Positions 1 through 64,000 of a DNA stretch of 64,000 bases are shown here, piece after piece. Below the pieces are notes generated by a model that saw only the letters and a program-made list of their open reading frames with translations, did no database searches and was not told the DNA's origin. Made by a program: the position numbers and the translations under genes. The number at the start of each line of letters is the position of its first letter. Position 1 is the first letter of the stretch. This stretch comes from Desulfoglaeba alkanexedens ALDC (GTDB taxonomy: Bacteria; Desulfobacterota; Syntrophobacteria; Syntrophobacterales; DSM-9756): assembly GCF_005377625.1 (NCBI RefSeq), contig NZ_CP040098.1:372001-436000 (forward strand), given 5' to 3'.

Positions 1-310
1 CATCCAGGGTTCCGCGAATGATATGATAACGCACGCCGGGAAGGTCCTTCACGCGGCCGCCTCGAATCAGAACCACCGAGTGCTCCTGGAGGTTGTGGCC
101 GATGCCCGGGATGTAGGAAGTGACCTCGATGCCGTTGGTCAGGCGCACGCGGGCGATCTTGCGCAGCGCCGAATTGGGCTTCTTGGGGGTCGTGGTGTAG
201 ACGCGCACGCACACCCCCCGCTTCTGAGGGCACCGCTGCATGGCGGGCGTGCTCGATTTCTTCTTGATCTGCTTTCTGCCTTTCCTCACCAGTTGGTTGA
301 TCGTGGGCAT
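1..310 (-). CDS. rpsL: 30S ribosomal protein S12 (3' end outside window)
   Basis: Ribosomal protein S12 of the decoding centre. The first 103 residues are present (the family is about 123-125 aa); the C-terminus lies before base 1. The start [11 protein letters not shown] is the family start. Residues 43-45 are Lys-Lys-Pro and residue 88 is Lys. Lys43 and Lys88 are the positions where streptomycin-resistance changes are known, so the protein has the sensitive form. The gene lies downstream of rpoC, and the 149-bp gap carries its own promoter. Confidence 0.97.
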
Positions 311-392
311 TGTCCACTCTCCGATCCTTCTGTGTTGCCGCGTCAAGGGTTCCCCGGCGGCCCGCCTGTCTTTTGGGCTCGGAAATCCTTTC

Positions 393-421
393 TATCTACA
401 GATAGCCCCGCGGGTTGTCAA
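393..421 (-). promoter_or_regulatory. Sigma-70 type promoter for rpsL
   Basis: On the minus strand a perfect TTGACA (416-421) is followed after 17 bp by TAGATA (393-398), about 85 bp before the rpsL start. This suggests that the str-type genes beyond the left edge are not transcribed only by read-through from rpoC. The call rests on sequence match only. Confidence 0.6.
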
Positions 422-459
422 GCTCTTTTAAGCCTGAGCCCGCCCGCATTCCTTGGGGA

Positions 460-3400
460 TCATTTCCTGATGTCGCGGTAGCGTTTCATGCCGCTGCCTG
501 CAGGAATCAGGCGCCCCATGATCACGTTTTCCTTCAACCCTTCCAGGTGGTCGACCTTGCCGGCCGAAGCCGCGTCGGTGAGCACCTTGGTGGTTTCCTG
601 AAACGACGCCGCGGAAATGAAACTGTGGGTGCTGAGCGACGCCTTGGTGATGCCGAGAAGCAGCGGCTCGGCCACGGCCGGTCTTTTCCCTTCCGTTTCC
701 AGCTTGGCGTTCACGTCTTCAAAGATGGGCTTTTCCACCTGTTCGCCGATAAGGAAATCCGTGTCGCCGGGGTCCGTGATCCGCACGCGCCGGAGCATCT
801 GCCGCACGATGACCTCAATGTGTTTGTCGTTGATCTTGACGCCCTGCAGCCGGTAGACCTGCTGGACCTCATCGACCAACCACTTGGCGAGTTCCTTTTC
901 CCCCAGGATGCTCAGCACGTCGTGCGGATTCCGGGATCCGTCCATGAGGGCTTCGCCGGCCCGCACGTAGTCGCCTTCATGTACGCTGATATGCTTCCCC
1001 TTGGGAATCAGGTACTCGCGCGGTTCCCCGACTTCCGGCGTAACGACCACCTTGCGCTTTCCCTTGGTGTCCTTCCCGAAGCTCACCACGCCGTCGATCT
1101 CCGCGATCACCGCATTTTCCTTGGGCTTTCGCACTTCAAACAGTTCGGCGACGCGCGGCAGACCTCCCGTGATGTCTTTGGTCTTGGTGGTTTCCCGCGG
1201 GATCCTGGCGAGAACATCGCCGGGGAAGACCACGTCGCCTTCGTTCACCATGAGGATGGCGCCGACAGGCATGAAGTATCGGGCGTGCCCCCCGTCGCCG
1301 ACTTTCATCGTCCTGCCGCGTTCGTCCTTTATGGAAATCCGGGGGCGCATGTCCGGATCGCGGCTTTCCACCACCACCTTGCAGGACTTACCGGTCACGG
1401 GGTCCAGCTTTTCCTGCATGGTCTGGCCTTCGAGGATGTCCCCGAACTTCACGGTCCCAGGGACCTCCGTGAGGATGGGCAGCGTGAAGGGGTCCCATTC
1501 CGCAAGGAGTGTTTCCGCGTCCACCGCCTGGCCGTCCGGAACCTTGAGCTTGGCGCCGTAGACGATGACATACCGTTCCCGTTCCCGTCCGGTCTCGCTC
1601 ACGATGGCGATCTCTCCGTTGCGGTTCATCGCCACCAAGTCCCCTTCCCGATTTTTAACGGTGTGAAGATTGACGAAACGAACGGTTCCCGGGTACCGGT
1701 TGGTGATCGAAGTCTGCTCAATGCGCTTGCTCGCGGTCCCACCGATGTGGAAGGTCCGCATGGTGAGCTGTGTTCCGGGTTCCCCGATGGATTGCGCGGC
1801 GATAATGCCGATGGACTCGCCGATCTCCACCATCTTTCCGTGAGCCAGGTCCCGACCGTAACACTTCGCACAGACCCCGCGCCGGCTCTTACACGTAAGC
1901 ACCGAACGAATCAAGACCTTTTCGACGCCGGCGTCTTCGATCCGTCGAATCCCCTGCTCATCGATCTCGGTTCCCGCCGGCACCAGGATTTCCCCTGTCA
2001 CGGGATCGATCACATCTTCGTGGGCGATGCGCCCCAGAATCCGCTCTCCCAGCCGCTGGATGATTTCGCCGGCTTCCAGGAGCGCTTCCAGTTCGATGCC
2101 GTCCAACGTCCCGCAGTCTTCCTCGGTGATGATCACGTCCTGGCTCACGTCCACCAGGCGGCGGGTCAGGTAGCCCGAGTTGGCGGTCTTGAGAGCCGTA
2201 TCGGCCAAGCCTTTTCGGGCGCCGTGCGTGGAGATGAAGTACTGCAGCACGGTGAGGCCCTCCCGGAAGTTGGCCGTGATGGGCGTTTCGATGATTTCGC
2301 CCGAAGGCTTGGCCATGAGTCCGCGCATGCCGGAAAGTTGGCGCATCTGATCCTTACTTCCCCGAGCACCCGAATCGGCCATCATGTAAATGGGGTTGAA
2401 AGACGGGATTTCGACCGTCTCCCCCTCGATGCCCGGCATCTTGTCCACCGCGATTTCCTTCATCATTTCGGAAGCCACATCTTCGGTGGCCTTGGCCCAG
2501 ATGTCCACCACCTTGTTGTACTTCTCCCCTTCGGTGATGAGGCCTTCGTTGTACTGGCGTTCGATTTCCTGCACCTGCTCGAAGGCCATGTTGATGATCT
2601 CCGCCTTGCGTTTCGGGATGATCATGTCCCCGATGGAGATAGACAAACCGGAACGGGTCGCGCTGGCATAGCCGATGTCCTTCAACCGGTCCGCCAGGAT
2701 CACGGTCGTCTTGACCCCCGCCACCCGGTAGGCGTAGTCGATCAAATCCAGTATGGCCTTCTTGTTCATGATGCGGTTGATGAGCATGAAAATCTTTCGG
2801 AGGTTTTCGTGATCTTCCAGAATGTCCGCCGGGAAGATCTCCGAAATGAGTTCCCACAGAAGCACCCGGCCGACCGTCGTTTCAAACAGTTCGCCGTCGA
2901 TGCGCACCTTGATCCGCGCATGCAGCTCCACCTGCTCCGCATCGTACGCCCGGCGCACTTCGCCCACTCCCGAAAACACTCGGTTTTCTCCGCGGGCCAA
3001 GGGTTTTTCCCTGGTCATGTAGTAGATGCCGAGCACGATGTCCTGCGAAGGCACGATGATGGGGCCTCCGTGGGCGGGGCTCAAGATGTTGTTGGTGGAC
3101 ATCATGAGCACCCGGGCTTCCGCCTGGGCCTCGATGGAAAGCGGAACGTGAACCGCCATCTGGTCCCCGTCGAAGTCCGCGTTGAATGCCGTGCAGACCA
3201 GAGGGTGCAGCTGGATCGCCTTGCCTTCGATGAGGATGGGCTCGAAGGCCTGGATGCCGAGCCGGTGCAGGGTCGGAGCACGGTTGAGCATCACCGGGAA
3301 TTCACGCACTACCTCGTCCAGCGTGTCCCAAACCTCCGGCGTTTCCTTTTCGACCATCTTCTTCGCAGCCTTGATGGTCGTCACGGACCCCTTTTCTTCC

Positions 3401-4554
3401 AACTTGTTGTAGATGAAAGGCTTGAAGAGTTCGAGGGCCATCTTCTTGGGCAGCCCGCACTGGTGGAGCCGCAGGTTGGGCCCCACGACGATCACCGTCC
3501 GCCCGGAATAGTCCACGCGCTTTCCGAGAAGGTTCTGGCGGAAACGACCCTGCTTGCCTTTCAACATGTCGCTGAGCGACTTGAGGGGCCGCTTGTTGGC
3601 CCCGGTGATGATCTTACCCCGGCGGCCGTTGTCGAAAAGAACATCGACGGCTTCCTGGAGCATCCGCTTTTCGTTGCGGATGATGATGTCCGGCGCATTC
3701 AGTTCCATGAGCCGCTTGAGGCGGTTGTTTCGATTGATCACCCTCCGGTACAGGTCGTTCAGATCGCTGGTGGCGAAGCGGCCGCCGTCCAGAGGCACCA
3801 GCGGCCGAAGATCCGGGGGAAGCACCGGAATCACGTCGAGGATGGTCCATTCCGGCTGGTTTTCGGAATCCTTGAAGGCTTCAATCACCTTCAGCCGCTT
3901 GGCCAGCTTCTTGCGCTTGGCCACCGAGTTGGTTTCCGTCATTTCCAGGCGGAGTTCCCGGGCGAGCCCTTGCAGGTCCAGGCCCATGAGCAGTTCCTTG
4001 ATGGCTTCGGCTCCGATGCCCGCCCGGAAGCCGGTTCCGTATTCCTGTATCATCTGCCGGTACTTTTCTTCCCCCATGAGTTCGCCCTTGATGAGGGGCG
4101 TCTCCCCGGGATCGATGACGATGTACGAATCGAAATACAGGACCTTTTCCAGCTCCCTCATGGTGAGGTCCAGGAGGTTTCCGATCTTGCTCGGGAGGCT
4201 CCGCAGAAACCAGATATGCGCCACGGGGGCCGCCAGTTCGATGTGGCCCATGCGCTCGCGCCTCACCTTCGACTGGATCACTTCCACGCCGCATTTTTCG
4301 CACACCACGCCACGGTGCTTCATGCGCTTGTATTTTCCGCAGTTGCATTCGTAGTCTTTGATGGGTCCGAAAATCTTGGCGCAGAACAACCCGTCGCGTT
4401 CCGGCTTGAACGTCCGGTAATTGATGGTTTCCGGCTTCTTCACTTCCCCGTAGGACCATTCCCGGATCTTTTCCGGGGAAGCCAGCATGATCTTCACGGC
4501 ATCAAAGTGAAGCGGATCGGTCGGTTTCACAAAAAAAGGATGAAGCTCTTTCAA
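460..4554 (-). CDS. rpoC: DNA-directed RNA polymerase subunit beta'
   Basis: The beta' subunit of RNA polymerase, 1364 aa, which carries the catalytic Mg-binding loop. The N-terminal zinc-binding cysteines lie near residues 70, 72, 85 and 88. The invariant NADFDGDQM motif is near residues 455-463. The start is taken as TTG at 4552-4554 because AAGGAGG precedes it and LKELHPFF is where family similarity begins. The in-frame ATG 22 codons upstream would add an arginine-rich leader with no family match. The gene lies about 120 bp after rpoB and is co-transcribed with it. Confidence 0.97.
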
Positions 4555-4672
4555 AGGTGCCTCCTTATGCGCCGGTGCTGTTCCGTCCCGGTTTCGGCGC
4601 CGCCGCGTCCTGCATCCCACGGGCGCTCAGAAAGCAGGACGGCTTCGGTCTTCCGGGAGTTTCGACGCAGGC

Positions 4673-8785
<4,113 letters not shown>

Positions 8786-8892
8786 GGTGTCTCCTGCAAC
8801 TCGGTGAGGTGATATGGCGCGCAATGCACGTTTTACCAATGTTGTCGGCCCCCTGCGAGGCGGTCGTGGAACTTTCGGGCAACGGCCCTTTC

Positions 8893-8935
8893 AAAAAACG
8901 CATGTCGGAAGCCCCCGAATGCAGGAGCTTCCGAC
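8893..8935 (-). terminator. Attenuator/terminator hairpin between rplL and rpoB
   Basis: On the minus strand GTCGGAAGC (8927-8935) pairs perfectly with GCTTCCGAC (8904-8912) across a 14-nt loop. A run of six U (8893-8898) follows 5 nt after the stem. This is an intrinsic terminator shape in the same place as the partial attenuator known between rplL and rpoB in E. coli. It would set the ratio of ribosomal protein to RNA polymerase transcripts. Confidence 0.7.
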
Positions 8936-8958
8936 ACCTCTACTCAAAGCCACATCCG

Positions 8959-9348
8959 CTATTTGACTTCGACGGTGGCTCCCGCTTCCGTAAGCTTCTT
9001 GGCGATCTCTTCGGCCTCCGCCTTGGGGATGCCTTCCTTGACCACGCCCGGAAGGTTTTCCACCAGGTCCTTGGCTTCCTTGAGGCCCAGGCTGGTGACC
9101 GCCCGCACTTCCTTGATCACCTGGATTTTCTTGTCGCCGACGGAGGTGATCACCACATCGAATTCCGTCTTTTCCTCTTCGGGGGCCGCTTCCGCCGCCG
9201 CTCCCGCTCCGGGCATAGCCGCCACGGCCACCGGCGCCGCCGCGCTCACACCGAAGCGATCTTCCAGTTCCTTGACCAGTTCGCTCAGCTCGAGCACCGT
9301 CATGTTTTCGATGAACTTGACCACATCTTCCTTGGTGATTTCCGACAT
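8959..9348 (-). CDS. rplL: 50S ribosomal protein L7/L12
   Basis: Stalk protein of the large subunit, 129 aa, which recruits translational GTPases. Three parts are visible: an N-terminal dimerisation segment (about residues 1-35), an Ala/Pro/Gly/Glu-rich hinge (about 36-60), and the globular C-terminal domain ending in [10 protein letters not shown]. It lies 21 bp after rplJ, as expected for the stalk pair. Confidence 0.97.
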
Positions 9349-9369
9349 TGCTCTTGTCCTCCCAGAATC

Positions 9370-9894
9370 CTATGGTTGTTCTTCCCGTTTTCTCTGAAGC
9401 GCTGCCAGCACGCCGACAAAGGCCCGCGGCACCCCGCTCAGCACCGTCACCAGTCCGGTCGGCACGGCGTTGAGGGTCCCGAGCAGCTTCGCCAGGAGTT
9501 CCTCGCGAGACGGAAGGTCCGCCAACGCACCCACCTGCTCCATGGTGAGCAGCCGGCGGCCGAGCGCACCGCACTTGATCTTGAGTTTGTCATTGGTCTT
9601 GCCGTACTTTCTCAAGATCTTGGCGGGAACACTTGGGTCGTCGTAGCCGAGGGCGACCGCGTTCGTCCCGGTGAGGAACGGTTCCAGGACGGCCGCATCC
9701 GTATCCTTGGCCGCCAGCCGCATCAGGGTGTTCTTGACCACCCGGAATTCGACGCCCTGTTCGGCCAGGCTGTCCCGGAGCTGCGTGATCTCGGCCACGC
9801 TCAACCCTTTGTAGTCCGTGAGGACCGAGGCGCTGGCCCGCTGCAGCTTCTCCCGTAATTCCTCAATCAGCTCCTGTTTTCTCGACCGTTCCAA
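9370..9894 (-). CDS. rplJ: 50S ribosomal protein L10
   Basis: Stalk base protein, 174 aa, which anchors L7/L12 dimers to 23S rRNA. The start [17 protein letters not shown] and the following [16 protein letters not shown] segment are typical. The C-terminal helix that binds L7/L12 is present. The gene is preceded by a structured leader, the usual target of L10(L12)4 autoregulation, and is followed closely by rplL. Confidence 0.97.
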
Positions 9895-9914
9895 GTTGCT
9901 TCAACCCCCCTTTC

Positions 9915-10085
9915 GTCTGCCGGTGTGCTTCCAAAGGATTCTGACAGGTGAGCCCGCTGATCCGATTGGCTGCTTCACACACCTCGGTAGGTCTCGCCCG
10001 GCGTGAGACGAATTTAAACACCCTTCCGGATGTACCTACGGTCTCAGACGTCTGAAAGCACCAAGCGGCAGGTGTTTAGGTTTCC
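9915..10085 (-). ncRNA. Ribosomal protein L10 leader (autoregulatory mRNA element)
   Basis: The 237-bp gap between rplA and rplJ holds a structured leader on the minus strand. An upstream CCGTAGGT (complement of 10034-10041) can pair with a downstream ACCTACCGAGG (complement of 9982-9992), with smaller stems between. Position and shape match the known L10 leader, bound by the L10-L7/L12 complex to repress rplJL translation. The boundaries are approximate and no covariance model was run. Confidence 0.65.
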
Positions 10086-10131
10086 GTTCCCCGGGCCGCC
10101 TCCGGCGGGGAACCATGCCGCATCCCTGCGA

Positions 10132-10836
10132 TCAGGACACGATGCTCTTGACCGCGAGCGGGTCGATGGGCACCCCCGGCCCCATGGTGGTGGACACGGC
10201 GATGCCCCTGACATAGGTGCCTTTGGCCGCGGCGGGTTTCATGCGAATCAGCACGTCAATGAAGGTAGCGACGTTCTGAAGCAGCTTTTCCTGCCCGAAG
10301 GACGCCTTCCCCATGGGGGCGTGCACGATACCGGTTTTTTCCACCTTGAAGTCGACCTTGCCGGCCTTGATCTCTTTGACCACCTTTTCCACATCGAAGG
10401 TGACCGTGCCGAGCTTGGCGTTGGGCATGAGGCCTCGGGGGCCGAGGATCTTGCCGATCTTGCCCACCTGCCCCATCATGTCCGGCGTGGCCACGGCCTT
10501 GTCGAATTCCAGCCAGCCTTCCTTGATCTTTTCGATCAGTTCTTCACCGCCGGCCTCATCGGCTCCCGCGTCCAGGGCTTCCTTGACTTTCTCGCCCTTG
10601 GCGAAGACCACCACCCGAACTTCCTTTCCCAACCCGTTGGGAAGGACCACGGTGCCTCGAACCATCTGATCCGCATGCCGCGGGTCGACGCCCAGCTTGA
10701 CCGCGATGTCCACCGTTTCATCAAAGCGCGCGTAGCAGCACTTCAATGCCAGTTCCAGGCCTTCCTCGAAGGAATACCTCCTGGAGCGATCCACCAGAGC
10801 GCGCGCTGCCTGGTACTTCTTCCCTCGCTTTGCCAT
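10132..10836 (-). CDS. rplA: 50S ribosomal protein L1
   Basis: L1 stalk protein, 234 aa, full length, beginning [18 protein letters not shown]. The motifs [20 protein letters not shown] and [15 protein letters not shown] are diagnostic. It lies 54 bp after rplK. L1 is the classical translational repressor of the rplKA operon in other bacteria; no separate L1-binding leader was examined here. Confidence 0.97.
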
Positions 10837-10890
10837 CTCCCTCTCTCCAAAACTCCGTTGTTTCGCCGGTCCAACCGATGGCGTTGCCGA

Positions 10891-11313
10891 TTACTCCACC
10901 ACGATCCCCATGCTCCGGGCGGTCCCCGCGATGGTCTTCATGGCCGCTTCCAACCGCCGGGCGTTGAGATCGGGCATCTTCAACCTGGCGATCTCTTCCA
11001 CCTGCGCCTTGCTGACCTTCCCCACCTTTTCCCGGTTCGGCTCGCTGGAACCCTTGGCGATCTGGGCCGCTTTCTTGAGCAGAATGGCCGCGGGAGGCGT
11101 CTTGGTGATAAAAGTAAAAGACCGATCGCCGTAGACCGTGATCACAACGGGGATGATCATCCCTTCCTGACCCTGGGTCTTGGCGTTGAAAGCCTTGCAG
11201 AACTCCATGATGTTCACGCCGTGCTGACCCAGCGCGGGACCGACCGGCGGCGAAGGATTCGCCTGGCCGGCGGGAATCTGCAGTTTGATGTTAGCCACAA
11301 CCTTCTTAGCCAT
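10891..11313 (-). CDS. rplK: 50S ribosomal protein L11
   Basis: Large-subunit protein of the GTPase-associated centre, 140 aa. The N-terminal [20 protein letters not shown] is the family signature, followed by [15 protein letters not shown]. In other bacteria L11 is needed for RelA activation by stalled ribosomes. It lies between nusG and rplA in the canonical order. Confidence 0.97.
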
Positions 11314-11370
11314 GTTCTCTCCACTCCTTGCCTCAGCGCTTCATTGCGCGCGCCTCCGAGGACCGCGCCG

Positions 11371-11901
11371 TCAGATGCGGTTCACCTGCATGAAATCCAG
11401 CTCCACCGGCGTCGACCTTCCGAAGATGCTCACCAGAACCCGCACCTTTCCCTTCTCCGGGATCACCTGATCCACGATCCCGTTGAAACTGGCGAAGGGG
11501 CCGTCGATCACCCGGACTTCGTCGCCCTTTTCAAACTGGTACTTCGGCTTCGGTTTCTGAGCGCCTTCCTCCATCTGCTGAATGATGGCCTCCGCCTCCT
11601 GATCGGTCAGCGGAATGGGCTTGTCCTTGCTCCCGATGAATCCCGTGACCTTCGGGGTGTGGCGGACCAGGTGCCAGGTTTCGTCGTTGAGTTCCATCTG
11701 GACGACGATGTAGCCGGGATAAAACTTTCGTGACGACGACCGGCGTTCCCCCTTGACCAGTTCGATCACCTTCTCCGTAGGCACCAGAATCCGGCCGAAC
11801 AACGCTTCCTTCCCGGCGCTCTTGACGCGCTCTTCCAGCGCCCCCTTCACCTTGTGCTCAAACCCGGAATAGGTGTGCACGATGTACCATTGTTTCGCCA
11901 C
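11371..11901 (-). CDS. nusG: Transcription termination/antitermination protein NusG
   Basis: NusG, 176 aa, binds RNA polymerase and links it to Rho or to the leading ribosome. The NGN domain begins AKQWYIVHTYSGFE. The C-terminal KOW domain contains VRVIDGPFASFNGIVDQV. The start is taken as GTG 11899-11901 because GGAGAGG lies just upstream and homology begins there; an upstream in-frame ATG would add 14 unrelated residues. It lies 62 bp after secE. Confidence 0.96.
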   Translation of the reverse strand: MAKQWYIVHTYSGFEHKVKGALEERVKSAGKEALFGRILVPTEKVIELVKGERRSSSRKFYPGYIVVQMELNDETWHLVRHTPKVTGFIGSKDKPIPLTDQEAEAIIQQMEEGAQKPKPKYQFEKGDEVRVIDGPFASFNGIVDQVIPEKGKVRVLVSIFGRSTPVELDFMQVNRI

Positions 11902-11963
11902 AAGACCTCTCCGTCTGTCCCCGGTCACGCCGCCAGAAGTCACCGGCTGAGGGCCGAACCCGT

Positions 11964-12296
11964 TTATCCGATGAGAAACCGCACGAACCGACTGAGGACC
12001 AGGTCCACGAAGCCCAGGAAAAGGCCGGCCAGCACCACGACCACCAGCACGACAGCAGTCGTGGCCACCGTTTCCTTGCGGGAAGGCCAGACCACCTTCT
12101 TCAGTTCGTAGGCCACTTCCCTGAGGTACTGGCGGGCGCGCCGCACGAAGTCTAACCGGGTGACTTGGGCCTTCCTGGGCGCCTTGCGTTTCGGGGTTTC
12201 CGCTTTTCTGGCGGGTGCGCTCTTTTTGAGCGGCTTCACCTTGTCCTGCTTCCCCGCCTGAGCCGGGGTCTCATCCGATCTCTTGACTGCCTTCAT
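11964..12296 (-). CDS. secE: Preprotein translocase subunit SecE
   Basis: Small SecYEG subunit, 110 aa. The conserved amphipathic segment YLREVAYELKKVVWPSRKET precedes a single membrane helix at about residues 78-105. About 45 lysine/proline-rich residues precede it, an extension longer than in minimal SecE proteins. The rpmG-secE-nusG-rplK order is canonical. Confidence 0.95.
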   Translation of the reverse strand: MKAVKRSDETPAQAGKQDKVKPLKKSAPARKAETPKRKAPRKAQVTRLDFVRRARQYLREVAYELKKVVWPSRKETVATTAVVLVVVVLAGLFLGFVDLVLSRFVRFLIG

Positions 12297-12422
12297 GGAT
12301 CATCCTAAGGGCTTGTCCAAAAACAGGCCCATGAAACTCGGGCCATGATGAGATTCCTTGTTCCCGGCGATGCGGATCGCCGGCCGCCGCGTGGGGCGGC
12401 CGGAAAGGCGGCATCCGCCCGC

Positions 12423-12572
12423 CTACTTCGTCTCTTTGTGGACCGTGTGCGTCCGGCAGAACGAACAGTATTTGCGGAAGTTCAGCTTCTCCGGCGTCGT
12501 CCGCTTGTTTTTGGTTGTCGTGTAATTGCGCCGCTTGCATTCCGAACACGCGAGGGTCACGATTACTCGCAT
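12423..12572 (-). CDS. rpmG: 50S ribosomal protein L33
   Basis: Ribosomal protein L33, 49 aa, beginning [19 protein letters not shown] and ending [12 protein letters not shown]. Both zinc-binding CxxC pairs are kept (residues 9 and 12; the second near residues 36-39), so this is the zinc-containing form. It lies between tuf and secE, its usual place. Confidence 0.95.
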
Positions 12573-12604
12573 TGAACACCCACCTTGAATCCCGGTTTAA
12601 GTCC

Positions 12605-13798
<1,194 letters not shown>

Positions 13799-13936
13799 CG
13801 CCTGTCCTCCTCATGCCTCATCGGTTGTCGCCCCCAAAAGCGGCGCCTGTTACGGGTACGCCAACAACGGTGTACGTGAACCAACTTGGGGGAGCATCGC
13901 GGCAGAACGAGCCTTGGTGCCGACGGCCAAAAAAAA

Positions 13937-14013
13937 TGGAGCCCACGACCGGGCTCGAACCGGTGAACCTCTTCCTTACCAAGGAAGTGCTCTACCTCCT
14001 GAGCTACGTGGGC
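13937..14013 (-). tRNA. tRNA-Thr (GGT)
   Basis: A 77-nt cloverleaf including an encoded CCA. The acceptor stem is GCCCACG/CGTGGGC and the T arm carries GGTTCGAGCC. The anticodon stem CTTCC/GGAAG encloses loop TTGGTAA, giving anticodon GGT. It is the last tRNA before tuf. Confidence 0.96.
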
Positions 14014-14194
14014 CCATCAACGCGCGGGCAAGAACTACACGATGGGAATGAACGTGAAATGCGGGAACCTCGCCTTCCGTTCCAGCAACCAGTGCGGCCG
14101 TGGAAACGAACTCCGTTCCCGGATCACACCATGCAGTCCAAACGACAATGGCCCCTCAGACCTGCCACCATCTCCTACATGTTCTGTTTAGTTG

Positions 14195-14279
14195 TGGTGG
14201 AGAGGGGAGGATTCGAACCTCCGAAGGCTTCGCCGGCAGATTTACAGTCTGCTCCCTTTGGCCGCTCGGGAACCTCTCC
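14195..14279 (-). tRNA. tRNA-Tyr (GTA)
   Basis: An 85-nt class II tRNA with a long variable arm and encoded CCA. The acceptor stem is GGAGAGG/CCTCTCC and the anticodon loop is CTGTAAA, giving anticodon GTA. It lies between the two threonine tRNAs. Confidence 0.96.
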
Positions 14280-14378
14280 ACATTTGCGCCTTTATTCGGA
14301 ACTCATGTCCCGAAAGCGATCTTTGCTATCACAGCAACTCGCAAAAGGCAAGACCATTTTTGCCGTTTTCGCCGACCC

Positions 14379-14453
14379 TGGAGCTGGCGATGGGATTCGA
14401 ACCCGCAACCTGCTGATTACAAATCAGCTGCTCTACCGTTGAGCTACGCCAGC
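14379..14453 (-). tRNA. tRNA-Thr (TGT)
   Basis: A 75-nt cloverleaf including encoded CCA. The acceptor stem is GCTGGCG/CGCCAGC. The anticodon stem GCTGA/TCAGC encloses TTTGTAA, giving anticodon TGT. It is the first gene of the tRNA-tuf operon. Confidence 0.96.
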
Positions 14454-14468
14454 GCAATTAATCTAGGT

Positions 14469-14497
14469 TTTTTAACCGAAAACTCGCCTCTTGGCAA
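14469..14497 (-). promoter_or_regulatory. Promoter of the tRNA-tuf operon
   Basis: On the minus strand TTGCCA (14492-14497) and TAAAAA (14469-14474) are separated by 17 bp, ending 15 bp before the 5' end of tRNA-Thr(TGT). The position is right for the operon promoter. Inferred from sequence alone. Confidence 0.5.
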
Positions 14498-14650
14498 CCG
14501 AAAATCTTCCTGGTACCTAACCGCCCAAGGCAACCAACCGTTGACACCCACCCTTGAAAAGGGTAGCTTGCAGGCGTTTCCGACGATACCCTCAGCATCG
14601 TGCGGCTACCCGAAGCTTCTGCGGCAACACTTACGGAGAAACGGTGAATC

Positions 14651-14953
14651 ATGTTTGTAATCAGTTATTTTCTCATCGCCCTGGCCACGATCCTGGACAT
14701 CGTCTTCACCGCCTACATGTGGATCATCATCGCCCGCGCGATCCTCTCGTGGGTCAATCCCGATCCCTACAATCCCATTGTGCGCTTCCTCTACAGCATC
14801 ACCGAACCGGTGCTCTACGCCGTCCGGCGCCGCGTCCCGGCTTTCTTAGGAGGCATCGACTTCTCACCCATGATCGTCATCTTGGTACTCGTTTTCCTGC
14901 AGAGTTTTCTCGTCCCGTCACTCCGGCGTATGGCGATCACCCTGGGAACATGA
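14651..14953 (+). CDS. yggT: YggT family membrane protein
   Basis: Small integral membrane protein, 100 aa, with two hydrophobic stretches (about residues 3-30 and 72-92). It carries the YggT signature around SWVNPDPYNPIVRFLYSITEPVL. The family is linked to cell division and envelope functions but its biochemistry is unclear. It is followed after 57 bp by a DivIVA-like gene, a pairing common in bacteria. Confidence 0.9.
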   Translation: MFVISYFLIALATILDIVFTAYMWIIIARAILSWVNPDPYNPIVRFLYSITEPVLYAVRRRVPAFLGGIDFSPMIVILVLVFLQSFLVPSLRRMAITLGT

Positions 14954-15010
14954 AGGCTTATCGCAGGGGGCCGACGCGGCCGAAACCCGTGCAGGAAAGG
15001 ACGCCGAGTC

Positions 15011-15505
15011 ATGGACTGGAAGCCTCTTGAATTGGAAAGCCGCAGATTTCGGACGCGGTGGCGGGGATACGACCGGCGCGAGGTGGAGCTTTTCCTCCAG
15101 CAGACCGCCGAAACGCTGCAGCGCCTTCAGGTGGAAAACGGCCAGTTGCGAAAGGAAATGCAGCAACTGAGCCGCGAACTGGCCGACTACAAGGATCGGG
15201 ACAAAACCATCCGAAACGTCCTCTTGAGCGCACAAAAGGCTACCGAACAGGTCAAGGCCAACGCTGAAAAAGAAGCAAAGCTCATCGTCTCCGAGGCGGA
15301 ACTCAAGGCCGAAAAGATCCTTCAGGGAGCCCACCAGAGGCTTTCGCAACTTCACGAGGACATACTCGAGTTGAAACGCCAGCGAACGCAGCTCGAAACC
15401 AAGCTTCGCTCCACCATAGAAACGTACCGGCAACTCCTGGATCTCGAAAAGGACGACGAAACCGAGGCCGAATTGGAAAACAAGGTGAAATTCCTGAACC
15501 CCTGA
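15011..15505 (+). CDS. DivIVA domain-containing coiled-coil protein
   Basis: 164 aa. The N-terminal DivIVA-type membrane-binding segment contains RRFRTRWRGYDRREVELFL (about residues 10-28). It is followed by long heptad-rich helices, predicted as coiled coil (about 30-150). Such proteins mark poles or septa. Deltaproteobacterial members next to yggT are usually annotated only by domain. Its exact role here is not known. Confidence 0.87.
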   Translation: MDWKPLELESRRFRTRWRGYDRREVELFLQQTAETLQRLQVENGQLRKEMQQLSRELADYKDRDKTIRNVLLSAQKATEQVKANAEKEAKLIVSEAELKAEKILQGAHQRLSQLHEDILELKRQRTQLETKLRSTIETYRQLLDLEKDDETEAELENKVKFLNP

Positions 15506-15521
15506 GGGAGCGTTTCCGTCG

Positions 15522-15695
15522 ATGAGTATCAGCAAAGAACTTCTGGATATCCTTGCATGCCCCAAGTGCAAGGGAGACGTCCGCCTGGATGAATCCGCAA
15601 ACGGTCTGGTTTGCGACCGCTGCAGGCTTTTCTATGAAATCCGCGGCGGCATTCCCATCATGCTGATCGACGAAGCGCGACCTCTCGCACCGTAG
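15522..15695 (+). CDS. Trm112-family zinc-ribbon protein
   Basis: 57 aa. The pattern LLDILACPKCKGDVRL, then VCDRCRLFYEIRGGIPIML is typical of the Trm112/YcaR family, with two CxxC pairs (residues 14/17 and 31/34). Bacterial members are small zinc proteins thought to support partner enzymes. It lies 16 bp after the DivIVA-like gene and 10 bp before the heptose kinase, so it is probably in the same operon. Confidence 0.88.
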   Translation: MSISKELLDILACPKCKGDVRLDESANGLVCDRCRLFYEIRGGIPIMLIDEARPLAP

Positions 15696-15705
15696 CCGAC
15701 CTCCC

Positions 15706-16722
15706 ATGACCGACGGCCTGCCGTTCACCGCTGAACAGAGACTGCTGCTGGTTCGAGCCATCCGGCGATTCGCGACCCTCAAGGTCCTCGTCGTCGGGGA
15801 CGTGATGCTCGACATTTTCATCTGGGGGGACGTCCAGCGGATATCCCCGGAAGCTCCCGTGCCCGTGGTGGAAGTGCGCGAGGAGTCTTTGCTTCTCGGC
15901 GGCTCGACCAACGTGGTCCGAAACGTGGCGTCGCTTGGGGCGGGAGTCTTCGTCGCCGGCGTCATCGGAAACGACGAACCGGGGCGACAGGTCGAGCGGC
16001 TGCTCAAGACCGATGGGATCGAAAGTGACGGGCTGGTGGTTTGCGGCGAACGCCCGACGACGGTGAAGACCCGCGTCATCGCGCAGAACCAGCAGGTGGT
16101 CCGCTTCGACCGCGAAAGGCGCGTGCCGCTCGGCCCCATGGAATGCGGCAGGCTCCTGGAGTACGTTCGCGACAGGTTGCCTTCGGTCCATGCGGTGGTC
16201 TTGTCCGATTACGGAAAGGGAGTGATCAACGGGGAACTGATGGCAGGCTTGAGGGAAACGGTCCGCCCGCCGGGGCTTCCGATCCTCCTGGACCCGAAGG
16301 TCCGTCCTTTGGATCTTTATCGGGGCGTGACCGTCATCACACCGAACCATCACGAAGCGGCCCTGCTTGCCGGAATCCCGATCGACAACGACTTGGGGCT
16401 GCTCGAAGCCGGCAGAGCCCTCCTCGCCCGGCTGGACTGTGAGAAGGTTTTGATCACCCGAGGGAAGGACGGGATGAGCCTTTTCGACCGCGAAGGTTCG
16501 GTGCTCCACATCCCCACAGTGGCTCGGCGCGTGTTTGACGTGACGGGAGCGGGCGACACGGTGATCGCCCTCATGGCTCTCGGGCTGGCCGCCGGCCTAA
16601 GCGCCGCCCACGCCGCACAGCTCGCCAATCTTGCCGCCGGAATCGTGGTCGGGGAAGTGGGAACGGCCTGTGTCAGACCCGAGCAGCTCCTGGAAGCGCT
16701 CGGGGCGGGGGATTCACCGTGA
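15706..16722 (+). CDS. hldA: D-glycero-beta-D-manno-heptose-7-phosphate kinase
   Basis: PfkB-type sugar kinase of ADP-heptose synthesis for lipopolysaccharide core, 338 aa. N-terminal VLVVGDVMLDIFIWG and SPEAPVPVVEV are the HldE/RfaE kinase signatures. The C-terminal DVTGAGDTVIALMALGLAAG holds the catalytic Asp. There is no cytidylyltransferase half, so that activity must be encoded elsewhere. Its last four bases overlap the next gene. Confidence 0.92.
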   Translation: MTDGLPFTAEQRLLLVRAIRRFATLKVLVVGDVMLDIFIWGDVQRISPEAPVPVVEVREESLLLGGSTNVVRNVASLGAGVFVAGVIGNDEPGRQVERLLKTDGIESDGLVVCGERPTTVKTRVIAQNQQVVRFDRERRVPLGPMECGRLLEYVRDRLPSVHAVVLSDYGKGVINGELMAGLRETVRPPGLPILLDPKVRPLDLYRGVTVITPNHHEAALLAGIPIDNDLGLLEAGRALLARLDCEKVLITRGKDGMSLFDREGSVLHIPTVARRVFDVTGAGDTVIALMALGLAAGLSAAHAAQLANLAAGIVVGEVGTACVRPEQLLEALGAGDSP

Positions 16723-17285
16723 GCCGGCCCCGGGAGAGCGAACCGCAGACGTTGATCGCCGGGCTGCTTTATCGGGAGAAGGAGATCCTCACCGAGGCCC
16801 TCCGGCGCCTGGTGGACGGCTATGGTCCGTTGGATTTCCTGAGCGAGCCCATGCCGTTCCACTACAGCACCTATTACGAGAAGGAAATGGGGTCCGACAT
16901 TTTTCGCCGGTTTGCGGCTTTTTCGGACCCCGTTGATCCCGAAACGCTTCCCGATGTAAAGCTCCAGACCAACACCATCGAAGGTCATCTCGCGGAAAAC
17001 CATAGGCGGCGGGTCAACATCGACCCGGGGCTTTTGAGTCCCGACCGGCTGGTGCTCGCTACGGGGAAAAGCGCCGCGCACCGCATCTACCTCCGCGCAG
17101 GAATCTATGCAGACCTCACCTTGATTTTCCAAAAAGGCGCCTACCAACCGCTCCCCTGGACGTATCCGGATTATCGAGAACCCGTGGTTCGCCATGCTTT
17201 CGGGGCGCTGCGGGCGGCGGCCGCGGGCCGCCGTTGGTCGCGGCTGCCGCGAAGCCCTGTGGCCTTGCCGGAGGATCCCTCTTGA
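16719..17285 (+). CDS. DUF4416 family protein
   Basis: 188 aa. It begins LIAGLLYREKEILTEAL and carries FHYSTYYEKEMG, TNTIEGHLA and RRVNIDPGLL, which together define DUF4416. The function is unknown. The family is typical of Deltaproteobacteria and relatives and lies beside cell-envelope genes. It overlaps both neighbours, which indicates translational coupling. Confidence 0.85.
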   Translation: MSRPRESEPQTLIAGLLYREKEILTEALRRLVDGYGPLDFLSEPMPFHYSTYYEKEMGSDIFRRFAAFSDPVDPETLPDVKLQTNTIEGHLAENHRRRVNIDPGLLSPDRLVLATGKSAAHRIYLRAGIYADLTLIFQKGAYQPLPWTYPDYREPVVRHAFGALRAAAAGRRWSRLPRSPVALPEDPS

Positions 17286-18169
17286 TCGTCAGCATGACCG
17301 CCTACGCTCGAGCTCAGGCCGAAGACGCGCGCTACCGAGTTACCGTGGAACTGCGCACCTTGAACAGCCGTTCCCTGGACGTGTTCGTCCGCCTATCCAA
17401 GAACTACGGAGCCCTGGAAGACGCCCTCCGGAAAAGGATCGCCCGGGCCGTCCGAAGAGGTCGCGTGGAGGCCAACGCCCTGGTGGAACCCCTCGCCATC
17501 GAGGTGAGAGCCCCCCGGATCAATCGTTCGCTTGCCCGTTTCTACTGGGAGCAACTGCAGGATCTCCATCGCACCCTCCCCGGGCTGGATCCGCCCACCC
17601 TGGATCATCTGCTGCGCGCCCCCAACCTCTTCGAGGCTGCGGAGACCGCCGAAGACATAGAGGCCATTTCCCCGCTCATGAATCAGGCCGTGGAAGACGC
17701 GCTGCGGGACCTCGCCGTCATGCGCACACGGGAAGGCAAGGCGCTCCAGGAAGACCTGTTGGCGAGGCTCGTTCAGATCCGGGAGGCGCTGGACGTGGTG
17801 GAGTCGCGCAGGGAGCCACAGCTGCAGCAGGCCTTCCAGGGTTTGAAGGACCGGATCAGGGACATCCTGGACCAGGTCCAGATGGACGCCGACGACCATC
17901 GGCTGTTTCAGGAAATTGCCGTGCTTGCCGACCGATCGGATATCAACGAAGAGGTCGTGCGCATCCGGAGCCATCTTGACCAGATGGAGTCCATGATAGT
18001 CGCCGAGTCGGCGGCGGAAGGCCGCAAGTTGGACTTCCTGACCCAGGAACTCCTTCGCGAAGTGAACACCATCGGGTCCAAGTCCAGCGATCTGGAAATA
18101 TCCCGGGCGGTCGTTCATATGAAAAACGAGATCGGAAAACTCAGGGAACAAATCCAAAACGTAGAATGA
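17282..18169 (+). CDS. yicC: YicC family endoribonuclease
   Basis: 295 aa, the usual length. N-terminal [20 protein letters not shown] matches the YicC_N domain, and the C-terminal DUF1732 part contains [21 protein letters not shown]. coli YicC is an RNA-degrading enzyme. The start is taken as TTG 17282 because GGAGG lies upstream and homology starts at [10 protein letters not shown]; this start overlaps the DUF4416 stop. An in-frame GTG upstream would extend into the previous gene. Confidence 0.9.
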
Positions 18170-18179
18170 AGGAAACCCC

Positions 18180-18467
18180 ATGGAGATCAAGCTGCTCAAT
18201 ATCGGTTTCGGAAACACGGTCATCGCCAACCGCATCGTGGCCATCGTATCCCCCAGCTCGGCCCCCATGAAGCGGCTCAAAGAAGACGCGAAGCAGGCGA
18301 ACAAGCTCATCGATGCCACTATGGGCCGCCGGACGCGATCCGTCATCATCACCGACAGCGACCACGTGATCCTCTCCGGCGTGCAGGCGGAAACCATCGC
18401 CCAACGTCTAAGCCAGGATCACGCCTTGAAGGAATCCTCAGCTTCCAGGAAGACATCCTCCTCATGA
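18180..18467 (+). CDS. remA: RemA family (DUF370) regulatory protein
   Basis: 95 aa. The N-terminal [20 protein letters not shown] and the following SAPMKRL are the DUF370 hallmarks. In Bacillus, RemA is a DNA-binding activator of matrix and osmoprotection genes. In Deltaproteobacteria it is conserved between yicC and gmk, as here, but its targets are unknown. Its stop overlaps the gmk start. Confidence 0.88.
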
Positions 18468-19135
18468 ATCCCTTGGCGCGGCCCGGCTTTCCCGCGCCTG
18501 CGGCGTCGCGACAGGGGGCCGTTTTCATCATTTCGGCGCCCTCGGGAGTGGGAAAGACCACGCTTATCCATGAAGTGCTGGCCCGAGACCCCCGGCTGCG
18601 GTTTTCGGTTTCATGCACCACACGGCCGCCCCGTCCCGGAGAACGTGACGGCGTGGACTACCGGTTCCTGGACCGGGCATCCTTCGTGGACGGCATTCGC
18701 GGCGGCCGATTCCTCGAATGGGCGGAGGTTCACGGGAACCTCTACGGCACGGACAGCGCGCAGGTCGCCGCCCGCCTCGGCGAAGGATACGATGTCTTGC
18801 TCGATATCGATGTTCAGGGCGCCCGTCAGGTGAAAGGCAAAATCCCCGGTGCGGCGGCCGTTTTCATCCTTCCGCCGAGCCTGGCCGTCCTCAGGGAACG
18901 CCTCGCGGAGCGGGGGACCGAGTCGGAGGCGGACATGACAAGAAGGCTGCGGGCCGCTGATGAAGAAATCCAGAACGCACCCTGGTACGATTTCCTCGTG
19001 GTGAACGATCGGTTGGAAGAAGCCGCGGCCGACCTTGCCGCCATCTTTCGCGCCGCCCGTTCGTGGCGGGATCGGCGCCTGCCCGAGGTCGCCCACCTTT
19101 TCGGGCGGCCATTTGCGGACGTCCGCGACTCCTGA
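18464..19135 (+). CDS. gmk: Guanylate kinase
   Basis: Phosphorylates GMP to GDP, 223 aa. The P-loop APSGVGKTT is at about residues 28-36. The GMP-binding segment [19 protein letters not shown] and [12 protein letters not shown] are clear. About 20 residues precede the usual start, so translation might also begin slightly downstream. It is coupled to remA by an ATGA overlap. Confidence 0.95.
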
Positions 19136-19181
19136 GCCGCCCGGCGCGAAGAGCCGCCGGGTTCCCATCGGTTTTCGAACC

Positions 19182-19970
19182 ATGAACCGCAAGAAAAAAG
19201 ACAGCCCGCCCGCTTTTTGGATTTTCGGCGCGCACCCGATTGAGGAACTCCTGAACCACCGGGACGCGCAAATCCTCGAATTGGTCTACTCCCGCGGGAA
19301 TCCGCGGTTGGAACGACTTGCAGAAACGGCCCGCCGCCGAAACATCCCCGTCCGGCTGGAAGACCGCCATGCCCTCAACGCACTGCTCGGAACCACCCAT
19401 CACCAGGGGGTGGCCGCTCGAACCGAACAGTTCGCCTATGCTTCACTGGACGATTTCCTCAAGGCGGGTCCGGCATCGATCGATCCGATCGTGATCCTCG
19501 ACGGCATCCAGGACCCCCAAAACCTGGGTTCCATTTTGCGCAGCGCCTGCTTCCTGGGGGCACGCGGCGTGATCGTTCCCCGGGATCGTTCCGCCCGGGT
19601 GACGGGTACCGTGATCAAGGTGGCGGCCGGCGCCACCGCCTATCTTCCCGTGGTGCAGGTGACCAACCTGGTACGCACCATGGAACGGCTGAAAGCACTC
19701 GGAATCTGGATTGTGGGGCTGGACCTGGAAACCGACCGCAGCCTCTACGAAGTGGACTTTCGGCTCCCAAGCGCCCTGGTGGTGGGAAATGAACAGAAAG
19801 GACTGAGGCCCCTGGTGCGGAAAGGCTGCGATCTCCTGGCCCGCATCCCCGCCTTGGGCCCTCTCCAGTCCCTCAACGCCGGAAACGCCGCGGCCGTCGC
19901 ACTGAGTGAAATCCAACGTCAGCGCGATCCCCGGCAGATCAGGCCCTCTTCGCCCGTTCCCCGAAAATAG
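19182..19970 (+). CDS. rlmB: 23S rRNA (guanosine-2'-O-)-methyltransferase RlmB
   Basis: SpoU/TrmH-type methyltransferase, 262 aa, expected to modify G2251 of 23S rRNA. The N-terminal substrate-binding part starts FWIFGAHPIEELL. The SPOUT motifs are LDGIQDPQNLGSILRSA, VVGNEQKGLRPLV and SLNAGNAAAVAL. Start ATG 19182 is chosen because the longer frame would overlap gmk by about 100 bp. Its 3' end overlaps yggS tail-to-tail by 32 bp. Confidence 0.93.
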   Translation: MNRKKKDSPPAFWIFGAHPIEELLNHRDAQILELVYSRGNPRLERLAETARRRNIPVRLEDRHALNALLGTTHHQGVAARTEQFAYASLDDFLKAGPASIDPIVILDGIQDPQNLGSILRSACFLGARGVIVPRDRSARVTGTVIKVAAGATAYLPVVQVTNLVRTMERLKALGIWIVGLDLETDRSLYEVDFRLPSALVVGNEQKGLRPLVRKGCDLLARIPALGPLQSLNAGNAAAVALSEIQRQRDPRQIRPSSPVPRK

Positions 19971-20640
19971 CGGTCCCCACCCGAACCAGGGTCGCCCCTT
20001 CCTCGATGGCCACCTCAAAGTCATGGCTCATGCCCATGGAAAGCTCCGTGAGGCGCTCCGGGTGCGCAGCCCTCAGGCGGAGCGCTTCCAGGGCCTGCCT
20101 GACGGCTCGGAAGTGGGGTCGCACGGCCTCGGGGTCTTCCGAGTACGGGGGAAGCGCCATCAGGCCGCGGACTTCGATCCCCTCCAGCCTGCAAGCGACG
20201 TCGAAGAGGGTCTCCAGGTTCTCCAGCGACACCCCGGCCTTGGTGGTTTCGTCGCCCACGTTCACCTGAAGGAGAACCGGCATTCGCCGGCCGACGCTCC
20301 GAGATCTACGGTCCAGTTCCACCGCCAGCTTTTCACGGTCCACGGACTGGATACACTGGAACGTTTCCACTGCCTGCCTGCACTTGTTGGTCTGGAGATG
20401 ACCAATGAAATGCCATGTGACATCCGGTTCGTTCAACAGCTCCACCTTTTGCCGGGCCTCCTGCACGTAGTTTTCGCCCAGAAGCCGAAGACCGGCCTCC
20501 AATGCCTCCCGAATGCGTTCTACGGGCACAGTCTTGGTCACGCCCATTAACTGGACCGTGGAGGGGTCGCGGCCCGCACGCCGGCAGGCCGCCGCCATCC
20601 TCTCCCTTACTGCCATCAGGTTTTCCCGGATCGAAGCCAC
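19939..20640 (-). CDS. yggS: YggS family pyridoxal phosphate homeostasis protein
   Basis: 233 aa, PLP-binding protein of the YggS/PROSC family. The PLP lysine lies in LMGVTKTVP; HFIGHLQTNK and ELSMGMSHDFEVAIEEGATLVRVGTAIFG are family signatures. It buffers PLP rather than acting as a racemase. The gene ends inside the 3' end of rlmB on the opposite strand. Confidence 0.94.
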   Translation of the reverse strand: MASIRENLMAVRERMAAACRRAGRDPSTVQLMGVTKTVPVERIREALEAGLRLLGENYVQEARQKVELLNEPDVTWHFIGHLQTNKCRQAVETFQCIQSVDREKLAVELDRRSRSVGRRMPVLLQVNVGDETTKAGVSLENLETLFDVACRLEGIEVRGLMALPPYSEDPEAVRPHFRAVRQALEALRLRAAHPERLTELSMGMSHDFEVAIEEGATLVRVGTAIFGERAKRA

Positions 20641-20664
20641 CGTTAAATCCTTTCGGGCTGTCTG

Positions 20665-20714
20665 CGAGCGGCTTGCCCGCGATGCGGATCGCCGACAATC
20701 CGGCTCCTACAGGG
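20665..20714. repeat. REP-like palindrome between yggS and maf
   Basis: The sequence GAGCGGCTTGCCCGCGAT, then GCCGACAATCCGGCTCCTAC, resembles elements near 52480-52612 and 57305-57354, which share GGAGC(C/G)G and CGCGAT blocks. It fills the short gap between yggS and maf. Extents are approximate. Confidence 0.5.
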
Positions 20715-21339
20715 CACGAGTCGTTGTGGGAGCGGCGATACCGAACCGACAGATCCATTCGAGGGTCTCACAAAGGGGGAGCCCCACCACGTTGGTGTAC
20801 GATCCATGGATGGAACGGACCAGGCAGGCCCCCATTCCCTGAATGCCGTAAGCTCCCGCCTTGTCGTAAGGCTCTCCCGTATCGACGTAGGCGTCGATTT
20901 CGGCGGAGCTGAGATCCTTGAAGGTGACTTGTGTTCGCACCGCGCGTTCGAACTGCATATGCCTTGCGGCGTGGGCCAGGCACACGGCCGTCATCACCTC
21001 GTGAGTGCGGCCGCTGAGTTCCCTCAAGCAGCGCGCTGCGTCTTCGCGGTCCAGCGGCTTTCCGAACACGGCGCCGCCTAGAACGACGATGGTATCCGCC
21101 CCCAGCACCCACCGATCCGGAAACCTCCGGCAGACGGACTGGACCTTTCTACGCGCCCAGACTCTCACCTGTTCCCCCGGTGACCCATGGGCGGGCCATT
21201 CCACCCCATCGCTCGGGAAAACATCGAACTGCAGGCCAAGCCCCTGGAGCAGTTCCCGCCTTCTGGGGGACGCCGACGCCAGCACGAACGGTTCCCGGGT
21301 GGTGAACATTCCGGGGCATTTCCCAGTGGGGTCGATCAT
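20707..21339 (-). CDS. maf: Maf family nucleotide pyrophosphatase
   Basis: 210 aa. The N-terminal LASASPRRRELLQGLGL is the diagnostic Maf signature; ADTIVVLGGAVFGKP and DKAGAYGIQGMG follow. Maf proteins hydrolyse non-canonical or modified nucleoside triphosphates such as dTTP/UTP analogues. Start ATG 21339 lies one base after the tatD stop; a second in-frame ATG ten codons later is also possible. Confidence 0.92.
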   Translation of the reverse strand: MIDPTGKCPGMFTTREPFVLASASPRRRELLQGLGLQFDVFPSDGVEWPAHGSPGEQVRVWARRKVQSVCRRFPDRWVLGADTIVVLGGAVFGKPLDREDAARCLRELSGRTHEVMTAVCLAHAARHMQFERAVRTQVTFKDLSSAEIDAYVDTGEPYDKAGAYGIQGMGACLVRSIHGSYTNVVGLPLCETLEWICRFGIAAPTTTRAL

Positions 21340-21343
21340 GGCG

Positions 21344-22165
21344 TCAGAGAATCTCCTCGGACGGCAGGCCGAAGACCCGCCGGGCGTTTGCCGTGGTCTG
21401 CAGGGCCAGCTCTTCGGGAGCCATCCCCCTCAGCTCGGCCACCTTTCGAGCGGTGTGCACCACATAGGAAGGCTCGTTGACTTTTCCACGAAACGGAACG
21501 GGCGCAAGAAACGGTGCGTCGGTTTCCACGAGGATCCTCTCTGCAGGTGCCTTCCGGACAACTTCCCGCTGAGCTTCGGATTTCGGGAACGTGATGGTTC
21601 CAGGGATGGAGAGCATGAAACCCAGGTCGAGGCAGCGCCTGGCGATGGTCCAGTCACCGGAGAAGCAGTGGAGGATTCCTCCATCCAGGGACGCAGCGTA
21701 GTCCCTGACGATTTCGAGGAAATCCGCATGTGCGTCGCGGACGTGAAACACGACGGGCTTTCGGAGCTCCACCGCCCATTCCAGTTGCTGCCGGAAGCAC
21801 CGCCGCTGCGTTTCCCGGGGTTGACGGTCGCGGTAGTAGTCGAGACCGATCTCGCCGACCGCCACCACCTTGGGGTCTCGAGCCAGATCTTGGAATCGTC
21901 GCACGGAATCGGCGTCCAAGGACCTGGCCTCGTGCGGATGAAGACCCACGGCCGAAAAGACGCCGGAATGGGCATGGGCGATCTGGAGGGCCTTCCGGCT
22001 GGTCTCCTCGTCGATGCCGATGGTGATCATCTGGACGACCCCGGCGTCCCTGGCTCGTTGAATCACCGCGCCAAGGTCGGTCGAAAGCTCCGGAAAATCC
22101 AGGTGCACATGGGTGTCGATGAGGGGTGTCAGAGGTATCGTGCCGTTGTGGCTCACGATTTTCAT
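21344..22165 (-). CDS. tatD: TatD family metal-dependent hydrolase
   Basis: 273 aa. Metal ligands are visible in LIDTHVHLDFPE, EIGLDYYRD, VFHVRDAH, LHCFSGD and ETDAPFLAP. TatD proteins are 3'-5' DNA/RNA exonucleases. Start ATG 22165 (MKIVSHNG) is chosen because an upstream in-frame ATG adds 33 arginine-rich residues without family match. It forms an operon with maf and yggS. Confidence 0.92.
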   Translation of the reverse strand: MKIVSHNGTIPLTPLIDTHVHLDFPELSTDLGAVIQRARDAGVVQMITIGIDEETSRKALQIAHAHSGVFSAVGLHPHEARSLDADSVRRFQDLARDPKVVAVGEIGLDYYRDRQPRETQRRCFRQQLEWAVELRKPVVFHVRDAHADFLEIVRDYAASLDGGILHCFSGDWTIARRCLDLGFMLSIPGTITFPKSEAQREVVRKAPAERILVETDAPFLAPVPFRGKVNEPSYVVHTARKVAELRGMAPEELALQTTANARRVFGLPSEEIL

Positions 22166-22615
22166 CACAGCGATTCCGCCCTTCCTCGAGAAGACGTTCC
22201 CGTTCCGCACCGCAGCGTGGACCCGGCGCTTCCGCCCGCGGGGCGGTCGGGTCGCCCGCCGCATGCTGGACGCACCAACGGTTCTGCGCCATGAGATTGA
22301 CGAAAGGACTTTAGCTCAAGGAGGGCCCGTGGATCAACCGCCCGTTGCATCTCTTGGGAGAGGATTGAATTTCCTGCGTAGGTGCATGGTGTTAGAGCAA
22401 ACTGTCCTTGATGTATCGATAAATTTAAAGAATTGAGCCACCCGATTTTTCTGTGTTACGAGGTTCTCGTAGAGATCGTCTCCGCCCCGCCCGAACGCCG
22501 GAAGAGGACAAGGCGAACGCACGTTTCGGATTCATTGTTTTGGGGTAAAATTGATTGAAAAACAGACGGCAGCAGCGTGAGTCTTTTCACGAGTCGAGAA
22601 AGGAATGCGCGCACC
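22166..22615. other. Intergenic region between tatD and nrdJ
   Basis: 450 bp between divergent genes. It contains AT-rich stretches around 22410-22440 and 22545-22560 that could hold promoters for both directions. I could not identify a cobalamin riboswitch, NrdR boxes or an open frame with coding character. Confidence 0.5.
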
Positions 22616-24973
22616 ATGTCCGACCGAGAGGGTTTGTCCGCGAGCCCGGCGTCTTCGGACGCCGCCGTTTCTTCCGCTCCGTCCTGGTCTTCACAAAAGG
22701 GCGGTCCGTTGCAAGGGTCAGCCGATATGAGGAGCGCTCGAAAGCGTCGAAAGCTGAAGGGGTTGGGGTTGAGCCCCAATGCCATGATCGTTCTCGAAAA
22801 GCGGTATCTCAGGAAGAACGATCAGGGCGAACCCATCGAAACGCCGGAGGAACTTTTCCGGAGGGTGGCTGAGACCATCGCCGAGGCTGATGGCCGCTAC
22901 GGCGCCACCGCCGAACAGGTGCGGGAAACGGCCGAAAAGTTCTACGACCTCATGACTTCCTTCGATTTCGTTCCCAACTCACCGACACTCATGAACGCGG
23001 GAACGGAACTGGGGCAGCTCTCGGCGTGCTTCGTCCTTCCCGTGGGTGATTCGCTGGAAGAAATCTTCGAAGCCGTAAAGCACGCCGCGAAGATCCATCA
23101 GAGCGGCGGCGGAACGGGCTTTTCGTTTTCCCGGCTGCGCCCGGAAGGTGACGTGGTGAAAAGCACCAACGGTGTGGCGAGCGGCCCTGTGAGCTTCATG
23201 ACCGTCTTCGATTCCGCCACCGATACCGTCAAGCAGGGCGGTCGGCGGCGCGGCGCCAACATGGGGATCCTCCGGGTCGACCACCCCGACATCGAGCAGT
23301 TCATCACCTGCAAGCACCAGAACGACCGGCTCACCAATTTCAACATCTCCGTGGCCGTCACGGACAAGTTCATGGAGGCCGTGGAAAAAGACACGGACTA
23401 CGACCTGGTGAACCCCAGAACGGGCGAGCGGGTGAAAAGCCTGTCGGCGCGGAAAGTCTTCGAAATGATCGTTCGGTCGGCGTGGAAAAACGGGGAACCG
23501 GGAATCATTTTTCTTGATACCATCAACCGGTTCAACCCGACGCCGCTCGCCGGAGAAATCGAGAGCACGAATCCTTGCGGCGAACAGCCGCTTCTTCCCT
23601 ATGAATCTTGCAACCTGGGTTCTATCAACCTGGCCCACATGGTGCGCGACCGTGAGATCGACTTCGACCGGCTGAGAGGCGTCATCCGGGATGCCGTTCA
23701 TTTCCTGGACAACGTGATCGACGTAAACATCTATGCGCTTCCCCAGATCCGGGAAATGACCCGGGCCAACCGTAAGATCGGCCTGGGCGTCATGGGTTTC
23801 GCCGATCTTCTGATCGCGCTCGGGGTCCCTTACAATTCGGTAGCCGCCGTGGAAACCGCCGACCGGCTCATGGCTTTCATTCAACAAGAATCCAAAGCCG
23901 CCTCCGCCCGTCTGGGCGAAGTGCGTGGAAGCTTCCCCAATTTCAAGGGATCCGTCTACGATCCGGACGCCGCCGAAACCTTCCCCGAAGACGTCCGATC
24001 CACCTTCGGCACGTTCCCGGCCATGAGGAACGCCACAACGACCACCATCGCCCCTACGGGCACCATCAGTATCCTGGCGGGATGTTCCAGCGGCGTGGAA
24101 CCGGTTTTCGCCATCACTTATGTCCGCAAGGTTCTCGACGGACAGGAATTGCTGGAGGTACATCCGCTGTTCCAGGCGGTGGCCAAGGAACGGGGTTTCT
24201 ACAGCGAAGCCCTGATGAAACGGATCGCCGAGAAGGGAACCTTGGCTGATTTCGAAGAAGTCCCGGAAGATGTCCGGAAGGTCTTCGTGACCGCTCATGA
24301 CGTCACTCCAGACTGGCATATCCGCATTCAGGCCGCGTTTCAGAAACACACCGACAACGCGGTCAGCAAGACCATAAACTTTCCCTTCTCGGCCACCGCC
24401 GAAGACGTGAGGAACGCCTACTCCCAAGCCTACAGGTTGGGTTGCAAGGGACTCACCATCTACCGGGACGGAAGCCGCGAGGTGCAGGTCCTCAACATTC
24501 AGAAAAAGCCCGTTTACCCCCAGGTGGAACCACGCCCCCGGCCGGACCGCACCATAGGATGCACCGAAAAAATCAACACCGGCTGCGGCAAGCTCTACGT
24601 GACGGTAAACCGGGACGACTACGGTTTTTGCGAAGTGTTCGCTCAGATGGGCAAAGCGGGGGGATGCGCCGCGTCGCAGATCGAGGCCACCGCACGGCTC
24701 ATTTCGCTGGCCCTCCGCTCCGGCGTGAAGATAGAATCCATCATCCGCCAGCTCATGGGCATCCGCTGTCCGTCACCGATTTGGCAGAACGGCGAACAGA
24801 TCCTGTCCTGCACGGACGCCATCGCGAAAGTGCTGAGCCGCATTTCCGGGATGCAGACCGAGGGGGCGACCCTGCTCGCCGAAATGGGAGCGTGCCCGGA
24901 CTGCGGCGCGCCGGTGGAACATGAGGGCGGATGCATCGTCTGCCGATCCTGCGGTTTTTCACGCTGCGCATGA
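22616..24973 (+). CDS. nrdJ: Vitamin B12-dependent ribonucleotide reductase
   Basis: Class II reductase, 785 aa, makes deoxyribonucleotides with adenosylcobalamin and works with or without oxygen. [41 protein letters not shown] (finger-loop region) and [17 protein letters not shown] are conserved. The C-terminus carries two CxxC pairs (CPDCG and [12 protein letters not shown]), as usual in bacterial NrdJ. The start is uncertain: ATG 22616 is used, while GTG 22577 or ATG near 22727 are alternatives. The stop overlaps the endonuclease V start. Confidence 0.95.
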
Positions 24974-25662
24974 TGGGAAGCGGACAAGACCTGAGGCACC
25001 GCTGGGACCTGAGCCCGCGCGAGGCCGTCCAGCTGCAGAAAGAACTGGCGCGGAAAGTCGTGCTGCAACCGCTCCCCCTGGACTTCGACGTCCTTGCCGC
25101 CGCCGATCTTTCTTACTTCAAGGGTGGAACATACCTGGCCGCCGTGATCGTGACCTTCCGATGGCCGGATCTCAGCCCGATTGAAACCGTGCACGTAAAG
25201 GCCCCGGTCAAGTTTCCCTATGTTCCAGGGCTGCTTTCCTTTCGAGAAATTCCGGCGCTTCTGGAAGCCTTCCAACGCCTTCGGACCCGTCCCGATGTGT
25301 TCTTGTGCGACGGCCAGGGGCTGGCTCACCCGCGAAAATTCGGACTGGCCTGCCACCTGGGCCTGGTGCTCGACTTTCCGGCTGTTGGTTGCGCCAAGAG
25401 CAGGCTTTGCGGCGAACATCCCCCGCTGGAACTCCGGAAAGGACATTCCGTCCCCCTCGTCTTGAACGGTGAACGCGTAGGCTCGGTCTACTGCTCCCGA
25501 ACGGGAGTCAAGCCGCTTTACATTTCCCCCGGGCACCTGGCCGATCTCCCTTCGTCTGAGGAACTGGTCAGCCGTTGCGTCGGCCGCTTCCGTATCCCCG
25601 AGCCGTTGAGACGGGCTCACGCCGCGGCGACCGCGCTGCGCGAAGGCCGAGCGTTAACCTGA
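24970..25662 (+). CDS. nfi: Endonuclease V (deoxyinosine 3' endonuclease)
   Basis: 230 aa. It nicks DNA (or RNA) near deaminated purines. [11 protein letters not shown] holds the first catalytic Asp; [21 protein letters not shown] and [13 protein letters not shown] are the family motifs. ATG 24970 overlaps the nrdJ stop (ATGA), so the DNA-repair enzyme is translationally coupled to the dNTP-producing enzyme. Confidence 0.93.
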
Positions 25663-25700
25663 ACCCCGCCTTTCGCACAACGAACCTCCACCGTGAAAAG

Positions 25701-25771
25701 AGTACAGCTCCACGCAATAAAGTGGCCACTATGCAGCGGTCTTCAGTGGGTGAACATAAGCCATGATCTTT
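25701..25771. repeat. 71-bp dispersed repeat, copy 1
   Basis: This stretch matches 52623-52693 without gaps. Long shared blocks are AGTACAGCTCCAC, CCACTATGCAGC, GTCTTCAGTG and AACATAAGCCATGATCTTT. Both copies lie next to a GTTCCCAAGC hairpin. It could be an end of a mobile element; no coding capacity is evident. Confidence 0.7.
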
Positions 25772-25863
25772 GCTACAGACTCGCTACTCCAGTTAAAGGG
25801 ATGAACGCTTCCTCTCCCCCCTCCCCTTAATCCCCTCCCGCAAGGGGATGGGAAATAGAATTT

Positions 25864-25899
25864 CCCCTTGTTCCCAAGCTGGAGTTTGGGAACAAGGGG
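25864..25899. repeat. GTTCCCAAGC-type hairpin repeat (25.9 kb copy)
   Basis: A palindrome: CCCCTTGTTCCCAA and TTGGGAACAAGGGG are perfect complements with an 8-nt loop. It is the cleanest copy of a family also seen at 35864, 35941, 48785, 52699 and 57690. It lies downstream of nfi and of the convergent hydrolase gene, so it could also end transcripts. Confidence 0.8.
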
Positions 25900-25924
25900 A
25901 AAGAGGCGGCGGAATCGGGCCGCT

Positions 25925-26728
25925 TTAAAGGTGAGATCTCAACCAGTCGATGGTGGCCTGTATGGCCAGGGACCGCCATGAAGGATCCGTGACGCGATGG
26001 TCTGCGGCCTCCAGCAGCAGGAGCCTTCTAGGTTCCTCCATCCGCCGGTAGATGGAAACAGCCTGAGGCCACGGAACCATCTCATCCTCTTGGCCGTGGA
26101 TCACCAGCACCCGCCGGGAAGGCGGAACCGCGGAAAGCTCGGTAGGCTGCCCCAATTCGCGGATGGGCGACAGATGTTCCCGGAGGATCTCGGAAGATTC
26201 GACGGCCCGGGCCAGCGACCCGATATCGAACGGGGTGGCCCAGCAGACCGAAGCCTTCACCGCTTCACGGTATTCCGCCGCTGCTAGAAGCGAAACGTAA
26301 CCGCCGAAACTCGATCCCCACAGAGCCAGCGCGGGCGGTCCTTCGGGGAAGTGTGATCCAAGCGGGGCCGTCGGCGAGTGAGCCTCCAGGGCGGCGTCCA
26401 GAACCGCCCGCAGATCCCTCATCCGGGTCTCCACCAAGGACGGGCCGGCATCGCACACCGTGTCGCCGCAGCCCGTAAAATCAAACCGCAAGGCCCCCAG
26501 GCCGGCTTGCGCCATGGCTCGGGCTCCAGCGATGAATTTGGGGCTGTCTTTCGAACTCAGCAGGCCGTGACAGCAGATGACCAGGGATCCGGACGGGCTT
26601 TCGGGCAGGTGAAGCACCGCGCGGATCCGGCCGCCGGCGACTGGAATTTCAACCGGGTGCTCACGGCTCGCCGTGGACGCCCCGTCACGCCGCTCCGACC
26701 GCCGCCGGTTCCTTGTGTCGAATGGCAT
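25925..26728 (-). CDS. Alpha/beta hydrolase
   Basis: 267 aa. The nucleophile is in LWGSSFGGYVSLL, the acid in VIHGQEDEMVPWP and the histidine in AADHRVTDPS, giving a complete Ser-Asp-His triad. VICCHGLLSSKDSPKF supplies the oxyanion region. The substrate cannot be told. Start ATG 26728 lies inside the 3' end of the upstream methyltransferase (44-bp overlap), so the two are co-translated. Confidence 0.87.
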   Translation of the reverse strand: MPFDTRNRRRSERRDGASTASREHPVEIPVAGGRIRAVLHLPESPSGSLVICCHGLLSSKDSPKFIAGARAMAQAGLGALRFDFTGCGDTVCDAGPSLVETRMRDLRAVLDAALEAHSPTAPLGSHFPEGPPALALWGSSFGGYVSLLAAAEYREAVKASVCWATPFDIGSLARAVESSEILREHLSPIRELGQPTELSAVPPSRRVLVIHGQEDEMVPWPQAVSIYRRMEEPRRLLLLEAADHRVTDPSWRSLAIQATIDWLRSHL

Positions 26729-27410
26729 ACAGGCACACCTCCTGGCAGCCATCTGAACTCGTTATGGGCACCCGCCTTTCCTTGAATTTGAAGAAGCGTG
26801 TCAATTCCGAAAAAAACCGGGGGGCCTGGAGGTCGCCATGTTTGGCGATGAAAGCCGTCCCGTCGGGACTCAAGGCGCGACGAAGGAAGTCCACCAGCAG
26901 CGGATAGCTTTCCCGGTCGTAAACTACCTCGGAACCGATGATCGTATCGAAGCGGGTATCCAGTTCCGGGCTGCTCCAATCCAACTTCATCACCTCGGCA
27001 TTAAGGCACCGGTTGGCCAAGACGTTGGCCCGGGCGAAAAGGAGCGCGTCGTCGTTAACGTCGGTGATGAGCACCCGGTGCCCCCGTCGAGCCGCGTAGA
27101 CACCCACGACTCCGAGCCCGGCTCCGATTTCCAGGATTTTGCGTCCCGGCAGGACGGGCTGTGTCCCAATGAAATACGCAAGTACGAAGCTGGAATCCCA
27201 CACCTTGGCCCAGAATGGAAGGTCCGAGACGGTGGGGGATTCCGCATCCAGAAGCCCGAGGAAAATTTCTTCCAGGTTCGCCAGATGGAGAATTTGAAGC
27301 GTCTCTTCCCCGATCCTTAAGGGGACCATTTCTACATCGAATCGCTGCCTGATCTGGCCGATCAGCCTGTCCAGTTCCTGTTGGGACACTTTGAACTCCT
27401 TGGTCATCAT
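26685..27410 (-). CDS. Class I SAM-dependent methyltransferase
   Basis: 241 aa. Motif I is ILEIGAGLGVVGVYAARRG, followed by the acidic strand end TDVNDDAL and the FDTIIGSEVVYD segment. This resembles the METTL21/Methyltransf_16-type protein methyltransferases, but the substrate is unknown. It is followed by, and overlaps, the alpha/beta hydrolase gene. Confidence 0.85.
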   Translation of the reverse strand: MMTKEFKVSQQELDRLIGQIRQRFDVEMVPLRIGEETLQILHLANLEEIFLGLLDAESPTVSDLPFWAKVWDSSFVLAYFIGTQPVLPGRKILEIGAGLGVVGVYAARRGHRVLITDVNDDALLFARANVLANRCLNAEVMKLDWSSPELDTRFDTIIGSEVVYDRESYPLLVDFLRRALSPDGTAFIAKHGDLQAPRFFSELTRFFKFKERRVPITSSDGCQEVCLYAIRHKEPAAVGAA

Positions 27411-27544
27411 CCTGAAAAACGATTGTAGAGGGCTCTTTTCCCTTGTCCGAAGCCGAGCTTGAGACTAAACTCCAACGGCGAAAGAGAAAAGACCTATTTC
27501 CGTGCACGAGTGCTGCAAACCACCATTTGCCGGAGCGCCGGATC

Positions 27545-27949
27545 ATGGCCGAATCCATTCCCTTCGCGGAAGGGTCCTATGTCATCGAAGAGAGTCTCCT
27601 TTACGGGCCATCCGGCAAGGCACTGTCCCTTTCCGAAGCCTTCATCGAAGTCTACCGCGATTCCAGGGGACGCCGGCACCTGAGGGGCCAGGGGCTGGTT
27701 CAAAACCTGTTGCTGGTGGACTTGCTCGAAGACGACGACCGGTTGGACCTCTTGATGGATCTGGGGGAAGGATTCCGTTTCCGCCTGAAAGCCCCGAAGC
27801 TTCACGCCGGAAAGGTCTTTTCCCCCACCACGCGCTCCATCGTCCATTTCGCTCCAACCGGGAACATCGAAACGCTCTCCGACGAAACCTTCGCCCGGGA
27901 ACGCGCCGCCCTCACTCTTTCGGAAGGCTCCGACCCCCTCAGGCGGTAA
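27545..27949 (+). CDS. Hypothetical protein
   Basis: 134 aa, not recognised. It begins [16 protein letters not shown], contains an acidic [15 protein letters not shown] stretch, and has no signal peptide or membrane segment. ATG 27545 is preferred over an upstream in-frame start because GGAG precedes it at usable spacing. It overlaps the macrodomain gene tail-to-tail by 11 bp. Confidence 0.65.
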
Positions 27950-28469
27950 GCTCTTCGAGCTGAGCCTTGAAGATTTCCAGGTCTTCATCGGACCACAGGC
28001 AAAATATCACCTCCTCCAGGCTCGTCGACTCTTCCGCCAGGTACCGCGCCGTTTCCTTCAGCATGATTTCGGCACAACGCCTTTTGGGAAAACCGAAAAT
28101 GCCCGTGCTGATCGCCGGAAAGGCCAGGCTCCGAAGCCCTTTTTCAGTGGCGCGGGCTAGGCTGTTTCGCGTGGCGTTGAGAAGCTTCGCATCCTCGTCG
28201 CCTTCTCCCATGCGGGGTCCCACCGCGTGGATGACGTATCGGGCCTTGAGATTTCCGGCTCCCGTCACCACGGCCTGCCCGACCGTAGTTCCCCCTATCC
28301 GGTCACACTCTTCTTGGATGGACGGCCCGCCTTTGGTCCTGATGGCACCCGCAACCCCGCCGCCCATAACGAGCTGAGCGTTGGCGGCGTTCACGATGGC
28401 GTCCACATCCAGTTCTGTAATGTCACCGCGCTGCAGGCGGATTCTGCGGCCATTGATCTCCTTTTCCAT
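27939..28469 (-). CDS. Macrodomain protein (O-acetyl-ADP-ribose deacetylase type)
   Basis: 176 aa, a single macrodomain. [21 protein letters not shown] and [20 protein letters not shown] are the ADP-ribose-binding motifs of the YmdB/MacroD-like class. It probably removes ADP-ribose or hydrolyses O-acetyl-ADP-ribose. ATG 28469 follows GGGGGAAG. It stands alone between two unknown genes, and no partner ADP-ribosyltransferase is visible nearby. Confidence 0.93.
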
Positions 28470-28553
28470 GGTCTTCCCCCTTTCGGCCCCACCAAAGGTC
28501 AAAGTCCCGAAAACCCGGCTCCATCGGGGTCCGTGATCCCTTCGCCCGAGCCC

Positions 28554-28826
28554 TCAGTCCTCCGGTAAGGCAGCATTTTTGCAAAACTTTTCCACAGCCC
28601 GGTCGATGGGGATCCACTCATCATCCCACAAAACGGCGACGAACGACCCGCCGTGTTCCAGGCGTCGAAGTTCCGCCCGTTCTTCCAGAAAGGACACCGC
28701 GCGTTCAGCCTGTCTTTTGTCGAGGCTCTTCACGGCATCCCGAATACGCAAACGAAGGGTCTCCCGTTCCCTTTCCGCCACCATCGACTCGATGTCGGAA
28801 AGCGTTGGCGTTCCTTTCGACTCCAT
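28554..28826 (-). CDS. Hypothetical protein (90 aa)
   Basis: Small charged protein rich in Glu and Arg. MVAERERETLRLRIRDAV and the following KSLDKRQAERAVSFLEERA suggest two amphipathic helices, then a short VAVLWDDEWIPIDRAVEKF segment. Start ATG 28826 has AAGGAGGG upstream. Not recognised. It runs divergently from the Sfum_1244-type gene. Confidence 0.65.
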   Translation of the reverse strand: MESKGTPTLSDIESMVAERERETLRLRIRDAVKSLDKRQAERAVSFLEERAELRRLEHGGSFVAVLWDDEWIPIDRAVEKFCKNAALPED

Positions 28827-28935
28827 CGGCCCTCCTTTTTCTCCCGTTCCATTCCCCATCGGGGACGGTTATAAGTTAGAAGTCCAGAGCAACCGTTACG
28901 ATGACCTGCAAAAGCAAAAAGTCCAGGAGTGTTCC

Positions 28936-30114
28936 GTGTCTTCAGATATTTCCGCCATTGCGGCTCAAGTGCAACACAATTGTCATGTTTCGGACGCAAA
29001 TTTCGGGAGCACCTTTTCCCTCTGCGGATTTCTCCTGCGCCTCAGAGAACTCTACAAGTGGGAATCGGGCCTTTCGCCCTGGGAAGAACCGGAACCGGCA
29101 ACCCTCCTGAAATGGATCGAAGATCGGGAAAGTTTCTGGGAGCCCCTCTTCGACCAGGAATTTCGCCCCATCACCTGGAACGGAACGGCCTTCGACCCAT
29201 TCGACGCCGAGGGCATCAACCGGACGCTTCGACCCCGTGGCTACGTCTACGGAGCCGGCTACGTCACGGGCATGAAGCCCTCCTTTTTCCTCGGCGAACT
29301 GGTGTCATCGAAGACCATCGGAGAACTCCGCGTGGACGTGGTCGGAAAAGAGCTGGCCCGGGACCTCTTTACCAGCCCGGCCATGCGCCTGGAAAATCAA
29401 ATTTTCGCTCGAAGGCAACCCATGACCGCCTTTCTTTGGGGACATCTTTTCGAAATGAAACACTCCGCGCTGAACGCTCTCCAGTTCGCCGTGGGCCAAT
29501 ACGGCGTCTCCCTGGAAGAACTGCGAAGAAGCCCGCGTGATCGTGCTTCTTCCATCGTCGCCATGGCACACGCCGAACTGGACATCTGGATCCACCACGA
29601 ATTGGGTGAGGTTTTCCAGGAGGGCTTCGAAGTGGACACCTGGCGGGAGATCGTCGGTTCCCACGCGGGTACCCCGGTGGAAATCTACGCCCGAGCCATC
29701 AAGGACATTCTGGCGGATACCCACCGCCACGGACTCCTGGGACATATCGCAAGACACAGGCTGGCCGCTTCGTTGGCCTTTTACGTGGCGTTCCTGCCGC
29801 CGTTCTCCAAGATCCTCTTCCCGGAGATCCTGAGAGCGTTCAAGGTGTTTCGCACATCCGGAGATTGGGAGTCCATCGAAGACGTCCGAAAGAAGGCCTA
29901 CGAGAGAACGCGCTCGCTCGCCGCTTCGCTGGTGACGCTCCACGGGCAGCAAGCGGCCAAGGGCTCCGACTGGGTGAGGGAACGCATCCTGGCGGAACTC
30001 ATTGAACCGCTCGGGGTCCTAAAGAAGTCGGTTCCTGGAGGGACGGGAGGCTGGGAGGTCCCGAGTTCCTCTCAGGGGCCGGCGGAGTCGGGGACCTCCG
30101 CCGGCCGCCCTTGA
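28936..30114 (+). CDS. Sfum_1244 family protein
   Basis: 392 aa. It matches from memory a family named after a Syntrophobacter fumaroxidans locus: FLLRLRELYKWESGLSPW near the start, ITWNGTAFDPFDAEGIN, and YGAGYVTGMKPSFFLGEL. The function is unknown. GTG 28936 is chosen because AGGAGT precedes it by about 7 bp and family-like sequence starts there; the open frame extends further upstream without coding character. The C-terminal 30 residues are low complexity. Confidence 0.75.
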   Translation: MSSDISAIAAQVQHNCHVSDANFGSTFSLCGFLLRLRELYKWESGLSPWEEPEPATLLKWIEDRESFWEPLFDQEFRPITWNGTAFDPFDAEGINRTLRPRGYVYGAGYVTGMKPSFFLGELVSSKTIGELRVDVVGKELARDLFTSPAMRLENQIFARRQPMTAFLWGHLFEMKHSALNALQFAVGQYGVSLEELRRSPRDRASSIVAMAHAELDIWIHHELGEVFQEGFEVDTWREIVGSHAGTPVEIYARAIKDILADTHRHGLLGHIARHRLAASLAFYVAFLPPFSKILFPEILRAFKVFRTSGDWESIEDVRKKAYERTRSLAASLVTLHGQQAAKGSDWVRERILAELIEPLGVLKKSVPGGTGGWEVPSSSQGPAESGTSAGRP

Positions 30115-30287
30115 TCCCGGGTGGTGCGCTCTTGGATCAGCTTGCGATAAACGGGGCATCGCGCGATTTGCGCGCACTTTTCCACCATCTCCTGTTTGGT
30201 CCGGAAGACCCAGGTGCTGGGTTCCGAATAGCAATAGACGGCCAGCTCGCAGTCTTTGCATTCTTTGCAATCGATCGATACGGTCAT
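30072..30287 (-). CDS. Small cysteine-rich protein
   Basis: 71 aa with five cysteines: IDCKECKDCELAVYCYS and a later CPVYRKL. The CxxCxxC arrangement suggests metal or Fe-S binding. The start overlaps the stop of the HNH gene (ATGA), which supports a real, translationally coupled gene. The last 43 bp overlap the convergent Sfum_1244-type gene. No family name is recognised. Confidence 0.62.
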   Translation of the reverse strand: MTVSIDCKECKDCELAVYCYSEPSTWVFRTKQEMVEKCAQIARCPVYRKLIQERTTRDQGRPAEVPDSAGP

Positions 30288-30643
30288 GATCCTCGGTCCT
30301 CAGCGTTTCCGCCGTCCGTACCGGAACCGCCGGCGGACTTCCCGTCCATGGAAAACCCTTTCAAGTAGTCATCCCATTCGATGGGGAGCAGGTACTTTTT
30401 CCGGCTGTTGCATTCCTTGCAGCAAGGCACCACATTTGCCCGCGTCGAGCGGCCTCCACGAACCAGCGGTACCACGTGGTCCAGCGTCAACTCCCGGGGG
30501 GCCACCGCCTTTCCGCAGTAGTGGCAGCGTCCCTGAGCGATCCGGCGCTGCCACCACCGGGTCTTGCGAAGCGCCCTCGCCTTTTCCTTTTCCTTCTGTA
30601 TCTCGCGGTCCGAAACGGTGACCACGAAGCTCTGATCGTTCAT
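30284..30643 (-). CDS. HNH endonuclease domain protein
   Basis: 119 aa. A complete HNH zinc-finger nuclease fold is visible: CHYCGK, LTLDHVVPLVRGG and NVVPCCKECNSRKK. A basic N-terminal helix (about residues 14-30) precedes it. No intron or mobile context is evident, so it is probably a chromosomal HNH protein of unknown target. It is coupled to the Cys-rich gene downstream and lies 17 bp after a chalcone-isomerase-like gene. Confidence 0.87.
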   Translation of the reverse strand: MNDQSFVVTVSDREIQKEKEKARALRKTRWWQRRIAQGRCHYCGKAVAPRELTLDHVVPLVRGGRSTRANVVPCCKECNSRKKYLLPIEWDDYLKGFSMDGKSAGGSGTDGGNAEDRGS

Positions 30644-30660
30644 GGTTTCTCGCAGCGGGC

Positions 30661-31260
30661 CTAGAGTCCCCCCCTACCCTTCGTGAGGTCCGCTGAGGCG
30701 GCATGTCTCCCGAGACAGATCCTCCAGAGGGCCTTCATGAAATCGTCGCCGGAGACGGTCCCTTTTTCGGTGCCGGCGATCACCACCGTGGTGCCGACTC
30801 CGGGTTCGTAAGCGATCCGGATCTCTTCGCCTTTTTTAACCGGCTGGTCGAAGAAAGCCGTGAAGCGTTCCATCTTCTTCTTAAGTTCGGGGGAGGCGTC
30901 GGGGACTTTCTTGGAGAAACCCTTACGCCATCCATCCACCCATTTGTCCGAATCCACCTGCTTGTACACCACGTGAAGGACCACGGCCTTGGCCTCTCCG
31001 GATTGGATCACGGCTTCCGGGTCCCGGACCGGCGTCTTCATGTAAAGGCCGGCATAGTAAATGTCCATGAAGAATTTCTTGTGGACTCCCACACCCGTCA
31101 ACCGACAGGTTTCCCCGCCTACGGCGAGCTGGTTGGGAAAAGAAACGCCTTTCAAGTCCATGGCATGCAAAACCGCCGCGCATCCGAAAAGCACCCCCGA
31201 AACCGACAGCAACGCGGCCAGCCCCTTCCTGAAACCAGCAAGACCGCCCATCCTTTTCAC
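30661..31260 (-). CDS. Exported chalcone isomerase-like protein
   Basis: 199 aa. A signal peptide covers about residues 1-33. The mature part has GVHKKFFMDIYYAGLYM, VVLHVVYKQVDSDKW and FMKALWRICLG, typical of the bacterial chalcone-isomerase-like fold, which is not thought to act on flavonoids. GTG 31260 follows AGGAGG. It is probably periplasmic and lies downstream of the DegQ-type protease. Confidence 0.83.
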   Translation of the reverse strand: MKRMGGLAGFRKGLAALLSVSGVLFGCAAVLHAMDLKGVSFPNQLAVGGETCRLTGVGVHKKFFMDIYYAGLYMKTPVRDPEAVIQSGEAKAVVLHVVYKQVDSDKWVDGWRKGFSKKVPDASPELKKKMERFTAFFDQPVKKGEEIRIAYEPGVGTTVVIAGTEKGTVSGDDFMKALWRICLGRHAASADLTKGRGGL

Positions 31261-31413
31261 CTTTTTACCTCCTCGTTCCCTGAGCCCAAGCCCATCGTGC
31301 TCTGCGCCGCCTCTCTCTGCAGCCGAGCCTGTCCAACCGCCACGGCCGGTTCAAGAGCGGGCCGGACCGCCGCCGCGGTCCGGACTCCCCTCCGTCCGGA
31401 ACCGGACAAGCCG

Positions 31414-32859
31414 TCATCCGCCGTTTCGAGCGGCGAGCACCACGTAAAAGGTGTGCTCCCCACGCTTGATCAGCAGAAGCAGGCTCCGGTCTTCCCCGGC
31501 TCGCTCGACGGCCTGGTTGTAATCCCTGAGGTTCTGGATCTTCTCGCGGTTCACCTCCTTGATCAGATCCCCCGGGGTGATCCTGGCGTCCGATGCGGGG
31601 GACCCGGGCTCGACCTCGGTCACGATGACGCCCTTTTCCGATTCATCCCAGCCGAATCGTTGTGCCAATTCGGGCGTAAGGTTCTGCACGGTGAGGCCCC
31701 AGGGGCTTTCCGCTACGGCAGGTTCCACCGCCGGTGCGCCGTCTTCGGGCATGGTTCCGATGGTCACATGGATCTCTTTCTCCTTGCCGTTGCGCAACAC
31801 CTTGATCACCGTTTCAGTGCCCGGCTTCACCGCCGCCACCCGCCGAGACAAGTCGTGGGACGTTTCCACAGGACGGCGGTCGAATTCCAGCACGATGTCA
31901 CCGCGCTCCAGACCCGCCTTGTGGGCCGGACCGTCCGCCACCACATCGGCGACCAAGACACCCTTTGTTTCCTTCAGTCCGAAAGAATCGGCCAATTCAG
32001 GCGTCAAATCCTGAATCATCACGCCCAGCCACCCTCGAACCACCTTGCCGGATTTCAGCTGCGGCAGGATTTCCTTGGCCATGTTGATGGGGATGGCAAA
32101 ACCGATGCCCTGGCCGCGAGCGACGATGGCCGTGTTCACGCCCACCACTTCGCCCAGCATGTTGAACAGCGGCCCCCCGCTGTTTCCAGGATTGATGGCG
32201 GCATCGGTCTGGAGAAAGTCGTCGTAGGGACCGGCCCCGATGACCCGTCCCTTGGCGCTGATGATGCCAACCGTCACCGTATGGCCCAACCCGAACGGAT
32301 TGCCCACCGCCATGACCCAGTCCCCCACTCGGATCGCATCGGAGTTTCCCAAAACCGCCGGTTTGGGGAAATCCTTGTCCGGCTTTGCTTCGATGAGCGC
32401 GAGATCCGTCTTGGGGTCTCGGCCCACCACCTTGGCGTCATACTCCTTTCCGTTCTGAAGCTTGATCTTGATCTCCTCGGCCTTTTCCACCACGTGATTG
32501 TTGGTGAGGATAAGGCCCGAGGCATCGATCACAACCCCGGATCCCAAGGAATGCGTCTTCATTTCCCCCTGGGGCATCTCGCCGAAAAAGCGCTTGAAAA
32601 AATCCTCCCCGAAAAACTCCCGGAAAGGCGAATCGGGGCTGAAGAAGGGCTGAAGGGGGTGTCCCTTGATCACCTGCGTCGTGGAAATGTTGACGACGGA
32701 CTCCTTGACCTTGTCGCTGAGTTCCGCAAAGGACGGAGGGGCGCTTTCACTGAAGGGATTCGCGAGGGTCCACCCGTCGCCGGCGATGCCGGCCGTAAGC
32801 GCCACCGCCAGAACCGCGGTCAAGGCACACCGGAGCATGGATCTTGGCTTGAACAACAT
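31414..32859 (-). CDS. Do/DegQ family periplasmic serine protease
   Basis: 481 aa, a HtrA protease-chaperone. A signal peptide covers about residues 1-33. The trypsin-like triad is His in ILTNNHVVE, Asp in KTDLALIEAK and Ser in INPGNSGGPLFN. Two PDZ domains follow (from WLGVMIQDLTPELAD and WGLTVQNLTPELAQ). ATG 32859 is chosen because AAGGAG lies 6 bp upstream, giving a clean signal peptide; an ATG 12 codons earlier is possible. Confidence 0.94.
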   Translation of the reverse strand: MLFKPRSMLRCALTAVLAVALTAGIAGDGWTLANPFSESAPPSFAELSDKVKESVVNISTTQVIKGHPLQPFFSPDSPFREFFGEDFFKRFFGEMPQGEMKTHSLGSGVVIDASGLILTNNHVVEKAEEIKIKLQNGKEYDAKVVGRDPKTDLALIEAKPDKDFPKPAVLGNSDAIRVGDWVMAVGNPFGLGHTVTVGIISAKGRVIGAGPYDDFLQTDAAINPGNSGGPLFNMLGEVVGVNTAIVARGQGIGFAIPINMAKEILPQLKSGKVVRGWLGVMIQDLTPELADSFGLKETKGVLVADVVADGPAHKAGLERGDIVLEFDRRPVETSHDLSRRVAAVKPGTETVIKVLRNGKEKEIHVTIGTMPEDGAPAVEPAVAESPWGLTVQNLTPELAQRFGWDESEKGVIVTEVEPGSPASDARITPGDLIKEVNREKIQNLRDYNQAVERAGEDRSLLLLIKRGEHTFYVVLAARNGG

Positions 32860-33076
32860 CAAGAGCTCCTTTCGATCGATCATGGTTTCGGGCACCGGCG
32901 GCGCTGTTCCGCGATTTCCTCCGAGGGCCCGGCCTTCCCCACCGCCTTCGGGTCGCTTCCCGGGCGGCGGCCTCCTCCGACTTCCACGGCTGGTTCAAAT
33001 TTGGTATAAAGCATAAGGCAATGCCGCCAAAAATCAAGCGAGACTACGGGCTCGCAGGGAGGAATCCTCAACCCGC

Positions 33077-33406
33077 ATGGAAAAGAGGTCATTGATCGAG
33101 GCCAATCGCAAGGCGGTCGAGGTGCTGCAGCGCAACCGAGAAATGGGCTACCTTTATGCCAAGGCCGTCCGCCGCTACGGGGAAGGTGAACTCCAACTGA
33201 AGATCCTGGATTTCATCACGCAGGCGTTCCAACAAGGCAAGTTGGAAGAATCGGTTTTTTCGTCCTGGGACAGCATGTTGAGCCTCGCATGCGGAGTGTG
33301 GATCCAGTTTCTGCTCGTCGATGTGGCGGGGCTGCAAAAAGAAGAGCTGAACGCCCTGGCGAAGAAGCTCTTCGAAGAAGTCCGCCCTCAGAAGGGCCTT
33401 CACTGA
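33077..33406 (+). CDS. Hypothetical protein (109 aa)
   Basis: Helical, soluble and unrecognised. It begins MEKRSLIEANRKAVEVLQ and ends EVRPQKGLH. It has GGGAGGA about 8 bp upstream of ATG. It lies between the divergent degQ-type gene and the convergent relA/spoT gene, with one base separating it from the latter. Confidence 0.65.
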   Translation: MEKRSLIEANRKAVEVLQRNREMGYLYAKAVRRYGEGELQLKILDFITQAFQQGKLEESVFSSWDSMLSLACGVWIQFLLVDVAGLQKEELNALAKKLFEEVRPQKGLH

Positions 33407-33407
33407 C

Positions 33408-35576
33408 TCAAGAAGCTCGCCCGAAGTTTTCGACCACGGCACTTCCCTCAGGAAAACATTCGAAGAGACGCCGGGCTTCTTCGAAGGACCGCAGCACCGC
33501 CTCAAGGTTGAGCAGCAGCGGGGCCGGCTGATCCATGCGGCATTCCAGGTGGGTGACGTGCATTCCCGCGGGAATTTTTCCGAGCGCTGCAAACAGCGCC
33601 GATCGAGTCGGGAGGATCGCACGTACTTGGAACACCATGGGTTGCGGCCAAGGCTCCCCCTTGACCCACACCACATCCAGCAAGCTCTGCGGCGGCAGAC
33701 CGTGCCGCTCGCTCAGGTCTTCGCAGGTCGGGCGATGGAATGTGACGCCGCGCTCGCTCAGGGTGGCGACCACGCCCTCTTGGCCCGGATAAGGGCGGCA
33801 GCACCGGGCGAACTTGTGAATCACGGGATCCGGTTCGCCAACGAGAATGACGTTCCGCCGGTGGACTGCTTCCAGGTGCGTCGGAGCGCGCTCTTGATCC
33901 CCGGTCTTCAGACCCACGTCCTTGAAATAATACAGGAACGCATGGGGGGACAGAAGATCCTGGCCGATACGGGCAAACAGGTCTCCCAGATCCTTGACGT
34001 TGAGCACCTCCAGCACCAGTTGCACGTTTTCTTCCTGGTTCAGCACTTCCCCCGGGAAGCCGTGCCGCATCAGCTCCTGGTCCAGCACCTCCTTGCCGAT
34101 CCTCTGAGCATGCTGCATGCGCTTGCGGCTCAGCGCCTTGTTGACGGCTGCGCGGGCCTTGGGGGTCCGGCACAGATCCTCCAGCTCGGGGTAAACCCCC
34201 AGGGACTCCGGAGACGTCAGAACTTCCACCGTATCGCCGTCTTTCAGCGGCTGGGTGAGCTCGGCGCGCTCGTTGTTGACCATAGCCCCCCGGCAGTGAT
34301 CGCCCAGGTCCGAATGGATCTTGTAGGCGAAGTCCAAGACGATGCTCCCCTTGGGAAAAGTGAGTGCATCGCCGACAGGCGTGTAGACGGTGATCTCTTC
34401 CGATTCTGAAAGCTGCAGCAAGGCCTTGCGCTGCGGCCCCGCCCCGCCGTACTCTCCAATGGTTCTCAAAAAATCGCTGATCTCGTGCAGATAGTCCTCG
34501 GTGATCTTTTCCGGGTCTTCCCAGTAGGCCAGGATCCCGGTTCGACACCGTTCATCCATTTCCGGCGTCCGAATCTTGATGAGGTAGTTTTCGCCCCGGA
34601 AATGAATGCGCGTGTGAAGGCTCATGTATCCATTGTTCTTGGGAGTCGCGATAAAGTCCCTGAGCGTCCTGGGAATCGGGGGAAACACCCTGTTCAGAGA
34701 TCCCAGGGCACCGTAACAGTTCAAGATATCCTCGGAACGGACCACCACCGTGAAATCCACTCGACTTTCGGCGTTGCTCAAACGAAGCGTGCGATTGCCG
34801 GGGTTGTAATACGCACCGAGTCCCTTCACACGGCAGCGCACGTCGGTTTTGACGGAAAGCGAGGCCAGCGCGTCGCGGATTTTGCGCTGCAGTTCGAGCA
34901 CCGCAGGGTCACCGTGAAGTTCCCGGGTGAGGTTCAGGATTTTCTTGCTCTTTTTCGGGTAGAGGTACGAAAGCGCCAGATGGTACAGTTCGCGTTTCAG
35001 CGGGAAGATGTTGAGTTTGGCGGCGAGCGGCGCGTAGACTTCGATGGTTTCCTGGGCGATCCGCTGGCGCTTCGCTTTGGGGAGGTAATGAAGGGTCCGA
35101 AGGTTGTGGAGGCGGTCGGCCAGCTTGATGATGAGGATTCCCAGCCGCCGGCTGGCGGTGAGAAGGATCTTGCTGTGGGTGAGGTCCTTGAGCGCGGCCT
35201 TGTCACGGTGGTAACGGGTGAGCTTGGTGCAGCCGTCCACTAGCTCCGCGACGGCGGTGCCGAAACGCGAAGCCAGATGTTCGAAAGTCACTGAGGGGAC
35301 GTCTTCCAGCACATCGTGGAGCACCGCGGCGGCAACCAGTTCTGGATCTCTGAGCGAGAACTCGCAGATGATGATTTCCGCCACCGCACAAGGATGGGAA
35401 ATATAAGGAGCCCCGGATTTCCTCTTTTGCCCGGCGTGGAGTGAATGGGCGAACTCCAGGGCGTCGAAGAAGATCCGGTTGCCCTCTTCGCGACCCCCCA
35501 GATACGACGCCATGCGGGCTCGAAAACCGTCAAGGTCGAATTCACCTCTGTCTTTGATCGTCAAAGGTTGATACAA
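33408..35576 (-). CDS. RelA/SpoT family protein, hydrolase intact, synthetase apparently degenerate
   Basis: 722 aa with HD, synthetase-like, TGS and C-terminal regulatory parts. The HD hydrolase keeps its known key residues: KRKSGAPYISHP, AAVLHDVLEDVPS and IIKLADRLHNLRTL. In the synthetase half NGYMSLHT is kept. However, the catalytic Glu of the usual E-x-Q-I-R-T segment is replaced (LIKIRT), and the Arg of the D-x-x-A-x-R motif is lost (DFTVVV). TGS begins ITVYTPVGDALTFPKGS. It is most likely a (p)ppGpp hydrolase of SpoT type. Confidence 0.85.
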   Translation of the reverse strand: MYQPLTIKDRGEFDLDGFRARMASYLGGREEGNRIFFDALEFAHSLHAGQKRKSGAPYISHPCAVAEIIICEFSLRDPELVAAAVLHDVLEDVPSVTFEHLASRFGTAVAELVDGCTKLTRYHRDKAALKDLTHSKILLTASRRLGILIIKLADRLHNLRTLHYLPKAKRQRIAQETIEVYAPLAAKLNIFPLKRELYHLALSYLYPKKSKKILNLTRELHGDPAVLELQRKIRDALASLSVKTDVRCRVKGLGAYYNPGNRTLRLSNAESRVDFTVVVRSEDILNCYGALGSLNRVFPPIPRTLRDFIATPKNNGYMSLHTRIHFRGENYLIKIRTPEMDERCRTGILAYWEDPEKITEDYLHEISDFLRTIGEYGGAGPQRKALLQLSESEEITVYTPVGDALTFPKGSIVLDFAYKIHSDLGDHCRGAMVNNERAELTQPLKDGDTVEVLTSPESLGVYPELEDLCRTPKARAAVNKALSRKRMQHAQRIGKEVLDQELMRHGFPGEVLNQEENVQLVLEVLNVKDLGDLFARIGQDLLSPHAFLYYFKDVGLKTGDQERAPTHLEAVHRRNVILVGEPDPVIHKFARCCRPYPGQEGVVATLSERGVTFHRPTCEDLSERHGLPPQSLLDVVWVKGEPWPQPMVFQVRAILPTRSALFAALGKIPAGMHVTHLECRMDQPAPLLLNLEAVLRSFEEARRLFECFPEGSAVVENFGRAS

Positions 35577-35863
35577 AACCGCCCTTTCCTATCGATATGA
35601 CCCAACATCTTCAAACAGGTTCGACGCCTCACCCTCCGTCGAACGCTTTTCCTGCGGGAACCCCGCCATCGCCGGTCGCTGCGAGCGCCCGAAAAAGACA
35701 CAAAACCTCTCCGCCAGAGCACGGCAAAATGGGTTCGACCCGCCGCGCGCCCGCCTCGCAAGGACCGCTTGGATTCGTTCACCGCAATTGTTTTATATTA
35801 CACAAAAAGATGCAATGAAAACAGGAGAAAGCAAGCGTCCATGGATACGAACTTTACGGTGTT

Positions 35864-35901
35864 CCACCTTGTTCCCAAGCTGGAGCTTGGAAGCAAGGTG
35901 G
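35864..35901. repeat. GTTCCCAAGC-type hairpin repeat (35.9 kb copy A)
   Basis: CCACCTTGTTCCCAAGC pairs with GCTTGGAAGCAAGGTGG around a short loop, with one mismatch. A degenerate copy lies about 40 bp away at 35941-35964, so the two form a tandem. Confidence 0.75.
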
Positions 35902-35940
35902 AAATCCTTTACGGCTAGGCGAAGCTGTAGCTTGCAGGCC

Positions 35941-35964
35941 GTTCCCAAGTCAGAGCTTGGCAAC
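35941..35964. repeat. GTTCCCAAGC-type hairpin repeat (35.9 kb copy B)
   Basis: GTTCCCAAGTCAGAGCTTGGCAAC is a degenerate palindrome of the same family, just downstream of copy A. Confidence 0.65.
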
Positions 35965-36146
35965 GAGGGCACAAGCATCCGTGGATACCGACGTTATGGT
36001 GTCGGTGGACATCTCTTTATTAGGATCCTCCCCGTTTGTGGACGTTCGCCTCCATGTCCTTGGAAGCCCCTTCAAGCAGGAACAAGCCTTCGCGCGGTTT
36101 TGGTCTTGACTTCAGAGCTCGATTTGATTACGGTCTGCCCACGCCT

Positions 36147-36220
36147 TGGGGGATCGTCTAACGGCAGGACGGCGGACTCTGGATCCGCTAGTCTAGGTTC
36201 GAATCCTAGTCCCCCAGCCA
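36147..36220 (+). tRNA. tRNA-Gln (CTG)
   Basis: A 74-nt cloverleaf with encoded CCA. The acceptor stem is TGGGGGA/TCCCCCA. The anticodon stem GCGGA/TCCGC encloses CTCTGGA, giving anticodon CTG. The U1-A72 pair is characteristic of glutamine tRNAs. It lies 8 bp before tRNA-Glu. Confidence 0.96.
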
Positions 36221-36228
36221 TCTTTTGT

Positions 36229-36304
36229 GGTCCCATCGTCTAGTGGCCTAGGATACCGGCCTCTCACGCCGGAGACACGGGTTCGAGTCCCGTTGGGACT
36301 ACCA
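36229..36304 (+). tRNA. tRNA-Glu (CTC)
   Basis: A 76-nt cloverleaf with encoded CCA. The acceptor stem is GGTCCCA/TGGGACT. The anticodon stem CCGGC/GCCGG encloses CTCTCAC, giving anticodon CTC. It is the second gene of a Gln-Glu pair and is followed directly by a terminator hairpin. Confidence 0.95.
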
Positions 36305-36315
36305 GGACAAACCCG

Positions 36316-36342
36316 GAGGCTCAGGGATTTCCCCTGAGCCTC
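36316..36342 (+). terminator. Terminator-like hairpin after tRNA-Glu
   Basis: GAGGCTCAGGG pairs with CCCTGAGCCTC across a short ATTTC loop, 11 bp after the tRNA end. The following bases are TCTACGTTT, a weak U-run. It is probably the end of the tRNA transcript. Confidence 0.6.
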
Positions 36343-36726
36343 TCTACGTTTCCTGGGGCGGGCCCGTCAACGGACCGCAGCCTTGAACACGGAGGCCGGG
36401 GCTGTGCCGCGATCAGGCGAACCCTCTTCAAACCCATCTTTATGGGTCGTCAGCATCCACATACCGTCAAAGCGTTCTTCTCAAGCGATTCTGGATCTCT
36501 GCTTCATGGCAGTCATGTGTTCAACGTCAATGGGGCGCAGTTAGCGATCGCACGAGATGGAATGAGGCGCCGAAGCGATAAGAGGACGCTGGGCGCAAAT
36601 TTGGATGTCGCCGACAACGAGGGAAATAGGGCCAAACAGCTTGGCATTGGCATATCAACCCGTGGAAAGGTGCGTCAAGGTAGGTGTCGCTTTATGGCGT
36701 AAATTTGGGTGTCGCTTGACAATGCC
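36343..36726. mobile_element. Gene-free region with IS21-like terminal repeats
   Basis: No gene was found. Two similar blocks, GGCGCAAATTTGGATGTCGCC (about 36592-36612) and GGCGTAAATTTGGGTGTCGC (about 36697-36716), look like the multiple terminal repeats of IS21-type elements, here without a transposase. The region ends exactly where the selD leader duplication begins. Confidence 0.45.
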
Positions 36727-36895
36727 GGGGTATCGACAAAACCGATTTCACTTGCCATTCGTATCGAAATTATCGACTGGACAGGACGGATGGCGGACAC
36801 TACCAGAAGATGTATTCCAGGCTGAGCGTTGACCGGATCGCGCCTGATTCGGCATGCAGGCCGGGCGGCGGAACCTGATCGAAGAGGGTTGGGCC
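36727..36895 (+). repeat. Leader of the selD cassette, duplicated at 61674
   Basis: About 169 bp before the zinc-ribbon gene, nearly identical to 61674-61839. Shared blocks include GGGGTATCGACAAAACCGAT, CGTATCGAAATTATC and GGATCGCGCCTGATTCGGCA. Conservation of a non-coding leader in both copies suggests promoter or mRNA regulatory content. No known riboswitch was recognised. Confidence 0.6.
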
Positions 36896-37150
36896 ATGAA
36901 TTTCATTTTCACCTGCCCGGAGGCGGGTAAAATTTTCGAGACGCCGGATTTCACCATCACCGAAAACCATGGTGTAGTGATCGACGCCGACGGCCGGCGG
37001 CGCCTGGAAGCCCGGGTGACCCTGGACGGCCCCTGCCCCTATTGCGGGCAGCGGCACACCTACCGAGCTGACGAGATGATCTGCCCCTTCGAAGCGGTGG
37101 CGGCTCCAGTGGAACGAAAGTGTCAGGTTTCAGAAGAGGAAAATGGATGA
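36896..37150 (+). CDS. Small zinc-ribbon-like protein coupled to selD
   Basis: 84 aa: MNFIFTCPEAGKIFETPDF, then VTLDGPCPYCGQRHTYRADE and ICPFEAV. Four Cys (C7, the CPYC pair, ICP) and one His could bind a metal. The TGA stop overlaps the selD ATG, so the two are translationally coupled. A near-identical copy lies at 61840. The function is unknown; a role in selenium handling is only suggested by position. Confidence 0.75.
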   Translation: MNFIFTCPEAGKIFETPDFTITENHGVVIDADGRRRLEARVTLDGPCPYCGQRHTYRADEMICPFEAVAAPVERKCQVSEEENG

Positions 37151-38196
37151 CGGACGAAAAACGGCATCCTCGGCTGACCACCACCGTGGCCGGGGCCGGG
37201 TGAGCCTCCAAGATCGGTCCAGGGGACCTGGACCGGGCGCTTTGCGGGCTGGCCTTTCCCACCGACGAGAACGTGATCATCGGGCTGGAACGTGCCGACG
37301 ACGCCGGGGTCTACCGGGTCAACGACGAGTTGGCCCTGATCCAAACGGTGGATTTTTTCACGCCCATCGTGGACGACCCCTATGATTTCGGCCGCATCGC
37401 CGCGGCCAACGCCTTGAGCGATGTCTATGCCATGGGCGGGGTACCAAAGACGGCCATGAACCTGGTGGCCTTTCCGGTCAAGACCATGGACCTGTCTGTG
37501 CTGCGCCGGGTCCTGGAGGGCGGCATCGCTGTGCTGAAGGAAGCCGGGGTGGTTCTCATCGGCGGGCACAGCATCGAGGACGCGGAACTCAAGTACGGCC
37601 TCTCGGTGACCGGTTTCATCCACCCGGACCGCGTGCTTTCCAAGAAGAACCTTCGTGCCGGCGATAGGCTGGTACTCACCAAACCGCTCGGCACCGGCAT
37701 CATCAACACGGCCATCAAGGGCGGTCTGGCATCGGCGGCCGTCGCCGCAGAGGTCACCGAGCAAATGGCCACGTTGAACCGGGCCGCCGCCGAAACCATG
37801 GCCGGCTTCGACATTTCCGCCTGTACCGATGTCACCGGGTTCGGGCTCCTGGGCCATCTGGCCGAGATGGTCAGCGGTTCGGGGTGCGGGGCGCGGATCT
37901 TCGCAGCCAAGGTGCCGATCCTCGGCGAAACCCTCGATCTGGCCGCCATGGGACTCGTGCCGGCGGGGGCCCACCGCAACCGGGAGTTCCGGAAGCACAT
38001 GGTGGCGTTTGCGCCGTCAATCGACGCAGTGATGCAGGATGTGCTCTTTGATCCCCAGACCTCTGGCGGGCTTCTGATCAGCGTGGATCGCGCGCAAAGC
38101 GAACCTCTCGTGGCGGCACTCCGGGAAGCCGGAGTGAAAGCCGCGGCGGTTATCGGTGAGGTCATCGGAGAAGAAGAGAAAATAATCGTCGCCTGA
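37147..38196 (+). CDS. selD: Selenide, water dikinase, selenocysteine-containing (UGA at codon 19)
   Basis: Makes selenophosphate from selenide and ATP. Read from ATG 37147, an in-frame TGA at 37201-37203 stands where SelD proteins have Cys or Sec, in the G-A-G-(Sec)-A-S-K-I-G-P context. The frame then stays open to 38196, for 349 aa in total. ERADDAGVYRVNDELALIQTVDFF, GGVPKTAMNL and TDVTGFGLLGHLAEM are SelD signatures. A 9-bp hairpin lies 11 nt behind the TGA. Conventional gene finders would start it at 37273 and lose the catalytic loop. Confidence 0.94.
37201..37203 (+). other. Selenocysteine-encoding UGA codon
   Basis: In-frame TGA at codon 19 of selD. The flanking codons encode GAG before it and ASKIGPGDL after it, the catalytic loop of SelD. 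The identity as Sec is inferred from the family and from the downstream hairpin. Confidence 0.9.
37215..37235 (+). promoter_or_regulatory. Bacterial SECIS-like hairpin in selD
   Basis: CGGTCCAGG and CCTGGACCG form a perfect 9-bp stem with apical loop GGA. It starts 11 nt after the UGA, inside the coding region. This is the position and loop type (G-G at the apex) expected for SelB binding in bacteria. Confidence 0.75.
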
Positions 38197-38371
38197 CGAT
38201 CCGCAACCAAAGGGGCAAGAGAAACCCGATGGGTCTTCTCTATGCCGAATCCGAAACGTGTCAGTGGAAAGGAGACACCTCCGGTTCAGCCATTCCAGTA
38301 GCCACTGTAAAGGCTTGAAAAGCGGGCCTTGAAGGATTTCGTTCCGGTGAGGACGGCCGCGTTGGAGAAGA

Positions 38372-39157
38372 CTAGTGTCGGCGCCCGGCCTTCTCGATCA
38401 GCGCGATGGCGTGGCGGATGGGTACGGCGTAGGAAATTCCCGTGGGGCGTTCGAGCACTCGTTCTTTGCCTTCCCGGACGAGCACCTTGTTCAGGATACC
38501 GATCACCACCCCGGTGTCCGGGTCGTAGACGGGGCTGCCGCTGTTTCCGGGGTAAGCCGTCGCATCCAGCTGGTAGACTTCCGACGCGTTTTTGAGCTTT
38601 TGAATCGCGACGCGATCGAGCTGCCGGGCACTCAGCGAAGGGATCACGTCCAGTGTGACGGAGGAGATGATTCCGCGATGGGTCACAGGATAGAGGCCGA
38701 GAATCATCCCAATGGGAAAGCCTGTAAACGCGACCGCTTCGCCTTCTCTCACCCGGCGCTCGCTCAGTCTGAGCGGCGGAAGGGGCGGACCCTGGATCTG
38801 AAGCAGCACCAGGTCGTGGTCCCGATCTTCGGCCGTGACCTGGGCTTCACGGGCTTCCACCTCCTGGCCGCGCCCGACAAAAACGGCCAGAGTCTCCTTC
38901 CTGGCTGTATCAAGCTTTTCCGGGATCACGTGAGCGTTGGTGGCCACCAGGCGGCCGTCGTCCACGGCGAAACCAGTCCCCAAAAAGGCGGCCGGGGGGC
39001 GCCGCATGGGCTGCACCGTTCCCACGGCCACCACGCCGGGGCGGATCTGTTGGATGATTTCGGGAAGCTCTTCGGCGAAGGCACGGCCCGAAGGTACGGC
39101 CGGCACGCAGAGGATCAGTGCAAAGACGACCAGACGTTCGGCTGCGGTCATTTCCAT
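38372..39157 (-). CDS. Exported trypsin-like serine protease (S1C, no PDZ)
   Basis: 261 aa with a signal peptide (about residues 1-29). The triad is His in LVATNAHVIPE, Asp in DRDHDLVLLQI and Ser in ATAYPGNSGSPVYD. There is no PDZ domain, unlike the DegQ-type gene at 31.4 kb. ATG 39157 has GGAG 9 bp upstream. It lies before the convergent selD end and after a lipoprotein gene on the same strand. Confidence 0.88.
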   Translation of the reverse strand: MEMTAAERLVVFALILCVPAVPSGRAFAEELPEIIQQIRPGVVAVGTVQPMRRPPAAFLGTGFAVDDGRLVATNAHVIPEKLDTARKETLAVFVGRGQEVEAREAQVTAEDRDHDLVLLQIQGPPLPPLRLSERRVREGEAVAFTGFPIGMILGLYPVTHRGIISSVTLDVIPSLSARQLDRVAIQKLKNASEVYQLDATAYPGNSGSPVYDPDTGVVIGILNKVLVREGKERVLERPTGISYAVPIRHAIALIEKAGRRH

Positions 39158-39192
39158 CGCTTTGTACTCCAAATGAGCAGATCCCGGCGCCT

Positions 39193-39945
39193 TCAGAACC
39201 TCATAAGCCGGCGTTCGTAGATGAAGGTTTCCTCATAGCCGAAAAGGGCGTTCAAGTGATGAATGAAGGCATGCCCTCCTTCGTCCCGCCACAGTTCCAC
39301 CAGCCGCTCGTTCACCACGCGGTAGAAGGCCTCCAGGCCGCCTTGTGAAGCCTCGCCTTCGGCGGCTGTTTCAACGGCGAGCCGATCCACCAGGTCGAGC
39401 CAGGTCTGACTCACCCCCATGATGAAATAGGGCCACGCCTTCTGGAGCGGTTCCGACCAGAGAGAATCACTGGTATCGCCGATGCCGGGTCGGCCGATCT
39501 TTTGAGGGTCATCGTACGAGTCCTTTTCAATCAGCTTCCGCGCTTTGAGGTCCTCAAGGACCGGGCTTTCCTGGATTCGGCGGAAGATCTGGGCAGCGGC
39601 TTCGGGAGACGTGTAGACGATGAAACTGAACTGGTGGCCGGCGCCATCGCGGCGAGCCCGGCGGTGAAAACGCCACAGTTCGATGGTTTCGCGAAAGTCT
39701 TCCAGCACCGGCGCCACCACTTCGCGGGCGATGAGCGGATCCACATGCCATCGGGGAGGTTCGCCTTCGGGCCAATGGATGCGGAATCGGGCGTACCACC
39801 ACCCCCGGTTCGATTCGGAGGTTTCCGTCGCGGCCTCCTCTGCGGCGTAAGGCGGAGCCGGTTTCGTTGTGGCGCATCCCGAAACCCAGGCCAGTGCCAG
39901 CAGCAAGACCGGGAGGCACCCCGGCTTCCATCCGTTCCGTTTCAT
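39193..39945 (-). CDS. Putative lipoprotein
   Basis: 250 aa. The N-terminus MKRNGWKPGCLPVLLLALAW ends in the lipobox VSGC, with Cys at about residue 24. The mature region is soluble and acidic, with WWYARFRIHWPEGEPPRWHV and FIMGVSQTWLDLVDRL. No family is recognised. Its ATG overlaps the stop of a short upstream reading frame. Confidence 0.75.
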   Translation of the reverse strand: MKRNGWKPGCLPVLLLALAWVSGCATTKPAPPYAAEEAATETSESNRGWWYARFRIHWPEGEPPRWHVDPLIAREVVAPVLEDFRETIELWRFHRRARRDGAGHQFSFIVYTSPEAAAQIFRRIQESPVLEDLKARKLIEKDSYDDPQKIGRPGIGDTSDSLWSEPLQKAWPYFIMGVSQTWLDLVDRLAVETAAEGEASQGGLEAFYRVVNERLVELWRDEGGHAFIHHLNALFGYEETFIYERRLMRF

Positions 39946-40073
39946 GATTTCTTCTCCTGTCCGCGAGGAAAAACTCGGGCAACGGCCCCGAGCACCGTAA
40001 GGGATTCGGGAACCGCCGCGGGATGTTGGGCATAGACTTCATCGAAATCGGGGTTCGTAATCACCTTGATCAT
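39942..40073 (-). pseudogene. Short reading frame, possible gene remnant
   Basis: 43 codons: MIKVITNPDFDEVYAQHPAA, then VPESLTVLGAVARV. The start faintly resembles the N-terminus of histone-deacetylase-like (acetoin utilisation) proteins, as if the rest had been deleted. The stop overlaps the lipoprotein ATG, so it could instead be a coupled leader peptide. No good ribosome-binding site is seen. Confidence 0.3.
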
Positions 40074-40185
40074 GGCGATTCAACGCCCGGGAACCGTTTG
40101 CAGCGGCGCCGGTCAAGGTTGCCTCGACGGCCAAAGATTGTGTAGCTTGTCGGTAGGCAAACGTCCCGCCGGAAAGGAGCCCGCC

Positions 40186-40932
40186 GTGAAAGGCTTGGGA
40201 ATACTGTCAGCTGTATTTTTCTCCTTGATTGTGATTTCGGTGATTCACGCATCCGATGATAGCAGCACCTGCGCCAAGCGTGAAGCCATGATCCGGGCCG
40301 TCCAATCGGATCTGGACGAAACCAGCCGGCACGTGGGAAGAGACCGTCTGTCGCCGCATGTCCTTGAAGCCATGCGCCGCGTTCCCCGCCACGAATTCGT
40401 CCCCGAGGACCTCAAGCCGCATGCCTACGAAAATCGTCCGCTCCCCATCGGCTACGGGCAGACCATATCCCAGCCCTATATCGTGGCGCTCATGACCGAA
40501 CTGCTCGACTTGAAGCCCGACGACACCGTCTTGGAAATCGGAACGGGCTCGGGCTACCAAGCGGCGGTTCTCGCCGAATGCGCGCGAGAGGTTTACTCCA
40601 TAGAAATCATTCCGGAATTGGCCGAAACGGCGCAGTCGAGGCTCCTCCGCCTGGGATACCGAAACGTCACGGTGAAGACCGGAGACGGGTACTTCGGCTG
40701 GGAAGAGCGAGCGCCCTTCGACGCCATCATCGTGACGGCCGCCGCAACTCACATTCCACCTCCACTGGTGCACCAGCTGAAACCCGGCGGCACCATGGTG
40801 ATCCCGGTGGGACCGCCGTTCATGGTGCAGCACTTGACGCTGGTCAAAAAGACCGAAGACGGCAAGGTGAGCACGCGGCAGCTTCTGCCTGTCGCCTTTG
40901 TGCCTCTGATCGGCGGAAAGCGTACCCCATGA
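40186..40932 (+). CDS. pcm: Protein-L-isoaspartate O-methyltransferase with signal peptide
   Basis: 248 aa. It methylates isoaspartyl residues to start their repair. RVPRHEFVPEDLKPHAYENRPLPIG, GQTISQPYIVALMTELL and VLEIGTGSGYQAAVLAE are the family motifs. The start is GTG 40186, with AAGGAG 6 bp upstream. This gives a hydrophobic N-terminus (about residues 3-22) ending VIHA, a probable signal peptide, so the enzyme may be periplasmic. The stop overlaps the next gene (ATGA). Confidence 0.9.
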   Translation: MKGLGILSAVFFSLIVISVIHASDDSSTCAKREAMIRAVQSDLDETSRHVGRDRLSPHVLEAMRRVPRHEFVPEDLKPHAYENRPLPIGYGQTISQPYIVALMTELLDLKPDDTVLEIGTGSGYQAAVLAECAREVYSIEIIPELAETAQSRLLRLGYRNVTVKTGDGYFGWEERAPFDAIIVTAAATHIPPPLVHQLKPGGTMVIPVGPPFMVQHLTLVKKTEDGKVSTRQLLPVAFVPLIGGKRTP

Positions 40933-43364
40933 CGCCCGCACCGGCTGTCTTCTGCCTTTCCTGCGGCGCGCTCGCCTTCGAGATTCTTCTCGTGCGGGTG
41001 CTTCACATCATTCAGTGGCACCATTTCGCCTTCATGATCATCAGCCTGGCGCTCCTCGGCTATGGGGCCGGCGGCACCGTCCTCGCCATCGTACAGAACC
41101 GCCTCCTCGACCGGTTTCCGTTCGCCTTCGCGGCAAGCGCCGTCGGCTTCAGCCTGTCATCCTTGGCCGCCATCGCCCTGGCGCAGCACATCCGGTTCAA
41201 TCCGCTGGAAATGCTTTGGGACCCCGGCCAGCTCGGCCGGCTCTTCAAAGTTTACCTGGTGCTGTCGCTGCCGTTTTTCTTTGCGGCAAGCGGCGTGGGG
41301 CTGGCCTTGGCCCGGCACCGAGGACGAATCCACCGGATCTACCTGGCGGATCTTCTGGGGGCTGGAACCGGGGCGGCGGCGGCCTTGGGGCTGCTTACGA
41401 CCTTCAGCCCGACCGACAGCATACGGATCGCCTCAACGCTCGGGTTCGTCGCGGCTGCCCTGGGGCTGTTCGACCCGTCACGACGCCGAACCCTTCTGTA
41501 CTTGGCGGGCCTTGCCGGCTGCGCACTCCTTTGGTCCGCAGCGTTTCCTCATGCGCTTCTCGCGCCGCGCGTTTCTGAATACAAGGGTCTTTCCATGGCG
41601 CTTCGAACACCGGGAGCCCGCATTCTTGAAGAGCGCCACAGCCCTCTGGGCTGGGTCGTGCTGGTTGAAAGCCCGAAGGTTCCGTTCCGGATCGCCCCCG
41701 GACTGAGCCTAGCCTGCGACGCGCCGGTTCCCGCGCAACTCGGACTTTTCATCGATGGAGACGGTCCGATCCCGGTCCTTGCCAGGCCCGACCGATCGGA
41801 ATCGACGGCCTACCTGGACTGCCTCCTCACCGCCCTGCCCTACCGGCTGGTTGCCGATCCCCGGGTGCTCGTCCTGGGGCTGGGCGGTGGAACCGATGCC
41901 GTTCTCGCCCACCGCCTGGGTGCGGCCTCCGTCGACGCGGTGGAAACAAACGCCGACTTGCTCGAACTGGTTCGAAAAGCCTCCGCCGACGATGCCGGAA
42001 GCGGCGCCTCCTGGCTTCAACGGACGCACATCCGCTTGGGGGAACCTCGAAGCACCATGGAACGGACTTCGAAAACCTATGATCTGATCCACCTTTCGGC
42101 CCTGGGGGCCCTTTCCGGTTCGGCGGCGGGGGCGCACGGGTTGAGTGAAACGTACGGCGCCACGGTGGAAGCCTTCGAAACCTACCTCGAACGCCTGGCG
42201 CCCGGCGGATTCCTCGTCGTCACCCAGACCATCGCCCTTCCCCCCCGAGCCACCCTGAAACTCGTAGCGACCGTTCTTTCCGCCATGGAGCGCACGAAGA
42301 CGCCCCACCCGCGGCAGCGCCTGGCCGTTCTTCGAAACTGGAACACCGCGCTGGTCCTCGTGAAAAAGGGAGTGATCACTGAAAGCGAGTCGGCGGCGAT
42401 CCGATCCTTCAGCGAAGTTCATTCCTTTGACCTGGTATTCCTCCCCGGCATAGAATCTTCGGAAGTCAACCGGTTCAACGTCCTGGAAAGGCCCTATTTT
42501 CATGAAGGTGTCCGCCGGCTGCTTGAAAAGGACCGAGACACGTTTCTCCGCGACTATCCCTTCGACCTGAAGCCGGCGACGGACGACCGCCCATACTTCT
42601 TTCACTTTTTCAAGTGGCGGGCCTTTCCGGAGTTCTTTGCGCTCCGGCGGCGAGGCGGCCTCCCGCTCATCGAATGGGCCTATCCGGTGCTTGCGGCGAC
42701 ACTGGGCCAGGCGGCTCTTTCGAGCGTCGTCCTCGTGGTGCTTCCCCTTCGGTTTTTGAAACGGCCCAAAAACCGAAGCGAAGGATCGTTGAAGCGCCGG
42801 GCCGGACCGTATTTCCTCTGCCTTGGCCTCGCCTTCCTTTTTGTGGAAATCGCCGTTATCCAGAAGTTCATCCTCCTTCTAGGCCGGCCCATCTACGCGA
42901 TGACGGCGACGGTAGCGCCGTTTCTCGTTTGTGCCGGTCTGGGAAGCGGCTTTTCGAAGGCATGGGCATCTCGGGTCGCGGGTGTCCATCGATTCTTCGA
43001 AGGACGCGCCATCGGCGTCACCGCCTTACTGGTAGGGATGATCGTCCTTTCGGCCGCGCTCCTCCTTCCCGAACTGGTTCAATACCTGATGCCCGCTCCG
43101 GCCGCCTTGCGCTGGCTCGCGGCCCTGGGGATCGCCGCGCCGCTCGCCTTTTTCATGGGCATGCCGTTTCCACTCGGTTTGAGCCTCCTTTCCCGACGGG
43201 CCGAAACCCTGATACCCTGGGCTTGGGGCGTGAACGGGTGCGCGTCGGTTCTGAGCGCGGTACTGGCCATGGTTTTCGCCATCCATTGGGGCTACAGGGC
43301 GGTTCTCGTATCGGCCGCAATGTTGTATCTTGTGGCGGCCGTTCTGTTCTGGAACGAAGATTGA
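40929..43364 (+). CDS. Polytopic membrane protein with spermidine synthase-like domain
   Basis: 811 aa. About seven N-terminal membrane helices (residues 1-215) are followed by a soluble Rossmann domain. Its VLVLGLGGGTDAVLAHRLGAA and DAVETNADLLELVRKA match the nucleotide-binding part of spermidine/spermine synthases. Several more helices follow (about 575-811). This architecture is common in Deltaproteobacteria but has no proven reaction. It is translationally coupled to the exported Pcm. Confidence 0.83.
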   Translation: MTPAPAVFCLSCGALAFEILLVRVLHIIQWHHFAFMIISLALLGYGAGGTVLAIVQNRLLDRFPFAFAASAVGFSLSSLAAIALAQHIRFNPLEMLWDPGQLGRLFKVYLVLSLPFFFAASGVGLALARHRGRIHRIYLADLLGAGTGAAAALGLLTTFSPTDSIRIASTLGFVAAALGLFDPSRRRTLLYLAGLAGCALLWSAAFPHALLAPRVSEYKGLSMALRTPGARILEERHSPLGWVVLVESPKVPFRIAPGLSLACDAPVPAQLGLFIDGDGPIPVLARPDRSESTAYLDCLLTALPYRLVADPRVLVLGLGGGTDAVLAHRLGAASVDAVETNADLLELVRKASADDAGSGASWLQRTHIRLGEPRSTMERTSKTYDLIHLSALGALSGSAAGAHGLSETYGATVEAFETYLERLAPGGFLVVTQTIALPPRATLKLVATVLSAMERTKTPHPRQRLAVLRNWNTALVLVKKGVITESESAAIRSFSEVHSFDLVFLPGIESSEVNRFNVLERPYFHEGVRRLLEKDRDTFLRDYPFDLKPATDDRPYFFHFFKWRAFPEFFALRRRGGLPLIEWAYPVLAATLGQAALSSVVLVVLPLRFLKRPKNRSEGSLKRRAGPYFLCLGLAFLFVEIAVIQKFILLLGRPIYAMTATVAPFLVCAGLGSGFSKAWASRVAGVHRFFEGRAIGVTALLVGMIVLSAALLLPELVQYLMPAPAALRWLAALGIAAPLAFFMGMPFPLGLSLLSRRAETLIPWAWGVNGCASVLSAVLAMVFAIHWGYRAVLVSAAMLYLVAAVLFWNED

Positions 43365-43444
43365 CATGCACTCGAACCTTCCCTGGAACGCCGACCCTGC
43401 CCGATATGGCAGGCATACGAGAGGGCGGTGAGGAAGAAACGGAA

Positions 43445-44830
43445 ATGGCCAAGGTTCTTTTTGTGGAAGACGATGCGTCGCTACGGCTCACGCAGACGCT
43501 TTACTTGGAACAGGAAGGGTTCACCGTAACGGCGGCTTCCGGCCGGCGAGGTGCCCGGAAATCCTTGGAACAGGATAGCTTCGACCTGGTGGTGACGGAC
43601 CTTCGACTGGGCGAAGCAAGCGGCATCGACGTGCTTCGTGACACCCGAAGTCTCCAGCCAGAAGCGGAAATCATCGTCATCACCGGATACGGGTCCGTGG
43701 AAAGCGCCGTCGAAGCCATGAAGGAGGGCGCCTACGACTATCTCACCAAGCCCGTCGATCCGGAACAGCTCGTCCGTGTCCTCCGAAAGGCGCTGGAACG
43801 GCGGGCGCTTCGCCTGCAAGTCGACCACCTGCAAGTGCGCTGTGCCCGGGAAGCCGGGTTGGATGGTTTCGTCGCGGTGAGCCCGGCCATGCGGTTGGTG
43901 CTGTCCGCCGTCGACGATGTGGCGGCCACCGACGCCACCGTGCTCATCGAAGGAGAAAGCGGCACCGGAAAAGAACTCATAGCCAAGCTCATCCACCAGC
44001 GGAGCCGCCGGGCCATGGGGCCGTTTCTCGGAATCAACTGCGGCGCCATGCCGGAAAACCTCCTGGAAAGTGAGCTCTTCGGTCATGTGCGCGGTTCCTT
44101 CACCGGCGCTCACCGGGACAAGAAAGGCCTCTTTGAAGCCGCCGGCGGCGGAACGCTCTTTCTCGACGAAATCGGGGAACTCTCCCCCAACTTCCAGGTG
44201 AAGCTTCTTCGAACGCTGCAGGAAGGCACCATCCGGCGCGTGGGCGACATCCGGGAAACCTTCGTGGACGTCCGGATCATCGCGGCGAGTAACCGGGACC
44301 TCATCGGGCTCGTCCATGAAGGGGCCTTTCGCCAGGACCTCTATTTCCGCATCAAGGTGGTTCCCATCCACCTGCCGCCGCTTCGTGAACGAAGAGAAGA
44401 CATCCTTCCGCTGGCGGAAATGTTCGTCAGGCGCCTGAGCGACCGCATGGGCCGCAAACCGCCGGAACTGTCGCCCGCCGCCAAGGAAAAGCTCTATGGC
44501 CATTGCTGGCCCGGCAACGTACGGGAACTGGAAAACACCCTGGAACGGGCCCTGATTTTCAACCGGGGCGATCGACTCGAAGCCGACGACTTCACACTGG
44601 AGGCCTGCCCGCCGCACCCCTCCGCCGGTTTTGGAACAGCGGCCGAAGACGCCCGCGATTGGCGGGTGTCCCTCGAAGAAATCGAACGGCGCCACATCCT
44701 CGACGTCCTGGAACGCTGCGGTGGGAACCGCACCAAGGCGGCGCGGATCCTCGGCATCGGCACCAATACTTTGTGGCGGAAAATCAAACGCTACCAGGAA
44801 GCATCAGGCTATGATCCGACGCAAACGTGA
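43445..44830 (+). CDS. Sigma-54-dependent response regulator (NtrC family)
   Basis: 461 aa. The REC domain has VEDDASLRLTQTLYLEQEGF, phosphoacceptor Asp in LVVTDLRLGEAS and Lys in YDYLTKPVDPE. The AAA+ domain has Walker A GESGTGKE, the sigma-54 contact loop GSFTGA and Walker B GGGTLFLDEIGEL. A Fis-type helix-turn-helix ends it (NRTKAARILGIGTNTLWRKI). Start ATG 43445 follows GAGGAAG. The kinase gene overlaps it by 20 bp. Confidence 0.93.
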   Translation: MAKVLFVEDDASLRLTQTLYLEQEGFTVTAASGRRGARKSLEQDSFDLVVTDLRLGEASGIDVLRDTRSLQPEAEIIVITGYGSVESAVEAMKEGAYDYLTKPVDPEQLVRVLRKALERRALRLQVDHLQVRCAREAGLDGFVAVSPAMRLVLSAVDDVAATDATVLIEGESGTGKELIAKLIHQRSRRAMGPFLGINCGAMPENLLESELFGHVRGSFTGAHRDKKGLFEAAGGGTLFLDEIGELSPNFQVKLLRTLQEGTIRRVGDIRETFVDVRIIAASNRDLIGLVHEGAFRQDLYFRIKVVPIHLPPLRERREDILPLAEMFVRRLSDRMGRKPPELSPAAKEKLYGHCWPGNVRELENTLERALIFNRGDRLEADDFTLEACPPHPSAGFGTAAEDARDWRVSLEEIERRHILDVLERCGGNRTKAARILGIGTNTLWRKIKRYQEASGYDPTQT

Positions 44831-45953
44831 ACCCTCTGAAACACCGCCCACCGTCGGAACCGAGCGGGACCGCCTTCAAGCGATCCTCAACAGCATGGAC
44901 GACGGCGTGGCCATCGTCGGGCGCGACTACCGCATCGAATTCATGAACCTGTCCTTGAGAAGCGAAATGGGTGACGGCGAAGGCCGCTTCTGTTTTGACT
45001 TCTTCGGGCATGACCGAGCGAACTGCGAAGAGTGCCAGCACGGGATGAGTTCCTTCGGGCCGGTCCTCCGAAGGGAATGGACCTGCCACAAAACGGGGAA
45101 GATCTTCGACGTCTCGGTGGCGCCGCTTCACAAGCCCGACGGCGACGTGGCTCGGCTGCACATCCTTCGCGACATCACCGAAAGAAAACGCCTGGAATCG
45201 CAGCTCCAGGAATACTCCGAGCGACTGGAAGCCAAGGTGCGCGAGCAGGCGGAGACCCTATCGCGCCAGGAACGCCTCGCGCTTCTCGGGGAAATCGCAG
45301 CGGGGCTGGCGCACGAGATCCGCACCCCGCTCGGCGCCATCCTCACCGGCATCCGTCTCCTGGAAAAAGGCGGCCAGCCGCCCGATAACGAACGGATCCT
45401 CTTCGACCTTCTGAAAAAAGAAACCGCCCGTCTGGACCGAAAGGTCACCGAATTTCTTGGTTACGCCCGAAAACGCACGCCGCAGTGGATGCTCACCTCC
45501 GTCGCCCAGCTGCTCCAGGACGTCAAGACAGTCCTGCAAAACGATCCAAGATTACTGGGATCCGTTACTATCCAATGCGCCGTGCCGGCGGACCTTCCCC
45601 CTTGGCCCATGGACCCGGACCAGATCAAGGAGGCACTGCTGAACATCGGCCAGAACGCCCTCCAAGCCCTTCAAGGCTCCGGGACGCTGCGACTGGAAGC
45701 CAAGGTGACCGATAACCTTCTGGAAATTTTCGTCTACGATGACGGGCCGGGCATCCCCATGGACATCCTACCTCAGATCTTCCGGCCCTTTTTCAGCCGC
45801 CGTTCCGACGGCACCGGACTGGGACTCGCCATCTGCCGGGAGATTGTCGAGGCCCACGGCGGGCGGATCGCGGCAACCAGCGTTCCGGGGCGCTCCACCG
45901 TCTTTCGGATCGCTCTTCCTTTCCGAAAAACCGAAGGAGGTTCTCAACGCTGA
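44811..45953 (+). CDS. Cytosolic PAS sensor histidine kinase
   Basis: 380 aa without membrane segments. The PAS domain (about residues 17-110) carries a C-x10-C-x2-C cluster around GHDRANCEECQHG. The HisKA box is GLAHEIRTPLGAILTGIRLL and the ATPase domain has NIGQNALQAL, DDGPGIP and GTGLGLAICREIVEAHGG. The overlap with the response regulator makes them a certain pair. The cysteine cluster points to a redox, metal or Fe-S signal (inference). Confidence 0.9.
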   Translation: MIRRKREPSETPPTVGTERDRLQAILNSMDDGVAIVGRDYRIEFMNLSLRSEMGDGEGRFCFDFFGHDRANCEECQHGMSSFGPVLRREWTCHKTGKIFDVSVAPLHKPDGDVARLHILRDITERKRLESQLQEYSERLEAKVREQAETLSRQERLALLGEIAAGLAHEIRTPLGAILTGIRLLEKGGQPPDNERILFDLLKKETARLDRKVTEFLGYARKRTPQWMLTSVAQLLQDVKTVLQNDPRLLGSVTIQCAVPADLPPWPMDPDQIKEALLNIGQNALQALQGSGTLRLEAKVTDNLLEIFVYDDGPGIPMDILPQIFRPFFSRRSDGTGLGLAICREIVEAHGGRIAATSVPGRSTVFRIALPFRKTEGGSQR

Positions 45954-46134
45954 GCAAAATGAAGCGGTGATGGCAAGCGATCCGGGGGCGCAGGGCGGCT
46001 CCTGCCTCGTAAGCCCCAGAAACCGCAAAGCCTACATGCCGCATCGAAAGCACGCCGGAACGCATGACGGCTGTCCGCAGCTGCTGGTCGAAACCGATGA
46101 ATGATCGACTGAAGCCAAGACCCGGAACCCATGA
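45954..46134. other. Gap between histidine kinase and GH130 remnant
   Basis: 181 bp. A 44-codon frame (45970-46104) is open but has no recognisable features and no good ribosome-binding site. This is where the 5' part of the GH130 gene has been lost, so a breakpoint lies here. Confidence 0.4.
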
Positions 46135-46905
46135 TGGGAGAATTGTGATGCTACAAACGAGACACCATTCTTCGCTGCAAATTATCCCGAAGAGATTTGG
46201 GGGATCGAAGACCCCAGGATCACCCGTATCGACGAACTGGATCTATGGGTCGTGGTGTACACCGCTTATTCCCGGGGTGGTCCGCTGGTTTCCCTGGCCA
46301 CGACGAGGGACTTTCAGACGTTCAAGCGCAAGGGTGCGGTGATGCCGCCGGAAGACAAGGACGCGGCCCTGTTCCCGGTCCGGTTCAATGGGCGCTGGGC
46401 CATGCTTCACCGGCCGGTTTCCGGGTTCGTGGGCGTCGGCGCCCATATCTGGATCTCCTTCAGCCCGGACATGAAACACTGGGGCGATCATCAAATACTT
46501 CTGCCGGCCCGTAAGGGCGGCTGGTGGGACGCCAACAAGGTCGGCCTTTCGCCGCCACCGCTGCGAACCGAAAAAGGCTGGCTGATCCTCTACCACGGCG
46601 TCCGCAGCACGGCCTCGGGGTGTATTTATCGGTTGGGACTGGCGCTGTTGGACCTGGAAGACCCGACCCGGCTGGTGGCCAGGGCGGATGAATGGGTATT
46701 CGGGCCGGAAGAGGCCTATGAGACCACCGGTGACGTGGACAAGGTGGTGTTCCCTTGCGGCTGGATCGCCGAGGGAGACGATATTCGGATGTATTACGGC
46801 GGGGCGGACAAATGCATCGCCCTGGCCACGGCGCGGGTATCGGAACTGCTGGACTGGCTCGAAAAGCACAACCAGCAGGATAGACGCATGTGGAGTCAGC
46901 TATGA
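46135..46905 (+). pseudogene. GH130 glycosidase/phosphorylase, 5'-truncated
   Basis: The frame is open after TGA 46132 with no usable start before GTG 46252. Translation gives PEEIWGIEDPRITRIDEL (the catalytic-Asp region of GH130), then WISFSPDMKHWGDH, GWLILYHGV and MYYGGADKCIALATA to a normal C-terminus. GH130 enzymes cleave or phosphorolyse beta-mannosides. About 80 N-terminal residues of a typical member are missing, so it is probably inactive. It overlaps the GT4 gene (ATGA). Confidence 0.8.
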
Positions 46906-48254
46906 GAATCGCCATGTTATCCCCAATCGCCTGGCGCACGCCGCCGAGACACTACGGTCCCTGGGAGTACGTTGTCTCCCTGCTGACCGAAGGCCTGGTG
47001 GCGCGCGGGATCGATGTGACCCTGTTTGCCACCGGCGATTCGCAAACCCGGGGCCGGCTGCAGAGCGTCTGCCCCAGGGGTTATGAGGAAGACCCGGAAC
47101 TACTGCCCAAGGTATGGGAATGTCTGCACATTTCCCATCTATTCGAACAAGGGGACGCCTTCGATCTGATTCACAACCACTTCGACTATCTGCCGCTCAC
47201 CTATTCCGGTATGACCACGACGCCGGTGGTGACCACCATCCACGGCTTTTCGTCGCCCAAGATCCTGCCGGTGTACAAGAAATACAACGGTAAATGCTTC
47301 TATGTGGCCATCAGCCAGGCCGACAAGTCGCCGGAGCTGGACTACGCCGCTGTCATCCATCACGGCATCGACCTTGGCCGGTTCACCTTCAGACGTGATC
47401 ATGGGTCGTATCTACTCTTTTTCGGCCGCATCCACCCGGAGAAGGGTACTGCCGAGTGCATCGAGGTGTCCCGGCGCGTCGGCATGAGGCTCATCATAGC
47501 GGGCATCATCCAGGACCAGGCCTATTTCGACACAAAGGTCAAGCCCTACTTGGATGGCGATCGCATCGTCTATGTGGGCAGCGTCGGGCCGGAAAAACGC
47601 GATGAACTGCTGGGCGGCGCCTACGCCCTGCTTCACCCCATCGCCTTCGACGAGCCGTTCGGCCTTTCCGTGGTGGAGTCCATGGCCTGCGGCACCCCGG
47701 TAGTGGCCTTTTCCAGGGGGAGCATGCCGGAAATCATCGCTCACGGGGAGACCGGTTTTTTGACCACCGATGTCGATGGGATGGTGCGGTACCTCAAAGA
47801 TGTCAGGGACCTTGACCGTCATAAATGCCGCCAACGGGTCGAGGCGCACTTCAGCGTGGAGCGCATGGTGGCGGATTATATCCGGGTGTACGAAACCATC
47901 ATCAACCGGACCCGGCGCGAGGACCACCGGCCCTGGGGCTTTTACGAGGTCTTGGCGGACAAGCCGGATCACAAGGTCAAGCGGATCACCGTCTACCCTG
48001 GGCAGCGCCTGAGCTACCAGCGCCATTTCAGGCGTTCCGAACACTGGTACGTGCTCAGCGGCACCGCGGTGGTGACCCGAAACGGAGAAGAGATCGAGCG
48101 GGTGTCCGGCCAGAGCATCGATCTGCCGGTGGGGACCTGGCACCGCATCCGCAACCCTGGATCGGACAACCTGGTGTTTATCGAGGTACAGACCGGGGAC
48201 TATTTCGGCGAGGATGATATCGAAAGATCGGAAGATGATTATGGCAGAATCTAA
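46902..48254 (+). CDS. GT4 glycosyltransferase fused to mannose-6-phosphate isomerase-type cupin
   Basis: 450 aa. The N-terminal GT-B transferase (about residues 1-340) begins MRIAMLSPIAWRTPPRHYGP. It has FFGRIHPEKGTAECIEVSRR and the EX7E-like FDEPFGLSVVESMACGTPVV segment. The C-terminal cupin (about 345-435), RPWGFYEVLADKPDHKVKRI and the following YPGQRLSYQRHFRRSEHWYV, matches the isomerase half of type II phosphomannose isomerase/GDP-mannose pyrophosphorylase. It is coupled to GH130 fragments on both sides, which points to mannose-containing glycan metabolism. Confidence 0.87.
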   Translation: MRIAMLSPIAWRTPPRHYGPWEYVVSLLTEGLVARGIDVTLFATGDSQTRGRLQSVCPRGYEEDPELLPKVWECLHISHLFEQGDAFDLIHNHFDYLPLTYSGMTTTPVVTTIHGFSSPKILPVYKKYNGKCFYVAISQADKSPELDYAAVIHHGIDLGRFTFRRDHGSYLLFFGRIHPEKGTAECIEVSRRVGMRLIIAGIIQDQAYFDTKVKPYLDGDRIVYVGSVGPEKRDELLGGAYALLHPIAFDEPFGLSVVESMACGTPVVAFSRGSMPEIIAHGETGFLTTDVDGMVRYLKDVRDLDRHKCRQRVEAHFSVERMVADYIRVYETIINRTRREDHRPWGFYEVLADKPDHKVKRITVYPGQRLSYQRHFRRSEHWYVLSGTAVVTRNGEEIERVSGQSIDLPVGTWHRIRNPGSDNLVFIEVQTGDYFGEDDIERSEDDYGRI

Positions 48255-48867
48255 AGAACCGATCATTCGGCGTTACGAGAAAAACCCCATCCTGACCAAG
48301 CATGATGTGCCCTACCCGGTGGAAACGGTGCACAATGCCGGCGTGGTCAAGCTGGGCGGCAAGTATGTCATGCTGTTTCGATCTCACTTGCGCAACGGCC
48401 GGTCGATCATCGGTCTGGCGCAAAGCCGTGACGGCTTACACTTTACGGTCCGGCCGGAGCCGTTCATCACCCCGGCCAAGGCCGGGCCGTTCGCCGAATA
48501 CGAAGCCTTCGGCGTGGAAGATCCGCGCATCTGCCCCATGGAAGGCAGATACCTGATCACCTACTCGGTCTATTCCCGGCACGGCGTCCGGGTGGCCCTG
48601 GCCGGAACCACGGATTTTGAGCGCCTGGACCGGATCGCCCTGATCACCCAGGCGGACTACCGCAACGTGGTCATTTTCCCTGAAAAAATAGGCGGCCGCT
48701 ATGCCCGGCTGGACCGGCCACATTCGGAAATCTCACCGTGGTCCATCTGGATTTCTTATTCGGATGAGATGAGATGTTCCCCTTGTTCCCAAGCCAGAGC
48801 TTGGGAACCAGCGGAATTAGCCCAAATAGATGCGTGGAAACTGCGAAATGTAAGCTTTGGACTCTGA
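48241..48867 (+). pseudogene. GH130 glycosidase/phosphorylase, 3'-truncated
   Basis: It starts ATG 48241 (MAESKEPIIRRYEKNPILT), overlapping the GT4 stop. It continues as a normal GH130 (NAGVVKLGGKYVMLFRSHL, EAFGVEDPRICPMEGRYL, VVIFPEKIGGRYARLDRPHS) up to WISYSDEM at about 48776. It then runs into a GTTCCCAAGC hairpin and a short unrelated tail. Roughly the last 150 residues are gone. It is the reciprocal of the fragment at 46135. Confidence 0.82.
48785..48808. repeat. GTTCCCAAGC-type hairpin repeat (48.8 kb copy)
   Basis: GTTCCCAAGC and GCTTGGGAAC form a perfect 10-bp stem around CAGA. It lies about 8 bp after the last GH130-like codon, at the gene's breakpoint. Confidence 0.8.
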
Positions 48868-49040
48868 GAAGCCTGAAACTCCTGACGGCCTTCCTGCATC
48901 CGACGGGATCCAAGCACTCCCCATCTCTTCCATAATGGACAGGCCGGCCTTCCAATATGGAACGATCGTGGGCTTTCCCGTAAGGCCCCGACGTGGTTCA
49001 TCTTATTGTTTTCTCATCATTTTCCTATTTCGTTCCATCC

Positions 49041-49055
49041 TGGCACAAGGTTTGC
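49041..49055 (+). promoter_or_regulatory. Sigma-54 (-24/-12) promoter of cooS
   Basis: TGGCAC, five bases, then TTGC matches the sigma-54 consensus exactly in both elements and spacing. It lies 122 bp before the cooS ATG on the correct strand. An NtrC-family regulator is encoded 4 kb upstream. Confidence 0.75.
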
Positions 49056-49176
49056 CGCAGCCAATGGCGGGTAGACAGGATGTGGGCGGGCCTGGGCCTG
49101 GTGGGGTTTGAGCCCACAGGAACGGCCCCGAAAGGAAAACCACGGTCCGGGCGGCCGGGTTACGGAGGCGACGATC

Positions 49177-51138
49177 ATGGCTGAAGAGAAGAAGGCGAAG
49201 CAGTACAATTTCCGTGATTTTTCGATGTGTGAAGCGACGGTCCAGATGCTTGAGAAGGCGGCGGCCGACGGTGCGGAGACGGCGTTTCAGCGGGCGGCGG
49301 AGATGAAGCCGTGCCCGATCGGTGCGGATTCGGCCTGCTGCAAGCATTGTTTCATGGGTCCGTGCCGTTTGAATCCCAAGGATCCGTATGCGAAGGTGGG
49401 GGTGTGCGGGGCGACTATCGACACCATTGCGGCGCGGAACTTTGCGCGGATGGTGGCGTCTGGGTGTGCCGCGCACACGGACCACGGGATGAGCATGCTG
49501 GATGTGTTCCGGGAGGTTGTAAACGGAAGGATCGCCGACTACAAGATCAAGGACGAAGAGAAGCTCCGGACGGTGGCGGAGAGCATCGGCATCGAGACGG
49601 CGGGCCGGGAGGTGAAGGAGATCGCCTTGGATCTCTATCACGAGCTGGAGCGGACCTACACGCAGGTGGAAGGCGAGATTCCGTTCGTCAAGCGGGTGCC
49701 GCCGAAGACGCTTGAGACCTGGCGGAAGCTGGGGATCGTTCCGCGGGGGTCCATGCGCGAGATCATGGAGATCATGCACCGGACCCACATAGGGGTGGAC
49801 CAGCACTACGAAAACATCGTGAAGCAGTGTTCGCGGACGGCGCTCGCCGACGGCTGGGGCGGTTCGATGGTGGCCACCGAGATTTCGGACATCCTTTTCG
49901 GGACGCCGAAGCCGTTGGTAGGGGGCGTGAACATGGGGTTTTTGAAGGAAGACCACGTGAACGTCATCGTGCACGGCCACGAACCGAACCTGTTCGAGTC
50001 CATGATCGATTCGGTCAACGACCCGGCGCTCGTCGAGAAGGCAAAGGAAGCGGGAGCCGCCGGGATCAACCTTGTGGGGATGTGCTGCTCGGGGGCGGAG
50101 GTATTAAGCCGTCACGGGGTGCCGCATGTGGGGAACTTCATGAGCACGGAAGTCGTCATCGCCACGGGGGCGGTGGACGCCATGGCGGTGGACGTCCAGT
50201 GTATCAAGCAGGGGCTTTCGACCATGGCCAGATGCTACGGGACGAAGTTTTTCACCACCAATCCGCGGGCGAAGATCGAAGGGGCGGAACACATCGAGTT
50301 CCATGAACACACGCCGCGTTCGTGCACCGACAAGGTGGTGCAGCTGGCCATCGAGCGGTACAAGAACCGGCCAGGGCGGGTGGTGATCCCGCAGCGGCGT
50401 GACATGGGGATCCACGGGTTTTCGCACGAATATATCAGCTACATGCTGGGCGGGACCTTCCGCGGTTCGTACGTGCCCCTCAATGAAAACATCATCAACG
50501 GCCGGATCCGAGGCCTCGCAGGGGTTGTGGGCTGCACCAACCCGCGGGTGAAGCACGACTACGTGCACGTGGAACTGGTCAAGGAACTGATCCGCAACAA
50601 CGTGCTGGTGGTGCAGACGGGCTGCTCGCAGATTGCCCTCGCCAAGGCGGGCCTCATGAAACCCGATGCGGCGGTGTTGGCTGGAGACGGCCTGGCGGAA
50701 GTGTGCGAAACGGTGGGGATGCCGCCGGTTCTGGGGCTGGGCTCCTGCGTGGACAACAGCCGGATCCTCATCGCCTGCGCCGAGATGGTCCGTACCGGCG
50801 GCCTGGGCGAAAGCATTGCGGATCTTCCAGTTGCGGGGGCGGCCCCCGAGTGGATGAGCGAGAAGGCCATCAGCATCGGCCACTATTTCGTGGCCTCGGG
50901 GCTGTACACGGTCTTCGGCGTGGGCTTCCCCGCCATAAAAGGGACGAAGTTCCACAAGCTCCTCTTCGAAGGCCTGGAAGAACTGGGCTGCGGCAAATGG
51001 GGCTTCGCGGAAGATCCCATCGAAATGGCTCACCTCATGATCTCGCACATCGACAAAAAGCGCGAAGCCCTTGGCATCATGGGCGAACGCGAACGGAAGC
51101 TCTTCGGCATGGAAGACCGGCGCGCCATGGAAGTGTAA
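49177..51138 (+). CDS. cooS: Anaerobic Ni-Fe carbon monoxide dehydrogenase catalytic subunit
   Basis: 653 aa. It oxidises CO to CO2 (or the reverse) at a Ni-Fe-S C-cluster. CPIGADSACCKHCFMGPCR (from about residue 46) supplies B/D-cluster cysteines. GMCCSGAEVLSRHGVPHVGN, VVQTGCSQIALAKAG and LGLGSCVDNSRI hold C-cluster ligands. Start ATG 49177 has GGAGG 7 bp upstream. No cooF, cooC, acsA/B partner or hydrogenase is adjacent, so the electron acceptor and nickel insertion factor must be encoded elsewhere. G-rich wobble use differs from neighbours. Confidence 0.96.
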   Translation: MAEEKKAKQYNFRDFSMCEATVQMLEKAAADGAETAFQRAAEMKPCPIGADSACCKHCFMGPCRLNPKDPYAKVGVCGATIDTIAARNFARMVASGCAAHTDHGMSMLDVFREVVNGRIADYKIKDEEKLRTVAESIGIETAGREVKEIALDLYHELERTYTQVEGEIPFVKRVPPKTLETWRKLGIVPRGSMREIMEIMHRTHIGVDQHYENIVKQCSRTALADGWGGSMVATEISDILFGTPKPLVGGVNMGFLKEDHVNVIVHGHEPNLFESMIDSVNDPALVEKAKEAGAAGINLVGMCCSGAEVLSRHGVPHVGNFMSTEVVIATGAVDAMAVDVQCIKQGLSTMARCYGTKFFTTNPRAKIEGAEHIEFHEHTPRSCTDKVVQLAIERYKNRPGRVVIPQRRDMGIHGFSHEYISYMLGGTFRGSYVPLNENIINGRIRGLAGVVGCTNPRVKHDYVHVELVKELIRNNVLVVQTGCSQIALAKAGLMKPDAAVLAGDGLAEVCETVGMPPVLGLGSCVDNSRILIACAEMVRTGGLGESIADLPVAGAAPEWMSEKAISIGHYFVASGLYTVFGVGFPAIKGTKFHKLLFEGLEELGCGKWGFAEDPIEMAHLMISHIDKKREALGIMGERERKLFGMEDRRAMEV

Positions 51139-51183
51139 GCGCTTGCCCGAGGCGCGCGTTCACTCCTTGCGGTCGACAGATGG

Positions 51184-51209
51184 GGGCGGGCGGCCGACCC
51201 GCCCTTTTT
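51184..51209 (+). terminator. Intrinsic terminator after cooS
   Basis: GGGCGGG pairs with CCCGCCC across CGGCCGA, followed by TTTTT. It lies 46 bp after the cooS stop and marks cooS as monocistronic. Confidence 0.8.
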
Positions 51210-51344
51210 CTGAGCCTCCGGCAGTGCCCGTTCGGGCGGAAACTCCACAACCCGACAAGCGCCGACCTGTGTGAACGCCGGCCAACCTTGGTGCCTTCCG
51301 CCCCGCCAGTTTTGAGCCCCTTCAACCGCGGTACCGCCCCGTCT

Positions 51345-51521
51345 TCAATCGGTTGAAGGCTTGGGAAAGGTCTTCTCGCCGTCGAATCGCCGGATCATCC
51401 GATCGTCCAGCTCCACGCAGGCGACGGCAAAGCGCTCCATCTGCCGTAGCAGATCCAAGTCATCGTCCGTTTTCTTTCCGAAACCCACGAAGTGGAAAGC
51501 CCGATCATCGCTCTTTCGCAT
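51345..51521 (-). CDS. Small hypothetical protein downstream of exodeoxyribonuclease III
   Basis: 58 aa: MRKSDDRAFHFVGFGKKTDD, then LLRQMERFAVACVELDDRMI. It starts 22 bp after the xth stop, in the same frame, with AGGA 9 bp upstream, so it is probably the second gene of the xth unit. Not recognised. It is helical and charged with one cysteine. Confidence 0.55.
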   Translation of the reverse strand: MRKSDDRAFHFVGFGKKTDDDLDLLRQMERFAVACVELDDRMIRRFDGEKTFPKPSTD

Positions 51522-51542
51522 CCCATCGTGTTCCTGTGCCCT

Positions 51543-52328
51543 TCACCCGGAAAGATCGAACACCGCCCAGACCGGGGTGTGATCACTCGGCTTTTCTCTT
51601 CCCCGCGGTTCGACGTCCACTCCGCAGTCGACGGCGGCTTCCGCGAGCACTCGCGTCGCGAACACATGGTCGAGGCGCCACCCTAGATTGCGTTCAAAGC
51701 TTTTGGGCAGTCGGTAGTCCCAAAAAGTAAATTGCCGCACCTCGGGGTGGATTTTCCGAAATACGTCCTCCAGGCCCCACGCCGTCACATCGGCGAGGAC
51801 CGCTCGCTCCTCGGGATGAAAGCCGACCTCGCCTTCGAGTCGTTTCGGATCGAAGACATCCAAGGGTTCCGGCGCCACATTGATGTCGCCGGTCCAGATG
51901 AGCCGATCGCCGGGATCGAAATGGTTTTCAAACCAACTTTTCAGCTCCTTGAGAAAACCCAGTTTGAACTGAAACGCTGGATCGTCAGGCGATCGCCCCT
52001 GGGGCACGTAGGTGTTGACCACCCAGACTCCATTCATCAAGGCGGCCAGAAACCGGGCCTCGCGGTCGATCACGTCACGGCCGGTTTCCGATCGGATTTC
52101 CTCAGGTGCGTCACGGAAAAGGAGCGCGACGCCGTTGAAGGACTTCTGACCTCGAACGGCGGCATGGTAGCCGGCGGCTTCGAAAGCCTTGAAAGGAAAA
52201 TCTTTCTCCTGGCACTTGATTTCCTGAAGACACAAGACGTCTGGGGCTTCCTTCTGGAGCCAATCGAGGACGATGGGAAGCCGCGCCCGGATGCCGTTCA
52301 CATTGAACGTCGCCATCTTCCAGACCAT
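51543..52328 (-). CDS. xth: Exodeoxyribonuclease III
   Basis: AP endonuclease/3' exonuclease of base excision repair, 261 aa. ATFNVNGIRARLPIVLDWL, LCLQEIKCQEKDFP, NTYVPQGRSPDD, WTGDINVAPEPLDVFDP, GWRLDHVFAT and KPSDHTPVWAVFDL cover all catalytic motifs. ATG 52328 has GGAGG 5 bp upstream. It is transcribed away from a repeat-rich region. Confidence 0.95.
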   Translation of the reverse strand: MVWKMATFNVNGIRARLPIVLDWLQKEAPDVLCLQEIKCQEKDFPFKAFEAAGYHAAVRGQKSFNGVALLFRDAPEEIRSETGRDVIDREARFLAALMNGVWVVNTYVPQGRSPDDPAFQFKLGFLKELKSWFENHFDPGDRLIWTGDINVAPEPLDVFDPKRLEGEVGFHPEERAVLADVTAWGLEDVFRKIHPEVRQFTFWDYRLPKSFERNLGWRLDHVFATRVLAEAAVDCGVDVEPRGREKPSDHTPVWAVFDLSG

Positions 52329-52387
52329 CCGAACCTCCACGGTGAGCACTCAAGCCATCAGCCGCCTTTGACACTCAGCAAACATGC

Positions 52388-52426
52388 TTAGACTTTAGAC
52401 ATTAAACTTTACAATCTAAAGTCTAA
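52388..52426. repeat. AT-rich inverted repeat
   Basis: TTAGACTTTAGA (52388-52399) and TCTAAAGTCTAA (52415-52426) are perfect complements, 15 nt apart. The right arm continues with another AGTCTA unit. It could be a terminator or a small palindromic element. Confidence 0.65.
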
Positions 52427-52479
52427 AGTCTAGACGTGAGCCGCAATGAACAAACCCCAATGCCCTGCCCCATCGGCCC

Positions 52480-52612
52480 GAGGGCGGGCCTCCTACAGGC
52501 GATCGGCTCGGTTTTCCCTTATCGGTAGGAGCGGGCTTGCCCGCGATCCGTAAAACCGGCAATGCCCCGCGTTGACCCTGGTCGCCGCCAAGCCGGCTCC
52601 TACACGGCCTGA
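52480..52612. repeat. REP-like element cluster
   Basis: GGGCCTCCTACAGGCGATCGG, then GGTAGGAGCGGGCTTGCCCG and GCCAAGCCGGCTCCTACACGG form two or three imperfect palindromes. They share TAGGAGC/GCTCCTA with those at 20665 and 57305. The bounds are approximate. Confidence 0.6.
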
Positions 52613-52622
52613 GTCGCTCCTT

Positions 52623-52693
52623 AGTACAGCTCCACATAATTAAGTCGCCACTATGCAGCAGTCTTCAGTGCGTTAACATAAGCCATGATCTTT
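52623..52693. repeat. 71-bp dispersed repeat, copy 2
   Basis: Ungapped match to 25701-25771 with about a dozen differences. It is followed within 6 bp by a GTTCCCAAGC hairpin; in copy 1 the same hairpin lies about 90 bp away. Confidence 0.7.
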
Positions 52694-52698
52694 CCCCT

Positions 52699-52724
52699 CG
52701 TTCCCAAGCTCCGGCTTGGGAACG
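52699..52724. repeat. GTTCCCAAGC-type hairpin repeat (52.7 kb copy)
   Basis: CGTTCCCAAGC and GCTTGGGAACG form a perfect 11-bp stem with loop TCCG. It belongs to the same family as the copies at 25864, 35864, 48785 and 57690. Confidence 0.8.
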
Positions 52725-52899
52725 CCCTGCCCGGGAAGCTCCAGCTTCCCTCCCGCTAAAACGGTATAAGCGTTGATTTTGAGTTCCAGAACACGCTCCT
52801 AGGAGCGTAGAAATGTAGGGACGCAGCGCCGCTGCACCCTTACGTGAAAAAACGGACACTCAATCCACAGATGGGCGAAGGGTATTCTCAGACGGCTTC

Positions 52900-53133
52900 T
52901 TACTTGTTGATCCAGCCAAGGACTTCGTCTTTGCTCGGGATTTTCCCGACCGATTTCACTTCCCCGTCGATCACCACCGCGGGCGTTCCAAAAACTCCGT
53001 AGCTGGCGATATCGAGCGGGTTCTTGACTTTCTCGATGTCAGCCTCCACGCCCGCTTCCTTGAGCGCTTCACGAACCGTAGCTTCGGTCTTTTCGCACTT
53101 CGGGCACCCCGGACCCAAGATCTTCACATCCAT
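52900..53133 (-). CDS. Small thioredoxin-fold protein (CPKC active site)
   Basis: 77 aa. MDVKILGPGCPKCEKTEATV holds the redox-active C-x2-C (residues 10 and 13), followed by GVFGTPAVVIDGEVKSVGKI with the cis-Pro loop. This is the redox-active disulfide protein 2 type. In many bacteria it is found with PF03773 permeases. Here the permease is divergent. ATG 53133 has GGAGGA upstream. Confidence 0.88.
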   Translation of the reverse strand: MDVKILGPGCPKCEKTEATVREALKEAGVEADIEKVKNPLDIASYGVFGTPAVVIDGEVKSVGKIPSKDEVLGWINK

Positions 53134-53228
53134 CCGTTTCCTCCTTTTCCACCTTGGCAGCATCTTTCGGCGCTCACCGCACCGTCTCCCACCTTGGTCC
53201 ACCGGAACGTCACGCCTCCAGAATTCAT
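53124..53228 (-). CDS. Possible small CC-motif peptide upstream of the thioredoxin gene
   Basis: 34 codons: MNSGGVTFRWTKVGDGAVSA, then ERCCQGGKGGNGWM. The stop overlaps the thioredoxin start by 10 bp, which would allow coupling. The frame is open further upstream to a TTG preceded by GGAAAGG. A paired-cysteine peptide in a possible metal or arsenic locus is plausible, but its reality is uncertain. Confidence 0.35.
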   Translation of the reverse strand: MNSGGVTFRWTKVGDGAVSAERCCQGGKGGNGWM

Positions 53229-53285
53229 GTTCGAATCCTTGGGAGGCAGCACTCCCAGCAAAACCACCTTTCCGTTCGGTTAATG

Positions 53286-53326
53286 TATTGTCACCTGTCA
53301 ATATACTGGATGATCCATCTTGTCAA
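53286..53326 (-). promoter_or_regulatory. Promoter and operator-like repeat of the thioredoxin gene
   Basis: On the minus strand TTGACA (53321-53326) and TATTGA (53298-53303) are spaced 17 bp. An inverted pair TATTG/CAATA (53286-53290 and 53299-53303) overlaps the -10 box, as expected for a repressor site of ArsR type. The regulator is not in the window. Confidence 0.5.
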
Positions 53327-53459
53327 CACCCGGCGCTGCGTTTCGTTCCCGAAGCTCGCCGGAGCCCCAAGGGGCGCCAATCGCTTAAACGTCGGTGAAG
53401 GAAGGAAGATCGCTTTCCCCGCGTCGCCCCAGCCCGCTCCCCGGTCGCCTAAAACAAAC

Positions 53460-53488
53460 TTGACAGAGTTCTAGTGTATTGCTATCTG
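53460..53488 (+). promoter_or_regulatory. Promoter of the permease gene
   Basis: TTGACA (53460-53465), 17 bp, TATCTG (53483-53488). The spacer contains GTGTATTG, similar to the GTATTG arm in the divergent promoter, which suggests shared regulation. The permease start lies about 108 bp downstream. Confidence 0.45.
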
Positions 53489-53595
53489 GGCATATAGGGA
53501 ATCACGCGACGCCGTTTTGCGAATCAGCCGACACAAGGGCTTGCCAGCGCATTGCACATTGCAGGCTCAGGGTCTCATCGAAAGGAGAAGGTTCT

Positions 53596-54978
53596 GTGGC
53601 TCGTACCCCAGTATCCAGTGAAGCCGTTCAACGACGAGCGATCCAAGACGTGACGCTCGAAGAACCGGAAAATCAGATCGACTGGCGGGACATTTGGAAG
53701 CCCATGGCGCTGCTGACCGGTGCCTTCTTGCTTCTTTTCTGGATCCCCATCGAAAACGAACGGGTGAGGGGCGCCGTCTTGGAATCCTTGGCACTCGCCA
53801 AGTGGTACGCCCAGGAACACGTGCTGCTGTGCCTGATTCCGGCGCTTTTCATTGCGGGCGCCATCGGCTGCTTTGTCTCTCAGGCCGCGGTGATGAAGTA
53901 CCTGGGCGCCGGAGCCCCTAAAGTCCTTGCGTACGGGGTGGCGTCCGTTTCCGGGAGCATCCTTGCGGTCTGCTCCTGCACCGTGCTTCCGCTTTTTGCG
54001 GGCATCTGGAAGCGTGGGGCCGGATTAGGACCGGCCATCGCCTTCCTCTATTCCGGCCCCGCCGTCAACATCCTCGCTGTGGTGCTCACGGCCCGGATCC
54101 TCGGGCCGGAACTGGGCATCGCCCGAGCCGTTGGGGCCGTTTTGTTCAGCCTCGTCATCGGCCTCGCCATGCATTTCATCTACCGAAAAGAAGAGCAGGC
54201 CAAAGCGCTCGCGGCACTCCACATGCCGGAACCCGAAGTGGACCGGCCGCTCTGGCAAAACGTCGTCTATTTCGCTTCCATGGCGGCGATTCTCATTTTC
54301 GCCACCTGGGGCAAACCGTCGGAACCAGTCGGATTCTGGCACGCCGTCTTCCAGGTAAAGTGGTGGCTCACCGGTGCCGCGGCCCTTGTCTTCGGGGCGA
54401 TACTGGTGCGGTGGTTCCGGGTCCGAGCGGCCAAGATGGTTCTTGCCGCCACCGCGGTGGCCGCGTTCGCCTTTCTCTTCCCGGAGCAGCCCCTTATCGC
54501 CTTTTCCGCTGGAATCGTGGCCGTAACTCTGTTGCTCACGACCACCCGGGGCGAAACCCAGACCTGGTTCCTTTCCACCTGGGAATTCACGCGCCAGATC
54601 ATGCCGCTTCTTCTCGGCGGCGTTCTGGTGGCGGGATTGCTTCTCGGGCGGCCGGGCTACGAAGGGCTGATTCCTTCCCGCTGGGTGGAAGGCTGGGTGG
54701 GCGGCAACTCCCTCCAGGCCAACTTCTTCTCTGCGCTGATCGGCGCGTTCATGTATTTCGCCACGCTTACCGAAGTGCCGATCCTTCAGGGGCTGCTCGG
54801 CGCCGGCATGGGAAAAGGCCCGGCTCTCGCGCTCCTTCTCGCCGGGCCCGCCCTCAGCCTCCCCAACATGCTCGTCATCCGGAGCATCATGGGGACGCAG
54901 AAAACCGCGGTTTTTGTCGTTCTGGTCGTTCTGATGTCGACGCTTTGCGGGCTGATCTTCGGGTCGTTTTTCGGCTGA
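53596..54978 (+). CDS. Permease (PF03773, ArsP/DUF318 family)
   Basis: 460 aa with about ten membrane helices. SGSILAVCSCTVLPLFAGIW contains the conserved CSCT motif, and SGPAVNILAVVLTARILG and ATLTEVPILQGLLGAGMGKG are family signatures. Members export organoarsenicals or other metal compounds; the substrate here is unknown. GTG 53596 follows AAAGGAG and begins after a long untranslated region. It is divergent from its usual partner, the small thioredoxin. Confidence 0.88.
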   Translation: MARTPVSSEAVQRRAIQDVTLEEPENQIDWRDIWKPMALLTGAFLLLFWIPIENERVRGAVLESLALAKWYAQEHVLLCLIPALFIAGAIGCFVSQAAVMKYLGAGAPKVLAYGVASVSGSILAVCSCTVLPLFAGIWKRGAGLGPAIAFLYSGPAVNILAVVLTARILGPELGIARAVGAVLFSLVIGLAMHFIYRKEEQAKALAALHMPEPEVDRPLWQNVVYFASMAAILIFATWGKPSEPVGFWHAVFQVKWWLTGAAALVFGAILVRWFRVRAAKMVLAATAVAAFAFLFPEQPLIAFSAGIVAVTLLLTTTRGETQTWFLSTWEFTRQIMPLLLGGVLVAGLLLGRPGYEGLIPSRWVEGWVGGNSLQANFFSALIGAFMYFATLTEVPILQGLLGAGMGKGPALALLLAGPALSLPNMLVIRSIMGTQKTAVFVVLVVLMSTLCGLIFGSFFG

Positions 54979-55369
54979 AAAGTCCTGGGCGGCGTGCGCC
55001 CGGCCGGCGCCCCCCCTCTCTTCTGGCTATTCTGAGAGACTAAGGGAAACTACAGTAATGTCTCAATGTGAGTATCCAAAAATCGTTGACAGCTTCCGAA
55101 GAAGACCTTATCGAAAAGACTCTGTCCAGAGGCGCCACCAAAGCGACACATTTGCTGAATCGCAATTGCCTTAAACGCGAATCAGAGTGAGTTGGTAGCA
55201 CGCACTGTCTAGGTCCAACGGGTAAGAGCATGAAAGGCTTCTTCGGCGATGGCGGGCCGACAGTCAAAATATCCCCATCGTCATCCGCTCTGACCGATAC
55301 CGTGCCCATGTTCGGCTCCGCAGTGGTGCCCGATCCACCGCCCGTCATCCCGTTTCACGAAGGAAAGCC
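54979..55369. other. Intergenic region after the permease gene
   Basis: 391 bp. GC is lower than in the flanks. A short minus-strand frame (55040-55348) is open but shows no family-like features. I see no clear promoter, repeat or RNA. Confidence 0.45.
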
Positions 55370-57061
55370 ATGAACTGGGAATACAAATTGGTTTTCAAGG
55401 ATGATCGATTGGCTGAGCCCACGTTCCAAATGTTGAGCCGGCTTCAGACACTTGCCGGACTCAAATGCACGCAAGAGGCTGTTGAAACTCACGAAGAGGC
55501 CTGTTTCGATACCCCCGACCTGGCCCTCGACGCCTTGGGGCTGGTCTGCTTCGTTCGGAATCACGAGGGCTCCGACAAATATCTGCTGATTGTCGAGCCG
55601 GGGTGCCCGGGCTGCAATGGAAACGACATCCATCTTCACAAAGTATTTTGCACACTCGATGCCGACGCGTATGCCCGGATGACCGATGGACGGTCACCCC
55701 AATGCCTACGCAATATCCTTGAGGGAGCTGTCGATTTGCGGAATATAAGGAAGACGCTCCATCGTCGCGTGTCATGTATTCCTCTTCTGCTCGCAAACGA
55801 CGCCGGAGCAACAGCACGCCTGCATCTTGACCGGATTGAAACCTTTCTTCCTGGTCAAGACGAGCCGAGAACGGTCGACTACGAAATCGGACTCCGATCG
55901 GAAATGGAAAGGTTTCCCGAAGCCGCCATCCTGCAGGACACGCTAAGGAACACCCTCGGCCTTATTCCAGTGAGACGCAGCCGGACCCGCGGCCTTGCAA
56001 CCCCGACACGTTGCCGCAAAGCTTCTTTGGAAAAGCAAAAGGTCATTTTGGACATGGATACGGGTGTTGACGATGCCTTGGCGATCATCCTCGCCATGCG
56101 TTCCCCTGAACTCCAAGTGCTTGGAATCACAGCAAGCAGCGGCAACATCGACGCGAGGCAGGCCCACCGGAACACGAAGGCCGTTCTGGGGTTCCTCGGC
56201 AGGGAACTTGCCCTACCTCCTTCCAGCCTCCCCCCCACGGCTGCGGGGCTTACCGCGACCAGGGAAATCCCGCATGCGGCACACGTCCACGGATCGGACG
56301 GACTTGGCGGGGTCACTATGTCCGATGAAATCCTTCAAATCATCGGCGATCCAGCACCTTCCTCAGAAGACGCCTATACGCTCTTCAAGCGACTCGTACA
56401 AGAACACGAGCCGAAAACCATCACCCTGATTGTTACCGGCCCCCTCACCAATGTCGCTCACTGGATTGAATCAGACCCTGATGCGGTCCAACGCCTCAAG
56501 GAAATCGTGGTCATGGGAGGCGTGTTTTTTGAGTGCGGCAATCGAAGTCCGGTGGCAGAATCCAACATGTATTCCGATCCTGAATCGGCCGGGAAAGTCG
56601 TTGCGTTCTGCCGCCGGCCCGTGCTTCTCTACCCACATGTTTGGCGTGAGACGCTTCCCCTGACATTTGTAGGGCTTGATGTCACGCATCGCGTCACGCT
56701 ACGGCGTGACACCCTGGACCGGTTGAGCGCCGAACGCCCCGGAGACAGAATGATCCGTTTTATCAAGCAATTCACCGCCGACTACATGAACTTCTGCTAT
56801 CGAAACAAGGGATTGGAGGGTTGCTATCTCCACGACCCGCTGGCTGTAGGGTACGTTATCGACCCCTCGTTCTGTCGGGTCGAACGGTATCACGTGGAAG
56901 TTGAAGACCGGGGAAGGGTCGCCCGAGGCATGACCATCGCCGATGTTCGGTCCACACGGATCTTTAAGGAGAGATCCAAAGAGGTCACGTGGGTCTGTGT
57001 CAAGGTGGATGCTTCGAGGTTTGAAAACTTTTTCACAGAAAGAGTCCTGGGACCGTCATGA
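55370..57061 (+). CDS. CYTH-like domain fused to inosine-uridine nucleoside hydrolase
   Basis: 563 aa. The C-terminal half (from about residue 222) is an IunH-type ribohydrolase: KVILDMDTGVDDALAIILAM with the Ca-binding D-x-D-x-x-x-D-D, then LIVTGPLTNVAHWI, IVVMGGVFF and CYLHDPLAVGYVI. The N-terminal about 200 residues look like a CYTH/triphosphate-tunnel domain: MNWEYKLVF with E-x-K, EACFDTPDLAL, and YEIGLRSEMERFP. AAGGAAAG lies before ATG. It is unlinked to neighbours. Confidence 0.78.
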   Translation: MNWEYKLVFKDDRLAEPTFQMLSRLQTLAGLKCTQEAVETHEEACFDTPDLALDALGLVCFVRNHEGSDKYLLIVEPGCPGCNGNDIHLHKVFCTLDADAYARMTDGRSPQCLRNILEGAVDLRNIRKTLHRRVSCIPLLLANDAGATARLHLDRIETFLPGQDEPRTVDYEIGLRSEMERFPEAAILQDTLRNTLGLIPVRRSRTRGLATPTRCRKASLEKQKVILDMDTGVDDALAIILAMRSPELQVLGITASSGNIDARQAHRNTKAVLGFLGRELALPPSSLPPTAAGLTATREIPHAAHVHGSDGLGGVTMSDEILQIIGDPAPSSEDAYTLFKRLVQEHEPKTITLIVTGPLTNVAHWIESDPDAVQRLKEIVVMGGVFFECGNRSPVAESNMYSDPESAGKVVAFCRRPVLLYPHVWRETLPLTFVGLDVTHRVTLRRDTLDRLSAERPGDRMIRFIKQFTADYMNFCYRNKGLEGCYLHDPLAVGYVIDPSFCRVERYHVEVEDRGRVARGMTIADVRSTRIFKERSKEVTWVCVKVDASRFENFFTERVLGPS

Positions 57062-57304
57062 ACGGATCCCGGAATCCGCGAACCCGTTTGGACCGGAGCC
57101 CGAAATCACGTCCGACGGCGTCACCATCGACTCCGTCCTACGACATGTGACCATCCTCCAGAGGCGTTGCAAACATTAGCGCACCTCTTTTGAATGTGGC
57201 AGGCCCGCCTTCGGGCCGATGGCTGGGGGAGGCGTTCGAATTCAGGCCCGGAGAGCGATCGACATGAAAAGGGCTGCACCTTTGTCATGCCCTCACGGGC
57301 GCAC

Positions 57305-57354
57305 TAGGAGCGGCCCCCCGGCCGCGATGGGGGTCGCCGGTAAGGCGGCTCCTA
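57305..57354. repeat. REP-like palindrome beside a RAYT remnant
   Basis: TAGGAGCGGCCCCCCGGCCGC, then GTCGCCGGTAAGGCGGCTCC and TAC. The outer arms TAGGAGC/GCTCCTA are complementary. The stop codon of the adjacent RAYT remnant lies inside it, the expected position for a REP next to its transposase. Confidence 0.65.
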
Positions 57355-57645
57355 CAAGAGAGCCCACGTACACACATGGATGTTTCGCCTCCCTGTAAAG
57401 GGTTTGAACGATTGCACGGTCTTCGATAGATCTCGCCTGCTCGCTATCAAGTGAATGTGGTTCTCCATGATCATATAAGCACACAGCCGCATGGCCCTGT
57501 CCCCCCTGCAGTGCTGAGGGGAGCTGGCCAGGATCTCGAAGTGGTCTTTGTAGGTGAAAGTCGGGATCCACGCTACGATAGTCGATGTGACAAAGTAGGG
57601 GTGTTCAGATCCTTTGTTATGGATTTTATAGCAGCTTCGGATGGG
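57352..57645 (-). pseudogene. REP-associated tyrosine transposase (RAYT) remnant
   Basis: Read on the minus strand the frame gives YKIHNKGSEHPYFVTSTIVA, then WIPTFTYKDHFEILASSPQH, YMIMENHIHLIAS and LSKTVQSFKPFTGR. The HIH pair in MENHIHLIA is the HUH metal-binding motif of Y1 transposases. There is no start codon (TGA 57646-57648 precedes it), and the region with the catalytic Tyr is missing, so it is inactive. Confidence 0.75.
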
Positions 57646-57689
57646 TCACCGCCTCATGGAAATCGAAGCTGGAGCTTCTACCCTGTTGT

Positions 57690-57713
57690 GTTCCCAAGCT
57701 GGAGCTAGGGAAC
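57690..57713. repeat. GTTCCCAAGC-type hairpin repeat (57.7 kb copy)
   Basis: GTTCCCAAGCTGGAGCTAGGGAAC, a slightly degenerate palindrome, preceded by GAAGCTGGAGCTTC (57665-57678). It lies exactly where the radical SAM remnant loses similarity. Confidence 0.75.
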
Positions 57714-57714
57714 A

Positions 57715-57993
57715 AGAAGAAAATCGTCACCCTCCTTATCTCCGAACCGCCCCGCCGCCTGCCGATTTCGGCGATTTCGTCGTAGATGGTGGCCATATTG
57801 TTGATGTTCGACTTGATCTTCTCCAGGGGCCGCTTTTGAAACTTCTCGGTCTTGTACACAGCGCAGAACGTACACTTGTTCCATGAACAGTTTTGCGGGT
57901 AATGCACAGCAGTAAGGAATTGCTCCCACCTTTACTGGGCGCCCTCCTGTACACACCTGTTTTAAAGGAATATTCTGAACATACCTGTAGCAT
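57715..57993 (-). pseudogene. Radical SAM protein, frameshifted N-terminal remnant
   Basis: ATG 57993 follows AGGAG and begins MLQVCSEYSFKTGVYRRAPS, then KGGSNSLLLCITR. The homologous reading continues in another frame as NCSWNKCTFCAVYKTEKFQK, then RPLEKIKSNI, with a radical SAM-type cysteine cluster (C-x4-C-x2-C). The shift is at an A-run near 57895. The frame ends at a GTTCCCAAGC hairpin, so most of the enzyme is missing. Confidence 0.7.
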
Positions 57994-58033
57994 GGTCCAT
58001 TCTCCTGTGTATCTGTCAGCAAAGGGTCGCGTC

Positions 58034-59326
58034 TCATGCCGCATCATGGGTAACACGCAGCGTAACCGTTCCCGCCTGGTGCATGCATATCGGGATCATC
58101 ACATACAGCGAACACGTGTCCGCGAAGGTCTCAAACTCCGAGCCCTTTCCGTCAATCAGGACTTTTCGGATATTTTTCTGGCGCATGCGCAGGCAGAGAT
58201 GAAAGTCCAGCGGCAGCTTATCGCCGATATACCTGACCTCGGCTATTGTGGTCTCCGCATCCGGCATCTCCCGCTTGAGGACATCGAAATAGAAGCGTTC
58301 CGGCCAGAGCTTTTCCCGGGACACCCGCCGCTGTCCAGGTGTGTTCCCCATCGGGCGCACAGAGATCCGAAAGTCTCCGCACAAAAGATTCGTCGGATAT
58401 CCGGGATCCTTTTCCCAAGGAAAGCGACTGTTCCCCATCTCCAGCAGGGCCTGGCATGGAATCATGCCGCTCTCGCCCAGTCCCTGCTCCGGACGTATGG
58501 ACCAGTGATTGGTTTCCATCCCGAATACTAGGGTGTGCCAGCGCAGGTAGGCCGGTCCGCAGGTGTAGTTCGTATACCCGGGCGGATACTCGGACATAGC
58601 ATACTGCTCATAAGGATTTTGCATGTGCAGCAAAAAGACCTTTTCCTTGAGATAGCTGTGGGGCAGCCTGCCATCCGGAGCTCCGAAATAATAGGCGCTG
58701 AGATCCTCCAGGCTGTGGATCTCATAAGGCCAGCCGTTTTCCTCGGCCCGCTTTCGCATCTGCTGAGCCACATAGTGATGGATCTGCTCATCCATCCCCC
58801 ATTTGGTGGTATTGGCCGGAATGATGACCTCCATATCCCCCTGATCATACTTTGAGCCGTCAGTCTTCCCTAGGCTGTGGTAATCTATCATCATGTCTGG
58901 AACATACTCCGAACAAAGAGCACCAAAGACACGTTTCTCCAGATCTGTGATGCCATACATTGAGGAGTTGAAGGCGTCTTCGGCAGCCCCTTCCGGATTC
59001 AGCATGGGCACAACAACGACCGTCTGCCGTTTTCTGACCTCTCTAGCTGCATCACTTGCCAGATAATGCAGGATCTCAGGTCCCACGACCCTGGTTCCCC
59101 GCTCATGGCCGTGTCTGCCTAAGGTGATGACCGCGACCTGTTTATCCTTGTCTGGAACAGACCTGTCTGTAACCACAATCGCCGGGATATCCCAAGTCCC
59201 GCTTTCTGACCGCCCCAGACTCTTCTTTTGAGCAATCTGTGAGTTCTTCTGCACATATTCGTCCAACCAGGAATATAACTCCTGCACGCCCTGCTCACCC
59301 ATCGGCATGTAGTCGAAAACCGGCAT
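58034..59326 (-). CDS. M14-like zinc carboxypeptidase family protein
   Basis: 430 aa, no signal peptide. Zinc-ligand motif H-x-x-E is in VAVITLGRHGHERGTRVVGP, and the third histidine may be in MMIDYHSLGKTDGSKYD. VVVVPMLNPEGAAEDAFNSS is the usual strand between them. The catalytic Glu near the end is not assigned. GC and codon use are lower than in the core genes, and it lies among remnants, so acquisition by transfer is likely. The substrate is unknown. Confidence 0.72.
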   Translation of the reverse strand: MPVFDYMPMGEQGVQELYSWLDEYVQKNSQIAQKKSLGRSESGTWDIPAIVVTDRSVPDKDKQVAVITLGRHGHERGTRVVGPEILHYLASDAAREVRKRQTVVVVPMLNPEGAAEDAFNSSMYGITDLEKRVFGALCSEYVPDMMIDYHSLGKTDGSKYDQGDMEVIIPANTTKWGMDEQIHHYVAQQMRKRAEENGWPYEIHSLEDLSAYYFGAPDGRLPHSYLKEKVFLLHMQNPYEQYAMSEYPPGYTNYTCGPAYLRWHTLVFGMETNHWSIRPEQGLGESGMIPCQALLEMGNSRFPWEKDPGYPTNLLCGDFRISVRPMGNTPGQRRVSREKLWPERFYFDVLKREMPDAETTIAEVRYIGDKLPLDFHLCLRMRQKNIRKVLIDGKGSEFETFADTCSLYVMIPICMHQAGTVTLRVTHDAA

Positions 59327-59440
59327 ACTGCATCTCCTTTCTGTTTCTGGACAGGATTAGTTCACAGCACAAGCCGTGCAAGCCATCCGTCACAGCCGTG
59401 TTCTTCGCACCTTCGTTTGTAGGTCATACTTATCTTTGAC

Positions 59441-61214
59441 AGTGGCAAAACACTATATCAGTAATGTCAATGACATACGACCCCATTGGAAGTTGTTGGC
59501 ACTACGCTCCGTTCCGTCTAGGAGAGTACCCGGATGGTGGGAGGGATGGCAACTCCCACGGCCCTGAAGACGCTGCTGCACGTGCCCAGACATTGGGACC
59601 GCAGAGCGAAGCGCTTGCCGTTCTCCTCGATGACGATTTCCTGGAGGGCACTCAGATCTTGCTTGATATCAGACCAGTCAAAGGCGTGCCCCGCCTGGTC
59701 CAGACGCCGGTAGAGCTCCTTTCGAAGTATCAGCGCCAGGAAAGAGCAGAACACATGTCCCCGGACATCACGTTGATGGAAAACGGGCCGCGTCTCAAAG
59801 GTCGACTTGAGGTCTCTGAAGGAGTGCTCTACCTGCCAGAGTTCCTTGTACTTAAGGGCCACCCGATCCGAAGACCAGCTGGTGTTGGTGATGAGGACCC
59901 ACTTCCCATCGAACCTCTCCTCCTCCTTGACCTTGTCGAGATCGATATGGATGCTGTCCTTGTCCACCTTGAGGAACTTGCGATACCCCTCGTTGCCGAC
60001 AAGCGCCTTGGGGCCTTTGCGGATCTGTTCCCTGAGCGAGTCGATGATCTTGTCACGGTCGGCTTTGTCCTTCTCGGCCTGCTTGGGATTCAGACAAACG
60101 ATGTAGCGCTTGTCCCGCACCATGACCTCCTTGACCTTGAGGGGAGAGCACCCTTCACACTTGACCTCCTTGTAGCGGCCGGCTCGGGCAAGTACTTCGG
60201 CGGTGATCTCCTTGACCTTCCGCATCCGGGTCCCAAGGATGTAAGCTATCTTCCTTCCTTCAAGTTCTCGGATCGTCTCGCTGCTGACCATGCCACGGTC
60301 GGCCACGATGCAGAACCTCCCCACCCCAAAACGCTTGCGAATGCGATCCGTCACGGGAACCAGAGTCTTGACGTCCGTGGAGTCGCCCGGCCACATCTCA
60401 CAGCAAAGAGGCCTGCCGTTCTGGTCCAGGACGGCTCCCACCACCATTTGCTTGAGCTCGGGACGGTGATCCTTGCTGAACCCTCTCCTGCCAAGGCTTT
60501 CACCTCCTTCGCCATGGAAGTAAACGGAAGTGGTGTCGAAAAACACCAGGTCCAGCTCGGCAAACAGGTGGCGCCGGCCCGCGAACATTTTCTCCTCGAT
60601 GACATCCTTGACACATCGCGGAGAAGACAGGGTGGCATGTTCCTGATCGTCCAGCACTTCGCCCAGAAACGCCATCGCCCGGTAGAACTGATGCAGAGCG
60701 AGGTCTTCGGTTCCCTTGACCACGAGATCGCGGCGCCACTTGTCGCAGAAGCGGTCCGATCCGCTGATCAGTATCCTGTGCAACACGGTGAGGAAGATGG
60801 CTCGTTCCACATCGAACAGGAAAGCCCGGTTATGGAGCAGGTCTCTGATCACCTGTTGAACTCCCAACTCACACCAGAGCCGTTCAAAGATGATCGCGGG
60901 GCCGATCGTCTTTGCCTCACACTGGACATCGCTCTTCTCGGAAAGGACCAGCAAAGCTTTCTCGCTGAAACGCGAAAGAGAGCGGATGAGGGTCTCGACC
61001 TCGCCTTTGGCACTCAGTTTGTCCATACGCCCAACGGTTGCAATCACGCGCTGGGTGACTTTGGAGTCAACCCTCTGGTTTTCAACGATTTGCAGGTAGT
61101 CATACTTACCGGACTTCTTGATGCGAGCGAACATGCGAGCCTCCTCTTAGGACACTCGCAAATTAGCTAACGCAGGAACACATTGCAAGGGTAGAACGAT
61201 CATTCTATGCCACT
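59441..61214 (-). mobile_element. IS1634-type insertion sequence
   Basis: One complete transposase with about 75-80 bp on either side. Candidate short inverted ends are AGTGGCA (59441-59447) and TGCCACT (61208-61214). The match is short and I could not find a clear target duplication, so the boundaries are tentative. Confidence 0.6.
59518..61134 (-). CDS. IS1634 family transposase
   Basis: 538 aa, full length. DDE-type features of the IS4 superfamily are visible: the first Asp in FFDTTSVYFHGEG, the second in FCIVADRGMVSSETI, and the Y-(2)R-(3)E-like YKELWQVEHSFRDLKSTFET near residue 440. No frameshift or stop is seen, so the element may still be active. The N-terminus MFARIKKSGKYDYLQIVENQ is typical of the family. 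Confidence 0.92.
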   Translation of the reverse strand: MFARIKKSGKYDYLQIVENQRVDSKVTQRVIATVGRMDKLSAKGEVETLIRSLSRFSEKALLVLSEKSDVQCEAKTIGPAIIFERLWCELGVQQVIRDLLHNRAFLFDVERAIFLTVLHRILISGSDRFCDKWRRDLVVKGTEDLALHQFYRAMAFLGEVLDDQEHATLSSPRCVKDVIEEKMFAGRRHLFAELDLVFFDTTSVYFHGEGGESLGRRGFSKDHRPELKQMVVGAVLDQNGRPLCCEMWPGDSTDVKTLVPVTDRIRKRFGVGRFCIVADRGMVSSETIRELEGRKIAYILGTRMRKVKEITAEVLARAGRYKEVKCEGCSPLKVKEVMVRDKRYIVCLNPKQAEKDKADRDKIIDSLREQIRKGPKALVGNEGYRKFLKVDKDSIHIDLDKVKEEERFDGKWVLITNTSWSSDRVALKYKELWQVEHSFRDLKSTFETRPVFHQRDVRGHVFCSFLALILRKELYRRLDQAGHAFDWSDIKQDLSALQEIVIEENGKRFALRSQCLGTCSSVFRAVGVAIPPTIRVLS

Positions 61215-61246
61215 ATAGAATGAGGCATTTTCCAGACATGCCCTAG

Positions 61247-61438
61247 CATCCATGTGGGTTTGCGGGATGTGACCAGGTGGTCACTGTAAAACTTGAGCCA
61301 GACCAAACGGGACCTTTGGGAGAGAGGATCCGGGCCATGTTCTGGGACTTCCGCCTGGAGTCCATCCGGATGCTCTACGAGGCCCTTCTTTACGGATACA
61401 AAAGGCTGACCCCGATCATCGCCTATAACACCTCGTAG
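61247..61438 (+). pseudogene. Unrecognised reading-frame remnant
   Basis: An open frame without start codon at its 5' end. Its last part reads MFWDFRLESIRMLYEALLYG, then YKRLTPIIAYNTS. It looks like the C-terminal end of a protein truncated near the IS. The family is not recognised. Confidence 0.25.
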
Positions 61439-61673
61439 GGCGGAGAAAGGCATTACCCCATGCAGAACCTGAGCCTTTCACCCGAAAAACCGACGCGGAG
61501 GTGCGCCTTCAAACCGGGCATCTGAGCCCCTCACGCTCCAGGTGGCATCCCTCAACGGGACGTTTGGACCCTCGATCACCCCAAACGGCCCGCTGAACAC
61601 TCGAAGACTCTCCTTTCACGCCCGCTTTTCACCCAAGGACTATCCGCTCCGGGTATTGCTACTTCCTGGTGCT
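61439..61673. other. Gene-free stretch before the selD-leader duplicate
   Basis: 235 bp with no gene, RNA or repeat that I can support. It separates the IS remnant region from the exact left boundary of the duplication. Confidence 0.4.
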
Positions 61674-62129
61674 GGGGTATCGACAAAACCGATTTCAATT
61701 CCCACTCGTATCGAAATTATCAACTGGACAGGGATGATAGCCGACAGTAGAAGACCTACTCCAGGCTACGCGGTAACCGGATCGCGCCTGATTCGGCATG
61801 TAGGTCGGGCGGCAGAACCTGAGCGAAGAGGGTTGGGCCATGAATTTCATTTTCACCTGCTCGGAAACGGGCAAAATTTTCGAGACGCCGGATTTCACCA
61901 TCACCGAAAACCGAGGGGTAGTGATCGACGCCGACGGCTGGCGGCGCCTGGAAGCGCGGGTGACCCTGGACGGCCCCTGCCCCTATTGCGGGCAACGGCA
62001 CACATACCTGGATGACGAGATGATCTGCCCCTTCGAAGCGGTACTGGCTCCGGTGGAACGAAGGTGTGATGTTTCAGAAGAGGAAAATTCATGACGGACG
62101 AAAAACGGCACCTTCGGCTGACCACCACC
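61674..62129 (+). repeat. Second, truncated copy of the selD leader cassette
   Basis: Matches 36727-37185 at high identity over about 456 bp: leader, zinc-ribbon gene, and the first 13 codons of selD. It breaks off after ACCACCACC, five codons before the Sec codon. Both boundaries are sharp. The downstream sequence is unrelated and holds IS21-like repeats. Confidence 0.85.
61840..62094 (+). CDS. Small zinc-ribbon-like protein, second copy
   Basis: 84 aa, about 88% identical to the protein at 36896, with all cysteines kept: MNFIFTCSETGKIFETPDF, then DGPCPYCGQRHTYLDDEMIC. Substitutions are mostly conservative, so it may still be expressed although the selD that followed it is gone. The stop still overlaps an ATG. 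Confidence 0.7.
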   Translation: MNFIFTCSETGKIFETPDFTITENRGVVIDADGWRRLEARVTLDGPCPYCGQRHTYLDDEMICPFEAVLAPVERRCDVSEEENS

Positions 62130-62324
62130 TACAGGGGCAAGCCCCATGTCATCCAAGACCAAGCAGAGCTCAGGGTGGTCAAAATTCGGTTGTCACAGAT
62201 GGTCAATTTTCGGTTGTCACTACGACGGGTGCTCGATTTTTCCAGCAAGGTAATGGATTCAACCCAACTACCCGTAGCATTAAAGATTTCGATCACCGCT
62301 ACCGGCTGTTTCGGTAATTACTAA
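62091..62324 (+). pseudogene. selD: Truncated selD fragment fused to unrelated sequence
   Basis: The first codons MTDEKRHLRLTTT equal the start of the intact selD (MTDEKRHPRLTTT). The frame then enters unrelated sequence (YRGKPHVIQDQAELRVVKIR) that includes IS21-like repeats, and ends at 62324. No SelD activity is possible. Confidence 0.8.
62177..62220. mobile_element. IS21-like terminal direct repeats
   Basis: GGTCAAAATTCGGTTGTCAC (62177-62196) and GGTCAATTTTCGGTTGTCAC (62201-62220) are 24 bp apart and nearly identical, resembling the multiple terminal repeats of IS21 elements. No transposase is adjacent. It marks a junction between the duplicate and the foreign right end. Confidence 0.5.
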
Positions 62325-62340
62325 GGAGGTATCATTTATA

Positions 62341-64000
62341 ATGGACAGAAGAACATTTATTAAGGTAAACTTACAAATGGCTGCCGCTACCGGAATATTT
62401 CCAGTTCTATCCTATGCAGAATCAAGGCGACTTGCACCAAATGAAAAGCAAACAAAACAATATGTGACAGGGTGTATGTGGTGCCAGAACGGGTGCAGCA
62501 TGATCGCTCACATCAACAACGGCAAACTAGTTCACTTGACCGGTAACCCGGAAGATTCTGTGACAAAAGGAAAAATCTGCATCAAGCCTTTCGGCAGTAT
62601 GGAACTTTTAAACAGCCCGCATCGTATGGTTCAGCCCTTAAAACGAACCAGTGGATATGGTTCTTCAGCGCAATTTTCAAAAATCAGCTGGGAACAGGCG
62701 TTGGACGAAATAGCAGAGAAACTGATCAGCCTTCGACAAAACTTCGGTGGTGAATCATTGGGGATTTGGGCATCTGGGCGTAGCGCATCCGACGGACGAA
62801 AATTGAATAGTGCATTTGCAAAACTGTATGGTACACCTAATTATGAAAAGACGGGTCCGTTTTGCAACTATTCAGGCAAACCCGCAGGAGAATCCGTCGT
62901 CGGAACAAGGCATACACCATGGACATATAGTGATGACGATTTTTTTAATGCCGGTCTCTATATTTTTGTCGGGAGTAATTTTGCTGCAACACGTCCGGTT
63001 GCATATTCTCTTTTGAGAGAAAGAAAAAAGTTGGGGAAATGCACCATTTGTGTCATTGACCCCAGAAAATCCCAGACTGCGGAAGAGGCGGATCTCTGGT
63101 TACCCATCAAGCCCGGTTCGGACTTGGCCCTGGCACTGTGTATGATCCACACTATCATTTCAGCGGATCTTGCTGATTACGAATTTATTAACGCCCACAC
63201 TATTGGGTTTGAGACTCTAAAGACTGAGATCATGGACGGCCAATATACCCTTGCCTGGGGAGCAAAGGTGACCGGGCTTGAAAAAGAGCGCATAAGAAAG
63301 CTAGCGTCCACCTATGCGAAAACCCGAAAAGCCATCATTATCGGAAATGCAGGGCTGAGCCATCATACAAATGCTGTTCAAACCCATAGAGCATTCTATT
63401 ATCTTGCCGCTATCACCGGGCACTACGGTGATAAATCAATGGGCTATGCCTGTCTGAACAATGGTGGCATCTCTACTGGTAGCCTTCCTTTACCTAAGGA
63501 AAAAATACCTGAACAAAAAATGGAGTTGTCCAAAAATCCTGTCGGGTGGCTTGATTCCATTGAAAATCCCAATTATCCATACACGTTACAGGCACTGATT
63601 TCCACCGGCAGTCCGCTGACACAATGGCCCGACCAGGCAAAACTTCGCAGGCTGATCCCAAAATTGAAATTGAGCGTATACAACGGCCTGACCCGAAATA
63701 TTAATGCACGTTATTTTGATTACATTCTTCCTGCAGCCATCTGGATAGAAGCCGGTGGTCTCGCCCCGGTTTCAGATGACAGCCGTTTTGTATGGGTACC
63801 GAAACTCATTGAAGCGCCGGGAATGGCAAAACCGGACAGGTGGTGGTGGGTTGAACTGGCCAAACGCATGGGCTGGGGAGACATTTTTACGGATACATTA
63901 AAAGACCCTGTAAAATTACAGAACCTCGCTGGAGGTGCAAATGGTTACACAGTGGAGCGTTTCACTGCCAAAAAGGATAATTCCTTACGCGCACCTATAA
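62341..64000 (+). CDS. Tat-exported molybdopterin oxidoreductase, catalytic subunit (3' end outside window)
   Basis: The first 553 residues of a DMSO-reductase-family enzyme. MDRRTFIKVNLQMAAATGIF is a Tat-like signal. A 4Fe-4S site C-x2-C-x3-C (CMWCQNGCSMI) with a later Cys in GKICIKPFGS follows. The Mo ligand is probably Cys in GPFCNYSGKPAGES, as in thiosulfate/polysulfide/arsenate/tetrathionate-type enzymes. Wobble positions are AT-rich compared with the rest of the window, which suggests transfer. AAGGAGG lies 11 bp before ATG. The substrate is undecided without the Fe-S and membrane subunits. Confidence 0.88.
   Translation, partial: MDRRTFIKVNLQMAAATGIFPVLSYAESRRLAPNEKQTKQYVTGCMWCQNGCSMIAHINNGKLVHLTGNPEDSVTKGKICIKPFGSMELLNSPHRMVQPLKRTSGYGSSAQFSKISWEQALDEIAEKLISLRQNFGGESLGIWASGRSASDGRKLNSAFAKLYGTPNYEKTGPFCNYSGKPAGESVVGTRHTPWTYSDDDFFNAGLYIFVGSNFAATRPVAYSLLRERKKLGKCTICVIDPRKSQTAEEADLWLPIKPGSDLALALCMIHTIISADLADYEFINAHTIGFETLKTEIMDGQYTLAWGAKVTGLEKERIRKLASTYAKTRKAIIIGNAGLSHHTNAVQTHRAFYYLAAITGHYGDKSMGYACLNNGGISTGSLPLPKEKIPEQKMELSKNPVGWLDSIENPNYPYTLQALISTGSPLTQWPDQAKLRRLIPKLKLSVYNGLTRNINARYFDYILPAAIWIEAGGLAPVSDDSRFVWVPKLIEAPGMAKPDRWWWVELAKRMGWGDIFTDTLKDPVKLQNLAGGANGYTVERFTAKKDNSLRAPI

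What the first reader, a model, noticed from the sequence alone, without database searches (positions are those of the whole stretch)
55370..57061. Fusion of a CYTH-like domain to a nucleoside ribohydrolase
The C-terminal half is a clear IunH-type enzyme with the complete calcium motif. The N-terminal 200 residues look like a CYTH/triphosphate-tunnel domain (E-x-K start, FDTPDL segment, acidic strand near YEIGLRSE). I do not know this pairing. Combining triphosphate or nucleotide binding with ribose-base cleavage in one chain suggests a nucleotide-degrading enzyme, possibly for salvage or defence.
Basis: partly seen in the sequence, partly recalled or inferred. Interest (0 to 1): 0.62.

Follow-up and report, generated by a model that had tools for sequence, protein, structure and literature searches.

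The report
CYTH–nucleosidase fusion linked to type-III CRISPR
A rare bacterial protein joins a phosphate-tunnel (CYTH) domain to an enzyme that breaks nucleosides, and some of its nearest relatives sit inside type III CRISPR antiviral operons, which suggests a nucleotide-directed arm of that immunity for which I found no description.

Summary
ORF 55370-57061 is one frame: residues 1-215 fold as a CYTH/triphosphate tunnel (Z 15.8 to YgiF) and 225-552 are an IunH nucleosidase (Pfam 1.8e-76) with its catalytic residues kept. Four more genomes carry the pairing in one frame; CYTH passes Pfam's cut-off in three of them. The unexpected part is the neighbourhood. In 2 of 5 fusions the gene lies directly upstream of type III cas genes. 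Two further genomes found with the CYTH profile hold unfused CYTH genes in type III-B loci, one with a PNP-family phosphorylase gene just before cas10. The window copy itself is an orphan: its genome's two cas10 genes are 0.6 Mb or more away, and its CYTH half has lost conserved residues (EIG for ExE, no TLK lysine). Best reading: a type III CRISPR ancillary nucleosidase with a CYTH ligand-binding domain; the window holds a stray, partly degenerate copy. Activity, ligand and phenotype are untested. New variant of a known kind.

The parts
55370..57061 (+). CYTH-IunH fusion gene, 563 aa, ATG start
   Evidence: homologues with the same layout in one frame
55370..56014 (+). CYTH / triphosphate-tunnel-fold domain (residues 1-215), partly degenerate
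   Evidence: fold; homologues over the Pfam cut-off; alignments:
55376..55387 (+). WEYK, remnant of the ExExK hallmark (first Glu absent)
   Evidence: hallmark as described in PMC8233210 (passages)
55883..55891 (+). EIG (172-174), where the nine other CYTH sequences aligned have E-[IV]-E
56015..56041 (+). linker; in-frame TTG at 56027 is a possible internal start
   Evidence: read; low pLDDT within residues 206-219
56042..57025 (+). IU_nuc_hydro (IunH) domain, residues 225-552
56051..56074 (+). DMDTGVDD calcium/ribose motif (228-235)
   Evidence: invariant in the 15 sequences of A4
56558..56566 (+). E397-S-N399, ribose-binding Glu/Asn
   Evidence: E397 and N399 invariant in the 15 sequences of A4; aligned with 1mas
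56831..56836 (+). H488-D489, catalytic His / calcium Asp
   Evidence: invariant in the 15 sequences of A4

Best explanation
The protein is a nucleosidase with a CYTH-fold domain in front, belonging to a small family of CYTH proteins that work with type III CRISPR systems. Proposed mechanism: when Cas10 is triggered by phage RNA, the CYTH tunnel binds a polyphosphorylated or nucleotide ligand (a Cas10 product or by-product, or a nucleotide whose level changes in infection) and this controls or feeds the IunH domain, which cleaves base from ribose and so drains the nucleoside/nucleotide pool, starving phage and host. Shown here: the two domains in one frame, the CYTH fold (predicted), the intact IunH active site, recurrence in five genomes, and the cas10 neighbourhood of some relatives. 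Inferred: that the nucleosidase is an effector, that CYTH is the sensing part, and the ligand. For the window copy: an orphan gene, far from its genome's cas10 genes, with a CYTH half that has probably lost catalysis; it may act in trans or be a leftover.
For: Two of 5 fusions sit directly upstream of type III genes. L003 precedes Cas10b/Cmr2-Cmr3-Cmr4, with Cmr5, Cmr6, a CARF-HD protein, Cmr1, a Card1-like CARF nuclease, RT-Cas1, a repeat array and Cas6 further down the contig. L002 precedes a Csm3-like RAMP and a Cas10 gene that match III-A/III-D models. A CYTH profile searched without regard to CRISPR in 389 genomes matched 3: L002's own and two more, and both of these are III-B loci. In L053 a PNP_UDP_1 phosphorylase gene (2.4e-38) stands just before cas10. 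The CYTH of the fusion L042 is 59% identical to the unfused CYTH of L053. L018 joins a receiver-like domain, HD-CE, CYTH and IunH; the CARF protein of the L003 locus has the same HD-CE domain. The window's genome has two Cas10 genes with GGDD, so action in trans is possible. IunH active site intact; the five fused IunH form one clade, 99/99, among 20 rows. Nucleotide-depleting type III effectors are known (CARF-HAD, PMC12715507, passages).
Against: Three of 5 fusions are not seen in a cas locus: the window copy, L018 (14-kb contig with no match to the cas proteins tried) and L042 (3.3-kb contig, cannot be judged). No CARF or SAVED domain was found in the chain (Pfam; PADLOC for window, L002 and L018), so a known cyclic-oligoadenylate sensor is lacking; the first 300 aa of L018 are unassigned. 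CYTH residues are partly lost in the window copy and a strand is missing in L018, which weakens a catalytic role. L003's Cas10 reads GGDE, not GGDD, and L002's AGDD (by eye), so their cyclase activity is not certain. IunH enzymes known to me act on free nucleosides, not NTPs, and the conserved ribose-site residues fit that. The neighbourhood argument rests on four loci.
Confidence: 0.45

Rival explanations
1. Ordinary nucleoside salvage enzyme whose IunH half is controlled or oligomerised by a CYTH domain; its place beside cas genes in some genomes is coincidence or defence-island hitchhiking.
For: The window copy lies between an ArsP-type permease and an M14 peptidase and transposase, not in a defence locus; L018 lies beside ABC transporter genes (named by eye); the IunH half is better conserved than the CYTH half (54-56% against 31-35% between the window and L002/L003).
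Against: Of 7 loci that carry this CYTH family, 4 are type III CRISPR loci, in two kinds of type III; with an assumed 0.5-1% chance per gene of lying near cas10, 4 of the 6 that can be judged is very unlikely (binomial; the chance per gene is my assumption). The family is rare for a housekeeping enzyme: 3 of 395 genomes matched the four-row profile (own genome, L018's genome and one weak separate CYTH), 1 of 17 (L018's genome again), 2 of 85 and 3 of 389 with the five-row profile.
Confidence: 0.25
2. Clean-up or off-switch enzyme of type III signalling: CYTH removes or binds 5'-triphosphate ends of linear oligoadenylate by-products and IunH removes adenosine or other nucleosides released by ring nucleases and effectors.
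For: Directly upstream of type III genes in L002 and L003; the first CYTHs of L052 and L053 keep ExExK, and these and L042 keep the basic strand and ExE; L003's locus also codes for CARF effectors that need switching off.
Against: Nothing here shows oligoadenylate recognition; six of the nine family CYTHs lack the first Glu of ExExK (L042 is cut there).
Confidence: 0.15
3. About the window copy only, and compatible with the others: it is a decaying relic that came with, or escaped from, a type III locus, has lost CYTH function, and persists only as a plain nucleosidase or as junk next to mobile elements.
For: EIG for ExE and Phe for the first Arg of RxR are seen only in this copy among the CYTHs aligned, and its strand lysine is lost; a DDE transposase gene begins about 2.5 kb downstream; a single-sequence search with its CYTH half found nothing in 58 other relatives or 394 other genomes (the sets overlap).
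Against: The 563-codon frame is intact, the IunH active site is intact, and G+C by codon position (62, 44, 62%) has the spread of a coding gene.
Confidence: 0.3

Closest known systems
IunH / IU-nucleoside hydrolases (PF01156; Crithidia IU-NH 1mas, RihA/RihC)
   Same: Fold, DxDxxxDD, and the equivalents of Asn39, Glu166/Asn168, His241/Asp242 (numbering recalled)
   Different: CYTH domain in front; an insertion before the LDxT strand in window, L002 and L003, shorter in L018; type III CRISPR neighbours in two relatives
CYTH / TTM proteins (PF01928; YgiF, CyaB, ThTPase, SaTTM)
   Same: Tunnel fold; relatives over the Pfam cut-off
   Different: ExExK incomplete; fused to IunH, a partner not among the CYTH fusions named in PMC8233210 (HD hydrolase, exopolyphosphatase, nucleotidyl kinase, CHAD; passage)
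CARF7--CARF_CYTH_HD family of PADLOC (CARF proteins)
   Same: CYTH and HD in one family with CARF; the CARF-HD protein of the L003 locus hits this model at 3e-14, behind better hits to CARF models
   Different: No CARF found in our chain; window, L002 and L018 proteins do not hit it
PNP-family ATP nucleosidases (Cap17 of CBASS, Detocs and others)
   Same: N-glycosidic cleavage as an immune output; a PNP_UDP_1 gene is present in the L053 locus
   Different: IunH is a different family from PNP; cleavage of ATP by IunH is not shown. Cap17 listing seen in PMC10952713 (passages)
CARF-HAD phosphatase (Chp) effectors of type III-A
   Same: Type III accessory that depletes nucleotides (PMC12715507, passages)
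   Different: CARF sensor and phosphatase; here CYTH and nucleosidase

Membership tests
IU_nuc_hydro (IunH) | Profile match above the curated cut-off | tested here: met
   258.1 bits against 34.2
IU_nuc_hydro (IunH) | DxDxxxDD calcium motif, Glu/Asn ribose site, HD motif | tested here: met
IU_nuc_hydro (IunH) | Nucleosidase activity | not testable with these tools
   needs an assay
CYTH / TTM | Tunnel fold | tested here: met
   predicted model and structure matches, (model pLDDT 75)
CYTH / TTM | Pfam CYTH match above cut-off | tested here: not met
   window protein: no match; homologues L002, L003, L042 met
CYTH / TTM | ExExK hallmark | tested here: not met
   NWEYK in the window; also incomplete in L002, L003, L018. 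PMC8233210 notes a PF01928 cluster that lacks it (passage)
CYTH / TTM | Acidic ExE strand | tested here: not met
   EIG in the window; E-[IV]-E in the nine other CYTHs aligned
Type III CRISPR ancillary effector | Gene next to type III cas genes | tested here: not met
   not for the window copy (Cas10 hits lie elsewhere in the genome); met for L002 and L003
Type III CRISPR ancillary effector | CARF or SAVED sensor domain | tested here: not met
   none found in Pfam or PADLOC scans
Type III CRISPR ancillary effector | Activation by a Cas10 product | not testable with these tools
   needs an assay
Cap17/Detocs PNP effector | PNP_UDP_1 domain | tested here: not met
   none in the window protein; a separate PNP_UDP_1 gene is in the L053 locus
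MoxR-vWA ternary conflict system (L003 locus) | bpMoxR plus vWA partner | tested here: inconclusive
   bpMoxR 24.5 bits, under its 27 cut-off; the neighbour matches DUF2201_N, no vWA model listed

The most novel reading that the evidence does not exclude
Type III CRISPR systems of some Deltaproteobacteria have a nucleosidase arm that is not gated by CARF or SAVED: a CYTH/triphosphate-tunnel domain senses or processes a nucleotide and switches an N-glycosidic enzyme (IunH fused, or PNP encoded beside it) that drains nucleosides or nucleotides. The tunnel fold would be a new class of type III signal receptor.
Probability: 0.25. Interest if true: 0.82.

Novelty: new variant of a known kind. Interest (0 to 1): 0.6.

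Why it matters
Type III CARF effectors are reported to degrade ssDNA and ssRNA, depolarise membranes, deaminate ATP, cleave NAD+ and dephosphorylate nucleotides (PMC12715507, passages). A nucleosidase with a non-CARF nucleotide-binding domain would add a chemistry and possibly a receptor fold, and it gives a concrete reason to test triphosphates and Cas10 products as ligands of CYTH domains whose role is unknown.

Tried and rejected
Chance motif resemblance: rejected by fold matches and by homologues over the Pfam cut-off. Two separate genes or a frame error: rejected, the same frame in five genomes, though an internal TTG start remains possible. A phage or plasmid gene: scans of viral contigs with the whole protein, with alignment A1 and with the L053 CYTH protein gave no relative; plasmids and phages with the L003 CYTH half none; plasmids with the L053 CYTH protein gave one, a Cupriavidus CYTH protein with a CHAD-like remainder (named by eye); plasmids with the second CYTH of L052 none. 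Plasmid matches to the whole window protein number 331 records, none covering 80% of the query; in the 20 listed the match begins at residue 146 or later, so they are nucleosidases. NYN as an obligate partner: in the L002 and L003 loci at 52% identity, a weak match in L018's genome, none in G000 and G516. CRISPR array near the window gene: none found. A PADLOC name for the fusion: none for window, L002 and L018. G323 (L022), E 1.7e-4, is a separate 281-aa CYTH frame beside a PAS-type gene and was left out of the family count.

Print, in the held library only (no preprints, few subscription papers): 'type III CRISPR' with 'nucleoside hydrolase' 0 papers; 'triphosphate tunnel metalloenzyme' with 'nucleoside hydrolase' 0; 'CARF' with 'CYTH domain' 0; 'HD-CE' with 'conflict systems' 0; two of 'nucleoside hydrolase', 'CRISPR', 'triphosphate tunnel' 56, of which 20 listed, none about this by its title; 'type III CRISPR' with 'CYTH' 3, of which I saw passages of PMC10910872 (CYTH in a legend of CARF/SAVED-linked proteins, 'nucleoside hydrolase' 0 times) and PMC8646023 and only the listing of PMC7824862; 'type III CRISPR' with 'nucleoside phosphorylase' 2, passages of PMC10952713 seen, the other listing only; 'CRISPR', 'nucleosidase', 'cyclic oligoadenylate' 2, passages of PMC12715507 seen, the other listing only. 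The CARF classification paper behind the PADLOC name is recalled, not seen.

Full report
What is there. The frame 55370-57061 (+) is open from ATG to stop, 563 aa. Its second half, residues 225-552, is an IU-nucleoside hydrolase at 258 bits, the only match to that family found in this 3.37-Mb genome. The catalytic residues are kept: DMDTGVDD, Asn259, Glu397/Asn399 and His488/Asp489 are invariant in the 15 sequences of alignment A4 (4 fusions and 11 of the 14 unfused loci) and stand opposite the same residues of Crithidia 1mas (residue roles recalled). The first half has no Pfam match of its own.

The first half is a CYTH fold. AlphaFold2 on four homologues gave mean pLDDT 75 and pTM 0.69. The 31 best Foldseek rows are CYTH/TTM proteins (first 2gfg, 1.5e-7), followed by Mediator head subunits from rank 32, and the VIA second look puts YgiF first with Z 15.8, rmsd 3.1 over 192 residues. 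A profile of five CYTHs finds the same two CYTH entries in PDB sequences only weakly (2gfg 0.0041, 3sy3 0.0059). A full-length model on 15 sequences has pLDDT 82.8 and pTM 0.87, and the 50 best Foldseek rows shown are nucleoside hydrolases.

The pairing recurs. A genome scan with the IunH half gave 17 loci; in 3 of 17 the same frame carries the CYTH half (L002, L003, L018). A CYTH profile then matched 2 of 85 genomes of the class of L003's genome, L003's own and a fifth fusion (L041/L042; its 5' end is cut by the contig). The same profile matched 3 of 395 phylum genomes (own, L018's genome, and the weak separate CYTH of G323) and 1 of 17 of the class of L018's genome, that genome itself. CYTH passes Pfam's cut-off in L002, L003 and L042, not in the window protein or L018. 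L018 is a 1390-aa chain with a receiver-like domain (27.8 bits, under its 30.2 cut-off), an HD-CE domain, CYTH by alignment, and IunH. The fused IunH domains form one clade (99/99) among 20 rows, 15 of them unfused; the unfused set is only what one search found plus one neighbour gene, so closer unfused relatives may exist.

Neighbourhood. L003: an AAA gene with a sub-threshold bpMoxR match, a DUF2201_N gene, the fusion, then Cas10b/Cmr2, Cmr3, Cmr4; the rest of the contig has Cmr5, Cmr6, a CARF7/HD-CE protein, Cmr1, a Card1-like CARF nuclease, RT-Cas1, an array whose commonest 20-mer occurs 15 times, Cas6 and an NYN gene. L002: an AAA gene that matches RtcR models over the ATPase only, NYN, the fusion, a 747-aa Csm3-like RAMP, and a gene that matches Cas10 and Cas10d models. 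L018: a separate small CYTH gene upstream and ABC transporter genes downstream (by eye); its genome has Cas10 on another contig. L042: a 3.3-kb contig with what looks like a second IunH gene (by eye). Window: ArsP permease, thioredoxin-like gene, M14 peptidase and a DDE transposase around it; the genome's two Cas10 genes over the cut-off, both with GGDD, lie 2.7 Mb away, or about 0.6 Mb if the contig is a circle; a third hit at 1.80 Mb is under the cut-off.

Unfused relatives. Of 389 genomes of the class of L002's genome, 3 match a five-row CYTH profile: L002's own, G644 and G706. Both new loci code for a 230-235-aa unknown domain joined to a CYTH, then a second CYTH gene, then a 600-617-aa membrane-like protein (by eye), then, after the PNP gene in L053, Cas10b and Cmr3, with Cmr4 and Cmr5 confirmed in L052. 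In L053 the PNP_UDP_1 gene (2.4e-38) overlaps the end of the membrane gene and precedes cas10; L052 has no such gene at that place. The second CYTH of L053 is under the Pfam cut-off (17.7 bits). The CYTH of the L042 fusion is 59% identical to L053's first CYTH. So of 7 loci with this CYTH family, 4 lie in type III CRISPR loci, 2 do not and 1 cannot be judged. A binomial with an assumed chance of 0.5-1% per gene gives P about 1e-8 to 1.5e-7 for 4 of 6; the chance per gene is my assumption, and the loci are not fully independent, as the profile held L002 and L003 and the search was centred on L002's genome.

CYTH residues. L052 and L053 first CYTHs keep ExExK; the window, L002, L003, L018 and the second CYTHs of L052/L053 lack its first Glu. 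The window copy alone has EIG for ExE and Phe for the first Arg of RxR; it has no lysine in the TLK strand, and L018 lacks that strand. The halves evolve unequally: 31-35% for CYTH and 54-56% for IunH between the window and L002/L003. I therefore read CYTH as a binding module in this copy.

Mechanism and limits. The proposal is an ancillary type III nucleosidase with CYTH as ligand module. The precedent is nucleotide depletion by CARF-HAD in type III-A (PMC12715507, passages) and PNP-based ATP nucleosidases in other systems (PMC10952713, passages). PMC10910872 lists CYTH among CARF/SAVED-linked proteins near CRISPR and vWA-MoxR-VMAP systems near type III (passages). No activity, ligand or phenotype is shown here. 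L003's Cas10 reads GGDE and L002's AGDD (by eye), so a nucleotide signal from these two is itself not certain.

Noticed in passing
L052:6091-7506 and L053:5761-7149: A 230-235-aa N-terminal domain without Pfam match (65% identical between the two) precedes the CYTH in type III-B loci; a similar-looking stretch (DWRFT..., by eye) occurs in further genes at L055:8503-9474 and L056:3748-4284.
   Followed up: partly
L052:8234-10036 and L053:7810-9663: 600-617-aa membrane-like protein between the CYTH genes and cas10 (or PNP) in both III-B loci; no Pfam or PADLOC match for the L052 copy.
   Followed up: partly
L018:752-4924: Single chain with receiver-like, HD-CE, CYTH and IunH domains and an unassigned 300-aa N-terminus; a separate CYTH gene lies just upstream.
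   Followed up: partly
L002:1892-2953 and L035:12339-13391: NYN-family proteins, 52% identical, in both cas loci that carry the fusion.
   Followed up: partly
window 36723-37104 and 61670-62048: Long direct repeats (85 and 300 nt, 85% and 91% identical) about 25 kb apart.
   Followed up: no
window 35870-35976, 48784-48820, 57689-57725: Short interspersed repeat, TGTTCCCAAGCTGGAGCTTGG-like, four copies at 68-100%.
   Followed up: no
L042:47-1249 and 1270-1569: On the 3.3-kb contig of the fifth fusion: a second, divergent IunH-like gene convergent with the fusion, and a ClpP-like fragment behind the fusion (both by eye).
   Followed up: no
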